Of a stretch of 64,000 bases of DNA, positions 1 through 64,000 are shown piece by piece. A program made the position numbers and the translations under genes. Origin of the DNA: Acidobacteriota bacterium (GTDB taxonomy: Bacteria > Acidobacteriota > Terriglobia > Bryobacterales > Bryobacteraceae); NCBI GenBank assembly GCA_029776225.1, contig JAKOTR010000011.1, forward strand, positions 248,001 to 312,000. The letters run 5' to 3'. How positions within the stretch are numbered: the first letter of the stretch is position 1; the number at the start of each line of letters is the position of its first letter. The notes beneath the pieces are model-generated. The model had not been told where the DNA came from. It did no database searches and saw only the letters and a program-made list of their open reading frames with translations.

Positions 1-687
1 CGCCTCTTCGGCAGTCTGCTCGGCAGCGGGTCCCAGGGCCAGAGTCGGATCCTGGGCGGCAATCTCGTCCTCGGTCAAAGACTCGGCGTTCTCGCCCGGT
101 TCCGCCTGCGCGGCAGTCTCTTCGGCCTCTTGAGGTTCTTCCCCGGTTTCATGATTGCTGTATTTGGCCAGGACTTCGCCCGGCAGCACCGGGAACTCTT
201 TTTCGCGTTCCTCAGCTTCGGATTCTCGGCGGGAGCCGCCGATATCGGCAGCGTACTTGGATTCCGGGAACCCGCGGCTGCGCGAGCGGCGGCGGCGCGA
301 ACGGCGGCTCTTGCGGTCCCGCCCCTCGTTTTCCTCCGAGCCGGCCTGCGGCGTGGGCGCCTCGACCTGCGGCGCCGCGCTGGTTTCGGCAGGCGCGCCC
401 TTCTCGGCCCGCAGCGCCTTCTCCTCGGCGTTGCCCGCAATCCGGTCGTACTCCTCGTTGTCCTCAAAGAAGTCGGAAACGTAAAGGAAGGCGTCCCGCT
501 CCAGGCCGATATCCACGAAAGCCGACTGCATGCCCGGCAGGACGCGGGTCACGCGGCCCTTATGTATGCTTCCGGCCAACGAATACTCGTTAGCGCGTTG
601 AAAATAAACCTCGACCAGTTGGTCGTCCTCGAGAATCGCCAGCTTGGTTTCGTGGCGGTTCGAAGAGATGATCAGCTCTTTTCCCAT
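1..687 (-). CDS. Ribonuclease G/E, N-terminal part (runs off left edge)
   Basis: The product is the start of an RNase E/G family endoribonuclease, which processes rRNA and decays mRNA. The 229 visible residues begin MGKELIISSNRHETKLAIL, the family's usual opening, and enter the S1 RNA-binding domain (GRVTRVLPGMQSAFVDIGLERDAFL, about residues 44-68). From about residue 75 the S1 fold is interrupted by a low-complexity insert of at least 150 residues: first acidic and Ala/Pro-rich, then an Arg/Ser run near residues 121-138, then acidic again. The catalytic DNase I-like part lies outside the window. The gene sits 292 nt downstream of rodA on the same strand, as the rod operon and rng adjoin in many bacteria. 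The family call is firm. RNase E versus RNase G cannot be decided without the C-terminus. Confidence 0.9.
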   Translation of the reverse strand, partial: MGKELIISSNRHETKLAILEDDQLVEVYFQRANEYSLAGSIHKGRVTRVLPGMQSAFVDIGLERDAFLYVSDFFEDNEEYDRIAGNAEEKALRAEKGAPAETSAAPQVEAPTPQAGSEENEGRDRKSRRSRRRRSRSRGFPESKYAADIGGSRRESEAEEREKEFPVLPGEVLAKYSNHETGEEPQEAEETAAQAEPGENAESLTEDEIAAQDPTLALGPAAEQTAEEA

Positions 688-979
688 GAGTAACTCCGCT
701 CAAATAGGCGGCGAGCGCGGCTGCTCAGGGGACCAAAGGCTTGCGAGAGGGCTTCGACGCCCGCCGGCGATAAGCCGCCCGGCGGTTGGCTTGCAAATCT
801 ACGTAATCTTGTTGGGCTCCGGCGACGGAGTCCTTCGTCTCGACATCGCCCGGAACCAGGAAAGCCGGCCGGACCGGCCCAAAGAGCCCGTCCGCGTTGC
901 ACTCGGCATTTCCCGCACTGCTAACGAAACAGACTCGCGGAAAACCTCAATCCCGTTGGCCAACCACGTTCGGCCATTC
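688..979. other. Gap between rodA stop and RNase G/E start
   Basis: This 292-nt stretch contains no convincing gene. The one minus-strand reading frame in it overlaps the RNase start and has an Arg/Ser/Pro-rich composition typical of GC-rich noise. It would be the untranslated leader of the RNase G/E mRNA if the gene has its own promoter. No terminator or clear promoter was recognised. Confidence 0.5.
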
Positions 980-2071
980 TCAACTCACAAATCGCCAGAG
1001 CCTGACACTGTTGACCAGGCCCAGCATCAAGAAAAATGACAACGCGTTGGAGCCGCCGTATGTCATTAAAGGCAATGGAATGCCTGTCACCGGCATGCGG
1101 CCAACGACCATCCCGATATTCACCAGGATGTGGAACAGAAGCAACGCAGCGACCCCCATGCAGACGTACATTCCCGAACGGTCGGGAGCCATTTGCGCGT
1201 TCTGCACAATTTGCATCAGCAACAGAAAATACAGCCCTAAAATGACCACGACTCCAACGAAGCCGTGCTCTTCGGCAAATGCCGAAAATATGAAATCCGT
1301 GTGCGGAACCGGGAGGAACCGGAGCTGCGTCTGCGTCCCCTTGGTCACTCCTCTTCCCCACATTCCCCCAGCCCCAACGGCGATCTTGGACTGGATCACC
1401 TGGTATCCGGAGCCTCGGGGATCCTGTCCTGGGTCCAGGAACGTCACCAAGCGAGCTTTCTGATAATCCTTCAGGACAAAATGCCAGCCCAGCGGCACCA
1501 CCAGCACCAGAATGATGGCAATCGCCACCCAGTATTGCCAGCGCAGGCCGGCCAGCAGAACTCCGATACCCAGGATTGGGAGATAGGTGAGCGCGGTTCC
1601 TAAATCGGGCTGCTTCATCACCAGCACCGTAGGCACTGCGACCAAGCCGCCCAATTTCAGCAGATCGCGGCCTTCCACCCGATCGGACTTCAATTCAGTC
1701 AAATACCGGGCTACTAGCAATATTATCACCGTTTTGACGAATTCCGATATTTGAAGCTTGAAGCCCGGAAGCTCGATCCAGCGCCGCGCGCCAAAAGCAG
1801 AGCCGCCGACCATCAGCACCAGCGCGAGGGCGATAACAGACAGAAAATAAAAGAGAAACGCATTGCTGAGCAGGCTGTGGTAATCGATTTGGGAGACGAT
1901 CCACATCACCACCAGGCCCCCGGCCACCCAGATGATCTGCTTCCACCAGGCGTCTTCCCATCTCGTATCCCGAGTGGCGCTGTAGATTTGCAGGATTCCG
2001 AGGCCGCAGATTAGCAGGGTGATGATGAGCAGGGTCCAGTCGAGGTCGCGAACCGAACGGTAGGTGCTCAT
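980..2071 (-). CDS. rodA: Rod shape-determining protein RodA (SEDS glycosyltransferase)
   Basis: This is a SEDS-family peptidoglycan polymerase that works with PBP2 in the elongasome during lateral wall growth. The 363 residues form about ten membrane segments with family signatures: KQPDLGTAL near residue 155, the periplasmic DFIFSAFAEEHGF motif, and near the C-terminus GMVVGRMPVTGIPLPLMTYGGS, where MTYGGS replaces the more usual LSYGGS. Length is normal for RodA. Its ATG overlaps the stop of the PBP2 gene by four bases, implying translational coupling. It is the last gene of the mreB-mreC-mreD-mrdA-rodA operon. Confidence 0.96.
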   Translation of the reverse strand: MSTYRSVRDLDWTLLIITLLICGLGILQIYSATRDTRWEDAWWKQIIWVAGGLVVMWIVSQIDYHSLLSNAFLFYFLSVIALALVLMVGGSAFGARRWIELPGFKLQISEFVKTVIILLVARYLTELKSDRVEGRDLLKLGGLVAVPTVLVMKQPDLGTALTYLPILGIGVLLAGLRWQYWVAIAIILVLVVPLGWHFVLKDYQKARLVTFLDPGQDPRGSGYQVIQSKIAVGAGGMWGRGVTKGTQTQLRFLPVPHTDFIFSAFAEEHGFVGVVVILGLYFLLLMQIVQNAQMAPDRSGMYVCMGVAALLLFHILVNIGMVVGRMPVTGIPLPLMTYGGSNALSFFLMLGLVNSVRLWRFVS

Positions 2072-3975
2072 GGTGTAACCGCCGGGGCTGCCTCCGGCCC
2101 CACGGGACCGAACTGCGGAACAGAGCGCCTCAGCTCAGCCATATGGCTCTGCCGCTGGCGCCGCGCCTTCTTGTCGAAATAGGCCTTGATCACGTCGCGC
2201 GCGATCGGGGCGGCCAGCCAGCCGTGCTCTCCGCCCTCCACCAGCACCGCAACGGAGATTTCCGGCGCTTCGCACGGCGCAAACGCCACGAACCACGCGT
2301 TGTCCCTCAGCATGCGCCCGAGTGCGCCCTTGGCCGCCTGGTTGGAGATCCGCTGGGCCGTACCGGTTTTCCCGCAGACGCTGATGCCGGGCAGCCGCGC
2401 GCGCCCTCCGGTCCCGCCGCCCTCGTTGACCACGCCGTACATGCCCGCCACGATCTTCTGCACAACGGCCGGATCGATCTTGGCGATTCTGGGCTTCTCA
2501 ACCTTCTCCGGATCCTTCACCAAGTGCGGCCTGTGCCAGACCCCGCCGATGGCGAGCCCCCCGATCGAGTAGGCGAGTTGCAGCGGCGTCACCGTGAGCG
2601 CGCCCTGGCCGATCGCTACCGAAATCGTCTCGCCGGCGTACCACTTCTGCCGGAAAGTGCGCATTTTCCATTCGCTGGAGGGGACCAGTCCCGGCATCTC
2701 GTTGGGCAAGTCGATCCCGGTCTTGCGGCCCAGGCCGGTCATTTCGGCGTACTTGGCGATGGTGTCGACGCCCATGCGATTGCCGGCGTTGTAAAAGTAC
2801 ACGTCGCAGGATTGAACGATGGCTTTGTGAAGGTCCACCGTTCCGTGGCCGCGCTTCTCCCAACAGCGGAAGTACCGGCCATAGAAGGTAGCGCCGCCGG
2901 GGCAGTGGACGCGAAAGTCGTCGTCAATAGCGCCGGATTCCAGCCCTGCCAGGGCCATGATCGGCTTGAAGGTGGACCCGGGGGCGAACTGAGCCTGAAT
3001 GGCCCGGTTGAGCATCGGATTATCCGGGTTGCTGATCAGTTCCTTCCAATCCGAGGCGCGGATGCCGCCGGCGAACTTGTTGGGATCGTAGGAGGGAGTG
3101 GAAACCATCGCGAGAACTTCGCCGTTGCGCGGGTCGAGCGCCACGACGGAACCCGTGTGGCCTTGCATGGCGAGTTCGGCCACCACCTGGACGTCGAGGT
3201 CGAGCGTCAACTGGAGGTTTCGGCCCGGCGTGGCTTCCTTGATTCCGAGCACGCTGCGGACCCGGCCGCGGTTGTCCACCACGACCTGGCGCTGGCCGTC
3301 CACGCCCATCAGCACGTGGTTATACTCCCGTTCGAGACCCGCCTTGCCGATCACCGCGCCCTGGTCATAGTCGATGAACTGCGGTTCGTTCAGCTCGGCC
3401 TCGCTGATTTCACCCACATAGCCGATGACATGGGCGGCCAGCCCGTCCTTCGGGTAGAGGCGGCGCTGGGCGTGGATCAGTTCCATTTCAGGGAACGTTT
3501 CCGGATCGCGGTGTGCCTCGACGAAGGCCACCTCACCGGGGGTGAGCTCGCTTTTGATGATGATGCTTTCGTATTCGGGGCGGGAGCTGAACCGCTCGAT
3601 ACGGGACTCGAGCTCTTCGTAGTCCATGTTCAGCCCCAGCGCGATCGTCCGGATGTGTTCGCGCTTCAGGTGCTCGCGCGACAGCAGCAAGCTGTACGAC
3701 GAGCGGTTGTCCACGATGACGCGGCCGTCGCGGTCTAAAATCTTGCCCCGGGGAGCGAGGATCGGCTGGGACTTGATCCGGTTGCGTTCGGCCGCCTGGC
3801 TGTATCTTTCCGGGTCGCGAACCTGGAGCTCCCAAAAACTCGTGATCAAAAACAGGAAAACCCCGACCGCCAGGTACTGGAAAAATGCGATTCTGCCCGC
3901 GGCGAACTTTGTATCCTCATCGCGTATGACGGGCGTTAGAGGGTGCGGATCGTCATTATGCAACGAGAGGCTCAC
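2068..3975 (-). CDS. mrdA: Penicillin-binding protein 2 (elongasome transpeptidase)
   Basis: A class B PBP that cross-links peptidoglycan strands made by RodA. The 635 residues comprise a short cytoplasmic tail, one membrane anchor (about residues 29-48), a PBP dimer domain and a transpeptidase domain. Catalytic motifs are visible: STFK with nucleophile S334 and K337, SCD at 389-391 (the PBP2 form of SxN), and KTGTA from K536. The C-terminus has a basic stretch (KKARRQRQS) and a Pro/Ala tail. The gene lies between mreD (12 nt gap) and rodA (4 nt overlap), the classic context. Confidence 0.97.
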   Translation of the reverse strand: MSLSLHNDDPHPLTPVIRDEDTKFAAGRIAFFQYLAVGVFLFLITSFWELQVRDPERYSQAAERNRIKSQPILAPRGKILDRDGRVIVDNRSSYSLLLSREHLKREHIRTIALGLNMDYEELESRIERFSSRPEYESIIIKSELTPGEVAFVEAHRDPETFPEMELIHAQRRLYPKDGLAAHVIGYVGEISEAELNEPQFIDYDQGAVIGKAGLEREYNHVLMGVDGQRQVVVDNRGRVRSVLGIKEATPGRNLQLTLDLDVQVVAELAMQGHTGSVVALDPRNGEVLAMVSTPSYDPNKFAGGIRASDWKELISNPDNPMLNRAIQAQFAPGSTFKPIMALAGLESGAIDDDFRVHCPGGATFYGRYFRCWEKRGHGTVDLHKAIVQSCDVYFYNAGNRMGVDTIAKYAEMTGLGRKTGIDLPNEMPGLVPSSEWKMRTFRQKWYAGETISVAIGQGALTVTPLQLAYSIGGLAIGGVWHRPHLVKDPEKVEKPRIAKIDPAVVQKIVAGMYGVVNEGGGTGGRARLPGISVCGKTGTAQRISNQAAKGALGRMLRDNAWFVAFAPCEAPEISVAVLVEGGEHGWLAAPIARDVIKAYFDKKARRQRQSHMAELRRSVPQFGPVGPEAAPAVTP

Positions 3976-3987
3976 GGACTTTGAGGC

Positions 3988-4521
3988 CTAAGTCCTCTCT
4001 TTCAGTTTATCCAAAAAATGAAAAAGTGAGATGCCGACTACGGCATTGAGAAGCGCGATTACCAGCGTGTGGGAGACGTCAAATGGGACCAATTGGCCGA
4101 GCAGCGCCCGGGCCAGCACCCAGTAGAAAAACTGGTGGAAACAGTAGAAAAGAAACCCGAGCAAAAACCGGACGACGAAGTGATCGACGTCAAAGCGCAT
4201 TCCGACGGAAGCGGCGAAATACCCGACCAGCGTTTTGACGATACCGAACATTCCCAGCGGCTGATGGGAAAGGGAGTCTTGAACCAGTCCGATGGCCGCG
4301 CCGATGAAAGCGCCGGCTATCTGGTCGCGCCGCATGAGCGCGAAATAGACAGTAACCAGCAGCGGGAGCTCGAGAAACTGAAAGAATTGAAAGAAAAGCG
4401 GGACATAAACTTGAAACAAAATCGCAGCCAGCGGGACGGCGATCAGCCCCCAGCGGCGGAACCGTGCGACGCGGCTCTCACGCGCGCTGGTAATGAGGCG
4501 GAGGTCGGAAACGTCGCTCAT
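3988..4521 (-). CDS. mreD: Rod shape-determining protein MreD
   Basis: A small integral membrane protein of the elongasome. The 177 residues carry about five hydrophobic helices after a basic N-terminal tail, the MreD pattern; IGLVQDSLSHQPLGMFGIVKTLVGY (in part) matches the conserved centre of the family. Sequence conservation in MreD is low, so the call rests mainly on topology and on position between mreC (overlap of 4 nt) and mrdA. Confidence 0.9.
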   Translation of the reverse strand: MSDVSDLRLITSARESRVARFRRWGLIAVPLAAILFQVYVPLFFQFFQFLELPLLVTVYFALMRRDQIAGAFIGAAIGLVQDSLSHQPLGMFGIVKTLVGYFAASVGMRFDVDHFVVRFLLGFLFYCFHQFFYWVLARALLGQLVPFDVSHTLVIALLNAVVGISLFHFLDKLKERT

Positions 4522-5819
4522 GGCTGCTGGCCCCCGGCGGCAGGATCGGCTTTCGCCGGTGGTACTTGGGCGGGTTGTGGTTTGACGGGCGCCGTGGCGG
4601 AAGCGGGCGACGACTGCGCCGGCACGACCCCGGCTACGGGAGCGGACTGCGCCTGCGGAGCGCCGGCGGCGGGTTGGGCTTTAGGCGGCTGCGCTTGAGG
4701 GGGCGCGGCGGCGGCAGCGGATTCCGCCGGCTTCGGCTTGGCCACGCCCGGCTGTGCGGCGCCTCCGCGGGCGGGCGGGCGATCCGGGTCGAGATTGAAG
4801 TCCGGAGGCCTGGAGCCGGGCAGACCCTGCCCGAACGTATGCCCCTGTGCCTCGGCGATGCGCTGATAGCGCTGGCGAAGGCGGTCCGCGTCGGTTCCGA
4901 GGTGAGGAGCCACGGTCCCGGACGCGGCCGAAGCCGTTTCCGGGGTTTCGGGCGGCGGCTGGTAGTGGATCTCGGCGCTGGCTGTTTCGGGTTCGGGGAT
5001 GGGCTGGTGAACCCCCTCGACGATGACCAGCACTTCCTCGGTCCCGCGCTGCGTTCCGCTGGGGGCGAGGGTGACCTGCATAAACGGGTTGCCGGGGCGC
5101 GCGGCGGTGACCCTTCCCACGGGCAAGCCCTTTGGGAAGACGCCGTCGTCGCCGGAAGTGAAGAACCACTCCCCGACTTCCACTTTCTGTTCGTTCTCGA
5201 TATAGTCCACCTCGCAACTGCTATAGCCGAGGCCGCGAACGGTGCCGTGTACGCGGTGTTTCTGGGAGACGACCCCGGCGGCGAAGGTGGGGTCCGTGAC
5301 CAGGAGAACCTGTGATGCGGTGGGGTAGGCGGCGACGATCTTTCCGACGATGCCGTCGGGTGTGATGACGGCCATGCCCCGCTTGATGCCGCTGCGTGAG
5401 CCGCGGTCGATGAAGACGACGCGCGAGTTGGCGCCAGTGCCGGTGCCGATGACGCGGGCGGGGACCATGCGGGAGGGGCTGCGGGCCTGGAAAAGGCTGA
5501 GAGCCTTGACGCGGTCGGCGGTTTCCAGTTCGGATTTCAAATACTGATTTTCGAGTTTCAGCCGGTCCAGTTCCTTTTTGATCTCCAGGTTTTCCTGCCG
5601 GGCATTGTGAAGGAGGATGTAATTCTGGAGAATTCCCACCGTATTGCTGCGAACGCCCTCGATAACGCGGGCCAGCGGCGTGACGGCGGTGACGGCCCAG
5701 ACACGGATCAACCGCACGTCCTCGTTGCTTTTCACCTGATAGGCGAGCAGGATCAGCTGCGCGCAGATGACCAGCAACAGCACCGTGATGTTGCGGTACC
5801 GGTTGAGCAGCGAGTCCAT
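4518..5819 (-). CDS. mreC: Rod shape-determining protein MreC with long Pro/Ala-rich tail
   Basis: MreC is the periplasmic scaffold linking MreB to PBP2. The 433 residues show a membrane anchor (about 10-28), a coiled coil (about 70-102, HNARQENLEIKKELDRLKLE), and the beta-barrel core (about 115-272; RVIGTGTGANSRVVFIDRGS). Residues from about 275 to 433 form an extra tail rich in Pro, Ala and Gln, longer than in most MreC proteins. Such a tail could span the periplasm or bind peptidoglycan, but nothing in the sequence proves this. The gene lies 20 nt after mreB and overlaps mreD. Confidence 0.94.
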   Translation of the reverse strand: MDSLLNRYRNITVLLLVICAQLILLAYQVKSNEDVRLIRVWAVTAVTPLARVIEGVRSNTVGILQNYILLHNARQENLEIKKELDRLKLENQYLKSELETADRVKALSLFQARSPSRMVPARVIGTGTGANSRVVFIDRGSRSGIKRGMAVITPDGIVGKIVAAYPTASQVLLVTDPTFAAGVVSQKHRVHGTVRGLGYSSCEVDYIENEQKVEVGEWFFTSGDDGVFPKGLPVGRVTAARPGNPFMQVTLAPSGTQRGTEEVLVIVEGVHQPIPEPETASAEIHYQPPPETPETASAASGTVAPHLGTDADRLRQRYQRIAEAQGHTFGQGLPGSRPPDFNLDPDRPPARGGAAQPGVAKPKPAESAAAAAPPQAQPPKAQPAAGAPQAQSAPVAGVVPAQSSPASATAPVKPQPAQVPPAKADPAAGGQQP

Positions 5820-5839
5820 TCGACTCCGGGCGTCAACTC

Positions 5840-6865
5840 CTATTCTATGGAGATTTTACGCAGCAGTTTGAAGTCCGTCAGCATTTTCCCCGTGCCCAGG
5901 ACGACCGAGGCAAGCGGGTCTTCAGCGATTGAGACGGGCAAACCCGTTTCCTCGCGGATGCGGCGGTCGAGATTCTTGAGCAGCGCGCCGCCCCCGGTCA
6001 GGACGATGCCGCGGTCGCTGATATCGGCGCTGAGTTCGGGCGGGGTGCGCTCGAGCGCGACGCGAATGGCGTTCATGATGGTGGCGACGCACTCGGAGAG
6101 GGCCTCGCGGATTTCGCTGTCGTCGATGGTGATCGTCTTGGGGACGCCCTCGATGAGGTTGCGGCCCTTGATCTCCATGGTGAGCGGGCGGTCCAGCGGG
6201 TAGGCGGAGCCGAGCTGGATCTTGATCTGCTCGGCGGTGCGTTCTCCGATCAGCAGGTTGTACTTGCGCTTGAGGTACTGCATGATGGCGTCGTCCATCT
6301 CATTGCCGGCGACGCGAACCGAGCGGGAGTAGACGATGCCGGAGAGGGAAATGACGGCGACGTCGGTGGTGCCTCCGCCGATATCGACGATCATGTTCCC
6401 ACAAGGCTCGGTGATGGGGAGTCCGGCGCCGATGGCAGCCACCATGGCCTGTTCCACCAGGTGCACTTCGCTCGCCTTCGCGCGATAGGCCGAGTCGACA
6501 ACGGCGCGCTTTTCCACCTGGGTAATTTCGCAGGGCACGCCGATGACGATGCGCGGGTGGACGAGCATTTTGCGGCCGTGCGCTTTCTGAATGAAGTAAT
6601 TCAGCATGCGCTCGGTGACCTTGAAGTCGGCGATAACGCCGTCCTTCATTGGGCGGATCGCCACGATGTTGCCGGGAGTGCGGCCGAGCATTTCCTTGGC
6701 CTCTTTCCCGACGGCCTCCACCTCGCCGGTGTTCTTGTTGATCGCTACAATCGAGGGCTCGTTGACTACGATCCCTTTACCCTTGGCGTAGACCAGCGTA
6801 TTTGCGGTCCCCAGATCAATTGCAAGATCTGAGGAAAACAAACTGAAAAGGGAACGAACGTTCAT
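5840..6865 (-). CDS. mreB: Rod shape-determining protein MreB (bacterial actin)
   Basis: MreB polymerises on the inner membrane and directs elongasome movement. I place the start at the ATG at 6865, giving 341 residues beginning [21 protein letters not shown], the family's normal opening. The open frame extends 72 codons further upstream but that part is not MreB-like. The phosphate 1 loop ([11 protein letters not shown]), phosphate 2 ([15 protein letters not shown]) and adenosine motif ([14 protein letters not shown]) are present. It is the first gene of the operon; no strong Shine-Dalgarno is visible. Confidence 0.97.
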
Positions 6866-7147
6866 TAGAATGTTTTTACCGCTCCGGAATCGCCCGTTTC
6901 GGGCGGCCACTGCCAGACTGCTGTAGTAAAAGACAATGCGCGCGAGCCGGAGTCTGACTCGAAGCGTACCACACGGGATGCCCCCTCGCAAATTGGAACT
7001 CAGGATCAGAAGTTGGGGGCAGCGTTGCACGATGCGGGCACGGGGGCTCCCCGCAAGCGGGTAAGTCGCGTAACCCGGCAATCGCTGCGCGACGCCAGGG
7101 TATGCCCGCCTTACAAGCTCACGCTTTTTTCGATAGAGTCTTTACTT
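6866..7147. other. Divergent intergenic region, mreB / rhamnosidase
   Basis: This 282-nt region must hold the promoters for the mre operon (minus) and the rhamnosidase gene (plus). A perfect 6-bp hairpin (CGCCCG, loop TTT, CGGGCG, 6891-6905) would lie in the mreB leader. No RNA gene was recognised. A weak plus-strand promoter is listed separately. Confidence 0.5.
7111..7139 (+). promoter_or_regulatory. Possible promoter of the rhamnosidase gene
   Basis: TTACAA (7111-7116), 17-nt spacer, TAGAGT (7134-7139). The match is weak at -35 and fair at -10. The -10 ends 8 nt before the ATG at 7148, so any transcript would have almost no leader; no Shine-Dalgarno precedes the ATG. Confidence 0.3.
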
Positions 7148-9970
7148 ATGTTCCGAGTTGGACTCTTCCTTATCGCGATCGCAGCCGGCCTGGCGGCGCA
7201 GCCGGCCGATGCACTCTACAGGGATTTTCAGAATCCGCCCGGCGAGGCCCGGCCCTTCGTGCGGTGGTGGTGGAACGGGTTGTATGTGACCGAGAGCGAG
7301 ATACAGCGCGAACTTGACGTCATGAAAGCCGCGGGCATCGGAGGCGTGGAGATCAACTCGATCGAAATGCCGCCTCAGGTCCCACGCGAGAGACTCCGGA
7401 ACCTCAAGGCCCTGGACTGGCTCAGCCCGGAGTGGAACCGGATGGTTTGGATCGCCGCCGAGGGCGCGCGGAAGCGCGGCATGACGCCGGATCTGATCGT
7501 CGGGTCGGGATGGCCTTTCGGCGGGAGATTCCTGCCGCCGGAGGAGCAGATTCAGCGGATTTCGCTGGTAAAGCGTGAGCTGACCGGCCCGCAGCAGTTC
7601 CGCACGACCCTGAAGGAACTCGCGCAGCAGCGCGTGGGGCGGCGCCGCGAGAGCTCGGAGGTCGCCACTGAGCCGCGGCTTGCGTTCCTGCGCCTGGTTC
7701 CGGCGGGGCTGACGCGCTTCAATCCGGGGACGGACGTGATGGGTTCGGTGAAGCCGGACGGCACGATCGAAATCGCGGTGCCGGAGGGCAAGTACACGCT
7801 CTACGGGGGCCTGCACGAGATCGGGTTTTCGCACGTGAAACTCGGAGCTCCGGGCGCGGACGGGCCGGTGGTGGACCATTTCAACGCGAAGGCGGTGAGG
7901 AAATACCTGGACCGGCTGTCCGCCACGCTGGGTCCGGCGCTGGGCGGGAAGCTGGGCAACCTGCTCCGGGCGATGTTCGTGGACAGCCTGGAACTCGACC
8001 GCGCCAACTGGACGGGCGATTTCGCGGCCGAGTTCGAGAAGCGGCGCGGCTATGCGCTGGCGCCGTATTTGCCCTTCGTGCTGGACAGCGATTCGGATGT
8101 GCCGGAGGGCGAGTTCGCCGATACCGTGCGGCGGGCGCGGTACGACTTCGTGCTGACGCTGATCGAGCTGTTCCGGGAGCGGTTCATCAAGACCTACATC
8201 GACTGGTGCCATGAAAACGGGCTGCGCGGGCGTATACAGGCCTACGGGCGTGAGACGCATCCGCTCGAAGGCAGCATGCACGTGGACCTGCCAGAAGGGG
8301 AAAGCTGGCTCTGGGGCGAGGAAGACCGAATCGTGCCCATGCCAACGGTGGTGAACAAGTACGTCTCTTCGGGCGCTCACCTGGCGGGAAAGCGGCTCGT
8401 CAGCTTCGAAGCGATGACGAACGCGGTACCCGTGTTCCGGGAAACGATGGAGGATTTCAAAATCGGACTCGACATGAGCCTGCTGACGGGCGTGAATCAC
8501 CCGGTGCTGCACGGGTTCAACTACACGCCGCCCGAGGCAGGGTTCCCGGGCTGGGTGCGCTTCGGTTGCTACTTCAACGAAAAGAGCCCGTGGTGGCCGT
8601 ATTTCCGCCTCTGGGCGGACTACTCGGCGCGGATGACGGCGGTGCTGCGGCAGACAACCGCGACAGCGCAGGTGGCGATTCTCGGCCCGCGGGCGGATGA
8701 GTGGTCGCGCGCAGGGATGCTTTATCAACCGTTCCCGGAGGTGTACGTGCCCTGGTATCACTACCATCTCTGGGAAGCGCTGCAACAGAACGGCGTTCAG
8801 ACGGATTACGTGAGCGAGAGCGTGTTGCAGGAGGCGAAGTTTGCCGGCGGCGAAATCCGGTATGGGGAGCGGCGATACGAGGCCATCATCCTGATGGATG
8901 TCGAGTCGCTGGAGCCGGCCACGGCGCTGGCGCTGGAGCGGTATGCAAAGGCGGGCGGCAAGATCGCCTTCGTGGGACGGCAGCCGAGCCGTTCACCGGG
9001 ATTGCACAATGCCGCCGAGAAGGATGAATGGGTGCGCACGCACATCGCGGGGGCGCTCGAAGCGGGCCGAGAGCGCGTGGCTGTGGTTCCCGCGCCCGAG
9101 CGGAAAGTGCCTGCGGCGCGACCGAACGAATGGAACCGCCTGGGGATGCCGCTGGCAGAGAGGGAAAACCTGCTGGCGTGGTCTGCGGAATTGTTGAAGC
9201 GGTTTGCGATCACGCCTGCGGTTCAGATGTCGAAGACCAGCCCCTGGGTTTCGCACATCCATCACCAGCAAGGAGCGCGCGATCTGTTCTTCTTCGCCAA
9301 CACGAGCCGGAGCGAGGAGGTCCAATTCGAGGCCGTGCTGCCGGTGGGGAACAAGAGCGCGTGGGAGTGGGACCCGTTCACGGGAGAGCGGCGGCCCTAT
9401 CCGCAGCAGGGGAACCGGGTAGCGATCCGGCTGGGGCCGGCGGAGTCCCTGCTGCTGGTATTCGAGCCGGGCAGCGCGGGCCGCGGGGCGGCGTTCGCGC
9501 GCGTGCGGCGCGGGGCGCAAGCGATCCCCGTGAAGACGGTATGGCGGGCGCGATTCGAACCGGTGAGCGGAGAGCCCTTCGAGAGGACGTTTAACGAGCT
9601 GATCGATATCGGCAAGGCGAGCGATCCGGCGCTGGCCGCGTTCGCGGGCGTCGTGGTCTACCGGGCGGAGTTCGATGCCGGCGACGCGCGCCATACGGTG
9701 CTCGATCTCGGGCGGGTGCATGGTGTTTCCGAGGTGACTTTGAACGAGAAGCCGCTCGGAGTGCGGTGGTACGGGCGGCATCTTTACGATGCCCGCGGCG
9801 TGCTCCGGCAGGGAAGCAACCGCCTGGAAGTGAAGGTCACGACGATGCTGGGGAACTATGCGAAGTCGCTGGCGCCGGTCGACCCGGTGGCGAAGCGCTG
9901 GGCCGCATGGTTCCCTCCGATTTCCGCTGGACTGGTTGGGCCGGTGGAACTGGCGGAGGCGGGAAACTGA
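7148..9970 (+). CDS. Secreted glycoside hydrolase, GH106 alpha-L-rhamnosidase type
   Basis: This is probably an exported enzyme removing rhamnose from plant or microbial polysaccharides. The start is the ATG at 7148, which gives a signal peptide of about 22 residues (hydrophobic FLIAIAAGLAA, cleavage near ADA); the frame is open upstream without such features. The mature N-terminus (FQNPPGEARPFVRWWWNGL, then ELDVMKAAGIGGVEI) is characteristic of the GH106 rhamnosidase group. The 940 residues end in a beta-sandwich-like region (VVVYRAEFDAGDARHTVLDLG), as expected for a carbohydrate-binding domain. The family call is by recall of motifs. Substrate is inferred. Its stop codon abuts the stop of asnB with no intervening base. 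Confidence 0.78.
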   Translation: MFRVGLFLIAIAAGLAAQPADALYRDFQNPPGEARPFVRWWWNGLYVTESEIQRELDVMKAAGIGGVEINSIEMPPQVPRERLRNLKALDWLSPEWNRMVWIAAEGARKRGMTPDLIVGSGWPFGGRFLPPEEQIQRISLVKRELTGPQQFRTTLKELAQQRVGRRRESSEVATEPRLAFLRLVPAGLTRFNPGTDVMGSVKPDGTIEIAVPEGKYTLYGGLHEIGFSHVKLGAPGADGPVVDHFNAKAVRKYLDRLSATLGPALGGKLGNLLRAMFVDSLELDRANWTGDFAAEFEKRRGYALAPYLPFVLDSDSDVPEGEFADTVRRARYDFVLTLIELFRERFIKTYIDWCHENGLRGRIQAYGRETHPLEGSMHVDLPEGESWLWGEEDRIVPMPTVVNKYVSSGAHLAGKRLVSFEAMTNAVPVFRETMEDFKIGLDMSLLTGVNHPVLHGFNYTPPEAGFPGWVRFGCYFNEKSPWWPYFRLWADYSARMTAVLRQTTATAQVAILGPRADEWSRAGMLYQPFPEVYVPWYHYHLWEALQQNGVQTDYVSESVLQEAKFAGGEIRYGERRYEAIILMDVESLEPATALALERYAKAGGKIAFVGRQPSRSPGLHNAAEKDEWVRTHIAGALEAGRERVAVVPAPERKVPAARPNEWNRLGMPLAERENLLAWSAELLKRFAITPAVQMSKTSPWVSHIHHQQGARDLFFFANTSRSEEVQFEAVLPVGNKSAWEWDPFTGERRPYPQQGNRVAIRLGPAESLLLVFEPGSAGRGAAFARVRRGAQAIPVKTVWRARFEPVSGEPFERTFNELIDIGKASDPALAAFAGVVVYRAEFDAGDARHTVLDLGRVHGVSEVTLNEKPLGVRWYGRHLYDARGVLRQGSNRLEVKVTTMLGNYAKSLAPVDPVAKRWAAWFPPISAGLVGPVELAEAGN

Positions 9971-11956
9971 TCAACCGCGGCAGAGCTTGATATCGTCGCG
10001 GTCTTCGGAAATTGGCGGCGCGGCGGTAAAACGGGACACGAACTGGCGGTGGAGCAGTTGCGTGGAGAGGATTCCGGCCAGCGCCATTTCGTCCGTTTCT
10101 CCTATGGCCGCGCCGGTTGAGACCTTGCGCACAAGCTGTTCGACTGCTCCCGGGCGGAACAGGCCGGACGACTTGATTTCTTCGGGCGATAGCAGCTCGC
10201 GCACATAGTCCTGCAACGGCGCAGTGAAGAAACTGCGCTGGATCGGGGCGCGGTAGGGGCGCTTTGGCCGCTCCCAGAGGCGGTCCGGGAGGCATTCCTT
10301 TCCCATGCGCCTGAGCAGGCGCTTGTCCTTCAAGCCTTGCAGCTTCAGATTCGAGGGCAGGCTGTTGCAGAACTCCACCAGGCGGTAGTCGAGGAAGGGC
10401 ATGCGCGATTCCACGGAGTGGGCCATGGCCACCCGGTCGCCCTGCGAGCAGAGAAGGTACTCGGAAAGAAAAATCGTGCTTTCCAGGTACTGCGCCCGCT
10501 GGAGCGCTCCCCAGGTGGAGAACAGCTCGGGCAAACGGGGTTCGCCGTCGCGCGCGGCCTCCGCCGCACAGGCGACGTACTCGGAAAAGAACCGCCGGCT
10601 GCGGGCGTTGTTCCGCCAGCGGACCAGGTGCGAGTAGTGGGGCGAATCCACTTCGGTAAGGCCAGTCCGGAAGAACGCGGCAAGGAAGGCGGGGCTGGTC
10701 TTCGCCATTCCGGGGATGTCGGCGTAGAGGCGGCGCAGCAGCAGCGGACGCAAAGCGGATTCCGGCCGGCGCGCCCAGAAGCGGCGTATGGCGGCTTCCT
10801 TAAAGATGTCGTAGCCGGCCAGTACCTCATCGGCTCCTTCGCCGGTCAACACCACCTTGAAACCGCAGTTCCGCACGAGCTCGGAGAGCAGGAACATCGG
10901 GGCCGGGGCGGTGCGGGTGGTTGGCGTTTCCGTGTGCCAGATCACCTGAGGGAAGGCGCGCGCGATGTCGGCGTGAGTGGCTCGGACGATCTCGTGCCGC
11001 GTGCCGAGGAAGCGGGCCATGCGGAGCTGGAATTCGCTCTCGTCGAAGTCGGGATCGTCGAAGGCGATCGAAAACGTGGCCAGCCGCCGTCCGGCGCGCT
11101 CGGCGACGAGCCGGGTGATGATCGAGGAATCCAGGCCGCCGCTCAGGTAAGCGCCCACGGGGACATCGGACCGCAGGCGGATGAGGGTGGCGTCGGTCAA
11201 CAGGTCGCGGAAGCGCTCGAAATATTCGTCCGCCCGTCTGCCTTCGGCCGGGGTCGCTGTTTCGGCCTCGGGCGGAAACGAAACACTCCAGTATCGTTTC
11301 GGTTCTGGTAAGCCGCAGGGGCGGAGTTCAAGGAAATGGCCGGGCGGAAGGGCGCGGATGTTTTGGAATGCCGTTCGTCCCGGCAGCGGGCTCCAGTAGG
11401 TGAAGACCTGATCCAGCGTGACGGGGTCAATTTCGGCCGTCATGCCGGGATACGCCAGCAGCGCCTTGATCTCCGAGGCGAACAGAAATGTGCCGTTTTT
11501 CTCCGTGTAGAAGAGCGGGCGGATGCCCATGCGGTCGCGTGCGAGAAAAAGGCGCCGGTTGCGCGCATCCCAGATCGCGAAAGCGAACTGCCCGTTGAGG
11601 AGGTGGAGGCAGTCCGGGCCGTGCTCTTCGTAAAGATGGAGCAGAACCTCGGTGTCGCTGCTGGTGGTGAAGCGGTGGCCGCGCTTCTCCAGGTCCGGCC
11701 GGAGCTCGACGTAATTGAAGATCTCGCCGTTCAGAACGATCCACAGCGAGCGGTCTTCGTTGGCGATGGGCTGCTGGCCGGAACTGAGGTCGATGATGCT
11801 GAGGCGCGCGCTGCCGAGGGTGGCTGCGGGGTCCTGGTAGATGCCGAACTGGTCGGGACCGCGGTGGCGGATCATGCCGAGCATCTGGCACATGATGCGC
11901 TGCTGCCCGGTGGAATCGGACGCGCCGCTGGAGATAATTCCGGCTATGCCGCACAT
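9971..11956 (-). CDS. asnB: Asparagine synthase (glutamine-hydrolysing)
   Basis: The enzyme converts aspartate, glutamine and ATP to asparagine, or amidates another acid in the case of specialised paralogues. The N-terminal Ntn glutaminase domain starts MCGIAGI, so Cys2 is the nucleophile; RHRGPDQFG and LNGEIFNY are also seen. The synthetase domain has the PP-loop SGGLDSS (272-278). At 661 residues it is longer than E. coli AsnB (554) and resembles the long group often found in exopolysaccharide or peptide clusters, although none lies here. Transcription is probably monocistronic from the promoter at 11974-12002. Confidence 0.92.
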   Translation of the reverse strand: MCGIAGIISSGASDSTGQQRIMCQMLGMIRHRGPDQFGIYQDPAATLGSARLSIIDLSSGQQPIANEDRSLWIVLNGEIFNYVELRPDLEKRGHRFTTSSDTEVLLHLYEEHGPDCLHLLNGQFAFAIWDARNRRLFLARDRMGIRPLFYTEKNGTFLFASEIKALLAYPGMTAEIDPVTLDQVFTYWSPLPGRTAFQNIRALPPGHFLELRPCGLPEPKRYWSVSFPPEAETATPAEGRRADEYFERFRDLLTDATLIRLRSDVPVGAYLSGGLDSSIITRLVAERAGRRLATFSIAFDDPDFDESEFQLRMARFLGTRHEIVRATHADIARAFPQVIWHTETPTTRTAPAPMFLLSELVRNCGFKVVLTGEGADEVLAGYDIFKEAAIRRFWARRPESALRPLLLRRLYADIPGMAKTSPAFLAAFFRTGLTEVDSPHYSHLVRWRNNARSRRFFSEYVACAAEAARDGEPRLPELFSTWGALQRAQYLESTIFLSEYLLCSQGDRVAMAHSVESRMPFLDYRLVEFCNSLPSNLKLQGLKDKRLLRRMGKECLPDRLWERPKRPYRAPIQRSFFTAPLQDYVRELLSPEEIKSSGLFRPGAVEQLVRKVSTGAAIGETDEMALAGILSTQLLHRQFVSRFTAAPPISEDRDDIKLCRG

Positions 11957-11973
11957 GAAAAGGCTGTACTTTT

Positions 11974-12002
11974 TGTGTAACTTACAATCGTAAGCTTGTC
12001 AA
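11974..12002 (-). promoter_or_regulatory. asnB promoter with embedded palindrome
   Basis: Read on the minus strand: a perfect -35 TTGACA (12002-11997), 17-nt spacer, -10 TACACA (11979-11974). The spacer contains the inverted repeat CTTAC-AATC-GTAAG (11981-11994), a plausible operator. The start codon follows 17 nt after the -10 with no Shine-Dalgarno, so the leader would be about ten bases. Confidence 0.55.
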
Positions 12003-12120
12003 TGAAATTTTTTTCACCACTGGAAACAAAGGGTTTGGGATTCTTGCTTGACCTGCGGGCCTGGCGCCCCCAGGGCGGTCTTGTTGGCTCAGAACCCCCG
12101 GGCGGGGCGAGACTGTATAC

Positions 12121-13242
12121 ATGCAAATTCTCGGGCTGGCCGATGATCTGACCGGCGCGCTGGAGATTGGCGCGAAGTTTGCCGGGGCCGGGCTGCGGAC
12201 GCTGGTCACCACCGAGCTGACGCTGTGCCCGGCCGGATGGGAAAGCCACGAAGCCCTGGTGATCGATACTGAGACGCGGCACGTTGCGCCGGAGGAGGCG
12301 GCGGCCCGGGCAAGAACGCTGGCATCGGCCGCGCGCGAGCGGGGCGTGGGCATCGTCTGCAAGAAAACCGATTCGACGCTGCGCGGCAACATCAGCAGCG
12401 AGCTGGGGGCACTGCTCGATGCGTTTCCGGGAACGCCGGTATTGTACGCGCCCGCCTATCCGGCGATGGGGCGGACGGTGAAGCGCGGCGTCCTGTTCGT
12501 GAACGGCGTGCCGGTGAGCGAGACGGCGTTCGGCCGCGAACCTCTGAATCCGGTGCGGACGAGCCATATCGGCGAGCTGCTTGCCCCTGTGCCGGTGAAA
12601 TTGATGGAGCGAGCGCTGGCGCCCGAAGGGCCGTTCGTGCATGTATACGACGGCGAAAGCGACGCGGACATCGCGGCCGTTGCACGCTTATTGCAGGGAG
12701 TCGACGGCGTGCGGCTGGCGGCGGGACCGGCTGCACTTGCGGGGGAGATAGCGGCCCTGGTTTCGCCGGGCGGGCGGCGGACGCCGGCGGCGTGGCCCGT
12801 CATCGCGGACTGCCTGGTGGTGAACGGGAGCCTGCACGCTGCTTCGCGCGGGCAGGTACAAAAAGCGCTGGAAAGCGGTTGGCCATGCGTTGCGCCGGGC
12901 GCGTACCGTTCGGGTTGGGCCGTGCTCGAAACCCGGGAGAGCGCCGGAGAGCGGCCCGGAGTCGAATTCGCCGCGCGCCTGGGGGAGGCGGTGAGCCATA
13001 CTATGAAGCGGGCGCGGCTGGAGGCGCTGGTGGTGTTCGGCGGCGACACGGCCTGGGGCGTTCTGCGTGCGCTCGGGTTTTCCGCGCTCGAGCCGTTGGG
13101 GGAGGTGCTGCCCGGGGTTCCGGTTTCTCAAATAAGAGCCGGCGGGCGCGCGCTCTATCTCATTACTAAGGCCGGCGGATTCGGCCCGCCCGAGTTACTC
13201 GGCAACTTACGCCTCAAACTAAGTGGAGAGTCCAGGGAATGA
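12121..13242 (+). CDS. Four-carbon acid sugar kinase family protein (DUF1537)
   Basis: DUF1537 proteins phosphorylate four-carbon acid sugars such as D-threonate or erythronate. The N-terminal signature GLADDLTGALEIGAKFA and the C-terminal nucleotide-binding motif FGGDTAWGVLRALG mark the family; KKTDSTLRGN near residue 81 is the usual substrate-site motif. At 373 residues it is somewhat shorter than typical members (about 420). Its last four bases overlap the start of the PdxA-type gene, the hallmark pairing for a kinase-plus-decarboxylating-dehydrogenase route to dihydroxyacetone phosphate. Which acid sugar is used cannot be read from the sequence. Confidence 0.88.
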   Translation: MQILGLADDLTGALEIGAKFAGAGLRTLVTTELTLCPAGWESHEALVIDTETRHVAPEEAAARARTLASAARERGVGIVCKKTDSTLRGNISSELGALLDAFPGTPVLYAPAYPAMGRTVKRGVLFVNGVPVSETAFGREPLNPVRTSHIGELLAPVPVKLMERALAPEGPFVHVYDGESDADIAAVARLLQGVDGVRLAAGPAALAGEIAALVSPGGRRTPAAWPVIADCLVVNGSLHAASRGQVQKALESGWPCVAPGAYRSGWAVLETRESAGERPGVEFAARLGEAVSHTMKRARLEALVVFGGDTAWGVLRALGFSALEPLGEVLPGVPVSQIRAGGRALYLITKAGGFGPPELLGNLRLKLSGESRE

Positions 13243-14219
13243 TCATTGGTGTGACCGCGGGAGATGCAAGCGGGATCGGTCCGGAGATTTTGCTGAAGGC
13301 GTTCCGCGGCGGCGAGATCGGGTATCCGGTGGTGGTGTTCGGCGACCTTTCGGCGCTGGAGTATTACAACGAGCTTTTGGGCCTGAATGTGGAGTTCCGG
13401 GCAATCAGCCGCGCATCCGGCTATCAGGAAGGCGCGCTCAACGTGATCGACCACAAGCTGCTGGCCGGAAGCGATGTGACGCCGGGCAAACTGAACGCGA
13501 AATCGGGGCGGGCAGCGCGCGAGTACGTCATCAGCGCCGCGAAGGCAGCGCTCGCGGGTGAGATCGCCGCGATGACCACGCTCCCGATGAACAAGGAAGC
13601 CACGCAGCTTTCCGATCCGCATTTCACCGGGCACACGGAACTGATCGCTGAAGTGTGCGGGGTGAAGGATGTCACGATCATGCTGGCGTCCGAGCAACTC
13701 ATTGTGACGCACGTGAGCACGCACGTGTCCCTCACCGAAGCCATCGCGCGCGTGAAGAAGGAGCGCATTCAAACCATTCTGCGGATGACGTGCGAGGCGC
13801 TGCGCCGGCTGCGGGACAACCCGCGCATCGCGGTGGCCGGGCTCAACCCGCATGCCGGCGAGAACGGCCTGTTCGGTGAGGAGGAAATCCGGGAGATCCG
13901 CCCGGCGGTGGAGTGGGCGCAGGCGCAGGGGCTGCCTGTTGAGGGCCCGTTCCCGCCGGACACCGTCTTCTACATGGCGGTGCGGCAGAAGCGCTTCGAC
14001 GCGGTGGTGTGCATGTACCACGACCAGGGCCACATCCCGCTCAAGCTGCTCGATTTCGAGGGAGGCGTGAACGTGGCGCTCGGGCTGCCGATCGTGAGGA
14101 CTTCCGTGGACCACGGGACCGCCTTCGACATCGCCGGACGCGGCGTGGCATCGACCGCGAGTTTCATCCGCGCGCTCGATTTCGCGGCCAGGCTGGCCGG
14201 GCAGCAGGCGCACCGGTAG
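13239..14219 (+). CDS. pdxA2: PdxA2-type 4-phosphate dehydrogenase (four-carbon acid sugar catabolism)
   Basis: The protein belongs to the PdxA family of NAD-dependent, metal-dependent decarboxylating dehydrogenases. Motifs: GVTAGDASGIGPEI at the N-terminus, metal-site FTGHTELIAE near residue 130, and MYHDQGHIPLKLLDFEGGVNVALGLP (in part) with the conserved His/Asp. Length (326) is normal. Because it is translationally coupled to a DUF1537 kinase, I assign it to oxidation of a phosphorylated threonate/erythronate and not to vitamin B6 synthesis, which shares the fold. No other pdx gene is in the window. Confidence 0.87.
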   Translation: MIIGVTAGDASGIGPEILLKAFRGGEIGYPVVVFGDLSALEYYNELLGLNVEFRAISRASGYQEGALNVIDHKLLAGSDVTPGKLNAKSGRAAREYVISAAKAALAGEIAAMTTLPMNKEATQLSDPHFTGHTELIAEVCGVKDVTIMLASEQLIVTHVSTHVSLTEAIARVKKERIQTILRMTCEALRRLRDNPRIAVAGLNPHAGENGLFGEEEIREIRPAVEWAQAQGLPVEGPFPPDTVFYMAVRQKRFDAVVCMYHDQGHIPLKLLDFEGGVNVALGLPIVRTSVDHGTAFDIAGRGVASTASFIRALDFAARLAGQQAHR

Positions 14220-14375
14220 CCGAGGCTTCCGGCGGAGGTCGCCCTGTCCCGCCCGAAGATGGCAGCAGAATTGCCTACCACCCCGATTCTGGACAGTTTG
14301 GGTGTTTTTTGCCCGCCAGGCTGCGAAAAAAACGCATAGTACGTGAAGAAACTTCCTGGTACGAGGCCGGATCCT

Positions 14376-14747
14376 ATGCGACGGTTGCTTCTGGTTCTGA
14401 TGTGCGTGCTCATTGCGGCGGTTCCGCTCAGAGCGAAGCAGAAGGGAAAAGGAAAGGGCGAGAGCGGGGTAGTGGTGCGGTTCCGCGTGGAGGATGTGCG
14501 GGAAATCAAGCGCTATTACAAAGGCCGGCCATCCGGGCTGCCGCCGGGACTGCAAAAGAAACTGCGGCGCGAAGGCAGGCTGCCTCCAGGGTGGGAGAAG
14601 AAGATGGTCTGGTTTCCGGAAGAGCTGGAGCGGCGCCTGCCGCCCCTCAGGCCGGGACTCCGCCGCGGGTTGTTTGAGGCGCAGGCGGTGATCTGCGACG
14701 AGCGGACGGGCTTGATCCTGGACGTCGCCACCGTCTTCGACCCCTGA
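14376..14747 (+). CDS. Small secreted protein with LPPG repeats (RcnB/CigR-like)
   Basis: The start is the ATG at 14376, preceded by a GAGG-type ribosome site; it yields 123 residues with a signal peptide (MRRLLLVLMCVLIAAVPLRA). The mature part opens with a Lys/Gly run, then shows GLPPGLQKK and RLPPGWEKK, short repeats typical of periplasmic RcnB/CigR-like proteins. It ends with a region (FEAQAVICDERTGLILDVA) resembling the family's C-terminal beta-hairpin. Function is unknown. It is convergent with the SDR gene, with 18 nt between them. Confidence 0.65.
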   Translation: MRRLLLVLMCVLIAAVPLRAKQKGKGKGESGVVVRFRVEDVREIKRYYKGRPSGLPPGLQKKLRREGRLPPGWEKKMVWFPEELERRLPPLRPGLRRGLFEAQAVICDERTGLILDVATVFDP

Positions 14748-14765
14748 AATCCCCGTGCGGCGCGC

Positions 14766-15533
14766 TTACCGCGCGGTGTATCCGCCGTCGATGACGAGTT
14801 CGCTGCCGGTGACGAACCGGGATTCGTCGGAGGCGAGATAGACGATCCCCCAGCCGACATCGTCGGGTTCGCCGATCCTGCCGAGCGGATGCAGGCTTTC
14901 GATTTGGGCGCGCATGGATTCCACGTCCCCGCGGTCAGCGGCATACTTTTCGACCATGGGCGTCCAGATGAAAGCCGGATGGATCGAGTTCACGCGGATG
15001 TTGTCTGCTGCATAGAGGAGGGCGTCGTTCTTGGTCATCAGACGGACTGCGCCCTTGGATGCGTGATAGGGCGGCAAGTCGCCCCCGCCGACGATTCCGT
15101 AAATGGAAGAGAGATTGATGATGCTGCCTCCCCCGGCGCGCTGCATGTAGGGGATAACGTGCTTCGTACAATAGAAGGGGCCTTTCACATTCACGGTCAT
15201 CACCCGGTCCCACTCGTGTTCCGTAATTTCGTGGGTGGGCTTATCCACGCCGCTGATGCCCGCATTGTTCACCAGGACGTCGATTTTGCCGAAGGTCCGC
15301 GCGATTTCGCCGAGCACCTTGGCGACTTCGGTTTCGACGGCGACATCCATGCGCCAGAACCGCGCTGTTCCGCCGGATTCGGCGATCTGCTCCGCCGCGC
15401 GGCGGCCTTCCGTTTCCAGAACGTCCGTCAGGGCGACGGTGGCTCCCTCCTGAGCCAGAAGCCGGCAGGCCGAGCGTCCGATGCCCAGTGCGCCGCCGGT
15501 GACAACACAGACTTTGTTCTTGAGGCGGTCCAT
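14766..15533 (-). CDS. Short-chain dehydrogenase/reductase (classical SDR)
   Basis: A 255-residue NAD(P)-dependent oxidoreductase. The cofactor motif is TGGALGIG near residue 12, NNAG is at about 88-91, the catalytic Ser lies in NLSSIYG, and YHASK supplies the catalytic Tyr and Lys. A C-terminal VTGSELVIDGGYTAR is the usual SDR ending. An acidic Asp following the second beta strand (LTDVLE) suggests NAD preference. It is close to sugar-acid genes but on the opposite strand, so a role in the same pathway is only a guess. Confidence 0.9.
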   Translation of the reverse strand: MDRLKNKVCVVTGGALGIGRSACRLLAQEGATVALTDVLETEGRRAAEQIAESGGTARFWRMDVAVETEVAKVLGEIARTFGKIDVLVNNAGISGVDKPTHEITEHEWDRVMTVNVKGPFYCTKHVIPYMQRAGGGSIINLSSIYGIVGGGDLPPYHASKGAVRLMTKNDALLYAADNIRVNSIHPAFIWTPMVEKYAADRGDVESMRAQIESLHPLGRIGEPDDVGWGIVYLASDESRFVTGSELVIDGGYTAR

Positions 15534-15636
15534 ATGTGAGGGAAGGCACGCGCTGTTCCAAAGCGGCCGCTGAATCGGCTCGAAACGTGCAAGACATCAC
15601 TGCATGGCCGATTGCGAAGCTGGCCGGGAGTGTTGA

Positions 15637-15858
15637 GTGGGTGATCTTCAGAGGGGCTGCCGGGGTTGCGGCGGCAAGTACAAAGATTGCAACGGGGCGG
15701 TGAACGTTTTGCGCCGGTTTGCGGACTGGGAAGATCTTGCGGCGCACTGCGACGAGGAGACGATCGTCGGGTGGGTGAATGAGCTCGCCGACCGGCGGTC
15801 GGAACGCGCGCGCGCCGCAGCCGGCCTGGCGGAACCGGGCAACGGCACTCGCTACTAA
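15637..15858 (+). CDS. Possible small protein, unrecognised
   Basis: A 73-residue frame starts with GTG and is preceded by GGGAG. Third codon positions are strongly GC-rich, like those of neighbouring genes, and the composition (RRFADWEDLAAHCDEETIVGWVNELADRR) looks like a soluble helical protein. Three Cys occur in the first 20 residues. The stop overlaps the end of the convergent TPR gene by four bases. I do not recognise a family; it may be a real small gene or chance. Confidence 0.4.
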   Translation: MGDLQRGCRGCGGKYKDCNGAVNVLRRFADWEDLAAHCDEETIVGWVNELADRRSERARAAAGLAEPGNGTRY

Positions 15859-16697
15859 CGGACCGGTTCGGTGGTGGTGGCGCCCTGCCGCCCGATGAGG
15901 AGGTGGCGCTCCCCTTCCACGTTGCGGCCCAGGCGGACGTAGACTCTGCCGAGAAGCAGATGAGCGGCCCAGTGCTGCGGGTCCGCGTGGACGGCCTTTT
16001 GCAGATGGGAAGCGGCTTCCTCCAGCCGGCCCTCATGGAATAAGACCCTGGCGAGTTCGAAGTGTCCCCGGGAGGAATTTGGGAAGCGGCTCAGGTGGTC
16101 CTTCAGCGGCGCGCGAGCCTCTTCGTGCCGTCCCTGGTGAATCAGGAATACGGCGTAGTCCAGACGCGGATCGTCGATTTCTCGTAAGCCGGCCGGAGCG
16201 GAGCGGATCGCGTTGAGAAAAGACTTTTCCGCTTCCTTGTCCCGCCCGAGTGCCGCGAGCGCGAGGCCCAAGCCGCGCTCTACGAGCCACCGGGATTCCC
16301 GGGGGCCGTACCGCAGGGCCCGCTCAAACGCCTGGACGGCGGGCTCGAACCTGTTTTCCGTGTAAAGATTGCGCCCGTAGTAATAACAGGCGCCCTCGAG
16401 CTTCGGGTCCAGCTCGCAGGCCTTGCGCAACGGCGCTTCCGCCAGTTCGAACTGGCTTTGAGCGGCGTAGGCGGCTCCCAGCATTTTCCAGTAGAGGGCG
16501 TTGGAGGGGGCCAGATCCGCGGCGCGCTCAAAGCTCCGGGTGGCGGAATCGTAGCGTCCCGTCCGGAAGTAGAACATGCCGAGGGCGTGATGCGCTTCGG
16601 CGGAGTTGGGATTCCGCTCTGTCCTTCGGATCAGTTCCTGTTCCTGACCGGCGGGGTCAAGGGCAAGCGCGACCGCAAGGAATGCGACGCGCAGCAC
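15855..16697 (-). CDS. Tetratricopeptide repeat protein, probably secreted
   Basis: The protein consists almost entirely of TPR units (for example AHHALGMFYFRTGRYDSATRSFERAADLAPSN, shown in part as HHALGMFYFRTGRYDSA, then EGACYYYGRNLYTENRFEPA, and ELARVLFHEGRLEEAASH). I prefer the GTG at 16697, one base after the stop of the HD gene, because it gives a short hydrophobic leader (LRVAFLAVALAL) ending near an Ala-Gly; an ATG at 16730 would overlap the HD gene by 32 nt. TPRs mediate protein contacts; the partner is unknown. It is cotranscribed with the HD gene. Confidence 0.8.
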   Translation of the reverse strand: MLRVAFLAVALALDPAGQEQELIRRTERNPNSAEAHHALGMFYFRTGRYDSATRSFERAADLAPSNALYWKMLGAAYAAQSQFELAEAPLRKACELDPKLEGACYYYGRNLYTENRFEPAVQAFERALRYGPRESRWLVERGLGLALAALGRDKEAEKSFLNAIRSAPAGLREIDDPRLDYAVFLIHQGRHEEARAPLKDHLSRFPNSSRGHFELARVLFHEGRLEEAASHLQKAVHADPQHWAAHLLLGRVYVRLGRNVEGERHLLIGRQGATTTEPVR

Positions 16698-16698
16698 G

Positions 16699-17259
16699 TC
16701 ACACCCCTGCGAGACCGAGTTCGGCGGCACGCTCCTGCATGGCGCGGATGCAGAAGTCGATGTGCTCGTCGAGTTCGATGCCGAGTTCGGCGGCGCCAGC
16801 GACGATGTCCGAGCGGTTGACGGAGCGGGCGAAAGCCTTGTCCTTCATCTTCTTGCGGACCGATTTCACGTCCACCTCGGCGAGGCTGCGGTGCGGTTTG
16901 ACGAGCGCCACGGCGGTTATGAAGCCGGCCAGTTCGTCGCAGGCGAACAGGGCTTTTTCGAGCGGAGACACTCGTGGGACGCCGCTGTAATCGGCGTGCG
17001 AGAGAATTGCGCGGCGGATCTCCTCGCTGACGCCGCGGGCGGCCAGGATCGGTTCGCCTTTCAGGGGGTGATCCGGCGCTTCGGGGTGGACCTCCCAATC
17101 GAAGTCGTGCAGCAGGGCGGTGACGGACCATTTGGTCTCGTCCTCGCCGAACTTGCGGGCGTAGGCGGCAAGGCAGGCTTCGACGGCGAGAGCGTGCTTG
17201 CGCAGGTTTTCCGACTTGGTGAACTCGCAGAGGATCTGCCAGGCCTCATCCCGGGTCAT
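16699..17259 (-). CDS. HD-domain phosphohydrolase
   Basis: This 186-residue protein has the HD metal-dependent hydrolase pattern: H in NLRKHALAVE, then LLHDFDWEVHPE with the HD pair, LSHAD, and later DELAGF. The start is the ATG at 17259. The open frame continues upstream through the tRNA-Ala gene, but that part is an antisense tRNA artefact. Members of this uncharacterised HD group often sit alone; the substrate is unknown. Confidence 0.85.
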   Translation of the reverse strand: MTRDEAWQILCEFTKSENLRKHALAVEACLAAYARKFGEDETKWSVTALLHDFDWEVHPEAPDHPLKGEPILAARGVSEEIRRAILSHADYSGVPRVSPLEKALFACDELAGFITAVALVKPHRSLAEVDVKSVRKKMKDKAFARSVNRSDIVAGAAELGIELDEHIDFCIRAMQERAAELGLAGV

Positions 17260-17329
17260 GTCCACAGCATACAGCAAGACTGCCCGCGCGAGGCGAGCCG
17301 CTGTGTTATGATTGATGGAGTTAACCCGT

Positions 17330-17405
17330 GGGCCTGTGGCGCAGTTGGGAGCGCGCTTCCATGGCATGGAAGAGGTCGAGGGTTCGAATCCCTCCAGGTC
17401 CACCA
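17330..17405 (+). tRNA. tRNA-Ala (GGC), with encoded CCA
   Basis: A complete cloverleaf of 76 nt. Acceptor GGGCCTG (17330-17336) pairs with CAGGTCC (17395-17401) and includes the G3-U70 wobble pair that identifies alanine tRNAs. The anticodon loop is ATGGCAT with anticodon GGC, flanked by CTTCC/GGAAG. The T arm is GAGGG-TTCGAAT-CCCTC. Discriminator A and CCA are encoded. A TATGAT -10 hexamer lies at 17307-17312. Confidence 0.97.
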
Positions 17406-17533
17406 GATTCTCCCTTCTGCTTCTGAATTTCGGTCATCTGGAGATCGGGCAGGCCGCACAGGATCTCTGATTTGGTCAGAACGTATCTCCCAAGATTGTT
17501 TTCTAAATCTGGGATCAAGGCCTGCCCCCCGAT

Positions 17534-17599
17534 CTTGATCAAGAGCCAGCCGACCTGCCCCTGTCCTTGATCTAGAGCCCCTCTTGTTGATTAAGAGCC
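17534..17599. repeat. Three copies of a 14-nt TTGAT-AAGAGCC-like motif
   Basis: CTTGATCAAGAGCC (17534-17547), CTTGATCTAGAGCC (17566-17579) and GTTGATTAAGAGCC (17586-17599) differ by one to three bases. The first contains the palindrome CTTGATCAAG. They lie between tRNA-Ala and the VOC gene, the last covering that gene's stop codon. Purpose unknown; may be decayed duplication. Confidence 0.4.
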
Positions 17600-18505
17600 C
17601 TCGAACGCGGCGCGGAGGGTGGCTACATCGAGCTTCTTCATTGGCAGGAACGCTTGCGTCAAGCGATCCACGCGCTCCTGGTCGCCTGAGCACATCATTG
17701 CGTTGAGTTCGTCTGGACCGATCTGCCAGGAGACGCCGAAGCGGTCCTTTACCCAGCCGCACATCTCTGCTTCCGGGACCGCCGAGAGTTTTTCCCAGTA
17801 GTAATCGATTTCGGCCTGGTCGCGGCAGTTCACGACAAACGAGATCGCCTCGTTGAAGCGAAAGCCGTGGTCGAGCCCGCTGTCCATCGCGGCGAACCAC
17901 GTGCCGCCGAGACGGAAGTCGGAGAACATCACGGTACCCTCGCGGTGGGGAGCCATCCCAGCCGAGTATCGCGCGAGCTGGCCGGGCTGCGAATCGGGAA
18001 ACACCGAACGATAGAAAGCCCCGGCCTCCTCGGCCCGGCCGCTAACCTCACCCGTGAACAGCAACGCCGGCGTTATGAAGGGCCGCGGATCGCTCTCCGG
18101 CTTCGACAGAATGAGCTGCCAGGACAACCCGTAACGGTCCTGAATCCAACCGTAGCGGTCGCTGAACGGGTATGCCTCCAGCGGCATCAGCACCTTGCCT
18201 CCTTCAGCGAGCCTGTCCCACGCGGCATCGAGGCTGGAGCGCGCCGCGGGGTCGCGCCCGGGATCGAAGTTCACCATGAAGGAGATGGAGGGATTGAACC
18301 GGAAGAACGGACCCGCCGAGATTGCCATGAACCTCTGGCCGTTCAGGCGAAAATACACCAGCTCGCAATCTCCCGATGGTGTGTTCCGAAGGTGCGCGAC
18401 GTGATCGACTGAAGAGCCGGGGAAGACGGAAGTGTAAAATCGGGCCGCCTCCAACGCTTCTTTGTCAAACCACAGATGAGGGACGATGGAAGGGGCTGTC
18501 GTCAT
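17591..18505 (-). CDS. Tandem PhnB-like VOC protein (two glyoxalase-fold domains)
   Basis: The start is the ATG at 18505, with AAGGAGAC eight bases upstream, giving 304 residues. Two homologous halves each begin with the PhnB/3-demethylubiquinone-methyltransferase-like pattern: VPHLWFDKEALEAARFYTSVFP near residue 8 and ITPALLFTGEVSGRAEEAGAFYRSVFP (in part) near residue 140. Each ends with a W-x-x-D-x-x-G-x-S-W-Q element (WIQDRYGLSWQL, WVKDRFGVSWQI). Such proteins are metal-free or metal-binding VOC members of unknown activity. It lies 11 nt after a single-domain VOC gene, so the two are cotranscribed. Confidence 0.88.
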   Translation of the reverse strand: MTTAPSIVPHLWFDKEALEAARFYTSVFPGSSVDHVAHLRNTPSGDCELVYFRLNGQRFMAISAGPFFRFNPSISFMVNFDPGRDPAARSSLDAAWDRLAEGGKVLMPLEAYPFSDRYGWIQDRYGLSWQLILSKPESDPRPFITPALLFTGEVSGRAEEAGAFYRSVFPDSQPGQLARYSAGMAPHREGTVMFSDFRLGGTWFAAMDSGLDHGFRFNEAISFVVNCRDQAEIDYYWEKLSAVPEAEMCGWVKDRFGVSWQIGPDELNAMMCSGDQERVDRLTQAFLPMKKLDVATLRAAFEGS

Positions 18506-18516
18506 TGTTGTCTCCT

Positions 18517-18948
18517 TCAGTGCTGCGTTTCTGCGGAGGACTCGATCGTCACCATCCACATCACGCCGAAGCGGTCGAACAGCATGCCGAAGCACGGTGA
18601 AAAGAACGTCCGCCCCATCGGCATCACGATGCGGCCGCCCTCGGCCAGAGCATCGAACGCGCGCCGCGCTTCAGGCTCGCTGGGATACTGCAAGCTCAGG
18701 CTGAAGCTGCGGAATGCGCCTGCCTCCGGCGGCACACCGTCGCTCATCATCACGCGCGCATCCCCGATCCGAAGGCTTGCATACAGCAGTTTCTGCGGAC
18801 CGCCGGGCGGCATGTGCTCGGGCGGCACGGGATCGGGGCACTCGGCGTACCGCATCTTGGCTTCGACCTTCGCTCCGAGCGCGCGCTCGTAAAACGCCAG
18901 CGCCTCCTCGGCGTTGCCATCAAAGATCAGGTAGGGTTCGATTCTCAC
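18517..18948 (-). CDS. VOC family protein (PhnB-like, single domain)
   Basis: The start is a GTG at 18948 preceded by AAGGAGA at the right distance; the frame upstream is open but not homologous. The 143 residues begin RIEPYLIFDGNAEEALAFYERALG and include RIGDARVMMSDG and a closing FGMLFDRFGVMWMV. This is the bleomycin-resistance/glyoxalase fold in its PhnB form. Function unknown; it probably acts with the tandem VOC protein that follows. Confidence 0.88.
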   Translation of the reverse strand: MRIEPYLIFDGNAEEALAFYERALGAKVEAKMRYAECPDPVPPEHMPPGGPQKLLYASLRIGDARVMMSDGVPPEAGAFRSFSLSLQYPSEPEARRAFDALAEGGRIVMPMGRTFFSPCFGMLFDRFGVMWMVTIESSAETQH

Positions 18949-19056
18949 CAGCCGGTCTCCTTGCGTGCTGAACAACCCAGTCGTTATACAACCACGATGG
19001 CGGCCAGCCTCTCTGGAGTCAAGTAAAAAGTGATCTGTCCGGCGGGGGGCGCGGAC

Positions 19057-19086
19057 TTGTCCCCACGTGCTGGGCGGTGGTATCAA
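19057..19086 (+). promoter_or_regulatory. Possible promoter of the Lrp-domain gene
   Basis: TTGTCC (19057-19062), 18-nt spacer, TATCAA (19081-19086). The ATG at 19102 follows 16 nt later, preceded by GGGAA. Moderate match to sigma-70 hexamers. Confidence 0.4.
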
Positions 19087-19101
19087 GTGTTGGGAACAGT
19101 C

Positions 19102-19392
19102 ATGATATCTGCCATCATTCTGATCAACGCGGAGCAAGGGCGAGTGCCTGAAGTGGCGCAGGCGCTCATCGATCTGAAGGGCATCACCGAGGCGTACTCG
19201 GTCGCCGGGCCGTATGACCTCGTGGCCATCGCGCGCGTGCGCCAGCACGAGGAGTTGGAAGAGCTGGTGGCCGGGCGCGTTCAGAAGATCCCAGGCATCG
19301 AATCCACGAACACCCTCATTGCCTTCCGCGCGTACAGCCAGCGGGATCTCGAAGCGATGTGGGATATCGGCAACGAAGAGGCGGTGCTCTGA
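19102..19392 (+). CDS. Stand-alone Lrp/AsnC ligand-binding (RAM) domain protein
   Basis: The 96 residues make a single alpha-beta RAM domain (SAIILINAEQGRVPEVAQAL, then GITEAYSVAGPYDLVAIARV, then IPGIESTNTLIAF) with no DNA-binding helix-turn-helix. Stand-alone RAM proteins of this size form oligomeric rings that bind amino acids and may modulate full-length Lrp regulators or enzymes. The ligand is unknown. It is convergent with the P1 peptidase gene. Confidence 0.85.
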   Translation: MISAIILINAEQGRVPEVAQALIDLKGITEAYSVAGPYDLVAIARVRQHEELEELVAGRVQKIPGIESTNTLIAFRAYSQRDLEAMWDIGNEEAVL

Positions 19393-19397
19393 GCCCG

Positions 19398-20360
19398 CTA
19401 GTCCCCGGCCAGACCGGGGATTCCGCCCAGCGTGGGGGCGAGGCGGACCGCTCGCAGGATCGCTTCCGAGACGGCTTCGGCGGCGGCGATTCCCAGCGCG
19501 TTGAGGTCGGCCCGGCGATCCCCCAGCGAAAGGGCGATGACGAGATCGCCATCCACCATGGTGTTTACCGGGTTGACGGTGCGCGCCATTCCGATCTGGG
19601 CCTGCTGGGCGAGTTTCCGCGCTTCGATACGATCCAGGCGGGCATTGGTGGCCACCACGGCAAGGGTAGTGTTCTCGCGGGTGAAACCGGGACGGGCGCC
19701 ACGCTTGATCTCGGCGGCTGAATCGGCAAATTCAAGGCCTTCGGGCGAGCGGCGCGCGCCGGCGACGATCCTGCCTGTCTTCGGGTCGATGACGTCTCCG
19801 AAGGCGTTGACCACCGCAAGCGCGGCCACCACCACGCCCTCATAGGCGCCTTCGAGCGCGACAGCAAACGAGCCGATCCCCGCCTTCATGGCCCGTTCCA
19901 TGCCGAAAAGCTTGCCGACCGTGGCCCCGGTGCCCGCTCCAACCGCGCCCTCCCGCACCGGATCGCTGGTTGCGGCGGCAGCGGCGGCCTCGCCCATTTC
20001 GCGGGTTGGGCGCACGTCCGCCCTGCCGATGGCCAGATCGTAGATGATGGCGCAGGGCACAATGGGCACCCTGGCCGCGCGCGTCTCAAAACCGATCCCC
20101 TTCCGCTCGAGATAGCGGCGGACGCCGGAGGCCGCTTCCACGCCGAAGGCGCTCCCGCCGGCCAGCACGACCGCGTGAACGCGCCCGGCGACGTGGCCGG
20201 GTTCGAGGACGGAAAACTCCTCGGTCCCGGTGGCCGAACCGCGGATGTCGGCGCCCGCAACCGCGCCCTCTTCGCAGAGTATGGCCGTGCAGCCTGTAAG
20301 CGCGTCGTAATCGGAAGCGTGTCCCACGCGGAGGCCCGGGACAGCAGTCAGGCCCTTCAC
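19398..20360 (-). CDS. P1 (S58/DmpA) family peptidase
   Basis: An Ntn-type hydrolase of the DmpA family, which cleaves itself and then removes N-terminal amino acids, often beta- or D-residues. The 320 residues start MKGLTAVPGLRVGHASD, the typical opening. VVLAGGSAFGVEAASGV and AVGAGTGATVGK are family motifs. The presumed autocleavage site is ENTTLAVVATNA, with the nucleophile at about residue 231-232. Substrate is unknown. The gene diverges from the MlaE gene with a 60-nt gap. Confidence 0.88.
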   Translation of the reverse strand: MKGLTAVPGLRVGHASDYDALTGCTAILCEEGAVAGADIRGSATGTEEFSVLEPGHVAGRVHAVVLAGGSAFGVEAASGVRRYLERKGIGFETRAARVPIVPCAIIYDLAIGRADVRPTREMGEAAAAAATSDPVREGAVGAGTGATVGKLFGMERAMKAGIGSFAVALEGAYEGVVVAALAVVNAFGDVIDPKTGRIVAGARRSPEGLEFADSAAEIKRGARPGFTRENTTLAVVATNARLDRIEARKLAQQAQIGMARTVNPVNTMVDGDLVIALSLGDRRADLNALGIAAAEAVSEAILRAVRLAPTLGGIPGLAGD

Positions 20361-20420
20361 GATCTTAAACCCCGCAAGCTGTATGTTACCATCGGGATAC
20401 GGGAAGAGAGTGAGGACGGT

Positions 20421-21176
20421 TTGCTAGATATCCTGAAATTTCCCGCTCTGCGAGTTCAGGAGTTCTACATACTGGCGGGCCGGGCCCTGCGGAACATTGT
20501 CCGAGGACCTCATTACGCCTCCGATATCTTTATCCAGATGGACATCATCGGGGTGGGAAGTCTGCCGATCGTCTTGATGACCGGCTTCTTCACGGGCGCG
20601 GTCATGGCGATGCAGATGGCCAAGGCGCTCATGCAGTACGGGGCGGTGGGGCAGACCGGGCAGGTGGTGGCGATCACGCTGGTCCGGGAACTGGGACCGG
20701 CGTTGACGTCGTTGATGGTAGCCGGACGAAACGCATCCGGGATGGCCAGCGAACTGGGCTCGATGAAAGTAACCGAGCAGATCGACGCGATGCGCGCGCT
20801 CGGCACGGACCCGATCCAGAAGCTGGTCACGCCCAGGCTGATTGCGACCTGCACGGTGCTGCCGCTGCTGACGATTATCGGGGACTTCGTCGGGATATTC
20901 GGCGGCTTCGTGATTGCGTATTTTGTGTTGAACCAGGCGGCGAGCCAGTACTGGAATTCCGCCTGGCAGGCTTTGGATTACAGTGATATCGCGCAGGGAT
21001 TGATAAAGCCGTTCGTGTTCGCGTTCGCGATCGCGCTGGTAGGCTGCTACTACGGGCTCACCACAACCGGCGGCACGCAGGGGGTAGGCCGCTCGACGAC
21101 GCAGGCTGTAGTGGTCTCCTCGGTGCTGATATTCGTTCTGACGTTTTTCATCACAAGGATTTTTGTAAGCTTGTAG
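20421..21176 (+). CDS. mlaE: MlaE-type ABC transporter permease
   Basis: This is the membrane subunit of an MCE phospholipid transporter. No ATG exists in frame upstream of residue 40 of the protein, so I take the TTG at 20421, preceded by GAGTGAGG; this gives 251 residues, the usual size. Motifs: EFYILAGRALRNI, FFTGAVMAMQMA, ELGPALTSLMVAGRNASGMASELGSMKVTEQIDAM (shown only in part here as LMVAGRNASGMASELGSM) and the five hydrophobic helices of the family. It is followed after 6 nt by the ATPase gene and then the MCE-domain gene. Confidence 0.92.
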   Translation: MLDILKFPALRVQEFYILAGRALRNIVRGPHYASDIFIQMDIIGVGSLPIVLMTGFFTGAVMAMQMAKALMQYGAVGQTGQVVAITLVRELGPALTSLMVAGRNASGMASELGSMKVTEQIDAMRALGTDPIQKLVTPRLIATCTVLPLLTIIGDFVGIFGGFVIAYFVLNQAASQYWNSAWQALDYSDIAQGLIKPFVFAFAIALVGCYYGLTTTGGTQGVGRSTTQAVVVSSVLIFVLTFFITRIFVSL

Positions 21177-21182
21177 CTCCGG

Positions 21183-22007
21183 ATGTCATCTCCTGGCCAG
21201 CGTCAATCCGTCCTGCGGTTTGAGCGTGTGACGGTGTCATTCGATGAGCAAAAGGCGCTTGACGATGTCTCTTTCGAGTTGCGGCAGCGGGAATCTCTGG
21301 TGGTGTTCGGGGCGGCGGGCAGCGGCAAGACGACGCTGCTGAAAACCGCGCTCGGGCTGCTGAAACCCGATTCCGGGCGGGTTTTCGTGTTCGGCCGGGA
21401 CATCACGGACCTGAAGGAGCAGGATCTGTTCCGCATACGGAGCAATATCGGCATGCTGTTCCAGGAGGGTGGGCTGTTCGATTCGCTGACGATCGAAGAG
21501 AACGTGAGCTATCCGCTGGAGAATCTGAACGGCTTCCACCTGACGGAGGAAGAGCGGCGCGCGCGGTCGGAGGAGGCGCTGCGGTTCGTCGAGCTGGAAC
21601 ACACGCTGGACAAGTTTCCGAGCGAGCTGTCGGGAGGCATGCGAAGGCGGGTCGGGATCGCGCGCGCGATCGTAACCGAGCCGAAGCTGGTGCTCTATGA
21701 TTCCCCGACGGCGGGGCTGGACCCGATCACGGCCTTCACCATCGTGGCCTTGATCGTGAAGCAGAGAGACCTGAGGGGAGCGGCGACGGTGATGGTGACG
21801 CACCGCTACCAGGACGCGCATTTTCTGGCTACGTCGCGGTACCGTCCGGAAACGGACCAGATCGAGACGGTTTCCCCGACGGACAACGACGTTGAAACCA
21901 CGTTCCTGGTTCTGCGTGACGGCCGGCTGGTGTTTCAGGGGACGCTGGCGGAATTGGAGGCATCGAGGGACCCGTACGTGGAGAAATTCGTGAAGCGCGA
22001 AGAGTGA
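21183..22007 (+). CDS. mlaF: MlaF-type ABC ATPase with altered Walker B (DS for DE)
   Basis: The ATPase subunit of the MCE transporter. The 274 residues show Walker A GAAGSGKTT (43-51), Q-loop MLFQEGGLFDSLT, signature LSGGMRRRVGIARAI and switch His in MVTHRYQD. Walker B reads LVLYDSPTAGLDP: the catalytic glutamate after Asp173 is replaced by Ser174 (codon TCC at 21702-21704). Everything else is intact, so the protein is unlikely to be a pseudogene. Loss of this Glu usually slows hydrolysis strongly, unless another residue compensates. An insertion between the signature half and the end (about 205-230, TSRYRPETDQIETVSPTDND) is also unusual. Confidence 0.92.
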   Translation: MSSPGQRQSVLRFERVTVSFDEQKALDDVSFELRQRESLVVFGAAGSGKTTLLKTALGLLKPDSGRVFVFGRDITDLKEQDLFRIRSNIGMLFQEGGLFDSLTIEENVSYPLENLNGFHLTEEERRARSEEALRFVELEHTLDKFPSELSGGMRRRVGIARAIVTEPKLVLYDSPTAGLDPITAFTIVALIVKQRDLRGAATVMVTHRYQDAHFLATSRYRPETDQIETVSPTDNDVETTFLVLRDGRLVFQGTLAELEASRDPYVEKFVKREE

Positions 22008-22011
22008 GCTT

Positions 22012-23085
22012 ATGCCGGCAGCAAAGAAAGTCCGTTGGGCGCAGTTGCGGGTAGGAGTGATGGCGACCGCAGCCATGGTCATCCTTGGCGTGCTGATCTG
22101 GCTGTTCACGTCGCAAAAGCCCATCTGGCAGAGTCACGCAACGATCTACACGTACATGCGGGATTCGGCCGCGCTGGCTAAAGGCGCGCCGGTCCGCCTG
22201 AACGGGATTCTGATCGGACAAGTGACGGCAACGGAGCTGTCGGGGCTTCGGGATCCAAACAAGGTCGTGCGCGTGGTGATGGAGGTGCAGCGCGACAGGC
22301 TCAACGATATCCCCATCGATTCCATGGCGGAAATCAGCGCGGAAAACGTGCTCGGGACCAAGTACATCAACATCATGCAGGGGACCAACCCGGAAAAGAT
22401 CCAGCCGGGGGGCGAGTTGCCCAGCGTACCCACCGCCGAGATCGAAGACCTGGTGAGGAAAGGCTTCGGCCTGTTCGATTCGGCGCAGGCCATCCTGAAC
22501 CGGGTGGACAAAATCGTGAGCCAGGTGGAAGCGGGAGAAGGCAACGTCGGCAAGTTTCTCAGCGACGAGAAGTTCTACCGCGAGTTGGTTGCCACGGTAA
22601 CGGAGCTGCGTAAGTTGACCACCACCATCGGAAGCGGCCACGGAACGCTGGGAAAGCTGCTCGCCGACGAGACGCTTTACAACGAGACGAGCGCGACCGT
22701 GAAGCGGCTGAACGAATTGCTGGCCGGACTGCAAAAGGGCGAGGGTACGGCGGGGCAGTTCCTTCAGAACCCGGCGCTGTACAACGAGGCGCGAGCCAGT
22801 GTCGCGGAACTGCGAACCCTGATCGCCGGCCTGAACGCGGGCCAGGGGACGGCGGGAAAGCTGTTGAAGGACGAAGCCGCCTACCAGCAGATTCAAACGG
22901 TGCTGGCCAAGCTGAACAACACGCTGGACCGGCTCAACGCGGGCCAGGGAACGCTCGGCCAGTTGATCGTGAACCCGGAACTTTATACTTCGATTCAGGG
23001 GCTCACCACCGAGCTGCAAGCGCTGGTGAGGGATGTTCGCCAGAATCCCAAAAAATACCTGAGCATCAAGCTGGGCCTGTTCTAA
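22012..23085 (+). CDS. MCE-domain lipid-transport protein (MlaD-like) with 34-residue repeats
   Basis: The substrate-binding component of the transporter. Residues about 17-33 form a membrane anchor; the MCE domain follows (about 38-130; GAPVRLNGILIGQVTATEL, VLGTKYINIMQG). From residue 175 the protein has five consecutive units of exactly 34 residues with the pattern G-x-G-T-x-G-x-L-L-x-D/N-x-x-x-Y, separated by amphipathic helices. The tail ends with NPKKYLSIKLGLF, a common terminus of MCE proteins. Length 357. The helical repeats could stack into a periplasm-spanning tube or needle. Confidence 0.92.
   Translation: MPAAKKVRWAQLRVGVMATAAMVILGVLIWLFTSQKPIWQSHATIYTYMRDSAALAKGAPVRLNGILIGQVTATELSGLRDPNKVVRVVMEVQRDRLNDIPIDSMAEISAENVLGTKYINIMQGTNPEKIQPGGELPSVPTAEIEDLVRKGFGLFDSAQAILNRVDKIVSQVEAGEGNVGKFLSDEKFYRELVATVTELRKLTTTIGSGHGTLGKLLADETLYNETSATVKRLNELLAGLQKGEGTAGQFLQNPALYNEARASVAELRTLIAGLNAGQGTAGKLLKDEAAYQQIQTVLAKLNNTLDRLNAGQGTLGQLIVNPELYTSIQGLTTELQALVRDVRQNPKKYLSIKLGLF
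22534..23043 (+). repeat. Five tandem 102-nt coding repeats in the MCE gene
   Basis: Units start at residues 175, 209, 243, 277 and 311 of the MCE protein, each 34 residues long. Each opens G-E/H/Q-G-N/T-x-G-K/Q-F/L-L and has Y at position 15 and a hydrophobic heptad-like remainder. No indel breaks the register. The nucleotide copies have diverged, so the repeats are old and kept by selection at the protein level. Confidence 0.9.
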
Positions 23086-23088
23086 ACC

Positions 23089-23910
23089 TTGCCGAAATAC
23101 CTCATCGTCAACGCGGATGATTTTGGCTTTACGCGGGATGTGAACGCGGGAATCATCGAGGCGTTCCGCGAAGGAATTCTCCGCGCCACGACGCTGATGG
23201 CGAACGGAGAGGCGTTCGACGACGCGGTGGCGCTGGCCGGCGAGAACCCTGGACTCGACGTTGGTTGCCACCTGGTTCTGGTGCAGGGGCGGTCGCTGGC
23301 GCGGCCGCAGGCGATGCTTCCGGCAACGGTTGGGGAACTCATTCGCGCGCTTGCCTTGCGCCGCCTGGACCCTTATCGCGAACTGCGCGCACAGGTCGAG
23401 CGGATTCTCAAGGCCGGGCTGAGGCCGGCTCATCTGGACACCCACAAGCATACGCACCTGCTGCCGCCGGTGCTGGAGGCGGTCGCGCGGCTGTCGGCGG
23501 AGTTCGGCATTCCGTGGGTGCGCCGCCCGTTCGATTTCGCGCTGCACGGTGTTCCAGTCCCCTGGCGGGTGCGTGCGGCGAGCCGCGGCATGGCGATCGC
23601 GCGGGGGTGGTTCGGGACGGTGCTCGCCCGCAATGGATGCCGCTCCACCGACCATTTCGCCGGCTTTCAGATTACCGGCCGGTTTGGAACGCGGGAACTG
23701 GCTGCGTTGATCAGGCAACTGCCCGAAGGTTCGACCGAACTGATGTGCCACCCTGGACGTTGTACCGCCGAACTCCGCGCGGCCCGCACCAGGCTGAAGG
23801 AGAGCCGCGAAGCCGAACTGGAAGCGCTGAAGTCGTCCGAGGTGCGCAGAGCAATCGAAGAAGCGGGCGTGCGGCTGACGAATTTCACCGAATTACTTCG
23901 GCAGCGGTAA
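23089..23910 (+). CDS. ChbG/HpnK-type carbohydrate deacetylase (YdjC family)
   Basis: The start is TTG at 23089, four bases after the MCE stop, giving 273 residues beginning MPKYLIVNADDFGFTRDVNAG. NADDFG and HLDTHKHTHLLP carry the Asp and His metal ligands of the YdjC deacetylase fold; VGCHLVLVQG supplies another His. HpnK of hopanoid clusters is close in motif pattern, but no other hopanoid gene is present. The substrate, an N-acetylated sugar or lipid-linked sugar, is inferred. Position at the end of the Mla-type operon hints at an envelope lipid role. The 3' end overlaps pncA on the other strand by 26 nt. Confidence 0.85.
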   Translation: MPKYLIVNADDFGFTRDVNAGIIEAFREGILRATTLMANGEAFDDAVALAGENPGLDVGCHLVLVQGRSLARPQAMLPATVGELIRALALRRLDPYRELRAQVERILKAGLRPAHLDTHKHTHLLPPVLEAVARLSAEFGIPWVRRPFDFALHGVPVPWRVRAASRGMAIARGWFGTVLARNGCRSTDHFAGFQITGRFGTRELAALIRQLPEGSTELMCHPGRCTAELRAARTRLKESREAELEALKSSEVRRAIEEAGVRLTNFTELLRQR

Positions 23911-24466
23911 GCAGGCGGCCTCCGGCGGACGTGAATTCGGCCAGCACGCGGGCGGCGGCCTCCTCGTTAATCGACCGGATGGCATCCGTGACCAGAGTGA
24001 CCGGCTTGCCTGTAGCTTGCAGGCCCCTGAGCGCGCAGGCGACGCAGTACTCCGTCACCACGCCGTACACAACGTAGCTGTCCGCGCCGAGCTCCTCAAG
24101 CAGGCGCGGCAGGTTAGGATTGCTGAACAGGTCGAGCTTCCGTTTCTCGACGATAATCTGCTGGGCGCCATCGATGCGAACGTCCGCCGGGTCAGCAGGC
24201 ACGACAACGCGGCGCTCGAGAAGCAGTTCCGCCGGTTTTCGCTGACCCTGTTCTCCGGCGATGCAGTGCGGCGGCCAGTCCTTGAATTCGGGATCGTCTT
24301 CGGTGTGCGCGTCCATGGTGGAGACCACCGGGATGGAGTGCTCCGCCGCGTAGCGGTTCAGTTTTGCGAGCGTGGGCAGGAGACACTCGGCGCCGGGCAC
24401 ATACAGCGCTCCGGCGGGAAAGAGAAAATCGATCTGCGTATCGATGTCGAAGAATACGGTCTTCAT
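23885..24466 (-). CDS. pncA: Nicotinamidase (isochorismatase family)
   Basis: Hydrolyses nicotinamide to nicotinate in NAD salvage. The 193 residues show the catalytic Asp9 in DIDTQIDF, metal-site MDAHTEDDPEF, the family's WPPHCIAGEQG, a Lys in VEKRKLD and nucleophile Cys141 in VVTEYCVACALRG. Its ATG overlaps the stop of pncB by four bases, so the two consecutive pathway enzymes are translationally coupled. Confidence 0.93.
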   Translation of the reverse strand: MKTVFFDIDTQIDFLFPAGALYVPGAECLLPTLAKLNRYAAEHSIPVVSTMDAHTEDDPEFKDWPPHCIAGEQGQRKPAELLLERRVVVPADPADVRIDGAQQIIVEKRKLDLFSNPNLPRLLEELGADSYVVYGVVTEYCVACALRGLQATGKPVTLVTDAIRSINEEAAARVLAEFTSAGGRLLTAAEVIR

Positions 24467-25791
24467 CCGTGTGACCCCTCATGATCCATCTTGATCGCTT
24501 CGTAATGCTTTGTCAGCTCGCGGCTGTACTCCACGGGAAAGGGTTCCGGGTTGTCAAGACGGCGGCAGACCTCCGGTAGGCGCGCGAGCGCACGGAGGGC
24601 GTGGTCGCGGGCGGCCTGGGGGCCGGGCAGAGGTTCGACCAGCTTGCCGGAGAGGATCACCGGGCGCAGCAGCTTCTCGGCATCCACCGGGGCGGGCTCG
24701 CCGGCGAGCCCGACGACGTCGCGGTCCGGGTAACGGAAGATCTGCTTGGCCCCGGGCAGCGTGTTCTTGTCTTTGCTGAACTTGGCAGTGTAGCGTTTGA
24801 CGCCGTCCGCTTCGATTTCCACCAGTTTGTAGATCGCGCTGAGAGCCGGAGCGTCTGAGGAAGTGGCGAGTTCGGTGCCGACTCCGAATGCGTCGATAGG
24901 CGCGCCAGCCGCGACGATATCCCGAATCTTGTACTCGTTGAGATCGCCGCTCGCCATGATGCGCGCTCCGGTGAGACCGGCATCGTCGAGGATTTGGCGG
25001 ACCGTGCGGGAGAGCGCGATCAGGTCGCCGCTGTCGAGGCGAACGCCCCAAATCGGCATGCCCAACGATGCCGCCTTGCGGGCGCCCTCGACGGTATCGA
25101 AAGTGTCAATGAGATAAATGACACCTTCGCCGAGCAGTTTCTGAAGCTGCTTTTGCGCTTCGAGTTCGGTGGGGAAGGCCTGGACCCATGAGTGCGCGGC
25201 GGTGCCAAATACCGGAATGCCAAAGCGGAAGCCCGTCAGCGTATTGCTGGTGCCGGCGCACCCGCCAATGTAAGCGGCGCGGCCGGCGAGCACTCCGGCT
25301 TCGGGCGAGTGGGCGCGGCGGCTGCCGAACTCCACCACCGCACGTCCGGCGGCAGCCTCGACAACACGGGCCGCTTTCGCGGCCACCATCGTCTGGAAAC
25401 TGATCATCGAGAGCAGCCAGGTTTCCGGAAGCTGCGCCTCGATCAGCGGCGCGCGCACGGTGAGTATGGGTTCGCCGGCGAACACCGGAGTGCCTTCGGG
25501 AACGGCAAACAGATCGCCGGTGAACCGGAGCCCGCGCAGCGCTTCGAAGAAGCCCGGCGACACGCGCGCGAACTGCGGCAGCGACCTCAGGTAATCAATC
25601 TCGTCGCTGCCGAATCGAAGCCCAAGCAGGTAATCCACGACCTGGGGCAGACCAGCGGCAACAAGGAAGCCGCGGTTCGGCGGCAACCGGCGGACTGAAA
25701 GTTCGAAGGTCGCGATGTGATGCGTGATGCCGGCTTCGAAGTAGCCGGCGCTCATGGTGAGTTCGTAGAGGTCCGTGAGCAGCGCGTTCAT
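24463..25791 (-). CDS. pncB: Nicotinate phosphoribosyltransferase
   Basis: Joins nicotinate to PRPP to form nicotinate mononucleotide. The 442 residues begin ALLTDLYELTMSAGYFEAG, the hallmark NAPRTase opening, and contain EFGSRRAHSPEAG, FGIPVFGTAAHSW and VRLDSGDL, which belong to the substrate and PRPP sites. It is the fifth gene of the minus-strand run that starts with an ABC exporter; 21 nt separates it from the DUF4340 gene. Confidence 0.94.
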   Translation of the reverse strand: MNALLTDLYELTMSAGYFEAGITHHIATFELSVRRLPPNRGFLVAAGLPQVVDYLLGLRFGSDEIDYLRSLPQFARVSPGFFEALRGLRFTGDLFAVPEGTPVFAGEPILTVRAPLIEAQLPETWLLSMISFQTMVAAKAARVVEAAAGRAVVEFGSRRAHSPEAGVLAGRAAYIGGCAGTSNTLTGFRFGIPVFGTAAHSWVQAFPTELEAQKQLQKLLGEGVIYLIDTFDTVEGARKAASLGMPIWGVRLDSGDLIALSRTVRQILDDAGLTGARIMASGDLNEYKIRDIVAAGAPIDAFGVGTELATSSDAPALSAIYKLVEIEADGVKRYTAKFSKDKNTLPGAKQIFRYPDRDVVGLAGEPAPVDAEKLLRPVILSGKLVEPLPGPQAARDHALRALARLPEVCRRLDNPEPFPVEYSRELTKHYEAIKMDHEGSHG

Positions 25792-25812
25792 GTCAGAGGA
25801 AGCCGCGCCGCC

Positions 25813-27138
25813 TTATTTTTTCTCCGGAGCGGCTTCCTTCACTTCCGACAAGGCTTTCTGCAATTCTTCCACTGCGCTGGCAGCCAATTGGTAGAGAGAG
25901 GGCTCGTTTTCACGCCGCGCGATCCACTCGTCGCCGCTCTTGGCGATGAGGACTTTCTCCACCCGCTTCCCTTCGTTAGAAGTCACAACGAACTCGAGCG
26001 AGGGAGTTCCAAAACCCTTCTCCGGGAATCTTTCGGCCGAGAGGTCGCGCAGCTTGTCGATCACCGTGTGGACGCTCGCCGAATCCATCTGCTTGCCGGC
26101 GGACATCCACTTGTCACCGGACTTCTCGTAAACGGTGTGCTTATCGCCGTCGCGAACCTCGACCTTAGTCGGGTCATTCCAGCCGAAATCGAAAACCTTC
26201 TTGTTGCGGAAATCTTCGAGTCTCTTATCGAGCGCGTCGCCTACGTAACTGGCGATCCTGTAGACGCCTTCGACCGCGCTGCTCCTGGCGTAGTAGTTGT
26301 TGTCCTTGTCGCGGCGGACCTGCAATTCCTGTGTGCCGGAGGCATCGGTAACCCTGGCGACAGCCACGCGCGTGGCCGATGCGAACGCGCTGGGAGCCTT
26401 CTTCAATTCCTCTTCAGGGAATGAAAGATCCATTCTGGCGTCTCTCAGGTTGCGGATGAGCTCCTCCACCATGCCGCCGTCGGCGCGGAGCGGCCTGGGC
26501 TTCAGGATCTGCCATTCGTTCTGGTTGTTCTTGCCGAACTCCAGCACCTGGCCCTTGGCATCCAGCTCGACGCGCGTGAGCTTGTCGGAATCGAACTTGA
26601 GCAGCCGCTTGTCACGCAGGTCATTGGATGTCTTGTCGATGTTGCTCTTGGTGTAACTGGCTATGGTAAAGACGCGCGGGTCCCCGCGCAGGCCTGCGAA
26701 GTAGCTGTAGCCGGTTGGCGTCTCATCGCCGATGAGCACGTTCCGGGTCTGGCCGTCCGCGAGAGTGACGATGATTTCTACGGAAGGCTTGGTGAGCCCG
26801 AAAGCCGAGAGGTCCTCCGCCTTCTCCTCGATCAAGTGATCGGAGGTGAGCGAGGCCAGCGAGGAGATCATGGAATTCATCGCGTCCTGGTCGACCGGCA
26901 GCGGCTTGGGAGCGGTGATTTCCCACGCCTCGGCTTTCTTTTCGACAATCGTGGTCTCCCCGTCCGTCTTGCGGATCTCTATTTTCCGGAACTGGTCTTC
27001 GGGTATTTCAAGAATTTTCGGGGGAGCGTCGGGCGACGGCTTGTTGGCCGCTGCCTCTTTGCTTTTGTTCGACCACCAGATGCCGCCGACGACCGCAGCC
27101 AGGGCGGCAAAGGCGACGAGCAAGCCACCCACCCGCAT
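25813..27138 (-). CDS. DUF4340 domain membrane-anchored protein
   Basis: The 441-residue product has one N-terminal membrane segment (about 5-22) and a large outside part with at least two DUF4340 units (for example DQFRKIEIRKTDGETTIV with AWEITAPKPLPVDQDAM, and later DPTKVEVRDGDKHTVY with KWMSAGKQMDSASV). DUF4340 genes commonly follow GldG-type genes, as here with three bases between them. The role is unknown; a structural or substrate-recognition subunit of the ABC system is likely. A Lys/Glu/Ala-rich tail ends the protein. Confidence 0.88.
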   Translation of the reverse strand: MRVGGLLVAFAALAAVVGGIWWSNKSKEAAANKPSPDAPPKILEIPEDQFRKIEIRKTDGETTIVEKKAEAWEITAPKPLPVDQDAMNSMISSLASLTSDHLIEEKAEDLSAFGLTKPSVEIIVTLADGQTRNVLIGDETPTGYSYFAGLRGDPRVFTIASYTKSNIDKTSNDLRDKRLLKFDSDKLTRVELDAKGQVLEFGKNNQNEWQILKPRPLRADGGMVEELIRNLRDARMDLSFPEEELKKAPSAFASATRVAVARVTDASGTQELQVRRDKDNNYYARSSAVEGVYRIASYVGDALDKRLEDFRNKKVFDFGWNDPTKVEVRDGDKHTVYEKSGDKWMSAGKQMDSASVHTVIDKLRDLSAERFPEKGFGTPSLEFVVTSNEGKRVEKVLIAKSGDEWIARRENEPSLYQLAASAVEELQKALSEVKEAAPEKK

Positions 27139-27141
27139 CGG

Positions 27142-28524
27142 CTATCTCCTCTTCCACCAAACCCCGAAGCCGCCGAGAAGAATCAGCAGCGGCAGGCCGA
27201 CGACGCTGGAATAGAACACCCTGCTCATTTGCGCCCGGGTCAGGGAAAGCCGCCGGTCCTGCGGTTCCTTCGGGCGGATGGAGATCAGATCCTCATCCGA
27301 GGACAGCCAGTTCATCATGTTCAGGAACAGGTCGCGGTTGCCCACCGAGCGCGCGGGGAGGAAGCTGTTGCCCGCCCAGGAGGAGCTGCCGACCACGACG
27401 AACCGCCCCTGTGTGCCTTCCTTTTCGGTGTTGTAGGTGCCGGCCGCGGCGAGGGTAAACGGTCCCTTCTTGTCCCGCCTGGGATCCAGCTCAATGGCTG
27501 GAGAGCTCAACCGCGTGGTGGCGAAACTGTTTTCCGAGGTCTCAAACAGCATCTCCACGCTGGTCTTGTCGGCGGACTTGATCTCCATCGAGCGCACCAG
27601 CGGAAAGACGGTGGCGATGCCTTTCATTTCGCGGACGATCGGCTGCGAGCCGTAGTTGGACACAAGAGGAACCTCGGGGCCGAGGCCGAACAACTGGCCC
27701 ACTCCGCTGGTGTCGAGCACGAGGTCGTTGTTCAGGGAGACGCCCCAGCCGGCAAGCAGCTTCACCAGTTCGGGGTTGTCGGCGGTTTCCTGGCCCCGCA
27801 TCTTGAGCGCGGGATCCATCATGATCAGCGCGCGGCCGCCGTTTTCGACGAAGGTCTTGATGGCGTTGACCTGGGGAGCCATGTAGTCCTTGGTCGGACC
27901 GGCGATGATCAGCACCGTGCATTCCTGGGGCACTTCCGGTTTCTCGAGAAGCGAGATGACCTGGGTCTTGTAGTTGTTCTTCTCGAGAATCCCTTTCATC
28001 TCGGAAAATCCCGAGCGGTCGGTGTCGTCGAACGAGCGTTCACCCGAGCCCGACACGGCGCAGGCCACGCGGTCGCCCGTCTTGAGGGCGCGGATGAGCG
28101 CCCCGGTGATTTCCTCCTCACTCAGGCTCTTGGCCTCCTCGCGCTTGACGCCGACTTCGACGAAAATCGTGCCTTCGGTGCGCACGCCCATCGTGCGGGC
28201 GAGCTGGGGCTTCTTGTAGGGATCGATGTATTCAATGCGCAGTTTGGTTGAGAGATTGTCGTAACGGTCGAGCAGGTCGCGCGCGCGGCTGAATTCCGAG
28301 GTGCGATCGAAGTAGTAGATTTTCACGTCCTGCGTGAGGCCGCGAACTATCTTTTCTGTCTGGTCGGAGAGGCTGAACCGTTTGTTGGCGGTCGAGTCAT
28401 AGGACTTGTTGTGCCGGTTCGCCAGAAAATTGGCCCCGCTGAGCACCGAAATAATCACTAAAATATAGACCGTTGCGTAGGCCGTGTACCTGGTTTGCCG
28501 TGCTTTGAGCCATTGAAATTTCAT
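27142..28524 (-). CDS. GldG/IftG-like ABC auxiliary protein
   Basis: The start is ATG 28524, with GGAGG 11 bases upstream. The 460 residues have an N-terminal membrane helix (about 17-37), a soluble region typical of the GldG/ABC-type uncharacterised domain (KRFSLSDQTEKIVRGL, KIYYFDRTSEF, LIMMDPALKMRG) and a C-terminal membrane helix before the end WWKRR. In gliding Bacteroidota GldG works with GldA and GldF, but homologues are widespread in non-gliding bacteria, so motility must not be assumed. It lies between the permease and DUF4340 genes. Confidence 0.88.
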   Translation of the reverse strand: MKFQWLKARQTRYTAYATVYILVIISVLSGANFLANRHNKSYDSTANKRFSLSDQTEKIVRGLTQDVKIYYFDRTSEFSRARDLLDRYDNLSTKLRIEYIDPYKKPQLARTMGVRTEGTIFVEVGVKREEAKSLSEEEITGALIRALKTGDRVACAVSGSGERSFDDTDRSGFSEMKGILEKNNYKTQVISLLEKPEVPQECTVLIIAGPTKDYMAPQVNAIKTFVENGGRALIMMDPALKMRGQETADNPELVKLLAGWGVSLNNDLVLDTSGVGQLFGLGPEVPLVSNYGSQPIVREMKGIATVFPLVRSMEIKSADKTSVEMLFETSENSFATTRLSSPAIELDPRRDKKGPFTLAAAGTYNTEKEGTQGRFVVVGSSSWAGNSFLPARSVGNRDLFLNMMNWLSSDEDLISIRPKEPQDRRLSLTRAQMSRVFYSSVVGLPLLILLGGFGVWWKRR

Positions 28525-28529
28525 GGTGT

Positions 28530-29294
28530 TTACGCCCTCCAACGAAGCGATTCCATCGACCGGGCCGTCAGAAACAGGCCGAAGAATATCATCGACACGT
28601 AGAACACAACGTCTTTGGTATCGAGAACACCCTTGGCAAACGGTTCAAAGTGGGTCACCACCGACAGGTACCGGAGCACTTCCGCCCAGGTCGAGCTGTC
28701 GTACGCGGTCACCCAGTCGATCACCCACAGCACCATGCAGATGGCGAAGGTACCGCCGACGGCAATGATCTGGTTGCGGGTGAGCGTCGAGACGAAGGTG
28801 CCGATCGCAAGCAGGCAGCCTCCCTGGAGCAGCAGGCCGAGATAACCGACCAGAATCGGCTTCCAGTCGGGCTCTCCGTATACGAACAAATAAGTCAGGT
28901 TAACGGCGGAAATCGCAAGAATCGCGGCATACAGTGTGACGGCGGAAAGCCATTTCGCCATGATCAGCTCATAGTCGCGAACCGGCGAGGTCATCAGCAG
29001 CTCAATCGTGCCCGTTCGCTTTTCTTCGGCGAACAGCCGCATGGTGATCATGGGGATGATGAACAGCCCGATGACGCTGACGTTCATGAGCAGGGGGCGA
29101 ACGATCCATTCATTCATGTCCATCGGCATGCCCCCCATCATCATCGCTTGCATGCCGCGGCTGACGAAGATCGCCGTGGCCGCGTAGAAGAAATAGCCGA
29201 AGACGACAGCGAAGAACGCCATCAGAAGATAGGCGATCCACGACGAGAAGTAACTCTTCAGTTCCTTGCGATAGAGCACCCAAATGTTTTTCAT
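28530..29294 (-). CDS. ABC-2 type permease (GldF/NosY-like)
   Basis: A 254-residue membrane protein with about six helices. Its start KNIWVLYRKELKSYFSSWIAY and the internal RLFAEEKRTGTIELLMTSPV are characteristic of the ABC-2 permeases encoded beside GldG-type proteins. It overlaps the ATPase stop by four bases and is followed after 5 nt by the GldG-like gene. Substrate unknown. Confidence 0.92.
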   Translation of the reverse strand: MKNIWVLYRKELKSYFSSWIAYLLMAFFAVVFGYFFYAATAIFVSRGMQAMMMGGMPMDMNEWIVRPLLMNVSVIGLFIIPMITMRLFAEEKRTGTIELLMTSPVRDYELIMAKWLSAVTLYAAILAISAVNLTYLFVYGEPDWKPILVGYLGLLLQGGCLLAIGTFVSTLTRNQIIAVGGTFAICMVLWVIDWVTAYDSSTWAEVLRYLSVVTHFEPFAKGVLDTKDVVFYVSMIFFGLFLTARSMESLRWRA

Positions 29295-30274
29295 TGCGCA
29301 CCTCCGGCGGCGGCGGTTTCCGCATCCGAAGCGGTGAGTTGCAGGAACACGTCTTCCAGGCTCATCGCGACCGGGCGCAGCTCGTTCAGGTTCCAGCCGG
29401 CTTCCACCACAGCGCGGGCGACATCTCCACGGACGACGTGCTTTTCGAGGCTTTCGACCTCGAAGGCCGCGCGCGGGCCTTTGTTGTCTTTGAGGATCAC
29501 GCGGCTCACGCCGGGAATCTGTTCGAGACGGCGCTGCGCCTCGCTCAAATCAAGCTCGCCGTTGCGCGATTCGATTTCGACCGAGATCGACTCGGCGCCG
29601 CGCAAGCGGTGCGTCAGGTTCTCGACCGAGTCGGTGGCGACGAGCTTGCCCTTGTTAATAATGATCACTTTCTCGCAGGTCTGTTCGACCTCGGGCAGGA
29701 TGTGGGTGCTGAGAATGATAGTGTGCTCGCCCACCTTGGCGAGTTCCTTAATGAGTTCCCGCGTCTCGATAATCTGCTTGGGATCGAGCCCGGCGGTGGG
29801 CTCGTCCAAAATGAGGATGTCGGGGTTGTGGATGATGGCCTGCGCCAGTCCAACGCGCTGCCGGTAGCCCTTCGAGAGGCGCCCGATCAGCTTGAAACGG
29901 ACATCGCCGATGGCACAGAGTCCGCAGACTTCATCGACGCGGCGCGCCAGGTTGGACTTGGATACTCCCTTGAGCCTGCCAACAAAGGACAGGTACTCGG
30001 CTACTTCCATTTCGGGATACAGCGGCGGGATTTCCGGCAGATATCCGATGCGTTTCTTGACCTCGAGCGGCTGCTTGAGGACATCGAAACCGGCCATAGT
30101 CGCGCCGCCTGAAGTGGGAGGGAGGAAGCAGGTGAGAACCCGCATAGTGGTGGTCTTGCCGGCACCATTCGGTCCCAGAAACCCCACGATCTGCCCCTTC
30201 TCCACTGTGAAGGAAATCTCGTCTACGGCGACGGTGCGGCCGTAGCGCTTGGTTAACCTATCAACTTTGATCAT
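29291..30274 (-). CDS. ABC-2 type transporter ATPase (GldA-like)
   Basis: The 327 residues have Walker A GPNGAGKTT, Q-loop near YLPEIPPLYPEM, signature LSKGYRQRVGLAQAI, Walker B ILILDEPTAGLDP with the normal catalytic Glu, and switch His in ILSTHILPEVEQ. A C-terminal domain of about 100 residues (VEIESRNGELDLSEAQRRL) matches the DUF4162-like accessory part of drug/lipid ABC-2 ATPases. It heads the six-gene operon (ATPase, permease, GldG, DUF4340, pncB, pncA) behind the promoter at 30340-30368. Confidence 0.93.
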   Translation of the reverse strand: MIKVDRLTKRYGRTVAVDEISFTVEKGQIVGFLGPNGAGKTTTMRVLTCFLPPTSGGATMAGFDVLKQPLEVKKRIGYLPEIPPLYPEMEVAEYLSFVGRLKGVSKSNLARRVDEVCGLCAIGDVRFKLIGRLSKGYRQRVGLAQAIIHNPDILILDEPTAGLDPKQIIETRELIKELAKVGEHTIILSTHILPEVEQTCEKVIIINKGKLVATDSVENLTHRLRGAESISVEIESRNGELDLSEAQRRLEQIPGVSRVILKDNKGPRAAFEVESLEKHVVRGDVARAVVEAGWNLNELRPVAMSLEDVFLQLTASDAETAAAGGAQ

Positions 30275-30339
30275 TGGAGTAACCAGAAGGAAATGCTAGC
30301 CCGAACATACCGGATGGCGAAACACCACAGCAGACCTTC

Positions 30340-30368
30340 ATGATATGAACGCCCAAAACCGATGTCAA
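30340..30368 (-). promoter_or_regulatory. Near-consensus promoter of the Gld-like ABC operon
   Basis: On the minus strand: TTGACA (30368-30363), 17-nt spacer, TATCAT (30345-30340). This is the best sigma-70-like match in the window. It sits between the end of fabI and the ATPase start and gives a leader of about 59 nt, marking the operon boundary. Confidence 0.7.
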
Positions 30369-30378
30369 ATTCAGCATC

Positions 30379-31149
30379 TTACACGCCCATGATCTGAAAA
30401 CCGGCGTCCACATAAATCACGTTGCCGGTGACTCCGCGGCCGAGATCGCTGGCCAGAAACACTGCGGCATCGGCGACTTCGGCCGGGTCGGTGTTCCGGC
30501 GTAGCGGTGCGCGCTGCGCGACGTAATCGAGGATGCTGGAAAAATCCTTGATGCCCCGGGCGGAGGCCGTCTTGATCGGTCCGGCGGATATGGCGTTCAC
30601 GCGAATGTTGCGAGGACCGAGGTCGCTCGCCAAATAGCGCATCGCAGCCTCCAGAGCCGCCTTCGCGACGCCCATCACGTTATAGTTTTGGACGACGCGA
30701 ACCGAGCCGAGGTAGCTCAGCGTGGTGATGGACCCGCCTGCGGTCATCAGCGGAGCGCAGGCGCGCGCCACGGCCACCAGCGAATAGGCGCTGACGTCAT
30801 TGGCGAGCTGGTAGCCGGCGCGCGAGGTTTCCAGAAAAGGACGCGCCAAGTCCTCGCGGTTCGCGAACGCGATGCTGTGCACGACGGCGTCGATACGGCC
30901 GGGCGCTGACCGCAGCGTCTGCGTGAGGGCTTCCAGCTCATGGTCCTTGGAAACGTCGCAAGCCATCACGCGGCTGGCGCCGAGCTCGGCCCCGATGGTT
31001 TCCACCGTTTCGCGCTGCCGGTCACCCTGGTAAGTAAGGTATAGACAGGCGCCTTCCCTCCGAAAAGCCTCCGCAATCGCGTAGGCCAAACTCCATTTAT
31101 TCGCCACTCCGAGTATCAGGGCGGACTTGCCCTCTAAGAGATTGGACAT
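30379..31149 (-). CDS. fabI: Enoyl-[acyl-carrier-protein] reductase (NADH), FabI
   Basis: Catalyses the last reduction of each fatty-acid elongation cycle and is the triclosan target. Start ATG 31149, giving 256 residues: GKSALILGVANKWSLAYAIAE is the FabI cofactor motif; the catalytic Tyr-x6-Lys is in NYNVMGVAKAAL; ending VTGNVIYVDAGFQIMGV is typical. The upstream open frame belongs to tadA sequence in another frame. A TACAAT hexamer ends ten bases before the ATG, implying a nearly leaderless message. Confidence 0.96.
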   Translation of the reverse strand: MSNLLEGKSALILGVANKWSLAYAIAEAFRREGACLYLTYQGDRQRETVETIGAELGASRVMACDVSKDHELEALTQTLRSAPGRIDAVVHSIAFANREDLARPFLETSRAGYQLANDVSAYSLVAVARACAPLMTAGGSITTLSYLGSVRVVQNYNVMGVAKAALEAAMRYLASDLGPRNIRVNAISAGPIKTASARGIKDFSSILDYVAQRAPLRRNTDPAEVADAAVFLASDLGRGVTGNVIYVDAGFQIMGV

Positions 31150-31158
31150 GAATAGTTT

Positions 31159-31164
31159 ATTGTA
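31159..31164 (-). promoter_or_regulatory. fabI -10 element
   Basis: TACAAT on the minus strand, nine bases (AAACTATTC) before the fabI ATG. The -35 region falls at the end of tadA and is poor. No Shine-Dalgarno lies between the hexamer and the start. Confidence 0.45.
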
Positions 31165-31172
31165 GCCGAATC

Positions 31173-31643
31173 CTACAGGCGCCGGGCCTGGAAGAACTGC
31201 TGCAGCGGCTCCAGGCATTCGACGGCGAGCACTCCCTCGACGACCTCCACGCGGTGGCTGAGCAATTCGGAATCGGCGATCCGGAACTTGCTGCGTACGC
31301 CGCCGAATCGCAGATCGCGAGCCCCGAACACGAGCCTGCGGACGCGCGCGGCCACGAGCGCCCCGGCACACATGACGCAGGGCTCCAGCGTCACGTACAG
31401 CGTGGCGTTCTCCAGGCGGTAGTTCCTCAGCACGGCCGCGGCCTGGCGCAGAGCGAGGATTTCGGCATGGGCCGTGGGGTCATTGAGCGCAATAGGGGAA
31501 TTCCGGCCCCGTCCCACGATCACGCCGCCGGACTCGATGACCGCGCCGACTGGGACCTCTCCGGCCTCGGCGGCTTCGCGCGCCAGCGCGAGCGCTTCGC
31601 GCATCAGGTCTTCATCCGTCATTGCTTGCACTTGCCGGGACAT
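31173..31643 (-). CDS. tadA: tRNA-specific adenosine deaminase TadA
   Basis: Converts A34 to inosine in tRNA-Arg(ACG). The 156 residues contain the zinc and catalytic motif H59-A-E61 in TAHAEILAL and PCVMC with Cys89 and Cys92. VPVGAVIESGGVIVGRGRN and FGARDLRFGGVRS are TadA-like. Two ATG codons are possible (31643, 31622); neither has a well-placed ribosome site, and the shorter form (MTDEDLMREAL) would also be normal for the family. Confidence 0.93.
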   Translation of the reverse strand: MSRQVQAMTDEDLMREALALAREAAEAGEVPVGAVIESGGVIVGRGRNSPIALNDPTAHAEILALRQAAAVLRNYRLENATLYVTLEPCVMCAGALVAARVRRLVFGARDLRFGGVRSKFRIADSELLSHRVEVVEGVLAVECLEPLQQFFQARRL

Positions 31644-31765
31644 CCCCCTAGTGTATGCCGCGCGCGAAAATTCGATTGCCGCAGCCTCTCAGACCGGCTC
31701 CAATTCGGGCGGATTCCATTAAATCGCAGGGAGTTACTCGCAGTTGGGAAGGCACGCATGGGATA

Positions 31766-31954
31766 ATGATTGAAGATACAATGGAAAATAACACCAAAAC
31801 AGGCGGAGCAGAGTTGAAATGCGCTGCGTGCGGCCATCCCCGCAGCCTTCACATCTCGATCGACGGCCCCTGTAAGGTACGTAACCGCAAGGACTTCTGC
31901 TCCTGCGACCATTTCAGCCCGATCCGCTACGCAAAGCCGGAAACAAACGCCTGA
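31766..31954 (+). CDS. Small Cys-rich protein, possible zinc ribbon
   Basis: The frame from ATG 31766 gives 62 residues (a second ATG at 31781 is possible). The centre has CAACGHPRSLHI, then GPCKVRNRKDFCSCDHF: five Cys and two His arranged as two pairs, a likely zinc-binding knuckle. GC content dips here relative to the neighbours. I do not recognise a named family. It lies alone, divergent from tadA. Confidence 0.6.
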   Translation: MIEDTMENNTKTGGAELKCAACGHPRSLHISIDGPCKVRNRKDFCSCDHFSPIRYAKPETNA

Positions 31955-32213
31955 AGCGCCCGAAAAACGCGGTTTTCGGCCCCATTAGTCCTGTTTGTTT
32001 CGTGCAGGCACCTGGGCCTGGATAGGCGTTTGCGCTTTTCAGCCGCTGCGCTCGTGGCTGAGCTGCGCGCGGGGCGTTCTGGCGGTTGCGGGCCAGTGCC
32101 GCTTGATATAGCATGAGTTTTCCGGAGCGCCGCAGCCGGCAGAGCACTTAGACTGTCCGATCAACCGGCCGGTGATCTCGGTGCACCGGGCTGCGCGATT
32201 TTGGAGGAATCTC

Positions 32214-33782
32214 ATGGCAATCTCAAGACGGCACTTCTTTTATGGAAGCCTGCTGGCCGGCGCGGTGCCTGCGGCCGGTTTCGGCAGCGCTCCTTCTCTT
32301 AAGGCTCTCGGGTATAAGTCGCCCAACGAAAAGCTGAATTTTGCTGCGATCGGCGCCGGAGGGCAGGGCGGCTCCAACCTTGCAGCCGTCGCCCCCACGG
32401 AGAACGTCGTAGCGCTTTGCGACGTGGACGAACGGCGCGCCGCAGCCACGTACAAGCGGTTTCCGGACGTGCCCAAGTACCGCGATTTCCGGCAGATGCT
32501 CGACAAGGAAGGGAAGAACATCGACGCCGTGATTATCGCCACGCCCGATCACATGCACGGCATCCAGGCGATGTGGTGCATGGAGCGCGGCAAGCACGTC
32601 TACGTGCAGAAGCCGCTCACCCGCACCGTCTGGGAAGCGCGGCAACTGCGGGCGGCCGCCCGCAAGTACGGCGTGGCGACGCAGATGGGCAACCAGGGCT
32701 ACTCGAACGAAGGCACCAGGCAATGCGCCGAAATCATCTGGAACGGCGACATCGGCAATGTCACCGAAGTGCATGCCTGGACCGATCGTCCGATGTGGCC
32801 GCAGGGCCTGACCGAAATTCCGCAGGAGCAGCCTGTTCCCAGCACTTTCGATTGGGATCTGTGGCTCGGCATTGCCGAGATGAGACCGTTCACCGCCGGC
32901 GGCTCCGAACCGGACAGAAACGGCGGATTCTTCTACGCCCCCTTCAACTGGCGCGGCTTCTATGATTTCGGCTGCGGCGCGATCGGCGACATGGCCTGCC
33001 ACATTCTGGGCGCGCCGAACATGGCGCTGCACCTCTCCCAACGCAAGCTCCTCGGCGTCGAGTGCATCAAGAAAGAGGGCGTGAGCTCGTTCATGTTCCC
33101 GAAGTTGTCGGTGATCCGTTTCGACTTCGCCCCTTACGGCAATATGCCCGCGCTGAGCATCTACTGGTATGACGGCCTTACCGAGTCTCCTAAGATTCAG
33201 GGCGTGCCCGAGGGCGAGTGGATCGGCGATCCTCCGTCGCTGCCTCGCCGCGCGGGCGGAGGGCCAGGCGGACGCGGGCCGGGCGCAGCCGGCGGTCCAG
33301 GCGGTTTCGGAATGGGCCGGCCGAGGGACTACGAATTCCGGTCTCCGGGTCGAGTGTTTTCGTGGGAGCAATTCGAGGCATTGAAAGCCTCCACCGAGCC
33401 GCTGCAGTTCCCGAAGCCTAACGGAAGCCTGTTTATCGGCGACAAAGGCATGTTGACGACAGGGACCTACGGCGAGGTCACCCGGCTGATTCCGCTCGAA
33501 AAAATGAAGGATTACCGCATGCCGCCGCCGCTGCTCACGCGGTCCCCCGGCCACATGCGCGACTTCATCCGCGCCTGCAAAGGCGGCGAGCCGGCGTGCT
33601 CGAATTTCGAGGTCGCCGCGCCGTTCGTGGAGTGGATGCTGATCGGCGTCATCGCGCTTCGCTTCGAAGGGAAGCTCGAATATGACTCCGACAAAATGCG
33701 GATCACCAACAATGAAGAAGCGAACAAGCTTTTGAGACCCACCATCCGCAGAGGGTGGGATTTCCACGCCGTCAAGCTGTAA
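32214..33782 (+). CDS. Tat-exported Gfo/Idh/MocA family oxidoreductase
   Basis: An NAD(P)-dependent sugar or inositol oxidoreductase exported in folded form. The ATG at 32214 follows GGAGGAAT and begins MAISRRHFFYGSLLAGA, a Tat signal with the RR-x-F pattern. The Rossmann motif is AAIGAGGQGGSNL; the catalytic Lys is in YVQKPL (EKP is more usual). The 522 residues include a Gly/Arg/Pro-rich insertion at about 345-372, near GGGPGGRGPGAAGGPGG. Such secreted members are abundant in Acidobacteriota and Planctomycetota; substrates are rarely known. The terminator at 33790 closes the unit. Confidence 0.9.
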   Translation: MAISRRHFFYGSLLAGAVPAAGFGSAPSLKALGYKSPNEKLNFAAIGAGGQGGSNLAAVAPTENVVALCDVDERRAAATYKRFPDVPKYRDFRQMLDKEGKNIDAVIIATPDHMHGIQAMWCMERGKHVYVQKPLTRTVWEARQLRAAARKYGVATQMGNQGYSNEGTRQCAEIIWNGDIGNVTEVHAWTDRPMWPQGLTEIPQEQPVPSTFDWDLWLGIAEMRPFTAGGSEPDRNGGFFYAPFNWRGFYDFGCGAIGDMACHILGAPNMALHLSQRKLLGVECIKKEGVSSFMFPKLSVIRFDFAPYGNMPALSIYWYDGLTESPKIQGVPEGEWIGDPPSLPRRAGGGPGGRGPGAAGGPGGFGMGRPRDYEFRSPGRVFSWEQFEALKASTEPLQFPKPNGSLFIGDKGMLTTGTYGEVTRLIPLEKMKDYRMPPPLLTRSPGHMRDFIRACKGGEPACSNFEVAAPFVEWMLIGVIALRFEGKLEYDSDKMRITNNEEANKLLRPTIRRGWDFHAVKL

Positions 33783-33789
33783 TTTCCCG

Positions 33790-33820
33790 GGGCGGCGGTC
33801 TTCACGGCCGCCGCCCTTTT
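33790..33820 (+). terminator. Rho-independent terminator after the Gfo/Idh/MocA gene
   Basis: GGGCGGCGG (33790-33798) pairs perfectly with CCGCCGCCC (33808-33816) around a 9-nt loop, followed by TTTT. Confidence 0.85.
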
Positions 33821-33959
33821 CATTTGTCCCCGCAAAACGCGCTATCGCGCATCCCCCAGCGGAAGCCCAAGCCCGCGCGCTCGTGACTCATCGCGGCTCC
33901 TGTGTCCGAGGTGTTCGCAAAAAAAAGAGAGTTTTTTCGTCTATACCTTACTTCCTCGT

Positions 33960-33988
33960 AAACAATTAATAAATATTTATGTTACAAT
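33960..33988 (+). promoter_or_regulatory. AT-rich promoter region of the hybrid kinase
   Basis: A markedly AT-rich stretch (about 33918-33995) precedes the kinase gene. TACAAT (33983-33988) is a good -10; the -35 region (around AAACAA) is poor, as with a regulated promoter. The leader is about 45 nt and ends with the ribosome site GGAGGGGG before ATG 34038. Confidence 0.4.
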
Positions 33989-34037
33989 AGCAAATATCCC
34001 AGGGGGTCTGGATGTCTTCGCGCAGGAGGGGGCAATC

Positions 34038-37000
34038 ATGAGCGCAGCCAAAGGGACTGGTCCGCCCCGTGAGCGGCGATTCCGCGGGCAGTTGAAGGCG
34101 CTTGAATGCGCGCTCGATCAAATGCGCGAGGGCATCGTGGTGCTGGACCGCAACGGCAGGCTGCTGCTTTCCAACCCGGCGGCGCGGCGCATGGTGGACG
34201 AACGCCTGATGCTGGCCGCCCCCGAGCGCCACAATTCGAACGGAACCTCTCTTCTCCTGGAAGGGGGGAGGCCGTGCTCGCCCGATGAGCTGCCGCTGGC
34301 CCGGGCATTGCGGGGGGAAACAGTCCATTCGGCTCAGATTTTCGTTCGGAAACCGGGAGCACCGGATGGGGTGTGGCTCGGGGTGAATGCGTATCCCCTT
34401 CGGAACGAGAACGGAGAGCTGAACGGCGCGGTGGCCGTGTTCCGCGACGCCACCGAACAGAGGCAAGCCGAGGAGGAGCGGGCGCGGCTGCTGGCAAGCG
34501 AATATGCCGCGCGCCGGGAGATCGAGCAAGCGCTGGAGACCGCGCGGCGGAGAGAAGCGCGCCTGAAGCTGCTGCTGGATGCTTCCGGAGTATTGCTCGG
34601 CTCGATCGAGCCCGGCGGCATGCTGCGGGTAGTCCTGGACCTGGCCCAAAAGCTGATCCCGGCCGACGCCTATGCGGCTTCGCGGGTAAACCCATCGGCG
34701 GAAAGCGGGCTCGCGCTATTGACGTCGGGGCTTTCGAAGGAGTTCGAGAATGAAGCGGGCCGGCTGGAAGACTGTGCCCGTGAGATCGATGCGCCCGTAG
34801 CGTTCCAAGACATCGTCGATGCTCCCCTGACCGAGAAGTGCCGCGAGTTGTACCGGGCCGAAGGCATACGCTCGGCGCTGGCCGTGCCGTTCCGAAGCCA
34901 GGGCAAACTTTCGGGCGGGCTATGGTTCTTCCGGCGGGAGCCGCAGCCCTTCGACGAATCCGAGATTTGGGCCGCATCGGCACTGGCCAATCTGGCGGCG
35001 GCGGCGATCGGGGCGGCGAATCTCTACGAGGACCAGAAGCGTATGCGCGCGGAAGCACAGGCAGCCGAGCGCCGCGCCGCGTTCCTGGCCGATGCCACCG
35101 CGCTTCTGGGATCGTCGCTCGACTACGAGACGACGCTGGCCCAGGTCGCCAGGATGGCGGTGCCGCGCATAGCGGACTGGTGCGCCGTGAGCATGGTGGA
35201 AACCGACGGTTCCGTGCGCCAGTTGGCGGTGGCCCACTCCGATCCGGCGCGAGCTCAGTCGCTGCGCAACCTTGCCCAGCGCTACCCCCTTCCGCCGGAC
35301 TCTCCTTTCGGAGTGCCGCACGTCCTGCGGACGGGAGAATCGGAAATCGTGTCCGCGGTGACGGACACCGTGCTGGCCGTCGCGGCGCGGAGCGAGGAGC
35401 AACTGGAGATGCTCCGGAATCTCGGCATCGTGTCCTACATGTGCGTGCCGGTGGTGGCCCGGGGCCGCACGCTGGGCGCGATCAGTTTTCTTTCCACGCA
35501 GCCGGGAAGGCATTACGGCCGGGACGACCTGGCGATTGCCGAGCATCTTGGCCGCCGCGCGGGACTGGCCATCGACAACGCCCGGCTGTACGCCACCGCG
35601 CACCGCGAGAGGGCGGCGGCGCAGGAGGCGCTGGAATCTGCGCTCCGCAGCGAGAAGCGATTCCGCCGGCTGGTGGAGTCGGGCATCATGGGCATCATCC
35701 TCGGCGAGGGCGACGTCATCGTCGACGCAAACGACGTGTTCCTGAACATGATCGGGTACACTCGCGAAGACCTCGCTGAGGGCTTGCGGTGGGCTGCGAT
35801 CACGGCGCCCGAATATGCCCATGCGGGCGCCAAGGCGCAGAGCGAGATGCTGGCGAACGGCGCCTGCGCACCCTATGAAACCGAATACGTCCGCAAGGAC
35901 GGCACGCGGCTGCCGGCGCTCATCGGGGCGGTGCTGCTCGAAGGCGCTCCGCGCTTTTCCTGGGTCTGTTTCGTGGTGGACCTCACCGAACGCAGGCGCC
36001 TGGAGCAGCGGCTCAGGGAATCGCAGAAGCTGGAAAGCATCGGCCTGCTGGCCGGCGGGGTCGCGCACGATTTCAATAACCTGCTGACCGGCATCCTGGG
36101 AAACGCCAGCCTGGCGCTTGAAGAACTTCCGGTAAACCATCCCGTCCGGCCGATCCTCGAAAACGTGATTCTGGCCAGCGAGCGGGCCGCGCACCTTACC
36201 CGGCAGTTGCTGGCATATTCCGGCAAGGGACGGTTTATTATCCAGCCGGTAAATATCTCCGAACTGGTGCGCGAGATCGGTGCTCTGCTGCGCATGACGA
36301 TCCCCAAGAAAGTGCACTTGCGGCTGGAGCTCGAAGACAAGCTGCCGCCGGTCGAGGCGGACTCCAGCCAGATCCAGCAGCTCGTCATGAATCTGGTGCT
36401 GAATGGCGCGGAGGCAATCGGCGACGCGATCGGCACCGTGGTGGTGACCACGGGCGTCAGAGAGGTCGATGAAACCTACAGCCAGAGCGCGTTGATGCGG
36501 GACGAGCTGGCGCCGGGCAAGTACGTGTACCTGGAAGTGCACGACACGGGCTGCGGGATGGACGAGCAGACCAAGGCCCGCATCTTTGATCCGTTCTTCA
36601 CGACGAAGTTCACCGGGCGCGGCCTGGGGTTAGCGGCGGCGCTGGGGATCGTACGCGGGCACAAGGGCGACATCAAGGTGTACAGCACGCCCGGACGCGG
36701 CAGCACGTTCAAAGTCCTGCTTCCCGCGGCGGCGGGCAGCTACACGGAAGCCGCACCGGAAGTTCAGTACCAGGAACTCCAGGGAATGGGCACGCTGCTC
36801 ATCGTGGACGACGAGGACATCGTGCTCAAGACCGGAAAGGTTGCGCTGGAACGCTACGGTTACCGGGTCCTGGCGGCATCCAATGGACGGGAGGCGCTGG
36901 ATATATTCCGCGAGGCGTCCGGCGAAATCTCACTGGTGCTGCTGGATATGACCATGCCGGTGATGAGCGGCGAAGAGACCCTTGCGGAGTTGAGGCGCAT

Positions 37001-37196
37001 CCGGCCGGATGTGCGGGTGGTGGTTTCCAGCGGCTACAACGAACTGGAAGCCGTGCGGCGGTTCCGAGGGGCCGCCGTGGCGGGGTTCATCCAGAAGCCG
37101 TATACGGCGGCGCAGCTTGCGGGAAAGGTGAAAGCCGTCCTGGAGGGCCGGGCGCGAGGCCTCGGCGCGGCCGAAGGACAGAGCTCCACGCCGTAA
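34038..37196 (+). CDS. Hybrid sensor histidine kinase (PAS-GAF-GAF-PAS-HisKA-HATPase-REC)
   Basis: A cytoplasmic multi-sensor kinase of 1052 residues without membrane segments. Order: PAS (about 20-140), coiled linker, GAF (about 180-325), GAF (about 345-515), PAS with RKDGTRLPAL (about 540-655), HisKA with phosphoacceptor His677 in GGVAHDFNN, HATPase with N box near 785-795 and DTGCGMD (836-842), and a C-terminal receiver with VDDED and phosphoacceptor Asp970 in LVLLDMTMP, then K in FIQKPY. The HDFNN form belongs to kinases that pass phosphate within hybrid chains. There is no output domain. It is convergent with a NarL-type regulator gene, the two ending inside one hairpin. Confidence 0.94.
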   Translation: MSAAKGTGPPRERRFRGQLKALECALDQMREGIVVLDRNGRLLLSNPAARRMVDERLMLAAPERHNSNGTSLLLEGGRPCSPDELPLARALRGETVHSAQIFVRKPGAPDGVWLGVNAYPLRNENGELNGAVAVFRDATEQRQAEEERARLLASEYAARREIEQALETARRREARLKLLLDASGVLLGSIEPGGMLRVVLDLAQKLIPADAYAASRVNPSAESGLALLTSGLSKEFENEAGRLEDCAREIDAPVAFQDIVDAPLTEKCRELYRAEGIRSALAVPFRSQGKLSGGLWFFRREPQPFDESEIWAASALANLAAAAIGAANLYEDQKRMRAEAQAAERRAAFLADATALLGSSLDYETTLAQVARMAVPRIADWCAVSMVETDGSVRQLAVAHSDPARAQSLRNLAQRYPLPPDSPFGVPHVLRTGESEIVSAVTDTVLAVAARSEEQLEMLRNLGIVSYMCVPVVARGRTLGAISFLSTQPGRHYGRDDLAIAEHLGRRAGLAIDNARLYATAHRERAAAQEALESALRSEKRFRRLVESGIMGIILGEGDVIVDANDVFLNMIGYTREDLAEGLRWAAITAPEYAHAGAKAQSEMLANGACAPYETEYVRKDGTRLPALIGAVLLEGAPRFSWVCFVVDLTERRRLEQRLRESQKLESIGLLAGGVAHDFNNLLTGILGNASLALEELPVNHPVRPILENVILASERAAHLTRQLLAYSGKGRFIIQPVNISELVREIGALLRMTIPKKVHLRLELEDKLPPVEADSSQIQQLVMNLVLNGAEAIGDAIGTVVVTTGVREVDETYSQSALMRDELAPGKYVYLEVHDTGCGMDEQTKARIFDPFFTTKFTGRGLGLAAALGIVRGHKGDIKVYSTPGRGSTFKVLLPAAAGSYTEAAPEVQYQELQGMGTLLIVDDEDIVLKTGKVALERYGYRVLAASNGREALDIFREASGEISLVLLDMTMPVMSGEETLAELRRIRPDVRVVVSSGYNELEAVRRFRGAAVAGFIQKPYTAAQLAGKVKAVLEGRARGLGAAEGQSSTP

Positions 37197-37225
37197 GCGG
37201 GGCGGGCGTATGACACCCGCTTACG
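37192..37225. terminator. Bidirectional hairpin covering both convergent stop codons
   Basis: CGTAAGCGGG (37192-37201) and CCCGCTTACG (37216-37225) form a perfect 10-bp stem with a 14-nt loop. The left arm holds the stop of the hybrid kinase, the right arm the stop of the regulator gene. No U tract follows on either strand, so termination efficiency is uncertain. Confidence 0.5.
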
Positions 37226-37901
37226 CGGGCCGCTCTTTGATTTCCGGCGTAAAGCGGGTAAGACCGGCGGAGAGAGCGAGCTGCGTAAGCCCGGCGATGT
37301 TGTTTACACCGATCTTCTTCATCATCGTCTTGCGGTAGCTGCGAACCGTCTGGAGGCCCAGATCCAGCATGACGGCGATTTCCTTGCTCGTCTTGCCTTC
37401 GGCCACCAGGCGGAGTACCTGCAACTCGCGCGGCGAGAGCGTATCGAGAACGGGAGGCAGGGACTTGGACTCGAGATCTCCGCGCTGTATCCGCGTTTGC
37501 ACCCGGTCCGCCACTTCAGCGCAGAGGTAAAAGCCTCCCTTAGCGACCGTCCGGAGGGCGTCCAGCAGGTCTTCCGAAGAGGCGCTTTTCAACACGAAAG
37601 CGCGCGCGCCCGAACGGATGGCGCCCACCACCGAACTCTCGTCGTCATACATCGAGAGGATAACCACCTTGCACTCCGGAACATGGCGCATAATCTCGAT
37701 CGTGGCTTCAATGCCGTTCAGGCCCGGCAGCCCGATGTCCATCAATACCAGGTCCGGACGGGCTTTCTTGCAGAATTGGACCGCTTCGGCTCCGTTCTCG
37801 GCTTCGCCTACAACCTTGAACTCGTCGCGCCGCTCGAGAATGGATTTGATACCGTCACGAAAGATCTTGTGGTCATCAACTAGAAGTATCTGGTACGACA
37901 T
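37221..37901 (-). CDS. NarL/LuxR family response regulator
   Basis: A DNA-binding regulator of 226 residues from ATG 37901 (GAGGGCGGAA upstream). The receiver has VDDHKIF, phosphoacceptor Asp55 in LVLMDIGLPG, and Lys in FVLKSAS. The C-terminal HTH is LSPRELQVLRLVAEGKTSKEIA, followed by TVRSYRKTMMKKIGV. It sits 72 nt downstream of a HisKA_3 kinase gene on the same strand; the two form a two-component pair. Targets are not identifiable here. Confidence 0.95.
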   Translation of the reverse strand: MSYQILLVDDHKIFRDGIKSILERRDEFKVVGEAENGAEAVQFCKKARPDLVLMDIGLPGLNGIEATIEIMRHVPECKVVILSMYDDESSVVGAIRSGARAFVLKSASSEDLLDALRTVAKGGFYLCAEVADRVQTRIQRGDLESKSLPPVLDTLSPRELQVLRLVAEGKTSKEIAVMLDLGLQTVRSYRKTMMKKIGVNNIAGLTQLALSAGLTRFTPEIKERPA

Positions 37902-37973
37902 TTCCGCCCTCAAGCCAGAGCGCCCACAGCGCACACCACTACGCTGTTTCGGCGGCAGATTGAAAAATTCTTT

Positions 37974-38648
37974 TCATTTTTTCGTATCAGCCGCCCGAAA
38001 AATGGCTCTCACAATTGTACCCTTTTCCGGTACACTCGCAACGGAAAATTGGATTCCCGCCTGGCTGGCGTGATGTTTCATTAAATGCATACCCACCCCG
38101 CCCGCATCCTTTTCGGGCGAGAAACCCTTTCCGTTATCACGAATTTCCAGAGCGACACCCTGTTTGGCCGGTTTAACAAGTATTTCCACCTGCTTGCCGC
38201 CGGAATGCTGCACCGCATTATCCACCGCCTGTTCGGCGATCTTGTACAGAGCCGTCGCGGGCCCTACCGGCACTCGCACGGACGAATCGAAGAGCAGGCG
38301 GATGTTGCCGTCGAACGTTTTCCGGTAGCGTCCCACGAGGCGGTCCAGGGCAAAGGGCAGGCCAGTACGTTCGACGATCGAGGGGTTCAGCTCGTAGCTC
38401 AGTTCCCGCACCTGGTTGACGGCGGTTTCCAGTACCTTTTGGATCTCGGCGATCCGGCGCGCTCCCTCCTCCTTGTTCTCCATGATGTCCATTCGCAGCA
38501 GGTCGAGCTGGAGGCCGATCGCACTGAGCACCTGCCCTACCTCGTCATGCAGAATGCGCGAGATCCGCGCGCCCTCCTGTTCCCGCGCATTCATCACGCT
38601 GACGAGCAGGTTGGTAAGCGTACGCTCCTGGTCAGTCGCGAATGGCAT
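37974..38648 (-). CDS. Compact cytoplasmic sensor kinase (HisKA_3, NarX/DegS-type core)
   Basis: The 224 residues contain only the dimerisation/phosphoacceptor part (RISRILHDEVGQVLSAIGLQL, His34) and the ATPase domain (EQAVDNAVQHSG, DNGKGF, GVGMHLMKHHA). No sensor or membrane domain is present, so input must come from a partner protein or a short N-terminus. It is encoded immediately before the NarL-type regulator. The neighbouring hybrid kinase could supply sensing, but its HisKA type is different. Confidence 0.92.
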   Translation of the reverse strand: MPFATDQERTLTNLLVSVMNAREQEGARISRILHDEVGQVLSAIGLQLDLLRMDIMENKEEGARRIAEIQKVLETAVNQVRELSYELNPSIVERTGLPFALDRLVGRYRKTFDGNIRLLFDSSVRVPVGPATALYKIAEQAVDNAVQHSGGKQVEILVKPAKQGVALEIRDNGKGFSPEKDAGGVGMHLMKHHASQAGIQFSVASVPEKGTIVRAIFRAADTKK

Positions 38649-38687
38649 ATCTCAGATTGCCACGGGGACGGTAACCCGCCGAGCAAT

Positions 38688-39653
38688 CTAGTTTTTCTTC
38701 CGTTTCAGCACCTTGCGGGCCGCTTCTACCAGGTTTGCCGCCCGCAAGCCGTACTTGTCAAGCAGCCCGTCGGGCGTGCCCGATTCCGCATAGTTGGTCA
38801 ACCCGATGAATTCCATCGGGCAGGGGCACGTCTCGGCCACTACCTGGGCCACACGCACCCCCAGCCCGCCGTCCACCAGGTGCTCTTCCGCCACGACGAT
38901 CGCGCCGGTTTCTTCCGCGGCGCGGCGGATGGCTTCCCGGTCGATCGGCTTGATGGTGTGAATATCGATGACGCGGGCCGAAATTCCCTCGGCTTCGAGC
39001 GCCTCCTGGGCGCGGATGGCTTCGGCCACCATCAGCCCGGTGACTATAAAGGTCAGATCCCGGCCCTCGATAAGCTCAATCGCCTTTCCGATCTCGAATT
39101 TCCGGTCGGGCGCGTACACCACGGGCGCCTTCGGCCGGCCCGTCCGGATAAATACCGGGCCCACGTGCTCGGCGGCGGCGCGCACCAGCGCCCGGGTGGC
39201 TACTTCGTCCGCGGGCGAGAGCACTACGAAGCCCGGCAGCGCGCCGGCGAGGCTGATGTCCTCCACGCTCATCTGCGAGGGGCCGTCCTCGCCGATCGAA
39301 ATCCCGCTGTGCGTGCCCACGATCTTGACGTTCATGTTCGTGTAGGCGACCGCGACACGCAACTGCTCGAATCCCTTGTTCAAGATGAAGGCGGAAAAGC
39401 TGGCCGCAAAAGGAATCTTGCCGGCCATCGCCAGCCCGGCGGCGACGCCCACCATGTTGGACTCGGCGATGCCGCAGGAGACGAAGCGTTCGGGGAACTC
39501 CTTGGCGAACAGAGAGGTGTAGGTCGACTTGGAAAGGTCGGCATCCACCGCCCAGATTCTGTCGTTCTCGCGGCCCAGCTCGGCCAGCGCCTTACCAAAA
39601 GCTTCACGGGTGGCAGCACCCAGTTTCAACTCGAATTTCTCTCTTACCGCCAT
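38688..39653 (-). CDS. Transketolase, C-terminal subunit
   Basis: The pyrimidine-binding and C-terminal half of a split transketolase (321 residues). EDGPSQMSVEDISLAG and ESNMVGVAAGLAMAGKIPFAASFS (in part) are conserved in the split type; the end has EHLVDGGLG and FIGLTNYAESG. It starts one base after the stop of the N-terminal subunit gene. Split transketolases of archaea and many bacteria are genuine two-subunit enzymes, not frameshifts. Confidence 0.94.
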   Translation of the reverse strand: MAVREKFELKLGAATREAFGKALAELGRENDRIWAVDADLSKSTYTSLFAKEFPERFVSCGIAESNMVGVAAGLAMAGKIPFAASFSAFILNKGFEQLRVAVAYTNMNVKIVGTHSGISIGEDGPSQMSVEDISLAGALPGFVVLSPADEVATRALVRAAAEHVGPVFIRTGRPKAPVVYAPDRKFEIGKAIELIEGRDLTFIVTGLMVAEAIRAQEALEAEGISARVIDIHTIKPIDREAIRRAAEETGAIVVAEEHLVDGGLGVRVAQVVAETCPCPMEFIGLTNYAESGTPDGLLDKYGLRAANLVEAARKVLKRKKN

Positions 39654-40475
39654 CTACGCGAGCTCCTTCAATGCCAGTTCCACTTCCTGTTTACTCGGGG
39701 CAACGCCGTGCCACTTGGGGTCGTTCTCCATGAAGGATACGCCTTTACCTTTAATGGTGTGGGCGATCACTACGGACGGCTTGCCCTTGACCGACGCCGC
39801 CTCCGCAAACGCCGCCTGGAGCGCCGGGATGTTATGGCCATCTACTTCGATCGTATGCCAGCCGAAGGCGCGCCACTTATCGGCCAGCGGCTCGATTTCC
39901 ATAACGTCCTTGACGAACCCGTCGAGCTGGATGCGGTTGTAGTCCACGATGGCCACTACGTTGTCGAGTTTGTGGAAGGCGCCGAACATGGCCGCCTCCC
40001 AGATCTGGCCTTCCTGGATTTCGCCGTCCCCGAGCATCACGTACATGCGCGACGGCCGGCCATCGGCGCGCGCCGCCATGCCGAAGCCCACCGCCAGCGA
40101 AAGCCCCTCGCCCAGGGAACCGGTGGACGCCTCCAGCACCGGCAGGAACCGCTTGTCGGGGTGGCCCTGGTATATCGAGCCCAGCTTCCGCAGCGTGTTC
40201 AACTGGTCCACGGGGCAGTAGCCGCATTCGGCAAGCACCGCGTACAGTACCGGGGCGGCGTGGCCCTTCGACAGAATGAAGCGGTCCCGGTCCGGCCATT
40301 CGGGGTTGGCCGGGTCGTGCCGCATCACGCTCCAGAACAGCGTCACCAGGGTTTCAACCGCCGAGAGCGAACCTCCCGGATGCCCGGATTTGGCCTCTCC
40401 GAGCATCACGATGATGTGGCGGCGGATCACCTTCGAGATCTCTTGAAGTTTCTCAACGTCCTGGGTGTGCATCAT
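39654..40475 (-). CDS. Transketolase, N-terminal subunit
   Basis: The thiamine-diphosphate-binding half (273 residues). GHPGGSLSAVETLVTLFW opens the conserved region, the cofactor site is GDGEIQEGQIWEAAMFG with DYNRIQLDG, and AHTIKGKGVSFMEND follows. With the C-terminal subunit it interconverts pentose phosphate pathway sugars. The gene is divergent from the ACT-domain gene. Confidence 0.95.
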   Translation of the reverse strand: MMHTQDVEKLQEISKVIRRHIIVMLGEAKSGHPGGSLSAVETLVTLFWSVMRHDPANPEWPDRDRFILSKGHAAPVLYAVLAECGYCPVDQLNTLRKLGSIYQGHPDKRFLPVLEASTGSLGEGLSLAVGFGMAARADGRPSRMYVMLGDGEIQEGQIWEAAMFGAFHKLDNVVAIVDYNRIQLDGFVKDVMEIEPLADKWRAFGWHTIEVDGHNIPALQAAFAEAASVKGKPSVVIAHTIKGKGVSFMENDPKWHGVAPSKQEVELALKELA

Positions 40476-40539
40476 CCGCGTGTGACTCCAAAGATCCTAG
40501 CATAGCAGGCATTTCGGAGATGGTTCGTCCGAAAAAGTG

Positions 40540-40568
40540 TTGACCTTCTCTGCCGTAGGTTATAGATT
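40540..40568 (+). promoter_or_regulatory. Promoter of the ACT-domain gene, predicted leaderless
   Basis: TTGACC (40540-40545), 17-nt spacer, TAGATT (40563-40568). The ATG is at 40575, so transcription starting seven bases after the -10 would begin at the start codon itself. No Shine-Dalgarno is present. Confidence 0.55.
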
Positions 40569-40574
40569 TGCCTC

Positions 40575-40991
40575 ATGCCTGATGAAATTAAGAACGTTAG
40601 TTTCTACATAGGCGCCGTACCCAACAAAGTCGGGGAGGCTGCCCGTTTGTTGACTGCTCTCAAGGATGCCGGCGTGAACCTGGTCGGGTTCCTCGGCTAT
40701 CCGAAAAGGGCCCGCAACGCCGAAATCATCCTGGTGCTTGATGAGAACGCCCCTAGCCCGGTGCGCGCCGCCAAGAAAGCCGGCGTCGAACTCGGGAAGA
40801 AACAGAAGGCGTTCCTGCTTGCCGGAGAAGACCGGCCCGGCGCCGTTGCCGAAAAGACTGCGGCGCTGGCAGCCGCCGGCATCAATATCGTTTCCGTCCA
40901 CGCATTGGCTGGAGGCGCAGGCCGCTACAGCGCGATGATCTGCGTCGATCCGGCCGATTTCCGCAAAGCAGCCAAAGCCCTGGCAGGCTAG
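40575..40991 (+). CDS. ACT-domain protein (two tandem ACT folds)
   Basis: A 138-residue soluble protein with an ACT-type first half (NVSFYIGAVPNKVGEAARLLTALKDAGVNLVG, shown in part as PNKVGEAARLLTALKDAGV) and a second ACT unit (FLLAGEDRPGAVAEKTAALAAAGINI, in part). No catalytic domain is attached. Stand-alone ACT proteins bind amino acids and may regulate partner enzymes. Ligand and partner are unknown. A strong terminator follows. Confidence 0.85.
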   Translation: MPDEIKNVSFYIGAVPNKVGEAARLLTALKDAGVNLVGFLGYPKRARNAEIILVLDENAPSPVRAAKKAGVELGKKQKAFLLAGEDRPGAVAEKTAALAAAGINIVSVHALAGGAGRYSAMICVDPADFRKAAKALAG

Positions 40992-41000
40992 CGTGACAAA

Positions 41001-41060
41001 GGGGGCAGCCTGATAAGGCGTTTTTCTAAGAATGGAGCATGTCAGGCTGGCCCCTTTTTT
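41001..41060 (+). terminator. Terminator after the ACT-domain gene
   Basis: GGGGGCAGCCTGA (41001-41013) pairs with TCAGGCTGGCCCC (41042-41054), one mismatch, around a 28-nt loop, then TTTTTT. The methyltransferase ATG follows at 41064, so the terminator almost touches the next gene. Confidence 0.75.
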
Positions 41061-41063
41061 GCG

Positions 41064-41801
41064 ATGACTTATCCCTGGCAATTCGACGAAAGCGTTCAGA
41101 GGGGTACCGATTACGGGGATGAAGGCAACGTCACGGCGTACGATGAGCTCATGCTGCGGCTCCGCGACGTCGAGCGCGAAGCCGCGGAGATCGCCGAGGC
41201 AATTTCCCTGTCCCCCGACGCCGTGATCTGGGAAATCGGAACTGGGACCGGGGAGTGCGCCCTTCGCCTGGCCCGCTGCTGCCGCCACGTTTTCGCAACC
41301 GATGTCTCCGCCCCAATGCTGGCGTGCGCGCGGCGAAAGGCGGATGAGCGGAAGATTGCCAACGTCACATTCGAGATCGGCGGCTTCCGTTCGGGCTTCC
41401 AGCCCGATGGGCAACTTGACGCCGTGATTTCCCAGTTGGCGCTGCACCACCTTCCGGATTTCTGGAAATTCCAGGCGCTCGGCGCCATAAGCCGCAGGCT
41501 CCGGCCCCACGGGCGCCTGTACTTGAGAGACGTCGTGTTCCCTTCGCCGATTGATGATTATGACGCCTTCATTAATGCGGCGATTCAGGAGTTGAGGTTG
41601 AGCGCTGGGGAGGAAATCGCCACCCAGGCCGTCCGGCATTTCAAAGAGGAGTTTTCCACTCTGGACTGGATCCTGGAAGGCATGATGGAGCGAAACGGCC
41701 TGCGGATTTTGCGCAAGAGCCGCTCCGGAATCCTGACCGCTTACACCTGCGAGTCCGCCGGGATGCCTTTCAGCAGCGCCGCCGCTTCCTTTGCGAAGTA
41801 A
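41064..41801 (+). CDS. Class I SAM-dependent methyltransferase
   Basis: A 245-residue Rossmann-fold methyltransferase: motif [17 protein letters not shown], acidic strand ATDVSAPML, motif [16 protein letters not shown], and post-motif [14 protein letters not shown]. The LHHLPD form is common in small-molecule methylases. Acceptor unknown. The start lies four bases after a terminator and has no ribosome site, so expression may rely on read-through or a start inside. Its 3' end overlaps hemB by 61 nt on the opposite strand. Confidence 0.85.
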
Positions 41802-42736
41802 GTGATGATGATATCGGCGCCCGCGCGGCGGATCGAAGTTAGCGACTCCAACATCGCGCGCTGGCAATCGATCCAGCCGTTGCGCGCCGCCGCCATGATC
41901 ATGCTGAACTCGCCGCTCACCTGATAGGCCGCGATCGGAACAGTGAAGCGGTCGCGGGCCTGCCGGATGACGTCCAGGTAGGGCATGGCCGGCTTCACCA
42001 TGACGATGTCGGCGCCCTCCTCGATATCCAGCTCGATTTCCCGGAGCGCTTCGCGGCCGTTGGCCGGGTCCATCTGGTAGCTGCGCCGGTCGCCGAACTG
42101 CGGCGCCGATTCGGCCGCCTCGCGGAACGGGCCGTAAAACACGGAGGCGAATTTGGCGGCGTAGGACATGATCGGAGTGTTCTGGAACCCGGCCTCGTCG
42201 AGCGCCTTGCGGATGGCGGCCACGCGGCCGTCCATCATGTCCGACGGCGCGATCACATCGGCTCCGGCGCGCGCGTGGGAGACGGCGCTGCGTGCCAGCC
42301 ACTCGAGCGTGGCGTCGTTATCCACTTCGCCGTTGACCACCTTGCCGCAATGCCCGTGGCTGGTGTACTCGCAATTGCAGACGTCCGTGATCACGGTAAG
42401 GTCGGGCACCTCGGCCTTGATCGCCCGCACGGCGCGCTGCACGATGCCGTCCTCGGCGTAGGCCCCGGAAGCCATTTCGTCCTTGGACTCCGGGATTCCG
42501 AACATCAGCACACCGCCGAGTCCGAGGCGCCGCGCCTCGGCCGCCTCGCGCACGATGTTGTCCACGGAAAGCTGCGCGTGCCCCGGCATGGAGGCAATCT
42601 CCCTGCGGACACCGGTTCCCGGGCAGGCGAACAGCGGCAGGATAAACTGCGACGGCTCCAGCCGGGTTTCACGAACCAGCGAGCGAAGCGGCTCACTCGC
42701 GCGCAACCTTCTCATGCGGTGAATCGGGAAAGGCAT
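41741..42736 (-). CDS. hemB: Delta-aminolevulinic acid dehydratase (porphobilinogen synthase)
   Basis: Condenses two 5-aminolevulinates to porphobilinogen in heme synthesis. The 331 residues show the zinc-type Cys cluster in [14 protein letters not shown], the [10 protein letters not shown] motif, one active-site Lys in [18 protein letters not shown] and the Schiff-base Lys in [10 protein letters not shown]. The Cys-rich site indicates the zinc-dependent form, not the magnesium form. It follows the membrane-protein gene by one base. Confidence 0.96.
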
Positions 42737-42737
42737 C

Positions 42738-43895
42738 TCAGCCCGATTTTAGCGCTACCAGGAGCGGCGCAACCATCTGGGCCGCTATTCTGGGGAGCAC
42801 CAATCCCAGCGGCGCCAGTGCCCACCACTGGCCGCGGGCCATTCCCGCCAGTGCCAGCAGCACGAGCAGCGGCGATAGCGTGCGCCCGAAGGCGTACGCC
42901 TCCGTCCAGATGTCGGGCCTCGCCAGAAACGCCAGCAGCACGGCGAACGCGGCAGCGGCGGCTTCCATCGGAGTCAGCTTCCGTGGCCGCAGGGCGAGTG
43001 CGGCAACCGCGAACCCGAATGCCGTCCAGATGCCGAACACGGCCAGGTAGTCCGTAGCGGCCGCAACGGCGTACCAGAGGCCGGTCACGGGGTACTGGAT
43101 GGGGTGAAGGGTGCGCGTGATGATCCCGCTCAGGGGCAACCAGGAGCACCAGGGGGTCAGGTCGGGAGCTGTGCGTGCCGACAGAAATGCCAGCCAGCCC
43201 AGGAAGGGAACGATGGCGGTCGAGTAGGTGAGGGCGCGCTTCCAGTCCTTCCGCACGAGCAGCCAGGCGCACCAGGCGAACACGAGTAGCAGGCCCGTCT
43301 CCCGCGCCAGCGGGGCGAGGACGAGTACCGGGTACAACTTCCAGGACGGCTCCGCTTCCGCATAGAGCGCGAACCCGATCGTAAGCGCGGCCAGCGCCGT
43401 ATCGATAGTCATGCGCTCGATGGAGACCAGCACGGCAGGCACGAGCAGAAAGGCCAGCCCCCAAGCCGGATGATGGCCGCAAATGCGGCAGTACCGGCTC
43501 AACCAGTAAGCGCCGAGGAACACCCAGGCCAGGGTAACGGCGAAGTACGCGGGGTCCACCCAGCGGCTTTGGCCGGCGGCAGCCGTCCAGGCCAGAAAGG
43601 GAACCAGAATCCGGCGCCAGCGCAGGCGCGGGTTATCCACATAGTCATCCATTCCCCGGTTCAGAAAGGGGTCGTGCGCGATGTAGTGATAGAACTGGCC
43701 GTCGTAACCGGCGCTGCCGGGCAGCCTGTAAATGCCTTCTGAAGCAAGCTCCGGCGGAATGCGACCGTAATCACCGGTGTAGAACAGCGCCGTCCAGTTC
43801 CCGTCGTAGTGCCACGTCACGAGGAGAGTCTGCCAGCCCAGAGCAAGGGCGCAGCAGAGCAACGCGTAAATCAGACTCGACCTATGCTCGCGCAC
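42738..43895 (-). CDS. Polytopic membrane protein, GT-C/mannosyltransferase-like
   Basis: The 385 residues have about nine hydrophobic helices. Near the N-terminus [13 protein letters not shown] and [14 protein letters not shown] are reminiscent of the luminal acidic loop of GT-C glycosyltransferases and of a widespread family of uncharacterised acidobacterial membrane proteins. No catalytic assignment is safe. It is encoded just upstream of hemB on the same strand. Confidence 0.65.
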
Positions 43896-43970
43896 GCCGC
43901 CAGCTTAGCAGAACGGCCGCGTGAACCGTTAGCCGCGCGCGGCCACGTGCATACGCCATACAATGGGTTT

Positions 43971-44270
43971 GTGGCTAAATCGAAGAAAGCGCCCGCCGTG
44001 TGCGCGCGGCGGTACTTTGTGAGCGGCCGGGTACAGGGAGTCGGCTTCCGCTGGTTTGTGGAGAAGGTGGCTCGTGACCTGGACCTGACCGGCTATACGC
44101 GCAATCTGTCCGACGGCCGCGTGGAAGTCTATGCCGTCGGCCCGGCTGAGAAGCTGTCCGAGCTGTCAGGCCACCTGCACGTGGGACCGCGCATGGCTCA
44201 CGTTCAACAGGTTGAGGAAGTCGAAGCCGAGATGTTAGATTACAGTGATTTCCGAATCGAGTACTTCTGA
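43971..44270 (+). CDS. acyP: Acylphosphatase
   Basis: A 99-residue enzyme hydrolysing acyl phosphates. Start GTG 43971; the frame is open further upstream but the conserved region begins at [18 protein letters not shown], whose Arg binds phosphate, with the catalytic Asn in [16 protein letters not shown]. Its TGA overlaps the ATG of apt by one base. Confidence 0.93.
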
Positions 44271-44809
44271 TGAGCGAACTCGCTGTTGTCCCAGATCTGA
44301 AGAAACTGATCCGCGCGGTGCCCGACTTTCCCAAGCCGGGCATCCTGTTCTACGACATCACCACCCTGCTGAAAGATAAGACGGGGCTGAAGATAGTCAT
44401 CGACGCCCTGGCCGATCATTACCGCAACTCCGCCATCGACGTGGTGCTCGGCATCGAGGCGCGGGGCTTCATCTTCGGGCCGGCGCTGGCCTATGCCCTG
44501 GGGACAGGGTTTGTTCCCGTGCGCAAACCCAAGAAGCTGCCGGCCGAGATCGTCAGCGTGGAATACCAGCTCGAGTACGGGTTCGACAGCCTGGAAATCC
44601 ACAAGGACGCGATCGAAAAGGGCCAGCGCGTGCTGATCGTGGACGACGTGCTGGCGACCGGAGGCACCGCTGCCGCGGTGGCGAAACTCGTGGAGAAACT
44701 GGGCGGCCGGGTAGCCGGCCTGGGCTTTGTGCTCGAGCTGCTGTTTTTGAACGGCCGCGCCAAGCTGGCCGGGCACGACGTCTACTCGCTGCTGCAGTTT
44801 GAGAAATGA
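44270..44809 (+). CDS. apt: Adenine phosphoribosyltransferase
   Basis: Salvages adenine with PRPP. The 179 residues show [36 protein letters not shown] and the PRPP loop [17 protein letters not shown]. It belongs to a tightly packed plus-strand run: one-base overlap with acyP and four-base overlap with ispE. Confidence 0.96.
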
Positions 44810-45750
44810 ACTCCCTCCCCCGCCGGGCGCGGTTGAGCGCGCCGGCGAAAATTAACCTGAGCCTGAAGGTTCTGCACAAGCGGCCGGACGGCTTCCACGA
44901 GCTGCGCACCATCTTTCAGACAGTGTCGCTGGCCGACACGCTCGACGTGGAGTTCACTCCCGGGCCTGCCACGAGTATCGAGGTGGCCTCGGACCCGGAA
45001 ATCCCGGGGAACCTCGTCCAGCGCGCTGCGGAGCTAGCCTTTGACCTGATGCGGGTCACTGGCCGCGTGAGTATCCGTCTGAAGAAGCGCATTCCCATGG
45101 GCGCCGGCCTGGGCGGCGGATCGAGCGATGCGGCCGCGGTGCTGCTGGCGCTGCCGGTGCTGGCCGGACGGACGCTGCCGCTGCCGGTGCTGCTCAACGC
45201 CGCGGCATGTCTGGGGAGCGACGTACCCTTTTTCCTGCTCGGCGGGACCGCCGCCGCGACCGGCCGCGGCACAGAATTGTACCCTCTGCCCGACCGGCGC
45301 GCGGGCGCGGCTTTGCTGGTTGCGCCCGATATCCACGTCTCGACCCCCGAGGCGTATCAGGCGCTCAACCGCCCGGATGAATTGACTTCAGCGGCATGGC
45401 AAAATATCATAAGTAGTTTCCAGTCTGATGCTTGGGACGAGGAAACCGCTTCTCCGGGCGAAAATGACTTCGAACCTGTGGTTTTCCTGAAGCACCCAAG
45501 GCTGCAAATCCTCAAACAGCAACTTGAAAGGCTGGGCGCGGACCGTGCGATGTTGAGCGGCAGCGGGGCAGCGCTTTACGGGCTGTTTGCGGACCGCGGG
45601 CGAGCCGAGCGGGCGGCGGCGGAGTTTCGCGGCGAGCGAGTGTTTGTGGTTTCGCTGCTCAGGCGTGCGAGTTACCGTGCATTATGGTGGAGGCGGTTGG
45701 GCGAGCACATATCGCGGAGAGTATGGCCACCCCAAAGCAGGTACGCATGA
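44806..45750 (+). CDS. ispE: 4-diphosphocytidyl-2-C-methyl-D-erythritol kinase
   Basis: A GHMP kinase of the MEP isoprenoid pathway. The 314 residues have the N-terminal [20 protein letters not shown] with the catalytic Lys, ATP loop [14 protein letters not shown] and closing [12 protein letters not shown]. The last about 40 residues are basic and extend past the usual end. It overlaps prs by four bases; ispE-prs is a common order. Confidence 0.95.
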
Positions 45751-46694
45751 TGGATTCCAACCGGATCAAGATCTTTACGGGTAATGCCAACCCGGCCCTG
45801 GCCAAAGAGCTGTGCGCGTTTCTCAATTTGCCGCTCGGTGCAGCCGCGGTGAAGTCGTTCGCCGACGGCGAGATCCATCTTCAGATCCTGGAGAACGTTC
45901 GCGGCGCCGATGTTTTCGTCGTCCAGCCGACTTCCAAGCCGGTGGAGCGCCATCTGATGGAGCTCCTGCTGATGATTGACGCCTTGCGGCGCGCTTCAGC
46001 AGACCGGATCACCGCAGTGCTACCCTATTATGGGTACGCCAGGCAGGACCGGAAAGACAGACCTCGAGTCCCCATTTCGGCGAAACTCATCGCCAAGCTA
46101 CTGGAAACGGCCGGAGCGGACCGGATTCTGGCGCTCGACCTGCACGCGGCCCAGATACAGGGGTTTTTCGACATCCCGGTGGACCACCTGTTCGCCACGC
46201 CGGTAATGATCGAGTACATGAAGACGATCCAGACGCCGTCGACGATCGTGGTTTCGCCGGATGCGGGCGGCGTGGAACGGGCGCGCGCCTTCGCCAAGCG
46301 GATGAATGTCCCGCTGGCGATCATCGACAAGCGCCGCGAGGACGTGAACGTGGCCGAGGTGGTGCACATCATCGGCGAGGTCGAAGGCAGGGACTGCCTG
46401 ATGGTGGACGATTTGATCGACACCGGGGGAACCCTGGTGAAAGGGGCGGAGGCGCTGATGCGGGCCGGCGCGAACAGTGTGACGGCTTGCGCAACGCACG
46501 CGGTGCTCTCGCCCTCGGCTGTAGAGAAGCTTGAGAATTCGAAGATTCGGGAAGTCGTGCTGACCAACTCGATTCCGTTGTCGGAGGAAGCGCGGCGTTC
46601 GACCAAGATCCGGACGCTGTCGGTGGCGCCGCTTCTGGCGAAGGCCATACAGTCCATCCACGAGGAAACGAGCGTCAGCACATTGTTTGTATAG
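45747..46694 (+). CDS. prs: Ribose-phosphate pyrophosphokinase (PRPP synthetase)
   Basis: Makes PRPP, used by Apt and PncB encoded in the same window. I choose the ATG at 45747, which overlaps the ispE stop (ATGA), giving 315 residues. Motifs: KSFADGEIHLQI, YYGYARQDRKDRPR, VVSPDAGGVERARAFAKRM and PRPP loop VDDLIDTGGTL. Upstream ATGs at 45684 and 45723 would only add non-homologous residues inside ispE. Confidence 0.96.
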   Translation: MMDSNRIKIFTGNANPALAKELCAFLNLPLGAAAVKSFADGEIHLQILENVRGADVFVVQPTSKPVERHLMELLLMIDALRRASADRITAVLPYYGYARQDRKDRPRVPISAKLIAKLLETAGADRILALDLHAAQIQGFFDIPVDHLFATPVMIEYMKTIQTPSTIVVSPDAGGVERARAFAKRMNVPLAIIDKRREDVNVAEVVHIIGEVEGRDCLMVDDLIDTGGTLVKGAEALMRAGANSVTACATHAVLSPSAVEKLENSKIREVVLTNSIPLSEEARRSTKIRTLSVAPLLAKAIQSIHEETSVSTLFV

Positions 46695-46767
46695 GAATTC
46701 GCGGACCCGGCAACGCAACCCACGTCCAACTGGCGGACTTGCGATCCGGGCAGAGTAAGGAGAACGA

Positions 46768-47460
46768 ATGCGAACAGCGATTAAGATTGACGCCGTGCCC
46801 CGGCCCGCCCGGGGAAAGAACGAAGCGCGGCGTCTGCGCGCGCAGGGAATGATCCCCGCGGTGCTGTATGGGGGGTATCAGGATAGTGTCGCGGTCGCCG
46901 TCAACCCCAAGGATGTCCTCAAGATCCTGCACAGCAAGACCGGGCACAACACGATTTTCGACGTGAATGTCCGCGGCGGGGAGAGCTCGCCGGCGATGTT
47001 CGTGGACTGGCAGTACGATCCGGTCAAGGACACGCTGCTGCACGTGGATTTGAAGCGCATCGATCTGACCAAGCGCATCCGGGTGTCCGTACCGGTGGTG
47101 ACGCACGGAGAACCCAAGGGGGTCAAGGCGCAGGGCGGGCTGCTTGAAATCGTCACCCGCGAAGTGGAGATCGAGTGCCTCCCGGATGAGATTCCCGAGC
47201 AGTTCAACGTTGACACGACCGAGCTGCTGATCGGGCAGAGCATCCGGGCGGGCGACCTGGCCCTGCAAGGTTCGATGAAGCTCGTGACCTCGGCCGATAA
47301 TGTGATCGCCCACGTTGTGGCGCTCCGGGCCGAGGCGGCGCCAACGGCCGAGGCCGCCCCCGAGGCTGCTGCCACTCCTGCTGCCGGCGAATCCGAGCCC
47401 CAGGTTATCAAGAAGGGCAAGAAGGAAGAGGAAGCCGAGGCCGAGGGCAAGAAGAAGTAG
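46768..47460 (+). CDS. rplY: 50S ribosomal protein L25 (CTC/TL5 type)
   Basis: Binds 5S rRNA. Start ATG 46768 after AAGGAG. The 230 residues contain the L25 domain (RGKNEARRLRAQGMIPAVLYG) and the C-terminal TL5 domain (VSVPVVTHGEPKGV, LPDEIPEQFNVDTTELLIGQ), so this is the long form, followed by an Ala/Glu/Lys-rich tail. Sits between prs and pth, the usual order. Confidence 0.96.
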   Translation: MRTAIKIDAVPRPARGKNEARRLRAQGMIPAVLYGGYQDSVAVAVNPKDVLKILHSKTGHNTIFDVNVRGGESSPAMFVDWQYDPVKDTLLHVDLKRIDLTKRIRVSVPVVTHGEPKGVKAQGGLLEIVTREVEIECLPDEIPEQFNVDTTELLIGQSIRAGDLALQGSMKLVTSADNVIAHVVALRAEAAPTAEAAPEAAATPAAGESEPQVIKKGKKEEEAEAEGKKK

Positions 47461-47481
47461 CAGCCCGGCCCGCCCTGAGCG

Positions 47482-48075
47482 ATGGTTGAGTGGCTGGTGG
47501 TCGGGCTCGGCAATCCCGGCGAGGAGTACGAGTATTCTCCGCACAACATCGGTTTCATGGTGGTCGATCGTCTGGCCGAGGGGTGCGGGGTGCGCGTCAA
47601 GCGCAAGGACTCCAGAGCGCTGGTCGGCCGGGCGGCCATCGGGAATCAGGCGGTGCTGCTGGCCAAGCCGCAAACGTACATGAACCTGAGCGGCGAGGCG
47701 GTGAAACCGCTGCTGGAAAAGAACTCGCTCACGGCGGAGCGGCTGATCGTGATTTACGACGATCACGATCTGCCGTGGACGGCGCTGCGGATCCGCCCGC
47801 GCGGTTCGGCGGGCGGGCATCACGGCATGGAATCCGTGATCCGCTGCATTGGAACAACGGAGTTTACGCGGGTACGCCTTGGCATCGATTCCACGCGGGG
47901 CCGGGCGGAACCGGAATATCTGCTCAAGCCGTTCCGGCGGGAGCAGCGTTTGGAATTGGACGACTTCCTGGACTATGCGGCCCAGGCGGTCGGTTCCATA
48001 ATTTCCGAGGGCGTCGAGATGGCCATGACGAAATTCAATCGTCGCGCCCGAGGTGAAAAAACCGAGGAAGAATGA
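47482..48075 (+). CDS. pth: Peptidyl-tRNA hydrolase
   Basis: Releases tRNA from stalled peptidyl-tRNA. The 197 residues open VVGLGNPGEEYEYSPHNIGFM with catalytic Asn and His, then KPQTYMNLSGEAV, IYDDHDLPWTALRIRPRGSAGGHHGMES (in part) and FTRVRLGI. The stop overlaps rpsF by four bases. Confidence 0.96.
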   Translation: MVEWLVVGLGNPGEEYEYSPHNIGFMVVDRLAEGCGVRVKRKDSRALVGRAAIGNQAVLLAKPQTYMNLSGEAVKPLLEKNSLTAERLIVIYDDHDLPWTALRIRPRGSAGGHHGMESVIRCIGTTEFTRVRLGIDSTRGRAEPEYLLKPFRREQRLELDDFLDYAAQAVGSIISEGVEMAMTKFNRRARGEKTEEE

Positions 48076-48548
48076 GAATTTACGAAGAACTGTTTATACT
48101 GTTTATCGTGAGGCCGGACGTTCCCGAAGAGGAGATCGACCAGCTCATCGAACAAACGAAACAGGTAATAACCGGCGGCGGAGGCACGGTCGAGAAGGCT
48201 GAGAAGTGGGGCGTCCGCAAGCTCGCCTACCGGGTGAAGAAGCGCGAAGAAGGTTACTACGTTCTGCTCCAGTTCGCCTCCGGGCCGGACGTTGTGAAGG
48301 AAATCGAGCGCCGGTTCCGGGTCAGTGACCTGGTGATGAAGTATTTGACCGTGCGCGTGGACGAGAAGCTGAAGAAGATCGAGAAGCGCAGGAAGCAGCG
48401 CGAGAAGAGAGCGAAGCGCAAGCCCGCGCCGGTAGCAGCGGCGCCGAGCGCCCCCGCGCCCGCCCCTGTGGCTGCGGCGCCCGCACCTGGCGTACCGGCG
48501 GCGGAGCGGACGGAAGAACCACCGGCGGAAGGCGCCGGGAAGGAGTAA
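48072..48548 (+). CDS. rpsF: 30S ribosomal protein S6 with Ala/Pro-rich extension
   Basis: The first about 95 residues are S6 (YEELFILFIVRPDVPEEEID, VEKAEKWGVRKLAYRVKK). A basic stretch and an Ala/Pro-rich tail of about 45 residues extend the usual length to 158. No ssb gene separates rpsF from rpsR, unlike many bacteria. Because rpsF overlaps pth there is no room for an S6:S18-binding leader immediately upstream. Confidence 0.95.
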   Translation: MRIYEELFILFIVRPDVPEEEIDQLIEQTKQVITGGGGTVEKAEKWGVRKLAYRVKKREEGYYVLLQFASGPDVVKEIERRFRVSDLVMKYLTVRVDEKLKKIEKRRKQREKRAKRKPAPVAAAPSAPAPAPVAAAPAPGVPAAERTEEPPAEGAGKE

Positions 48549-48554
48549 TCGACC

Positions 48555-48854
48555 ATGGCGGAAACCAGAGGTGGAAGACCCATCAGCGCGTCGGAGCAGC
48601 CCACGGGAGCCGATAAGGCCGTAGCCGGAAAGAAGCAGTACTTCCGGCGCAAGAAGGTCTGCCGGTTCTGCGTGGAAAAGATCGATGACATCAATTACAA
48701 GGATGTCAAGACGCTGAGTGCGTTCATCACGGAGCGCGGAAAGATCGTCCCGCGGCGGCTCTCGGGCGTCTGCACTCCGCACCAGAAGCGGCTGAGCGAG
48801 GCGATCAAGCAGGCGCGCAACATCGCGTTGCTGCCGTTCACGACGAAGCTCTAA
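48555..48854 (+). CDS. rpsR: 30S ribosomal protein S18 (Cys-containing form)
   Basis: The 99 residues include [19 protein letters not shown] and [17 protein letters not shown], the conserved S18 core. The Cys pair plus the later Cys/His make this the presumed zinc-binding form. An N-terminal extension of about 28 residues is present. Confidence 0.96.
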
Positions 48855-48870
48855 GGCAGGAGGGAATTCG

Positions 48871-49323
48871 ATGGAAGTCATCCTGAGAGAAGACATCGAG
48901 AAACTGGGCAGCCGCGGACAGATCGTGAAGGTCGCCGACGGCTACGCGCGGAACTTCCTGCTGCCAAGAAGGCTGGCGGTCGTCGCCACGGAAGCGAACA
49001 AGAAGATCGTGGAACAGGAGCGGCAGGCCCACCTGCGCCGGGAGGCCAAGGAAAAGGCTGCGGCCGAGGAACTGGCCAAGATGATGGCCGGCGTGGTGCT
49101 GACCATCGCGCAGAAAGCGGGCGAGCAGGAGCAGTTGTTCGGCTCCGTCACCGCCAAGGACATCGCGGAAGCGCTGGCGCAGCAGGGCTATCAGGTGGAC
49201 CGGCGCAAGGTTCACCTGGAAGACCCGATCAAGCAACTTGGCGAGTACAAAGTACCGATCCGCTTGCACCGGGAAGTCACCGTGGAGATCACCGTGCAGG
49301 TGGTCCCCGAAGCCACGGAATAA
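48871..49323 (+). CDS. rplI: 50S ribosomal protein L9
   Basis: The 150 residues start MEVILREDIEKLGSRGQIV with VADGYARNFLLPRRLAV, the L9 N-terminal domain, followed by the long connecting helix (EQERQAHLRREAKEKAAAEEL in part) and the C-terminal domain. Ribosome site AGGAGG precedes it. It ends the ribosomal gene run. Confidence 0.97.
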   Translation: MEVILREDIEKLGSRGQIVKVADGYARNFLLPRRLAVVATEANKKIVEQERQAHLRREAKEKAAAEELAKMMAGVVLTIAQKAGEQEQLFGSVTAKDIAEALAQQGYQVDRRKVHLEDPIKQLGEYKVPIRLHREVTVEITVQVVPEATE

Positions 49324-49330
49324 CCGATAA

Positions 49331-49358
49331 GGCGGGCGCGCCCGGCTGCGTGCCCGCC
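49331..49358 (+). terminator. Hairpin after rplI
   Basis: GGCGGGC (49331-49337) and GCCCGCC (49352-49358) form a 7-bp stem. No U tract follows, so it may slow or partly end transcription before the HEAT-repeat gene. Confidence 0.35.
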
Positions 49359-49366
49359 ATGAATTC

Positions 49367-50902
49367 ATGCCAGTCATACTCAGTCCGGAAGAGTACCCTT
49401 CCCATTCCACGTACGATCTGCTCCGGGCGGCTGCCCGCCTCCAGGTGGGCATGGATCACCGCCTGCTGCGGGTAATTCTCGACCGGGGCGAGGCCGTGTT
49501 CCCGGACCTCCTGCGCCTCCTCAAGGAAGACCGCGAGGACGACCGGGTCGACCTGGACGACGACCTGCTCGCCATCGCCCGCCAACTGCGGACGCCAGCT
49601 TCTTTGCCTTTCCTGCTGGAATACGCCTCCACCTACGGCTTTGAATTTCAGGACGAGCTGACGCTGGCGTTTGTGGAGCTGGGGGCAGCGGCAGTGGAAC
49701 CGCTGCTTGAACTGCACAAGCAATCCAACGGCGCGCCCGACGTCGCTTTCACGCTCGCCGCTCTCGGGGTACGCGACCCGCGGATATTGGAGGTGCTGCT
49801 GCGCGGATTCGCGGCCGACCCGTACGAGGGCGCGATGCAACTGGGCATATACGGGGATCCGGCGGCCAAACCGGTGCTGGAGGAGGCGCTGGCGAAGGCG
49901 GAGGACGACGCCACGCGGCGCGCAATCGCCGGAGCGCTCGAAGATCTGGCTTCGGAAAAGCCTTCCGAGCCCCCGGAAGCGTACGACATCTGGGACGAGT
50001 ACCCCGAGGAGGAAGACCCTTACTTCGATGAGCTCAGCGACGGGGAACTCGTGGAGTTCTTGAACAGTCCGGTGGCGGCGTACCGGGCGGGAGCAGTCCG
50101 GACGCTTGGCGCCGGAGAACTGAACCGCGAACAGGCGGCGCGGATCCTGGAGCTGGCCAAAAACGACCCCGACGTGGAAGTTCGCGCGAACTGCTGGGAA
50201 GCTCTGGCGAAGCGCATCGACGACGAGGAACTGGACGCGGAAATCCTTGCGGCGATGCACAGCCGCCTGGACGACGGCTCCGCGCCCCCCGTGGAGCGCG
50301 CCGGCATCGCCACGGCATTAGCCGCGAGGGGCGAGGAAGGACGGCTTTATTACACGATCCGCGAACTCGCGGCTATTCCCGAGGCACGCGCGCAGGCGAT
50401 CAAAGCGATGTCGGCATCCGGAGACAGCCGGTTCATCGACTTGATTCCGCCGTACCTGAATGACCCCGACCCCAAGGTTCGGGAGCAGGCGGTGCTGGCC
50501 GTGGGCTGGTTTGGGATCGTCTCTCAATTGAGCAAAGTTGAGCAGCTCTTCAAAGACGAACGGGTGCGCAACGCTGCTCTCTACGCGTATTGTCTGGCTG
50601 CTCCCGGTCCTGTGTCGCCCGCGCGCGCGCGCAGCCTGTTCCGGAGAATCGAGAATCTTGCGGGCGGCCTGTCGGGCGATGAGGCTGGCGTGGTCGGGCA
50701 AGGGCTCGACGACCGTCTTCGGATGGACGGGTACGAGCCGGTATTCGAGGTCCGCTTCAGCGAATGGGGCGAGGAAGAATACAGCGAAGACGAAGAGGAA
50801 GATAGCCAGGAACCGCCGGCGGCTCCCGCCGCCAAAGTCGGCCGCAACGATCCCTGCCCCTGTGGCAGCGGCAAGAAATACAAGAAGTGCTGCGGCAAGT
50901 AG
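49367..50902 (+). CDS. HEAT-repeat protein with C-terminal SEC-C zinc motif
   Basis: The 511-residue soluble protein is mostly paired helices of HEAT/PBS type (PASLPFLLEYASTYGFEFQ, RILELAKNDPDVEVRANCWEAL in part, IPPYLNDPDPKVREQAVLAV). An acidic segment (about 205-225 and 465-480) separates the last part, and residues about 492-511 are a SEC-C motif (GRNDPCPCGSGKKYKKCC) that binds zinc. SEC-C domains contact the ribosome or SecB in other proteins, and the gene directly follows ribosomal genes, but the function is unknown. Confidence 0.85.
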   Translation: MPVILSPEEYPSHSTYDLLRAAARLQVGMDHRLLRVILDRGEAVFPDLLRLLKEDREDDRVDLDDDLLAIARQLRTPASLPFLLEYASTYGFEFQDELTLAFVELGAAAVEPLLELHKQSNGAPDVAFTLAALGVRDPRILEVLLRGFAADPYEGAMQLGIYGDPAAKPVLEEALAKAEDDATRRAIAGALEDLASEKPSEPPEAYDIWDEYPEEEDPYFDELSDGELVEFLNSPVAAYRAGAVRTLGAGELNREQAARILELAKNDPDVEVRANCWEALAKRIDDEELDAEILAAMHSRLDDGSAPPVERAGIATALAARGEEGRLYYTIRELAAIPEARAQAIKAMSASGDSRFIDLIPPYLNDPDPKVREQAVLAVGWFGIVSQLSKVEQLFKDERVRNAALYAYCLAAPGPVSPARARSLFRRIENLAGGLSGDEAGVVGQGLDDRLRMDGYEPVFEVRFSEWGEEEYSEDEEEDSQEPPAAPAAKVGRNDPCPCGSGKKYKKCCGK

Positions 50903-50970
50903 CCGCGCGCTTCACGGGTCTCGCGAAGCAGCCGTTGAGTTTTCCTTGCCCGGGTGGTATTCTGTTCTCG

Positions 50971-51038
50971 AACGTGGATTGATTTAGAGCCTGAGGGCTC
51001 GGCTACTTGCAACCACGTCAAAAAAAAGTGCTAAAGGC
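50971..51038 (+). promoter_or_regulatory. Candidate SAM-II/SAM-V family riboswitch aptamer
   Basis: P1 stem ACGTGG (50972-50977) pairs with CCACGT (51013-51018). The loop contains GATTTAG (50981-50987), a small hairpin GAGCC-TGAG-GGCTC (50987-51000) and CTTGCAA (51006-51012) just before P1 closes. An eight-A run (51020-51027) and GTGCTAAAGG (51028-51037) follow. P1, GATTTA, CTTGCA and GCTAAA in this order are the conserved marks of SAM-II and SAM-V riboswitches as I remember them. TTTAG in the loop is complementary to CTAAA at 51031-51035, giving the required pseudoknot. The extra loop hairpin is not typical. No covariance search was run. Confidence 0.72.
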
Positions 51039-51094
51039 GGAGTCGGTCAATCATGATGCAACCCTGTGGCCTTTAGCCCAGGGTTTTGCTTTTT
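51031..51094 (+). terminator. Switchable intrinsic terminator (expression platform)
   Basis: Terminator: ACCCTG (51061-51066) and CAGGGT (51079-51084) with inner GGC/GCC, then TTTGCTTTTT. Competing pairing: CTAAAGGC (51031-51038), part of the aptamer, is perfectly complementary to GCCTTTAG (51069-51076) in the terminator. If SAM holds CTAAA in the aptamer, the terminator forms; without SAM, CTAAAGGC can open it. This is inference from complementarity. Confidence 0.65.
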
Positions 51095-51139
51095 GGGGCC
51101 GATTGCGCTACTAGCCCGTGCGCAAGCACTGGAGGTACT

Positions 51140-51541
51140 ATGAGCGTTCGGCCCGAAAGCAGCGGGGGAGGATTCTCCCTGCGCGGAAGCGAAGGCGAAC
51201 TGGTAATCGTGCGGATCGCGGTTGAACCGCGGCTGCTCGAGCGGTTGCTGGACGTCCTCGCCCGGCTTGATTTCCCTATTAACCCCCAGATCTATCACGA
51301 CGCTGAACGAGTCTATGTTGATTCCGACGGCGTGGAGAGGGTGGCGCCAGCCGCCGTCGTGGAGTTCCCGGCCTGGGCCGCGAGGATGGAGGCGGTTCGT
51401 GAGGCGCTCGATCGCGAGGGTCTGAACGGGGCGAACCTGACAGTCCGGAATATGTTCGAGGACATACGCTCCGATTCCCGCGAATTGCCCGCTGCTCCCG
51501 GCGCAACCGTGGTGAGATACCGCGCCGTTCGCGTCGCCTGA
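51140..51541 (+). CDS. Unrecognised 133-residue protein behind the riboswitch
   Basis: Start ATG 51140 has a strong ribosome site (GGAGGT, 5 bases spacing). The protein is soluble, without signal peptide, membrane segment or Cys. The first 14 residues are Gly/Ser-rich; the next part predicts a beta-alpha-beta unit (LVIVRIAVEPRLLERLLDVLARL), followed by FPINPQIYHD and a Val-rich strand (RVYVDSDGVERV), then an alpha helix (AWAARMEAVREALDREGL). The pattern recalls a small ACT-like or ferredoxin-like fold, but I cannot name a family. The gene is the first one after the riboswitch and 56 nt before the Memo/AMMECR1 gene, so it is probably under SAM control. Functional clues are absent. Confidence 0.75.
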   Translation: MSVRPESSGGGFSLRGSEGELVIVRIAVEPRLLERLLDVLARLDFPINPQIYHDAERVYVDSDGVERVAPAAVVEFPAWAARMEAVREALDREGLNGANLTVRNMFEDIRSDSRELPAAPGATVVRYRAVRVA

Positions 51542-51597
51542 AAACCTGCGCAGCCCGGTCCAATTCAGCACTACAATAGCAGGCGAGGAGAGTTGAA

Positions 51598-53022
51598 TTG
51601 GAGGCTGCTGCCGCTCACGAGTCCCCGTACAGCGGATCCTGGTATCCGGGCCAGCCTTCGGCCCTTCAAGAACTTCTGGACGAGTTGTTTCAGAACTCGG
51701 CGCAACGGACCGGCTCCTGCCTGATCCCGCATGCCGCCGGGTTCGTTGTTCCCCATGCCGGGCTGGCTTACTCCGGCGTGGTCGCGGCGGCAGCGTACCG
51801 CCACATGGAAGCGGCGGGGACCCGTCGCGTAGTGCTCCTGGGGTTTTCGCACCGCGGCGCGGCGCCGGGAGTGTGGATCCCCGAAGTCGAGCGCTTCCGG
51901 ACTCCGCTCGGCGAGGTCGCGGTGGACCGCGAAGCTGTTTGCCAACTGCTGGCGGGCGGGGTCTTCCGCAGCATGCGCGAATCGGCGCTGTGCGACCACT
52001 CGATCGAAATCCAGCTCCCCCTGTTGCAACGGGCAGTGCCGGACGCGGCGGTGGTTCCGGTCTATGTCAGCAGGCTCGGCCCTGAGGCGCGCACCGAAGC
52101 TGCGCGATGCCTTGCGCCCCTCCTCGAACCCGGTACGGTGCTGATGGCCAGTTCGGACCTTACGCACTACGGCCGTGCGTTCTCTTACGAGCCCTTTCCA
52201 GCCGACCGCAGCATCTCCCAGCGGCTCCGCGAGCTGGACGAAACGGTGATCGAAGCCGCGGGCAGCCTCTCTCCGGAATTCTTTCTGGAAACGCTTCGTA
52301 GCACTTCGGCAACCGTCTGCGGTTACGAGCCGATCGCGCTTCTGTTAGAGACACTGGCCTGGCTCCACGATGGCGAAATTTTCCAGGAAACACTGGATTA
52401 CCAGACCTCGGGCGAGATCACGGGCGATTTCCACCACTCGGTCAGCTACGGAGCGCTGGGGTACTTCCCCTACCGGGCTTTCGAACTCGGGGAGGAAGAC
52501 CAGGGGCTGCTGCTGGAAAGCGCGCGGCGGACCCTGGATCACTATCTGCGCACCGGCGAGCGCAAACCGATTCCGCCGGAACGGCTTACGCCCGCTCTCA
52601 AACGGCCCGCCGGGGTATTCGTGAGCTTGCATTCCGGGGGAAACCTGCGGGGCTGCGTGGGACGTCGCGCGTCCCGGGAGCCGCTCTGGGAGGCGACGCC
52701 TGAGGTCACTTTGTCAGCGGCCCTTGAGGATAGCCGCTTCCGGCCGGTGCGTCCGGGCGAGAAAGGGCTGGAGCTGGAGATTTCGGTCCTGTCGCCATTC
52801 AAGCGGCTCCCGAACCTGGATGGTTTCCGTGTGAACGAGCACGGGGCGCTGCTGGACGCAGGCGGTTACCAGGGCCTGCTGCTGCCGCAGGTAGCCACGG
52901 AACGGAACTGGACCGCCCAGCAGTTTTTGGAAGCCCTGGCCCGGAAAGCCGGCGCCAGCTACGCCGCGTACAGCGAGCCGTCCACGAAGGTCTATGTCTT
53001 CCGGGCACAAGTGATCCGGTAA
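51598..53022 (+). CDS. Fused Memo family + AMMECR1 protein (AmmeMemoRadiSam components B and A)
   Basis: Start TTG 51598 has GAGGAG upstream. Residues about 1-290 are the Memo domain: SPYSGSWYPG, FVVPHAGLAYSG, GFSHRG, CDHSIEIQLPLLQ and ASSDLTHYG are its conserved dioxygenase-like motifs. Residues about 300-474 are AMMECR1 (SLHSGGNLRGCVGR, LELEISVLSPF, QGLLLPQVA). In many genomes these two occur beside a radical-SAM enzyme as the AmmeMemoRadiSam system; here they are one polypeptide and no radical-SAM gene is in the window. Memo has been linked to iron/copper binding in eukaryotes; the bacterial role is unresolved. Expression may depend on the riboswitch 600 nt upstream. Confidence 0.93.
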   Translation: MEAAAAHESPYSGSWYPGQPSALQELLDELFQNSAQRTGSCLIPHAAGFVVPHAGLAYSGVVAAAAYRHMEAAGTRRVVLLGFSHRGAAPGVWIPEVERFRTPLGEVAVDREAVCQLLAGGVFRSMRESALCDHSIEIQLPLLQRAVPDAAVVPVYVSRLGPEARTEAARCLAPLLEPGTVLMASSDLTHYGRAFSYEPFPADRSISQRLRELDETVIEAAGSLSPEFFLETLRSTSATVCGYEPIALLLETLAWLHDGEIFQETLDYQTSGEITGDFHHSVSYGALGYFPYRAFELGEEDQGLLLESARRTLDHYLRTGERKPIPPERLTPALKRPAGVFVSLHSGGNLRGCVGRRASREPLWEATPEVTLSAALEDSRFRPVRPGEKGLELEISVLSPFKRLPNLDGFRVNEHGALLDAGGYQGLLLPQVATERNWTAQQFLEALARKAGASYAAYSEPSTKVYVFRAQVIR

Positions 53023-53025
53023 CGC

Positions 53026-53502
53026 TCAAGCATCCCACGCGCCCAACATCCGCCGCAGCAGTACCAGTTCGCCGAGGTGATAGGCGTTATGGTCCGCCAC
53101 CAGCAGGGCCTCACGCAGCACGGTCTGTCCCGATCCGCCTGGAATCCGCGCGAACAGGTCCGTGGCGGGGTCTGCCACCAGCGCCTGCATCGCCTCCAGG
53201 TCCGCCTGGAAGTCTCTGATGCTCTTCTCCCACGCCGCCGGGCTTGGCGGGGCCTCCGTTTCCGGCCAGTACCCGGAAGGCCAGTCCGGCGAAACGTGTT
53301 CGGGATTCCGGCTGAACTCCAAAATGTCCCACTGCGCGATCCGCATGTGCTCCAGAACTTGCCAGATCGTATAGGGCGCGCCCTCGGGTTTGGCGCCCCG
53401 GAGCTTCGCCGGCAATCCCTTGACCGCGGCCTCGAAATCCGCGTGCGCCCCTTTGCCGCGCAGCAGGTATAAAAGGTGCTCACGCAGAGGTTTATTGTTC
53501 AT
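53026..53502 (-). CDS. DinB family protein
   Basis: The 158 residues form a four-helix bundle of the DinB/YfiT type, with metal-ligand His in [16 protein letters not shown] and in [15 protein letters not shown]. Such proteins include thiol-dependent transferases but most are uncharacterised. GGGAGGGG precedes the ATG at 53502. It is convergent with the Memo fusion gene, three bases apart. Confidence 0.85.
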
Positions 53503-53538
53503 TTCTAGCCCCTCCCAGTTCCATTATTGGCCTTAAGA

Positions 53539-53544
53539 TATAAT
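53539..53544 (+). promoter_or_regulatory. -10 element of the flavoprotein-fusion gene
   Basis: A perfect TATAAT, with a poor -35 (around CAGTTC, 17 nt upstream). It ends 14 bases before the ATG at 53559, which has no Shine-Dalgarno, so the leader is about eight bases. Confidence 0.45.
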
Positions 53545-53558
53545 GCTCGTGATTTCCG

Positions 53559-56156
53559 ATGACTGTTCATGAGTGCTTTAATTTTCATTCTTTGAGCGAG
53601 CTGCAGAGCCGCATTAGTGAGCTTGGGCTGGATTTGCCGGTCGCGGAGAACGCCTCCGCACTGCTTGAGCCGTTCGATTTGAACGGGTTTCGCCTTGCCA
53701 ATCGCATGGTGGTCCTTCCGATGGAGGGCTGCGATGGACTTGCTGACGGATCGCCGGACGAGTTGACGTTCCGCCGCTACCGCCGGTTCGCATCCGGCGG
53801 CGCGGGCCTGCTATGGTTTGAAGCCACCGCTGTGGTGGAGGAAGGCCGCGCCAATCCGCGCCAGCTCTGGATCCGCAAGGAAACGCTGCCGGGGTTCGCG
53901 AAGCTGGTCGAGCAGAGCCGGAAAGCCGCGCCGCATCCCGTCTACTGCGTGCTCCAGCTCACCCACTCAGGACGGTACAGTAAGCCCGGGCGTTATCCCA
54001 AGCCCATCATCGCCCACCGCTCGCCGTACCTCGACCCCCTGCACAAGCTGCCGGACGATTACCCGATCATCTCGGACGAGGAACTCGAGCGGCTGGAAGA
54101 CATCTACGTCGAGGCTGCGCGGCTTGCGCACGAGGCCGGGTTCGATGCCGTGGACGTGAAGGCCTGCCACCGCTACCTGGTTTCCGAACTGCACGCCTCG
54201 CACACCCGCGACGGCCGGTACGGCGGCCCGTTTGAAAACCGCACGCGTTTCTTCCGTAACGTGGTGGCGAAGATCCGCAGCGCCGTTCCCGGCATCACGG
54301 TCACGTCCCGAATGAACGCGTACGACGCGATGGCCTATCCCTACGGCTTCGGAGTGGACCGCGAAGACCCCGCCAAACCCGACCTCACGGAGCCCATCGA
54401 GCTCGTGCGCTTTCTGAAGGAGAACGGTGCGCCGCTGGTCAACATCACCATCGGCAATCCTTACTACAACCCGCACGTGAACCGGCCCTTCGATTTGCCT
54501 GTCGCCGGCGCGCCTGTTCCCAAGGAATCGCCGCTGTACGGCGTGGCGCGTTTTGTTCAGATCGTGCGCCGCATTCAGGAAGAGTTCCCCGGCATGGCCG
54601 TCATCGGCGGCGGCTACTCCTGGCTCCGGCACTACTTCCCGAACGTGGCCGCGGCAGCCATCCAAAAAGGTTGGGTCACGCTGGTGGGCGCGGGCCGCAT
54701 GTCGTTCGCCTATCCCGACTTCCCGCGGGCGCTGGCCGAGAACGGCACGCTGGATCCCGAGCGCGTGTGCGTTGCCTGCTCGGCCTGCACGCAGATCATG
54801 CGCGACGGCGGCCGCACCGGCTGCGTGCCGCGAGACGCCTCGATTTACGAACCCATTTACAAGGCTGGACGCGCCGAAGCGCTCGACACCATTCTGGCCG
54901 AGGCCAAGACGTGCCGGCAGTGCAACGACCCCACCTGCGTAACCGGCTGCCCGGCCCGCGTCAACGTTCCCAAGTTCATCGGGCACATTGCCGCCGGCCG
55001 CTTCCGCGAGGCTTACGAAACAATTCGGGAGCAGAACGTTTTGGCCGCCGTTTGTGGGTACGTTTGCCCGTCGGAAGTGCAATGCGAGCACGCGTGCATC
55101 AACCAGCACTACACGGAGGCCGTCCCCATACGCCACCTGCAGCGCTGGGTGTCGCAAAAGGCCGTCGAAGAAGGATGGGCGGCGGAGCCGCGCCCGGCAG
55201 GCCGGGTGACCGGCAAGCGGGTGGCGGTGCTTGGCGCGGGCCCCGCAGGCATTTCCGCCGCTGCGGCGCTGGCTTCGTTCGGCCACAAGGTAAGCCTGTT
55301 CGACAGCGGCGAGGCCCCCGGCGGCCAGGCGCGGCAGACCATCCCGGCCGAGCGCCTGCCGAACGGCATTCTCACGCGCGAGGTCCAGGACGTGCTCGCT
55401 TCCAGCGGCGTGGCCGAACAGCGACAGTGCGCCCTCGGGAGTTCCTACACTCTCGACGACGTGCTCGCCGAAGGCTTTGACGCGGTGTTGATCGCGCTTG
55501 GCCTGAGCCGGTCTGTGCCGCTGCCCGGTTCCTGCCGTCCCGCTTCGGGCGTCGAGGGGGCGCTTGAATTCCTCACGCGGATCAAGAACGGCGGCACGGT
55601 CACGGGACAGGTGCTCGTGCTTGGCGGCGGCAACACGGCAATCGACGCCGCTCTGTCGGCAAAGCGCGCCGGCGCTTCGGACGTCTTTATCGTCTACCGC
55701 CGGTCGTTCGCCGAGATGCCCGCCTGGCCCGAGGAGCGGGACGCGGCCATCCGCGCCGGCGTTCATTTCCTGGTTCTCACCGCCCCGCTGGCCTATGTGC
55801 TGGACGAGAAGGGCAATCTGACCGGGCTCAAGGTAGCGCGCACAAGACTGGGCGAGCCCGACGCAAGCGGCCGCCGGCGTCCGGAAAATATTCCCGGCTC
55901 CGAGCACGTTCTTCCGGCATCTCTTGTAGTAGAAGCGATCGGGCAGCAGATCGATCCCGAACTCGCCGCTGCGCTCCCGGGCGTGCGCGTCACCTCCCGC
56001 GGCCTCATCTGGACTCGCGACGGCACGTTGGAAACCAGCCGTCGCGGCGTTTTTGCCGCGGGCGACATCGTGAACGGAGGGACCACGGTAGTTCAGGCGG
56101 TCGCCGAAGGCGCCCGCGTCGCACGCGAGATCGATGAGTTCTTGCGATGCACTTAA
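53559..56156 (+). CDS. Old-yellow-enzyme-type oxidoreductase fused to a GltD/DPD-type Fe-S flavoprotein
   Basis: The 865 residues combine three parts. Residues about 35-400 are an FMN barrel (QLTHSGRYSKPG; HRYLVSELHASHTRDGRYGG), as in dienoyl-CoA reductases. Cys404, 407, 410 and 422 form a cluster motif. Residues 450-540 are the GltD/dihydropyrimidine-dehydrogenase-type domain, with Cys452/455/460/464 and 499/503/509/513. FAD motif VLGAGPAGISAA (about 557-568) and NAD(P) motif VLVLGGGNTAIDAALSA follow. Electrons would pass from NAD(P)H through FAD and clusters to FMN. Physiological substrate unknown; the J-domain gene is ten bases downstream. I know related fusions exist in OYE-like enzymes but not this exact arrangement. 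Confidence 0.88.
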   Translation: MTVHECFNFHSLSELQSRISELGLDLPVAENASALLEPFDLNGFRLANRMVVLPMEGCDGLADGSPDELTFRRYRRFASGGAGLLWFEATAVVEEGRANPRQLWIRKETLPGFAKLVEQSRKAAPHPVYCVLQLTHSGRYSKPGRYPKPIIAHRSPYLDPLHKLPDDYPIISDEELERLEDIYVEAARLAHEAGFDAVDVKACHRYLVSELHASHTRDGRYGGPFENRTRFFRNVVAKIRSAVPGITVTSRMNAYDAMAYPYGFGVDREDPAKPDLTEPIELVRFLKENGAPLVNITIGNPYYNPHVNRPFDLPVAGAPVPKESPLYGVARFVQIVRRIQEEFPGMAVIGGGYSWLRHYFPNVAAAAIQKGWVTLVGAGRMSFAYPDFPRALAENGTLDPERVCVACSACTQIMRDGGRTGCVPRDASIYEPIYKAGRAEALDTILAEAKTCRQCNDPTCVTGCPARVNVPKFIGHIAAGRFREAYETIREQNVLAAVCGYVCPSEVQCEHACINQHYTEAVPIRHLQRWVSQKAVEEGWAAEPRPAGRVTGKRVAVLGAGPAGISAAAALASFGHKVSLFDSGEAPGGQARQTIPAERLPNGILTREVQDVLASSGVAEQRQCALGSSYTLDDVLAEGFDAVLIALGLSRSVPLPGSCRPASGVEGALEFLTRIKNGGTVTGQVLVLGGGNTAIDAALSAKRAGASDVFIVYRRSFAEMPAWPEERDAAIRAGVHFLVLTAPLAYVLDEKGNLTGLKVARTRLGEPDASGRRRPENIPGSEHVLPASLVVEAIGQQIDPELAAALPGVRVTSRGLIWTRDGTLETSRRGVFAAGDIVNGGTTVVQAVAEGARVAREIDEFLRCT

Positions 56157-56165
56157 GTTCCTGTT

Positions 56166-56741
56166 ATGGACGATTTTGTCGACTACTACGAGTTGCTCCA
56201 GATCAGCCAGAATGCTGAATTGCAGACGATCCAGCGCGTCTACCGCATGCTGGCTGCGCGGTACCATCCCGACAACCCCGAGACCGGCGACATAGACAAG
56301 TTTGTGCTGCTCAAGCAGGCCTATGACGTTCTCTCCGACCCGGAACGGCGCGCCGAGTACGACAAGGAATGGCTGCAGCACAACACGCAGCCGATGCCGA
56401 TCTTTGAAATGAAGGAGTTCGTTGTCGGGATTGATGCGGAAATGAACCGCCGCCTCGGCGCCCTCTGCCTGCTCTATAACCGGCGCCGGGAGTCGCCGGA
56501 CCACCCGACCCTCTCGATGCTCGAGATGGAGGCGAAGATGTCCGTCCCGCGCGAGCACCTGGAGTTTACCGTCTGGTACCTTCGCGACAAGGGGTACGTG
56601 CGCCGCGACGAAACGACGGGCGAGATTGCGATCACATCCGAAGGGGTGGATTTCGTCGAGGCCCACCGTCCCTCGAACCGCCTGGTACACAAGTTGCTGA
56701 AGTCGCCGGACATAGGCGTTAAGGTCCGCCGTGCCCCGTAA
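56166..56741 (+). CDS. J-domain protein with C-terminal winged-helix-like region
   Basis: Residues about 6-70 are a DnaJ domain (DYYELLQISQNAELQTIQRVYRMLAARYHPD, in part; the HPD tripeptide is intact), so it should stimulate a DnaK-type chaperone. Beyond about residue 85 there is no G/F or zinc domain; EFTVWYLRDKGYVRRDETTGEIAITSEGVDF (in part) looks like a winged helix. The protein probably targets DnaK to a specific client; encoded right after the flavoprotein fusion, it could help assemble that multi-cofactor enzyme. Overlaps the next gene on the minus strand by 23 nt. Confidence 0.88.
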   Translation: MDDFVDYYELLQISQNAELQTIQRVYRMLAARYHPDNPETGDIDKFVLLKQAYDVLSDPERRAEYDKEWLQHNTQPMPIFEMKEFVVGIDAEMNRRLGALCLLYNRRRESPDHPTLSMLEMEAKMSVPREHLEFTVWYLRDKGYVRRDETTGEIAITSEGVDFVEAHRPSNRLVHKLLKSPDIGVKVRRAP

Positions 56742-58998
56742 ATCCGAATTCCTGGACCACGGCCCCTAGCTCCCGGCGGTCGGCTCCGGTGGGAGGGATT
56801 GCCCGGTTGAGCCTGATCTCTACCCGGCTTTCGGGCGGAGTTAAAAAGCCGTCTGGCACCGGCTTCACAAGGCGGTAGCCGCCGGGTTGGTTGTAGGTCT
56901 CCTCCGCGAACGGCTTGCCGTCCATCCACACGGAAACGGTCACCGGCCCCCCGGCGCGCTTGATGTGATCCGGCGGAAAGTAGAGCTGTAATTCGAAGGT
57001 TGCGGGCGGATCGGCCGGCACGCGAAGCACGGCAGTAGCCTCTTGCGCCATCCAGCGCCAACCGCCGTCTTCGATAGCGTGCCATCCCGAAACGAGTTGC
57101 GGCCTGCTGCGGATATCTCCCAATCTCAAAAAGGACCAGGTCGGCCCTTCGGGCGGCGGCTCCTCGGCATCGCCCTCGCAGCAGGCAGTCAGTTCACCCC
57201 ATCCGGCTTTCAGGTCCGGTTCGCTGTCCGCCGTTAGAACCACCTCACGGATTCCCTCGAGCGGGATCGAGTGCGTCTCCCAGAGCTCCCCATCGATTTC
57301 GGCAGTCTTTTCGAACAGGATTCTGCCGGATGCCGCCGCGATGCGAAACGTGGCCTGTCCCTTGCCGCGCCCGAACAGCGCGAAATGCAGGCTGCTCTCC
57401 CCGGCGCCGATCGGAAGGCGGACAGCCGCTTTTGGCCGGGGCAGAAACACGAGCCGGCCGGAAAACTGGGTGGGGATCCACTCCCCGGGTTCGTTCAGAA
57501 ACGGCGAGGTTCGCGCGTAATGGATGCGATCCAGCGGAGCCCACGAGAATGAGAACGGAAGCAGCCCTGCGGAAGCGGTGGAAAAGCCGGAGTGGGCAAA
57601 GCGGTCGATGAGCCGGAGTGGAGTGCGCACGGTCAGGTCTGTGGTGCGAATTGGAACCGCGGTTTCCTCCGCGAGACTGTCGTAGTTACCCGCCAGCGAC
57701 AACTCCGAGGAGACGATCCACTCGCCCGGCTGGGGGACGCTGCGCCGCTCCAGCATCCGGCCGCCGCGCGCCAGCATGTAGAAACGGAATCCCCATTCGC
57801 CGTTGACCAGATAGGTTTTTCCCGGTGGGGGCTCGACTTCGGCATACACGCGCGAAAATTCGAAAGCCGCGAACGAAATGTTGAGACCGAGAAAAACGCT
57901 CCAGGCAAGCGCGAGCTTCATCCACCGGCGCCGCTGGGCGAACTGCTGCACGAACAGCATTACCATCGGCGCAACGAGGGGCAACAGATACCGCGAGGCG
58001 CCCGCGAAAAACGCCACACAGGCAAACGCGAGATAGAGCAGGCACCAGCTCGCCAGTACCGGTTCCCGCTTCCGGCTTTGCCATAACCAAACCAGCGCAT
58101 TTCCGCCGAGCGCTATGAACACCGCCAGCAGCGCGCGCTCCCACCAGGGGTAATCGTGGACCAGCGCGGCGGCGGCAAGACCGGGCACTATGCCCCACAG
58201 CCGGCGGACCGCCAGCGGCACGAAAATCACCAGCGCGCCGAGGTGCTGAAGCAAGGCCAACGCGCTGGCGCCTTTCAGCGCGGCCCGGCTAAGCGCGGGA
58301 TCGCTCATGTGGCCCAGGAGCAGCGCCGCCGGCAGGCGTCCGGTTAACGCCCATTGCATTCCCTGCCAGGCGGCGAGTGCAACGTACGGCGCCGCCAGCG
58401 CCAGCCACGCGGCCTTCGGTGGGCGCTCGCGCTTCCACACGTAAGCCAGCAGCAGAATGGGCGGCAGGGCCAGCGCCTGCAAAGCGGTGAGGGCCGCCAG
58501 GGCAAGAGCGATCCCACACAGCACAAATCGCCGAAAGAAGAAAGCCGCCGCGCCAGCGAGCAGGAACGCGAGTCCCGGCGCTTCTGGACTCGCCAGGGTA
58601 TTGGTATTGACCTGGACCAGCGGCGAGGCCGCCACCAGCAATGCGGCCCATAGCGGCTGCGTAGTGAAGCGCGACGCCAGGGCATAGGCGGCGAAGCTGA
58701 TGCCAAGAGCGAACAGGAGATAGAACGCGTGAAACCCAAGTAGCGAAATGCGGCCTATCAGCAGCCACGGCACCGCGACGAGGTACGCGTTCAAAGGCGG
58801 ATGCGGATGGCCGGAAGCGTCAACCATCCTTCCCTGAAAAACGTAGTTGAAGTTCAGCGGAGTCAGCGGTTGTTTGAGAACGTTCGCCGCAATGTCGAGG
58901 TAATTGACTTCGTCGCCCTGAACGGGCTGCTTCAAGAAGGGAATATGCAGCAGCAGCGTGAACAGCGCGAGAATGACGAGTTGCCGGCGGAGGCTCAT
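56719..58998 (-). CDS. GT39-like membrane glycosyltransferase with C-terminal soluble domain
   Basis: I take the ATG 58998 (759 residues). The N-terminal half has about eleven membrane helices; the first loop has QGDEVNYLDIAANVL with an acidic pair typical of GT-C enzymes, and a later GHPHPPLNAYL. The C-terminal about 350 residues are soluble and beta-rich, ending with a carbohydrate-binding-like part (FELQLYFPPDHIKRAGGPVT). It probably adds a sugar from a polyprenyl phosphate outside the membrane. It lies 22 nt after the GT9 gene. Confidence 0.8.
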   Translation of the reverse strand: MSLRRQLVILALFTLLLHIPFLKQPVQGDEVNYLDIAANVLKQPLTPLNFNYVFQGRMVDASGHPHPPLNAYLVAVPWLLIGRISLLGFHAFYLLFALGISFAAYALASRFTTQPLWAALLVAASPLVQVNTNTLASPEAPGLAFLLAGAAAFFFRRFVLCGIALALAALTALQALALPPILLLAYVWKRERPPKAAWLALAAPYVALAAWQGMQWALTGRLPAALLLGHMSDPALSRAALKGASALALLQHLGALVIFVPLAVRRLWGIVPGLAAAALVHDYPWWERALLAVFIALGGNALVWLWQSRKREPVLASWCLLYLAFACVAFFAGASRYLLPLVAPMVMLFVQQFAQRRRWMKLALAWSVFLGLNISFAAFEFSRVYAEVEPPPGKTYLVNGEWGFRFYMLARGGRMLERRSVPQPGEWIVSSELSLAGNYDSLAEETAVPIRTTDLTVRTPLRLIDRFAHSGFSTASAGLLPFSFSWAPLDRIHYARTSPFLNEPGEWIPTQFSGRLVFLPRPKAAVRLPIGAGESSLHFALFGRGKGQATFRIAAASGRILFEKTAEIDGELWETHSIPLEGIREVVLTADSEPDLKAGWGELTACCEGDAEEPPPEGPTWSFLRLGDIRSRPQLVSGWHAIEDGGWRWMAQEATAVLRVPADPPATFELQLYFPPDHIKRAGGPVTVSVWMDGKPFAEETYNQPGGYRLVKPVPDGFLTPPESRVEIRLNRAIPPTGADRRELGAVVQEFGFTGHGGP

Positions 58999-59020
58999 CT
59001 TTGCAGGAACGTTCCCGGAA

Positions 59021-59845
59021 TTATTCACCAACCAACGATACCTCAGCTTCCCGGACAGCCGCGAGCACGCGCTCGATGGTGAGGTTTTCGATCGGCTCGC
59101 CCGGACGCGCGGTCGCGACAATCCGCACGCGCTCGCCGCGCGGCGCCCAGATGGCCGGGTCGGTCGGGCCGAACAGCGCTACCACGGGCGCGCCGGCCGC
59201 CGCCGCAAGGTGCGTGATGCCGGAATCGTTGCCGATATAAAGCCGCGCGCCAGCGATCCAGCAGGCGAGCTCGTAGAGATCGTCGATGCGCACCGCGCCC
59301 TCCAGTTCCTCCTCCGGGCCAGCGCACCACTGCACCGGACCGTTCAGTTCGCGAGCCAGCGCGCGGAACCGCTCTAGCGGCCAGTTCTTTCGCGCGCTGC
59401 CGGAAAACGGCTGGATGACTACGTAGTCCCCGGGCGTGCGCTTGCAGTCGATCCGGGGAATCGCGGGTCCTTTTCCGCCCACCTGCCGCAGGTAGAAATC
59501 GGCCGCGTGTACTCCCGCGCCTTCCTCGGGCAGGGCGGGTAGAAACTCGAAGGGTAGCCCCGCCATCGCCGCGCGGAACTCCGGGCGGTTCGTCCCGTAC
59601 CAGGAGACGATGGAATCGAATTCCGCCAGCGTTTCCATCAGCGCCGCGGGCGGCTCCACTCCGGGGATGCCGGCGAGGTCAAGACCGGTCGAGGGGATCG
59701 CGCGCACGCGGTCCGCGAACCGGATCAAAGGGAGATTGCGCGAGGAGACCCACACTTCCGTGAAGCCGGCCCGCAGGTGTTCTATTGCCGGAAGCGCGAG
59801 AATGCAATCCCCGATTGCTCCGGGGCGGATGATCAGTCTGCGCAA
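59021..59845 (-). CDS. Glycosyltransferase family 9 (heptosyltransferase-like)
   Basis: The 274 residues start RRLIIRPGAIGDCILALPAI, the family opening, and contain VVIQPFSGSARKNWPLERF and the sugar-nucleotide site GNDSGITHLAAAAGAPVVALFGPTDP. Such enzymes build LPS core or related glycans, suggesting a Gram-negative envelope. It is encoded with the membrane glycosyltransferase and two thiol-redox genes on the minus strand. Confidence 0.9.
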   Translation of the reverse strand: MRRLIIRPGAIGDCILALPAIEHLRAGFTEVWVSSRNLPLIRFADRVRAIPSTGLDLAGIPGVEPPAALMETLAEFDSIVSWYGTNRPEFRAAMAGLPFEFLPALPEEGAGVHAADFYLRQVGGKGPAIPRIDCKRTPGDYVVIQPFSGSARKNWPLERFRALARELNGPVQWCAGPEEELEGAVRIDDLYELACWIAGARLYIGNDSGITHLAAAAGAPVVALFGPTDPAIWAPRGERVRIVATARPGEPIENLTIERVLAAVREAEVSLVGE

Positions 59846-59851
59846 GGGAGG

Positions 59852-60328
59852 TTACTGGATCTCGTAGGGCAGCCGGACCTCAACCGTTGCCGGCCGGTAG
59901 CAGGTGTTGTGCGAGCACGCCTGGTAGTGCAGCTTGCCGACCAGCACGCCCGGTCCCGGCGCGGCCTTCGGATCCACCTTGAACCGCGCCGTAATCTCGA
60001 AGTTGCCGGTGAACACCGAGAGCGGTTTCTGAGAGAACTCGTACTTCCGCATCTCCGGTTTCGGAAACACGATCGCCTCGGGCGCCAGCGGACCCGCCTC
60101 CCATTTCAGCCGGAGCGGGATCAAATAATCCTCCGCCGGCTGGTCGCTGTTCACGTGGAAGCCGTCGCGGACCCGCACCGCCAGCCGTGCCTCGACAGTC
60201 TCGCCGCGCTTTGCCGCAATCTTTCGCGGCGGGTCCACCATAAGGAAGTTACCCTGCGCGAGCAGTAAGGCCGGTCCGGCCAGAAGACAAATCGTCGCCA
60301 GTTTCCGTGGAATCGCCCAAAACCTCAT
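59852..60328 (-). CDS. DsbD-N-terminal-domain secreted protein
   Basis: From ATG 60328 the product is 158 residues with a signal peptide (MRFWAIPRKLATICLLAG). The mature part is the immunoglobulin-like alpha domain of DsbD: GFHVNSDQPAEDYLIPLRL and YQACSHNTCYRPATV with the redox Cys pair. The transmembrane and thioredoxin domains of DsbD are absent. It overlaps the thioredoxin-like gene by 80 nt in a different frame, so the two are cotranscribed and likely work together in periplasmic thiol reduction. Confidence 0.88.
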   Translation of the reverse strand: MRFWAIPRKLATICLLAGPALLLAQGNFLMVDPPRKIAAKRGETVEARLAVRVRDGFHVNSDQPAEDYLIPLRLKWEAGPLAPEAIVFPKPEMRKYEFSQKPLSVFTGNFEITARFKVDPKAAPGPGVLVGKLHYQACSHNTCYRPATVEVRLPYEIQ

Positions 60329-60827
60329 TGATGTCCTTCTCGTAGCTTCGCTTGCTGACCAGCCCGACATGAACCGCGGCGATTCTGCCTTCGCGGTCGA
60401 TCACAAATGTCGTCGGCAGCGATTCCACGCCGCCGTAGAGCTGCGCGATGGAATCGGTGCCCATCAGAATCCGGTAGTTAATGCCGTACCTGGAAGCGAA
60501 CGGTTTGACGACCTGCCAGCCGTCCTCGTCCATCGACACGCCAACCACCGCGAATCCCTTGTCCTTGTGTTTGCGCTCGAACTCCACGAACCAGGGGATC
60601 TCGACTGTGCACGGGGCGCACCACGTGGCCCAGAAATTCAGCAGCACAACCTTCCCGCGGTAATCGGAAAGCCGCACGGTCCTGCCGTCGGCATCCTGGA
60701 GGGCGAAGTCAGGCGCCGGTTTCCGTTCCTTGACGTCTTTTACGCTGGAACGGCGTTCCGGCGGGGCGGTAGTGCACGCGGCGAAAAGCAGCGCCACTGA
60801 AACGGGGAGGATGATTTTTCGAAACAC
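60249..60827 (-). CDS. TlpA/ResA-like lipoprotein thioredoxin
   Basis: Start GTG 60827 with GAGGAGAG upstream gives 192 residues with a lipoprotein signal (LPVSVALLFAAC; lipobox Cys18). The thioredoxin fold has the redox pair in WATWCAPC (Cys70, Cys73), SDYRGKVVLLNF and ESLPTTFVIDREGR. It reduces disulfides of apocytochromes or other exported proteins. The DsbD-alpha-like protein encoded after it may be its partner. Promoter at 60874-60882. Confidence 0.92.
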   Translation of the reverse strand: MFRKIILPVSVALLFAACTTAPPERRSSVKDVKERKPAPDFALQDADGRTVRLSDYRGKVVLLNFWATWCAPCTVEIPWFVEFERKHKDKGFAVVGVSMDEDGWQVVKPFASRYGINYRILMGTDSIAQLYGGVESLPTTFVIDREGRIAAVHVGLVSKRSYEKDINEVLGDSTETGDDLSSGRTGLTARAG

Positions 60828-60873
60828 GAGCTCTCCTCGAGTGTGCGCGAGAGTGCCGCGCAGCGTATTTTCA

Positions 60874-60882
60874 ATTATATCA
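60874..60882 (-). promoter_or_regulatory. Extended -10 promoter of the thioredoxin-like gene
   Basis: On the minus strand TGATATAAT: a perfect TATAAT (60879-60874) with the TG extension. The -35 is weak. The leader is about 40 nt and holds the ribosome site GAGGAG. Confidence 0.55.
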
Positions 60883-60954
60883 GGGAGCTTGGAGCGGCCT
60901 TGGCGGGCGCGGGATGGGCAGGCGGCACAGAGGGCATAATATCTTCGAGGCGCT

Positions 60955-61896
60955 ATGCCCGCGAATCTCACGCCGGAGTATCTGGCCGCAGAGCGCGAAT
61001 ATAAGAATGCCCAGAGCCACGCCGAAAGGATCGCTGCGCTCGAGCGCATGCTCGCCACGCTGCCCAAACACAAGGGCACCGAGAAGATGCAAGCCGACCT
61101 GCGCCGCCGGCTCTCGCAGGCGCGCAAGGAGTCGCAGAAAAAAGGCCCCGCGCACGCCGCGCCGTTCTACGTTGTCGAGAAGGAAGGCGCCGGGCAGGTG
61201 GTGCTGATCGGCCCGCCGAACGCGGGCAAATCCCAACTGGTGGCGGCGCTGACTCGCGCGGAACCCGAGGTGGCCGACTATCCCTTCACCACGCGTTTTC
61301 CCACTCCGGGCATGATGCTTTTCGAAGACGTGCAGATCCAACTGGTGGACCTGCCGCCCATCTCGGCCGAATTCATGGAGCCCTGGATACCCCAAGTGAT
61401 TCGGAATGCCGACCTCGGCGTGCTGCTGATGGACGTGAACGACGTCGCCCTGCTCGATCAGATCGAGTTCATCGAACAGACCCTGGAGCGCCACCGCCTC
61501 GCACGGCCTCAGCTCCTCGCGGCCAACAAGATCGACCTTCCCGGCGCGGAGGCCAACCTCGCCGCGCTTCAGGATCTCTACGGGGAACGCTATCGCTACA
61601 TCGGGATCTCGGCCGCAGAGGGCCACAACCTCGACCTTTTCGCCCGCGCCGTTTTTGACGCCCTGGGTCTTGTCCGAGTCTACACGAAGGCCCCGGGCAA
61701 AAAGGCCGATCTCACCGCGCCCTACGTGTTGCAGCGCGGGCAGACCGTGCTGGACGCCGCCCGCATGGTGCACCAGGATTTCGCCCAGAACCTGAAATTC
61801 GCCCGCCTGTATCGAACCGACGGCAACCGCGACGGCATCATGGTCGAGCGCACCTACGTGGTCGAGGACCGGGACATCCTCGAATTCCATATGTAG
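60955..61896 (+). CDS. TGS-domain GTPase (Obg/DRG-like)
   Basis: The 313 residues show an N-terminal helical region (about 1-65), G1 GPPNAGKSQ, G2/G3 region FPTPGMMLFEDVQIQLVDLPP, G4 NKID and G5 ISAAEG, then a C-terminal TGS domain (LQRGQTVLDAARMVHQDF). In G3 the usual DxPG is DLPP. DRG-type proteins bind ribosomes or RNA; bacterial members of this short type are uncharacterised. Confidence 0.88.
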   Translation: MPANLTPEYLAAEREYKNAQSHAERIAALERMLATLPKHKGTEKMQADLRRRLSQARKESQKKGPAHAAPFYVVEKEGAGQVVLIGPPNAGKSQLVAALTRAEPEVADYPFTTRFPTPGMMLFEDVQIQLVDLPPISAEFMEPWIPQVIRNADLGVLLMDVNDVALLDQIEFIEQTLERHRLARPQLLAANKIDLPGAEANLAALQDLYGERYRYIGISAAEGHNLDLFARAVFDALGLVRVYTKAPGKKADLTAPYVLQRGQTVLDAARMVHQDFAQNLKFARLYRTDGNRDGIMVERTYVVEDRDILEFHM

Positions 61897-61944
61897 AGCG
61901 AACGAAAGCGCTACTGTACAGCCACTCTGGTAGCCTGAGAGCAG

Positions 61945-64000
61945 ATGCCTGCCCGTCGTGGTGTGCGCCAAGTATTGGCGCGCGTGTCGCGTATGAGCGC
62001 GCATGAAGTGTGGGTCCGAACCGCGCAGGAAATGAACAAGCGCGTGGACGCGGCCTGCGCGAAGCTCGGCTTTTCCCCGCTGAAGCAGCCCGTCACGCGT
62101 GCGCCGAAGCCGCCGGGGCGGTTTTTCTTCGATTCCAATGACGTGCCCGTGCTCATCGAGCGCATCCGCGCGACGCTGCCCGAAGACGCCGGGCGCATCG
62201 TGCGCGATGCGGAACGGATTTGTGAGCGCCGCTTCGATTTGCTGGGCTACGAGGGGCTCGATTTCGGCCGCGAAATCGACTGGCACTTCGACCCGGTCAA
62301 CAACCGCCGCGCGCCGCGGACACTGTGGTTCCGCATCCCGTTCCTCGATTTCGATACCGTAGGCGACCACAAGGTCATCTGGGAATTGAACCGGCACCAG
62401 CACTTGGTCACGCTCGCGAGAGCGTTCCTGCTGGCGGGCGAAACCCGCTATCTGGAGGAGCTTCAGGCGCAGTGGCACTCCTGGCAATCCGCCAACCCGT
62501 ACCCCTACGGCATCAACTGGGCGAGCAGCCTGGAGGTCGCTTTCCGCTGCCTCTCCTGGATCTGGATTGACCATTTGCTGGCGGGCCGCGGCTTGGACAA
62601 GTTCCGCGCCGTCCTCGCACCGGCGATCGCCGGGCACGCGCGCTACATCGCAAAGTACCTCTCCTACTACTTCGCGCCGAACACGCACCTGCTCGGGGAA
62701 GCCGTGGCGCTTTATTTCGCCGGCACACTCTACCCGCAGTTCGCCGCCGCCGCGCGATGGCGGAGGCTCGGTTGGCGAATCGTCCAGAACGAGGCCGCGC
62801 GCCAGGTACTTCCCGACGGCGCGCATTTCGAGCAATCGACCTACTATCACGTCTACGCGCTCGACATGTTCCTGCACGCGCGCCTGCTGGCCGCGCGCAA
62901 CTGCGAGGAGGCGCCGTCGGAGTTCGACGCTGTGATCGAGCGAATGGCCGAGGCGCTCCGGGCGCAGTCCCAGGCGGGCGCCGCCCCGCGGTTCGGCGAC
63001 GACGACGGCGGGCGCTGGTTCGATCCGCGGCGCAATCGGACTGAGCACATGCTCGATCCGCTTGCCACGGCCGCCGTGGTTTTTCACCGCCCGGATTTCA
63101 AGGCCGCCGCTGGCGGCGTGCTGCGCGATGAATCCATCTGGCTGCTCGGGCCGGAAGGCGTGGAGGAATTTGACCGGCTGCCCTCCGAGCTGCGCCCGCC
63201 GGCTTCAACGCGGTGCGCCGCTTCGGGCGTGTACTGCCTTGCCGCATCGCAACCGCTGTTGCGCACGGTGATCGTCGACGCCGGCCCGCACGGCTACGGC
63301 TCCGGCGGCCACGGACACGCCGACGCCCTCAGCCTGCAATGGATCGCGCAGGGCCGGCACTGGCTCACCGATCCCGGCGCTTTCTGCTATTCGCTTCCGC
63401 GCGGGCGCAACCGCTTCCGCGGCACCGCAGCCCACAACACGCTGGAAGTCGATGGATTAGACCAGGCCGAGCCGGCTGGACCGTTCAACTGGGGCGCGAA
63501 GCCGGCCACCCGCCTCGAGCGCTGGCTGACCTCGCCGCTCGCCGACGTCTTCACCGCCAGCCACGACGGTTACTCGCGGCTAAGCGATCCGGTGATTCAC
63601 CGGCGCTGGGTGATCTCCTGGAAAACAGGTCTGCTTCTCGTCCGCGACGTGGCTCTCGGCCGCGCGGCGCACGATCTGGCGATTCACTGGCGACTGGGAC
63701 CGGGGTTCGCGCCGTCGCGCGAATGGCCGCGCGCGCGTACGTTCGCCGCGCCGGATGGCGCCGCGCTTACGTTCGCCTGGGCGGAAGATTCCGCCTGGAC
63801 GGCCGAGATCCTGGAAAGCGAGTGGTCGCCTGCCTACGGCGCCAGCGTTCCGGTCTTCGTGCTGCGCTATCGCGCGCGGGTGCCGCTGCCGGCGGAGTTC
63901 ACCGTCGCGCTGTCGCCGGGCGAGCGGGAGAATGCCGCGCTGGAACGGTTGCCGGGCGCGCCCGTGGTTTACAGGTACCGCGGCGGCGCCGATACGCTGC
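61945..64000 (+). CDS. Heparinase II/III-like protein, 5' part (runs off right edge)
   Basis: The open frame from ATG 61945 continues to the end of the window (at least 685 residues). An inner ATG at 61993 (MSAHEVWVRT) is also possible. The N-terminal alpha/alpha-toroid region contains NPYPYGINWASSLEVAFR and HFEQSTYYHVYALD, and the beta-sandwich begins with GYGSGGHGHADALSLQW and GTAAHNTLEVDGLDQ. These match polysaccharide lyases of the heparinase II/III fold and exopolysaccharide-linked homologues. No signal peptide is obvious, so it may be cytoplasmic. Substrate unknown. Confidence 0.88.
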   Translation, partial: MPARRGVRQVLARVSRMSAHEVWVRTAQEMNKRVDAACAKLGFSPLKQPVTRAPKPPGRFFFDSNDVPVLIERIRATLPEDAGRIVRDAERICERRFDLLGYEGLDFGREIDWHFDPVNNRRAPRTLWFRIPFLDFDTVGDHKVIWELNRHQHLVTLARAFLLAGETRYLEELQAQWHSWQSANPYPYGINWASSLEVAFRCLSWIWIDHLLAGRGLDKFRAVLAPAIAGHARYIAKYLSYYFAPNTHLLGEAVALYFAGTLYPQFAAAARWRRLGWRIVQNEAARQVLPDGAHFEQSTYYHVYALDMFLHARLLAARNCEEAPSEFDAVIERMAEALRAQSQAGAAPRFGDDDGGRWFDPRRNRTEHMLDPLATAAVVFHRPDFKAAAGGVLRDESIWLLGPEGVEEFDRLPSELRPPASTRCAASGVYCLAASQPLLRTVIVDAGPHGYGSGGHGHADALSLQWIAQGRHWLTDPGAFCYSLPRGRNRFRGTAAHNTLEVDGLDQAEPAGPFNWGAKPATRLERWLTSPLADVFTASHDGYSRLSDPVIHRRWVISWKTGLLLVRDVALGRAAHDLAIHWRLGPGFAPSREWPRARTFAAPDGAALTFAWAEDSAWTAEILESEWSPAYGASVPVFVLRYRARVPLPAEFTVALSPGERENAALERLPGAPVVYRYRGGADTL

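Follow-up and report, generated by a model that had tools for sequence, protein, structure and literature searches.

A SAM-II long-loop leader predicted to attenuate transcription of an orphan PII/CutA-like gene in Bryobacterales

The 64,000-nucleotide stretch of DNA analysed here (the window, numbered from its first letter; the parts of the leader and its target gene lie on the forward strand) contains a leader that, on sequence grounds, is a genuine SAM-II member with an orphan target. The favoured reading, held at a probability of roughly 0.85, is that this long-loop SAM-II leader attenuates the transcription of one small gene with a PII/CutA-like product, SAM binding and switching both being predicted. 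Attenuation by SAM-II is already known; as far as the open-access literature shows, what is new is the distribution in Bryobacterales together with a near-exclusive association with an orphan gene of PII-like type, and no report of SAM-II in Bryobacterales or of the target gene was found in that literature.

Aptamer class and conserved structure

A first-pass annotation had described the leader as SAM-II/SAM-V-like and had proposed a covariance-model search, which was carried out as a 301-nt scan against all 4227 Rfam families. This returned a significant match to RF01726 (SAM-II, long loop) at 50968-51044, with 38.4 bits and an E value of 4.8e-6, although the score falls under the gathering score of 44 for this family. 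The element is not listed in a default Rfam scan of the window because of that curated cut-off. In the whole 5.18-Mb genome it is the sole RF01726 match up to E 10 (E 2.0e-5), and the orthologous leaders of two related genomes, G003 (46.3 bits) and G006 (44.0 bits), attain the gathering score. The SAM-II half of the earlier description is thus upheld by the covariance model and by the orthologous leaders. The SAM-V half, presumably RF01826 in Rfam, is rejected, with no covariance-model match up to E 10 among the three matches of the 301-nt scan. The alpha-proteobacterial SAM-II model, RF00521, gives the window leader 16.2 bits against a gathering score of 36. A separate RF00521 match elsewhere in the same genome (L001, G000:C104:34634-34713) scores 24.9 bits, with the cut-off again at 36.

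The elements named in the first-pass annotation were all found where it had placed them. P1 is formed by CGTGG (50973-50977) and CCACG (51013-51017), as seen in the sequence, in the RF01726 alignment and in the MFE fold, and it encloses GATTT...TTGCAA, with the A-rich linker and GCTAAA following. The conserved GATTTAG (50981-50987), the core GCTA[A/C]TTGCAA (51002-51012, with CTTGCA at 51006-51011), the A-rich linker (51020-51027) and GCTAAA (51030-51035), which provides the 3' strand of P2, all align with RF01726 and are conserved in an alignment of related leaders (A3). TTTAG at 50983-50987 would supply the 5' side of the P2 pseudoknot, being complementary to CTAAA at 51031-51035. In the MFE fold of the window leader P1, the loop hairpin and the terminator described below are formed; the antiterminator is absent, as is the pseudoknot, which the folding program cannot model.

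According to the available text of Weinberg et al. 2010 (PMC2864571), RF01726 has the same order of P1, GATTT, TTGCAACC, A-rich linker and GCTAAAG, together with an enlarged loop 1. The same text lists the family for Bacteroidetes and marine sequences, whereas the elements found here are mostly acidobacterial, and from Bryobacterales where labelled.

Related leaders were assembled into a set of 101, reduced to 89 after 11 duplicates and G027, which the DNA pattern had missed, were dropped; a non-redundant acidobacterial set of 67 leaves out a further 22 that are non-acidobacterial or truncated. Alignment A3 holds 63 of 68 leaders (L068, L110, L142, L144 and L150 are left out). The first-pass annotation had looked to such an alignment for compensatory changes. 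The parts of the aptamer are indeed conserved in relatives, but P1 is nearly invariant in A3, most of whose leaders were chosen by a pattern containing P1, and the P2 pairing UUUAG:CUAAA, present in the window, is nearly invariant across leaders as well; covariation is therefore uninformative for either helix.

The hairpin within loop 1 (GAGCC-TGAG-GGCTC, 50987-51000) is predicted by the MFE fold and is a feature of the long-loop form. All six of its consensus pairs show changes on both sides that keep the pair among the 63 aligned leaders; per pair, compensatory changes occur in 6 to 21 leaders and broken or gapped pairs in 3 to 16, and two leaders (L092 and L150) have no such hairpin. The earlier view of this hairpin as not typical of the class is overturned, since RF01726 is itself the long-loop SAM-II family and the hairpin covaries. 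Among the column pairs tested, the highest mutual information in the 63 leaders links column 8 (50979) with column 48 (51006), where TA is found in 32 leaders, GC in 17, TC in 6 and other combinations in 8; the window has a T-C mismatch at this position.

Promoter and expression platforms

The leader has its own sigma-70-like promoter at 50935-50963, consisting of a -35 element TTGAGT (50935-50940), a 17-nt spacer and an extended -10 element TGgTATTCT (50955-50963), and ending 9 nt before P1. A generic promoter scan of the window, which requires 9 of 12, does not list it; the window scores 8. Across the 67 leaders the best score averages 6.97 of 12, compared with 3.40 in 100 mononucleotide-shuffled sets (sd 0.33, maximum 4.16), and the -10 element lies 8-9 nt from P1 in 41 of them. 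The motif is absent from three of the 67 (L075, L085 and L123). These three are acidobacterial SAM-II leaders preceding ORFs of about 200 aa that score below 8 bits with the profile of the target protein and have no Pfam match.

The aptamer is followed by an intrinsic terminator at 51060-51094, with a stem of AACCCTG (51060-51066) and CAGGGTT (51079-51085), then TTGCTTTTT, with the U-rich tail reaching 51094. A generic terminator scan of the window does not list this hairpin. With a finder purpose-written for this analysis, a hairpin with a U-rich tail is recognised in 55 of the 67 leaders, against 16.0 in 20 dinucleotide-shuffled sets (sd 3.3, maximum 21). In many of these 55 leaders the aptamer's GCTAAAGGC has its complement in the terminator loop, as GCCTTTGGC, as GCCTTTAGC or as a sequence close to these. 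In the window, the putative antiterminator comprises 9 bp between GCTAAAGGC (51030-51038) and GCCTTTAGC (51069-51077), and competes with both P2 and the terminator; the first-pass annotation had noted the pairing correctly but had given its length as 8 nt.

A swap control and nascent-RNA folds both bear on the antiterminator. The mean duplex energy is -12.28 kcal/mol with the leader's own partner, -11.41 with swapped partners (0 of 5000 permutations) and -7.99 with shuffled loops. Because most complementary positions are invariant, the swap effect is small, at 0.87 kcal/mol, and another leader's loop frequently pairs better than the leader's own (mean row rank 0.467). Conservation makes up most of the effect, and kinship among the leaders inflates this swap test and the one for the outer helix given below. 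When the RNA is folded only as far as the terminator loop, the mean pairing probability of the antiterminator is 0.96 for the window and averages 0.61 over the 55 leaders. It is part of the minimum-energy nascent fold in 45 of the 55, whereas 30 rounds of platform shuffling gave a mean of 15.4 (sd 2.8, maximum 22), and is lacking from that fold in the other 10. The terminator/antiterminator switch that had been suggested from the window is thereby supported by conservation, by the shuffle control on the terminator, by the swap control and by nascent-RNA folding.

An outer helix (51037-51048 with 51097-51108) can be drawn around the terminator and the U-tract. Its formation would be possible only after read-through. 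It is supported in related leaders, with a mean duplex energy of -15.35 kcal/mol for own partners and -13.50 for swapped ones (0 of 5000 permutations as low, kinship being uncontrolled).

A different layout is seen in five of the 67 leaders (G006, L124, L138, L142 and L144), in which the Shine-Dalgarno (SD) sequence lies inside GCTAAAGGAG near the start codon and no terminator is recognised; in seven others (G015, G019, L094, L097, L133, L143 and L147), neither a terminator nor an aptamer SD was recognised. The set shows one aptamer-gene pair coming with two expression platforms, namely a terminator or an SD within the pseudoknot strand. Judged from sequence and folds, both layouts imply that the gene is OFF at high SAM.

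Both platforms have counterparts in known systems. SAM-II aptamers often have predicted terminators 3' of them, according to the available portions of PMC2258182 and PMC9373788, and for metZ of S. meliloti the available portion of the latter predicts, as is proposed here, that SAM binding permits an intrinsic terminator. The metZ element differs in that it is an alphaproteobacterial SAM-II serving a methionine biosynthesis gene. The translational SAM-II of the Sargasso Sea type, with the SD in the pseudoknot (PMC9373788, same portion), resembles the five related leaders with GCTAAAGGAG before the start codon, and is unlike the leader in the window.

A mechanism can be proposed for the window on this basis. 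RNA polymerase would start just upstream of P1. At low SAM, the aptamer strand GCUAAAGGC would be free to capture GCCUUUAGC in the terminator loop, and the resulting antiterminator would block the terminator, allowing the 133-aa gene to be transcribed. At high SAM, the ligand would stabilise the P2 pseudoknot (UUUAG:CUAAA), making GCUAAA unavailable, so that the terminator hairpin could form and transcription would halt at the U-tract. The PII/CutA-like product would be made at low SAM, where it probably serves methionine/SAM homeostasis.

Linkage of the aptamer to the target gene

The target gene (51140-51541) encodes a 133-aa protein and is preceded by a Shine-Dalgarno sequence, GGAGG, at 51131-51135. 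In a set of 61 genomes, RF01726 matches were found in 22, comprising 21 of the 37 genomes of the window's family and one genome of another family (G058). A separate search with the 133-aa protein picked out exactly these 21 family genomes, and nothing in the 24 from outside the family. In G058, a 48.6-bit RF01726 aptamer (L010/L072) lies in front of a 1058-aa ORF with the look of a TonB-dependent receptor, possibly a target for the uptake of methionine or a cofactor.

A covariance model (R1) built from the 63 leaders and a profile built from 21 proteins were each used to search 150 genomes of the family. There are 98 RNA matches in 97 genomes and 98 protein matches in 96, with both in 93. R1 was trained on leaders of the same lineage, and the RNA matches are thus partly by construction; the adjacency is not, because leader selection relied on an RNA or DNA pattern and took no account of the gene. 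An aptamer lies 8-156 nt upstream of the gene (median 97) in 94 of the 98 cases. The first-pass annotation had remarked that the downstream gene is not a known methionine gene, which is correct, and the gene proves moreover to be the regular partner of the aptamer in the window's family.

The exceptions on both sides are few. Four aptamers are without the gene, one (G110) at a contig end and three (G020, G141 and G161) that are weak, at 28 bits. In the elements of G020 and G141 (L207 and L208), P1 and the terminator remain while the aptamer core and the target gene are lost, and these look like decayed relics. Four protein matches lack an aptamer: in G152 the gene lies behind another gene, in G089 it is a second copy, and the remaining two are in G022 (E 4.3e-4) and G112 (E 5.3e-5). 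The matches in G022 and G112 lie antisense to an ORF that reads as gatB and are rejected as chance. In G067 (L210) the gene is intact and the aptamer has lost its 5' part; SAM-II control of this copy has probably been lost.

In a phylum sample of 297 genomes, at least three of which are listed as members of the window's family, the protein is present only in the window's own genome. Among the neighbourhoods listed, no conserved gene order was seen beyond the aptamer-gene pair itself. Directly 3' of the target gene in the window, at 51598-53022, MEMO and AMMECR1 domains (AmmeMemoRadiSam B and A) are fused in one ORF, and an ORF of the MEMO/AMMECR1 type follows the target gene in only some of the relatives whose neighbourhoods are listed.

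Other partners of the aptamer and the likely ligand

A DNA-pattern scan of named genomes gave at least 119 stretches and at least 80 loci. The 80 loci listed are mostly from Bryobacterales and other Acidobacteria (as labelled), then from Bacteroidetes, with two Gemmatimonadota-like loci and one from Nitrospirae. The downstream gene is the target gene in 53, metK in 19 (by start motif) and a homocysteine S-methyltransferase/MTHFR in two; the rest are three ORFs, each around 200 aa and with only a weak profile match, and three loci cut off by the end of a contig or record. In the window an orphan PII-like gene stands where these 19 loci have metK. Pfam confirms metK in both loci tested (L099 and L100) and the combination of S-methyl_trans and MTHFR in the one tested (L132).

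Further elements were found in the phylum sample of 297 genomes, where two RF01726 matches apiece occur in six acidobacterial genomes that do not belong to the window's family. The ORF behind each of these 12 elements has, by reading, a homocysteine-methyltransferase-like N terminus (for L223, this is the second-longest ORF). Pfam assigns S-methyl_trans and MTHFR to one of the three tested (L212), and S-methyl_trans with a pterin-binding domain, a MetH-like arrangement, to the other two (L213 and L222). The presence of metK and homocysteine methyltransferase genes behind the same aptamer type elsewhere supports SAM as the ligand, which on gene context is the likely assignment.

The methionine synthases of the host genomes show no clear link with the target gene among 37 genomes, 23 of them from the window's family. 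The metH model has a match in all 37 (31 over the cut-off); the metE model is over the cut-off in three, with a match of any kind in 21. SAM-I (RF00162) occurs in one of the same 37 genomes (G017), a single case that is without the SAM-II pair.

The target protein

No Pfam or NCBIfam family matches the 133-aa protein, and a search of PDB sequences with the protein profile gave no credible match. Two AlphaFold2 models, with pLDDT values of 83.7 and 84.8, predict a beta-alpha-beta-beta-alpha-beta arrangement with a ferredoxin-like fold. Structure comparison is led by PII/CutA entries, with ACT domains and others among them, and the best VIA results are Z 9.9 (3ce8, 3.3 A over 86 residues) and Z 9.4 (5ds7_A, 2.4 A over 75 residues), the former being not far over the 7-8 that the tool gives as typical for models lacking a clear match. 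With Foldseek the best E values are 1.9e-3 and 1.7e-3, and none reaches 1e-3. Given these E values and the modest Z of 9.9, the result is to be read as a likeness of fold and not as proof of kinship. The models suggest that the target protein resembles the PII/CutA superfamily; its predicted fold is like that of PII/CutA-like proteins (CPII, GlnK, PstA, SbtB, CutA1 and DUF3240) and of PII-fold SAM lyases, with which it has no sequence-family match.

An alignment of 61 homologues (A4) was made from 52 homologues (53 in the 80 loci listed) and the earlier 21, after removal of 11 duplicates and of L068, a fragment. The beta2-beta3 loop is very short in many homologues, one of which, L058, is compact at 99 aa, and no invariant Glu is present in this (T) loop among either the 61 or the 21. 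The sole invariant Glu of the homologues is E34, in helix 1.

Alternative explanations

Three other explanations have been weighed against SAM-dependent attenuation of a PII/CutA-like gene. The aptamer might keep the SAM-II fold and answer to a related compound (SAH, MTA or another adenosyl compound), to which the gene would then respond. Riboswitch variants with altered ligands do exist, as the available part of PMC10853860 describes, and, in contrast to the genes paired with the aptamer elsewhere, the target does not encode a methionine enzyme. Against this, the core letters of RF01726 are retained in the window, and in other phyla metK and homocysteine methyltransferase genes stand behind leaders of the same core sequence. 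A change of ligand is improbable. Somewhat less probable again is that the leader works in trans as a transcribed small RNA with its end at the terminator, its place before the gene being secondary. The leader's own promoter and terminator would suit such an RNA, and in S. meliloti SAM-II leaders give rise to sRNAs that contain the riboswitch and accumulate (PMC9373788, in the portion available). Yet the aptamer stays directly 5' of the same gene in 94 of 98 cases while the other neighbours change in the neighbourhoods listed, and no terminator is recognised in those leaders whose aptamer contains an SD.

The predicted fold raises a further explanation, in which the gene product would itself degrade SAM, as an enzyme akin to the PII-fold SAM lyases, with the gene turned ON at high SAM; the phage SAM lyase and the SAM-AMP lyase share a PII-like trimeric fold, according to the accessible parts of PMC7877911 and PMC12255297. 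This is the least probable of the three, and very improbable in its own right. Both expression platforms point to a gene that would be OFF at high SAM, which is ill-suited to an enzyme that degrades SAM, and the catalytic Glu that these sources, as far as available, place in the beta2-beta3 (T) loop of the lyases has no invariant equivalent there in the homologues.

Implications

Attenuation of a PII/CutA-like gene by a SAM-II leader leaves room for a broader and more tentative proposal, which is rather less likely than not. In Bryobacterales, SAM-II may no longer control methionine genes directly. Its one detected target would be a new, lineage-restricted branch of the PII fold, a transducer of SAM/methionine status that acts on enzymes or transporters, and an RNA sensor would thereby pass its signal to a protein sensor. 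SAM, SAH, MTA or ATP are candidates for an adenosyl ligand that this protein might bind in clefts of its own. Riboswitches point to gene function, and the almost one-to-one association of SAM-II with an orphan protein in this soil lineage predicts a role for that protein in methionine/SAM homeostasis. The PII-like fold, if true, would make the target protein a regulator and not a pathway enzyme.
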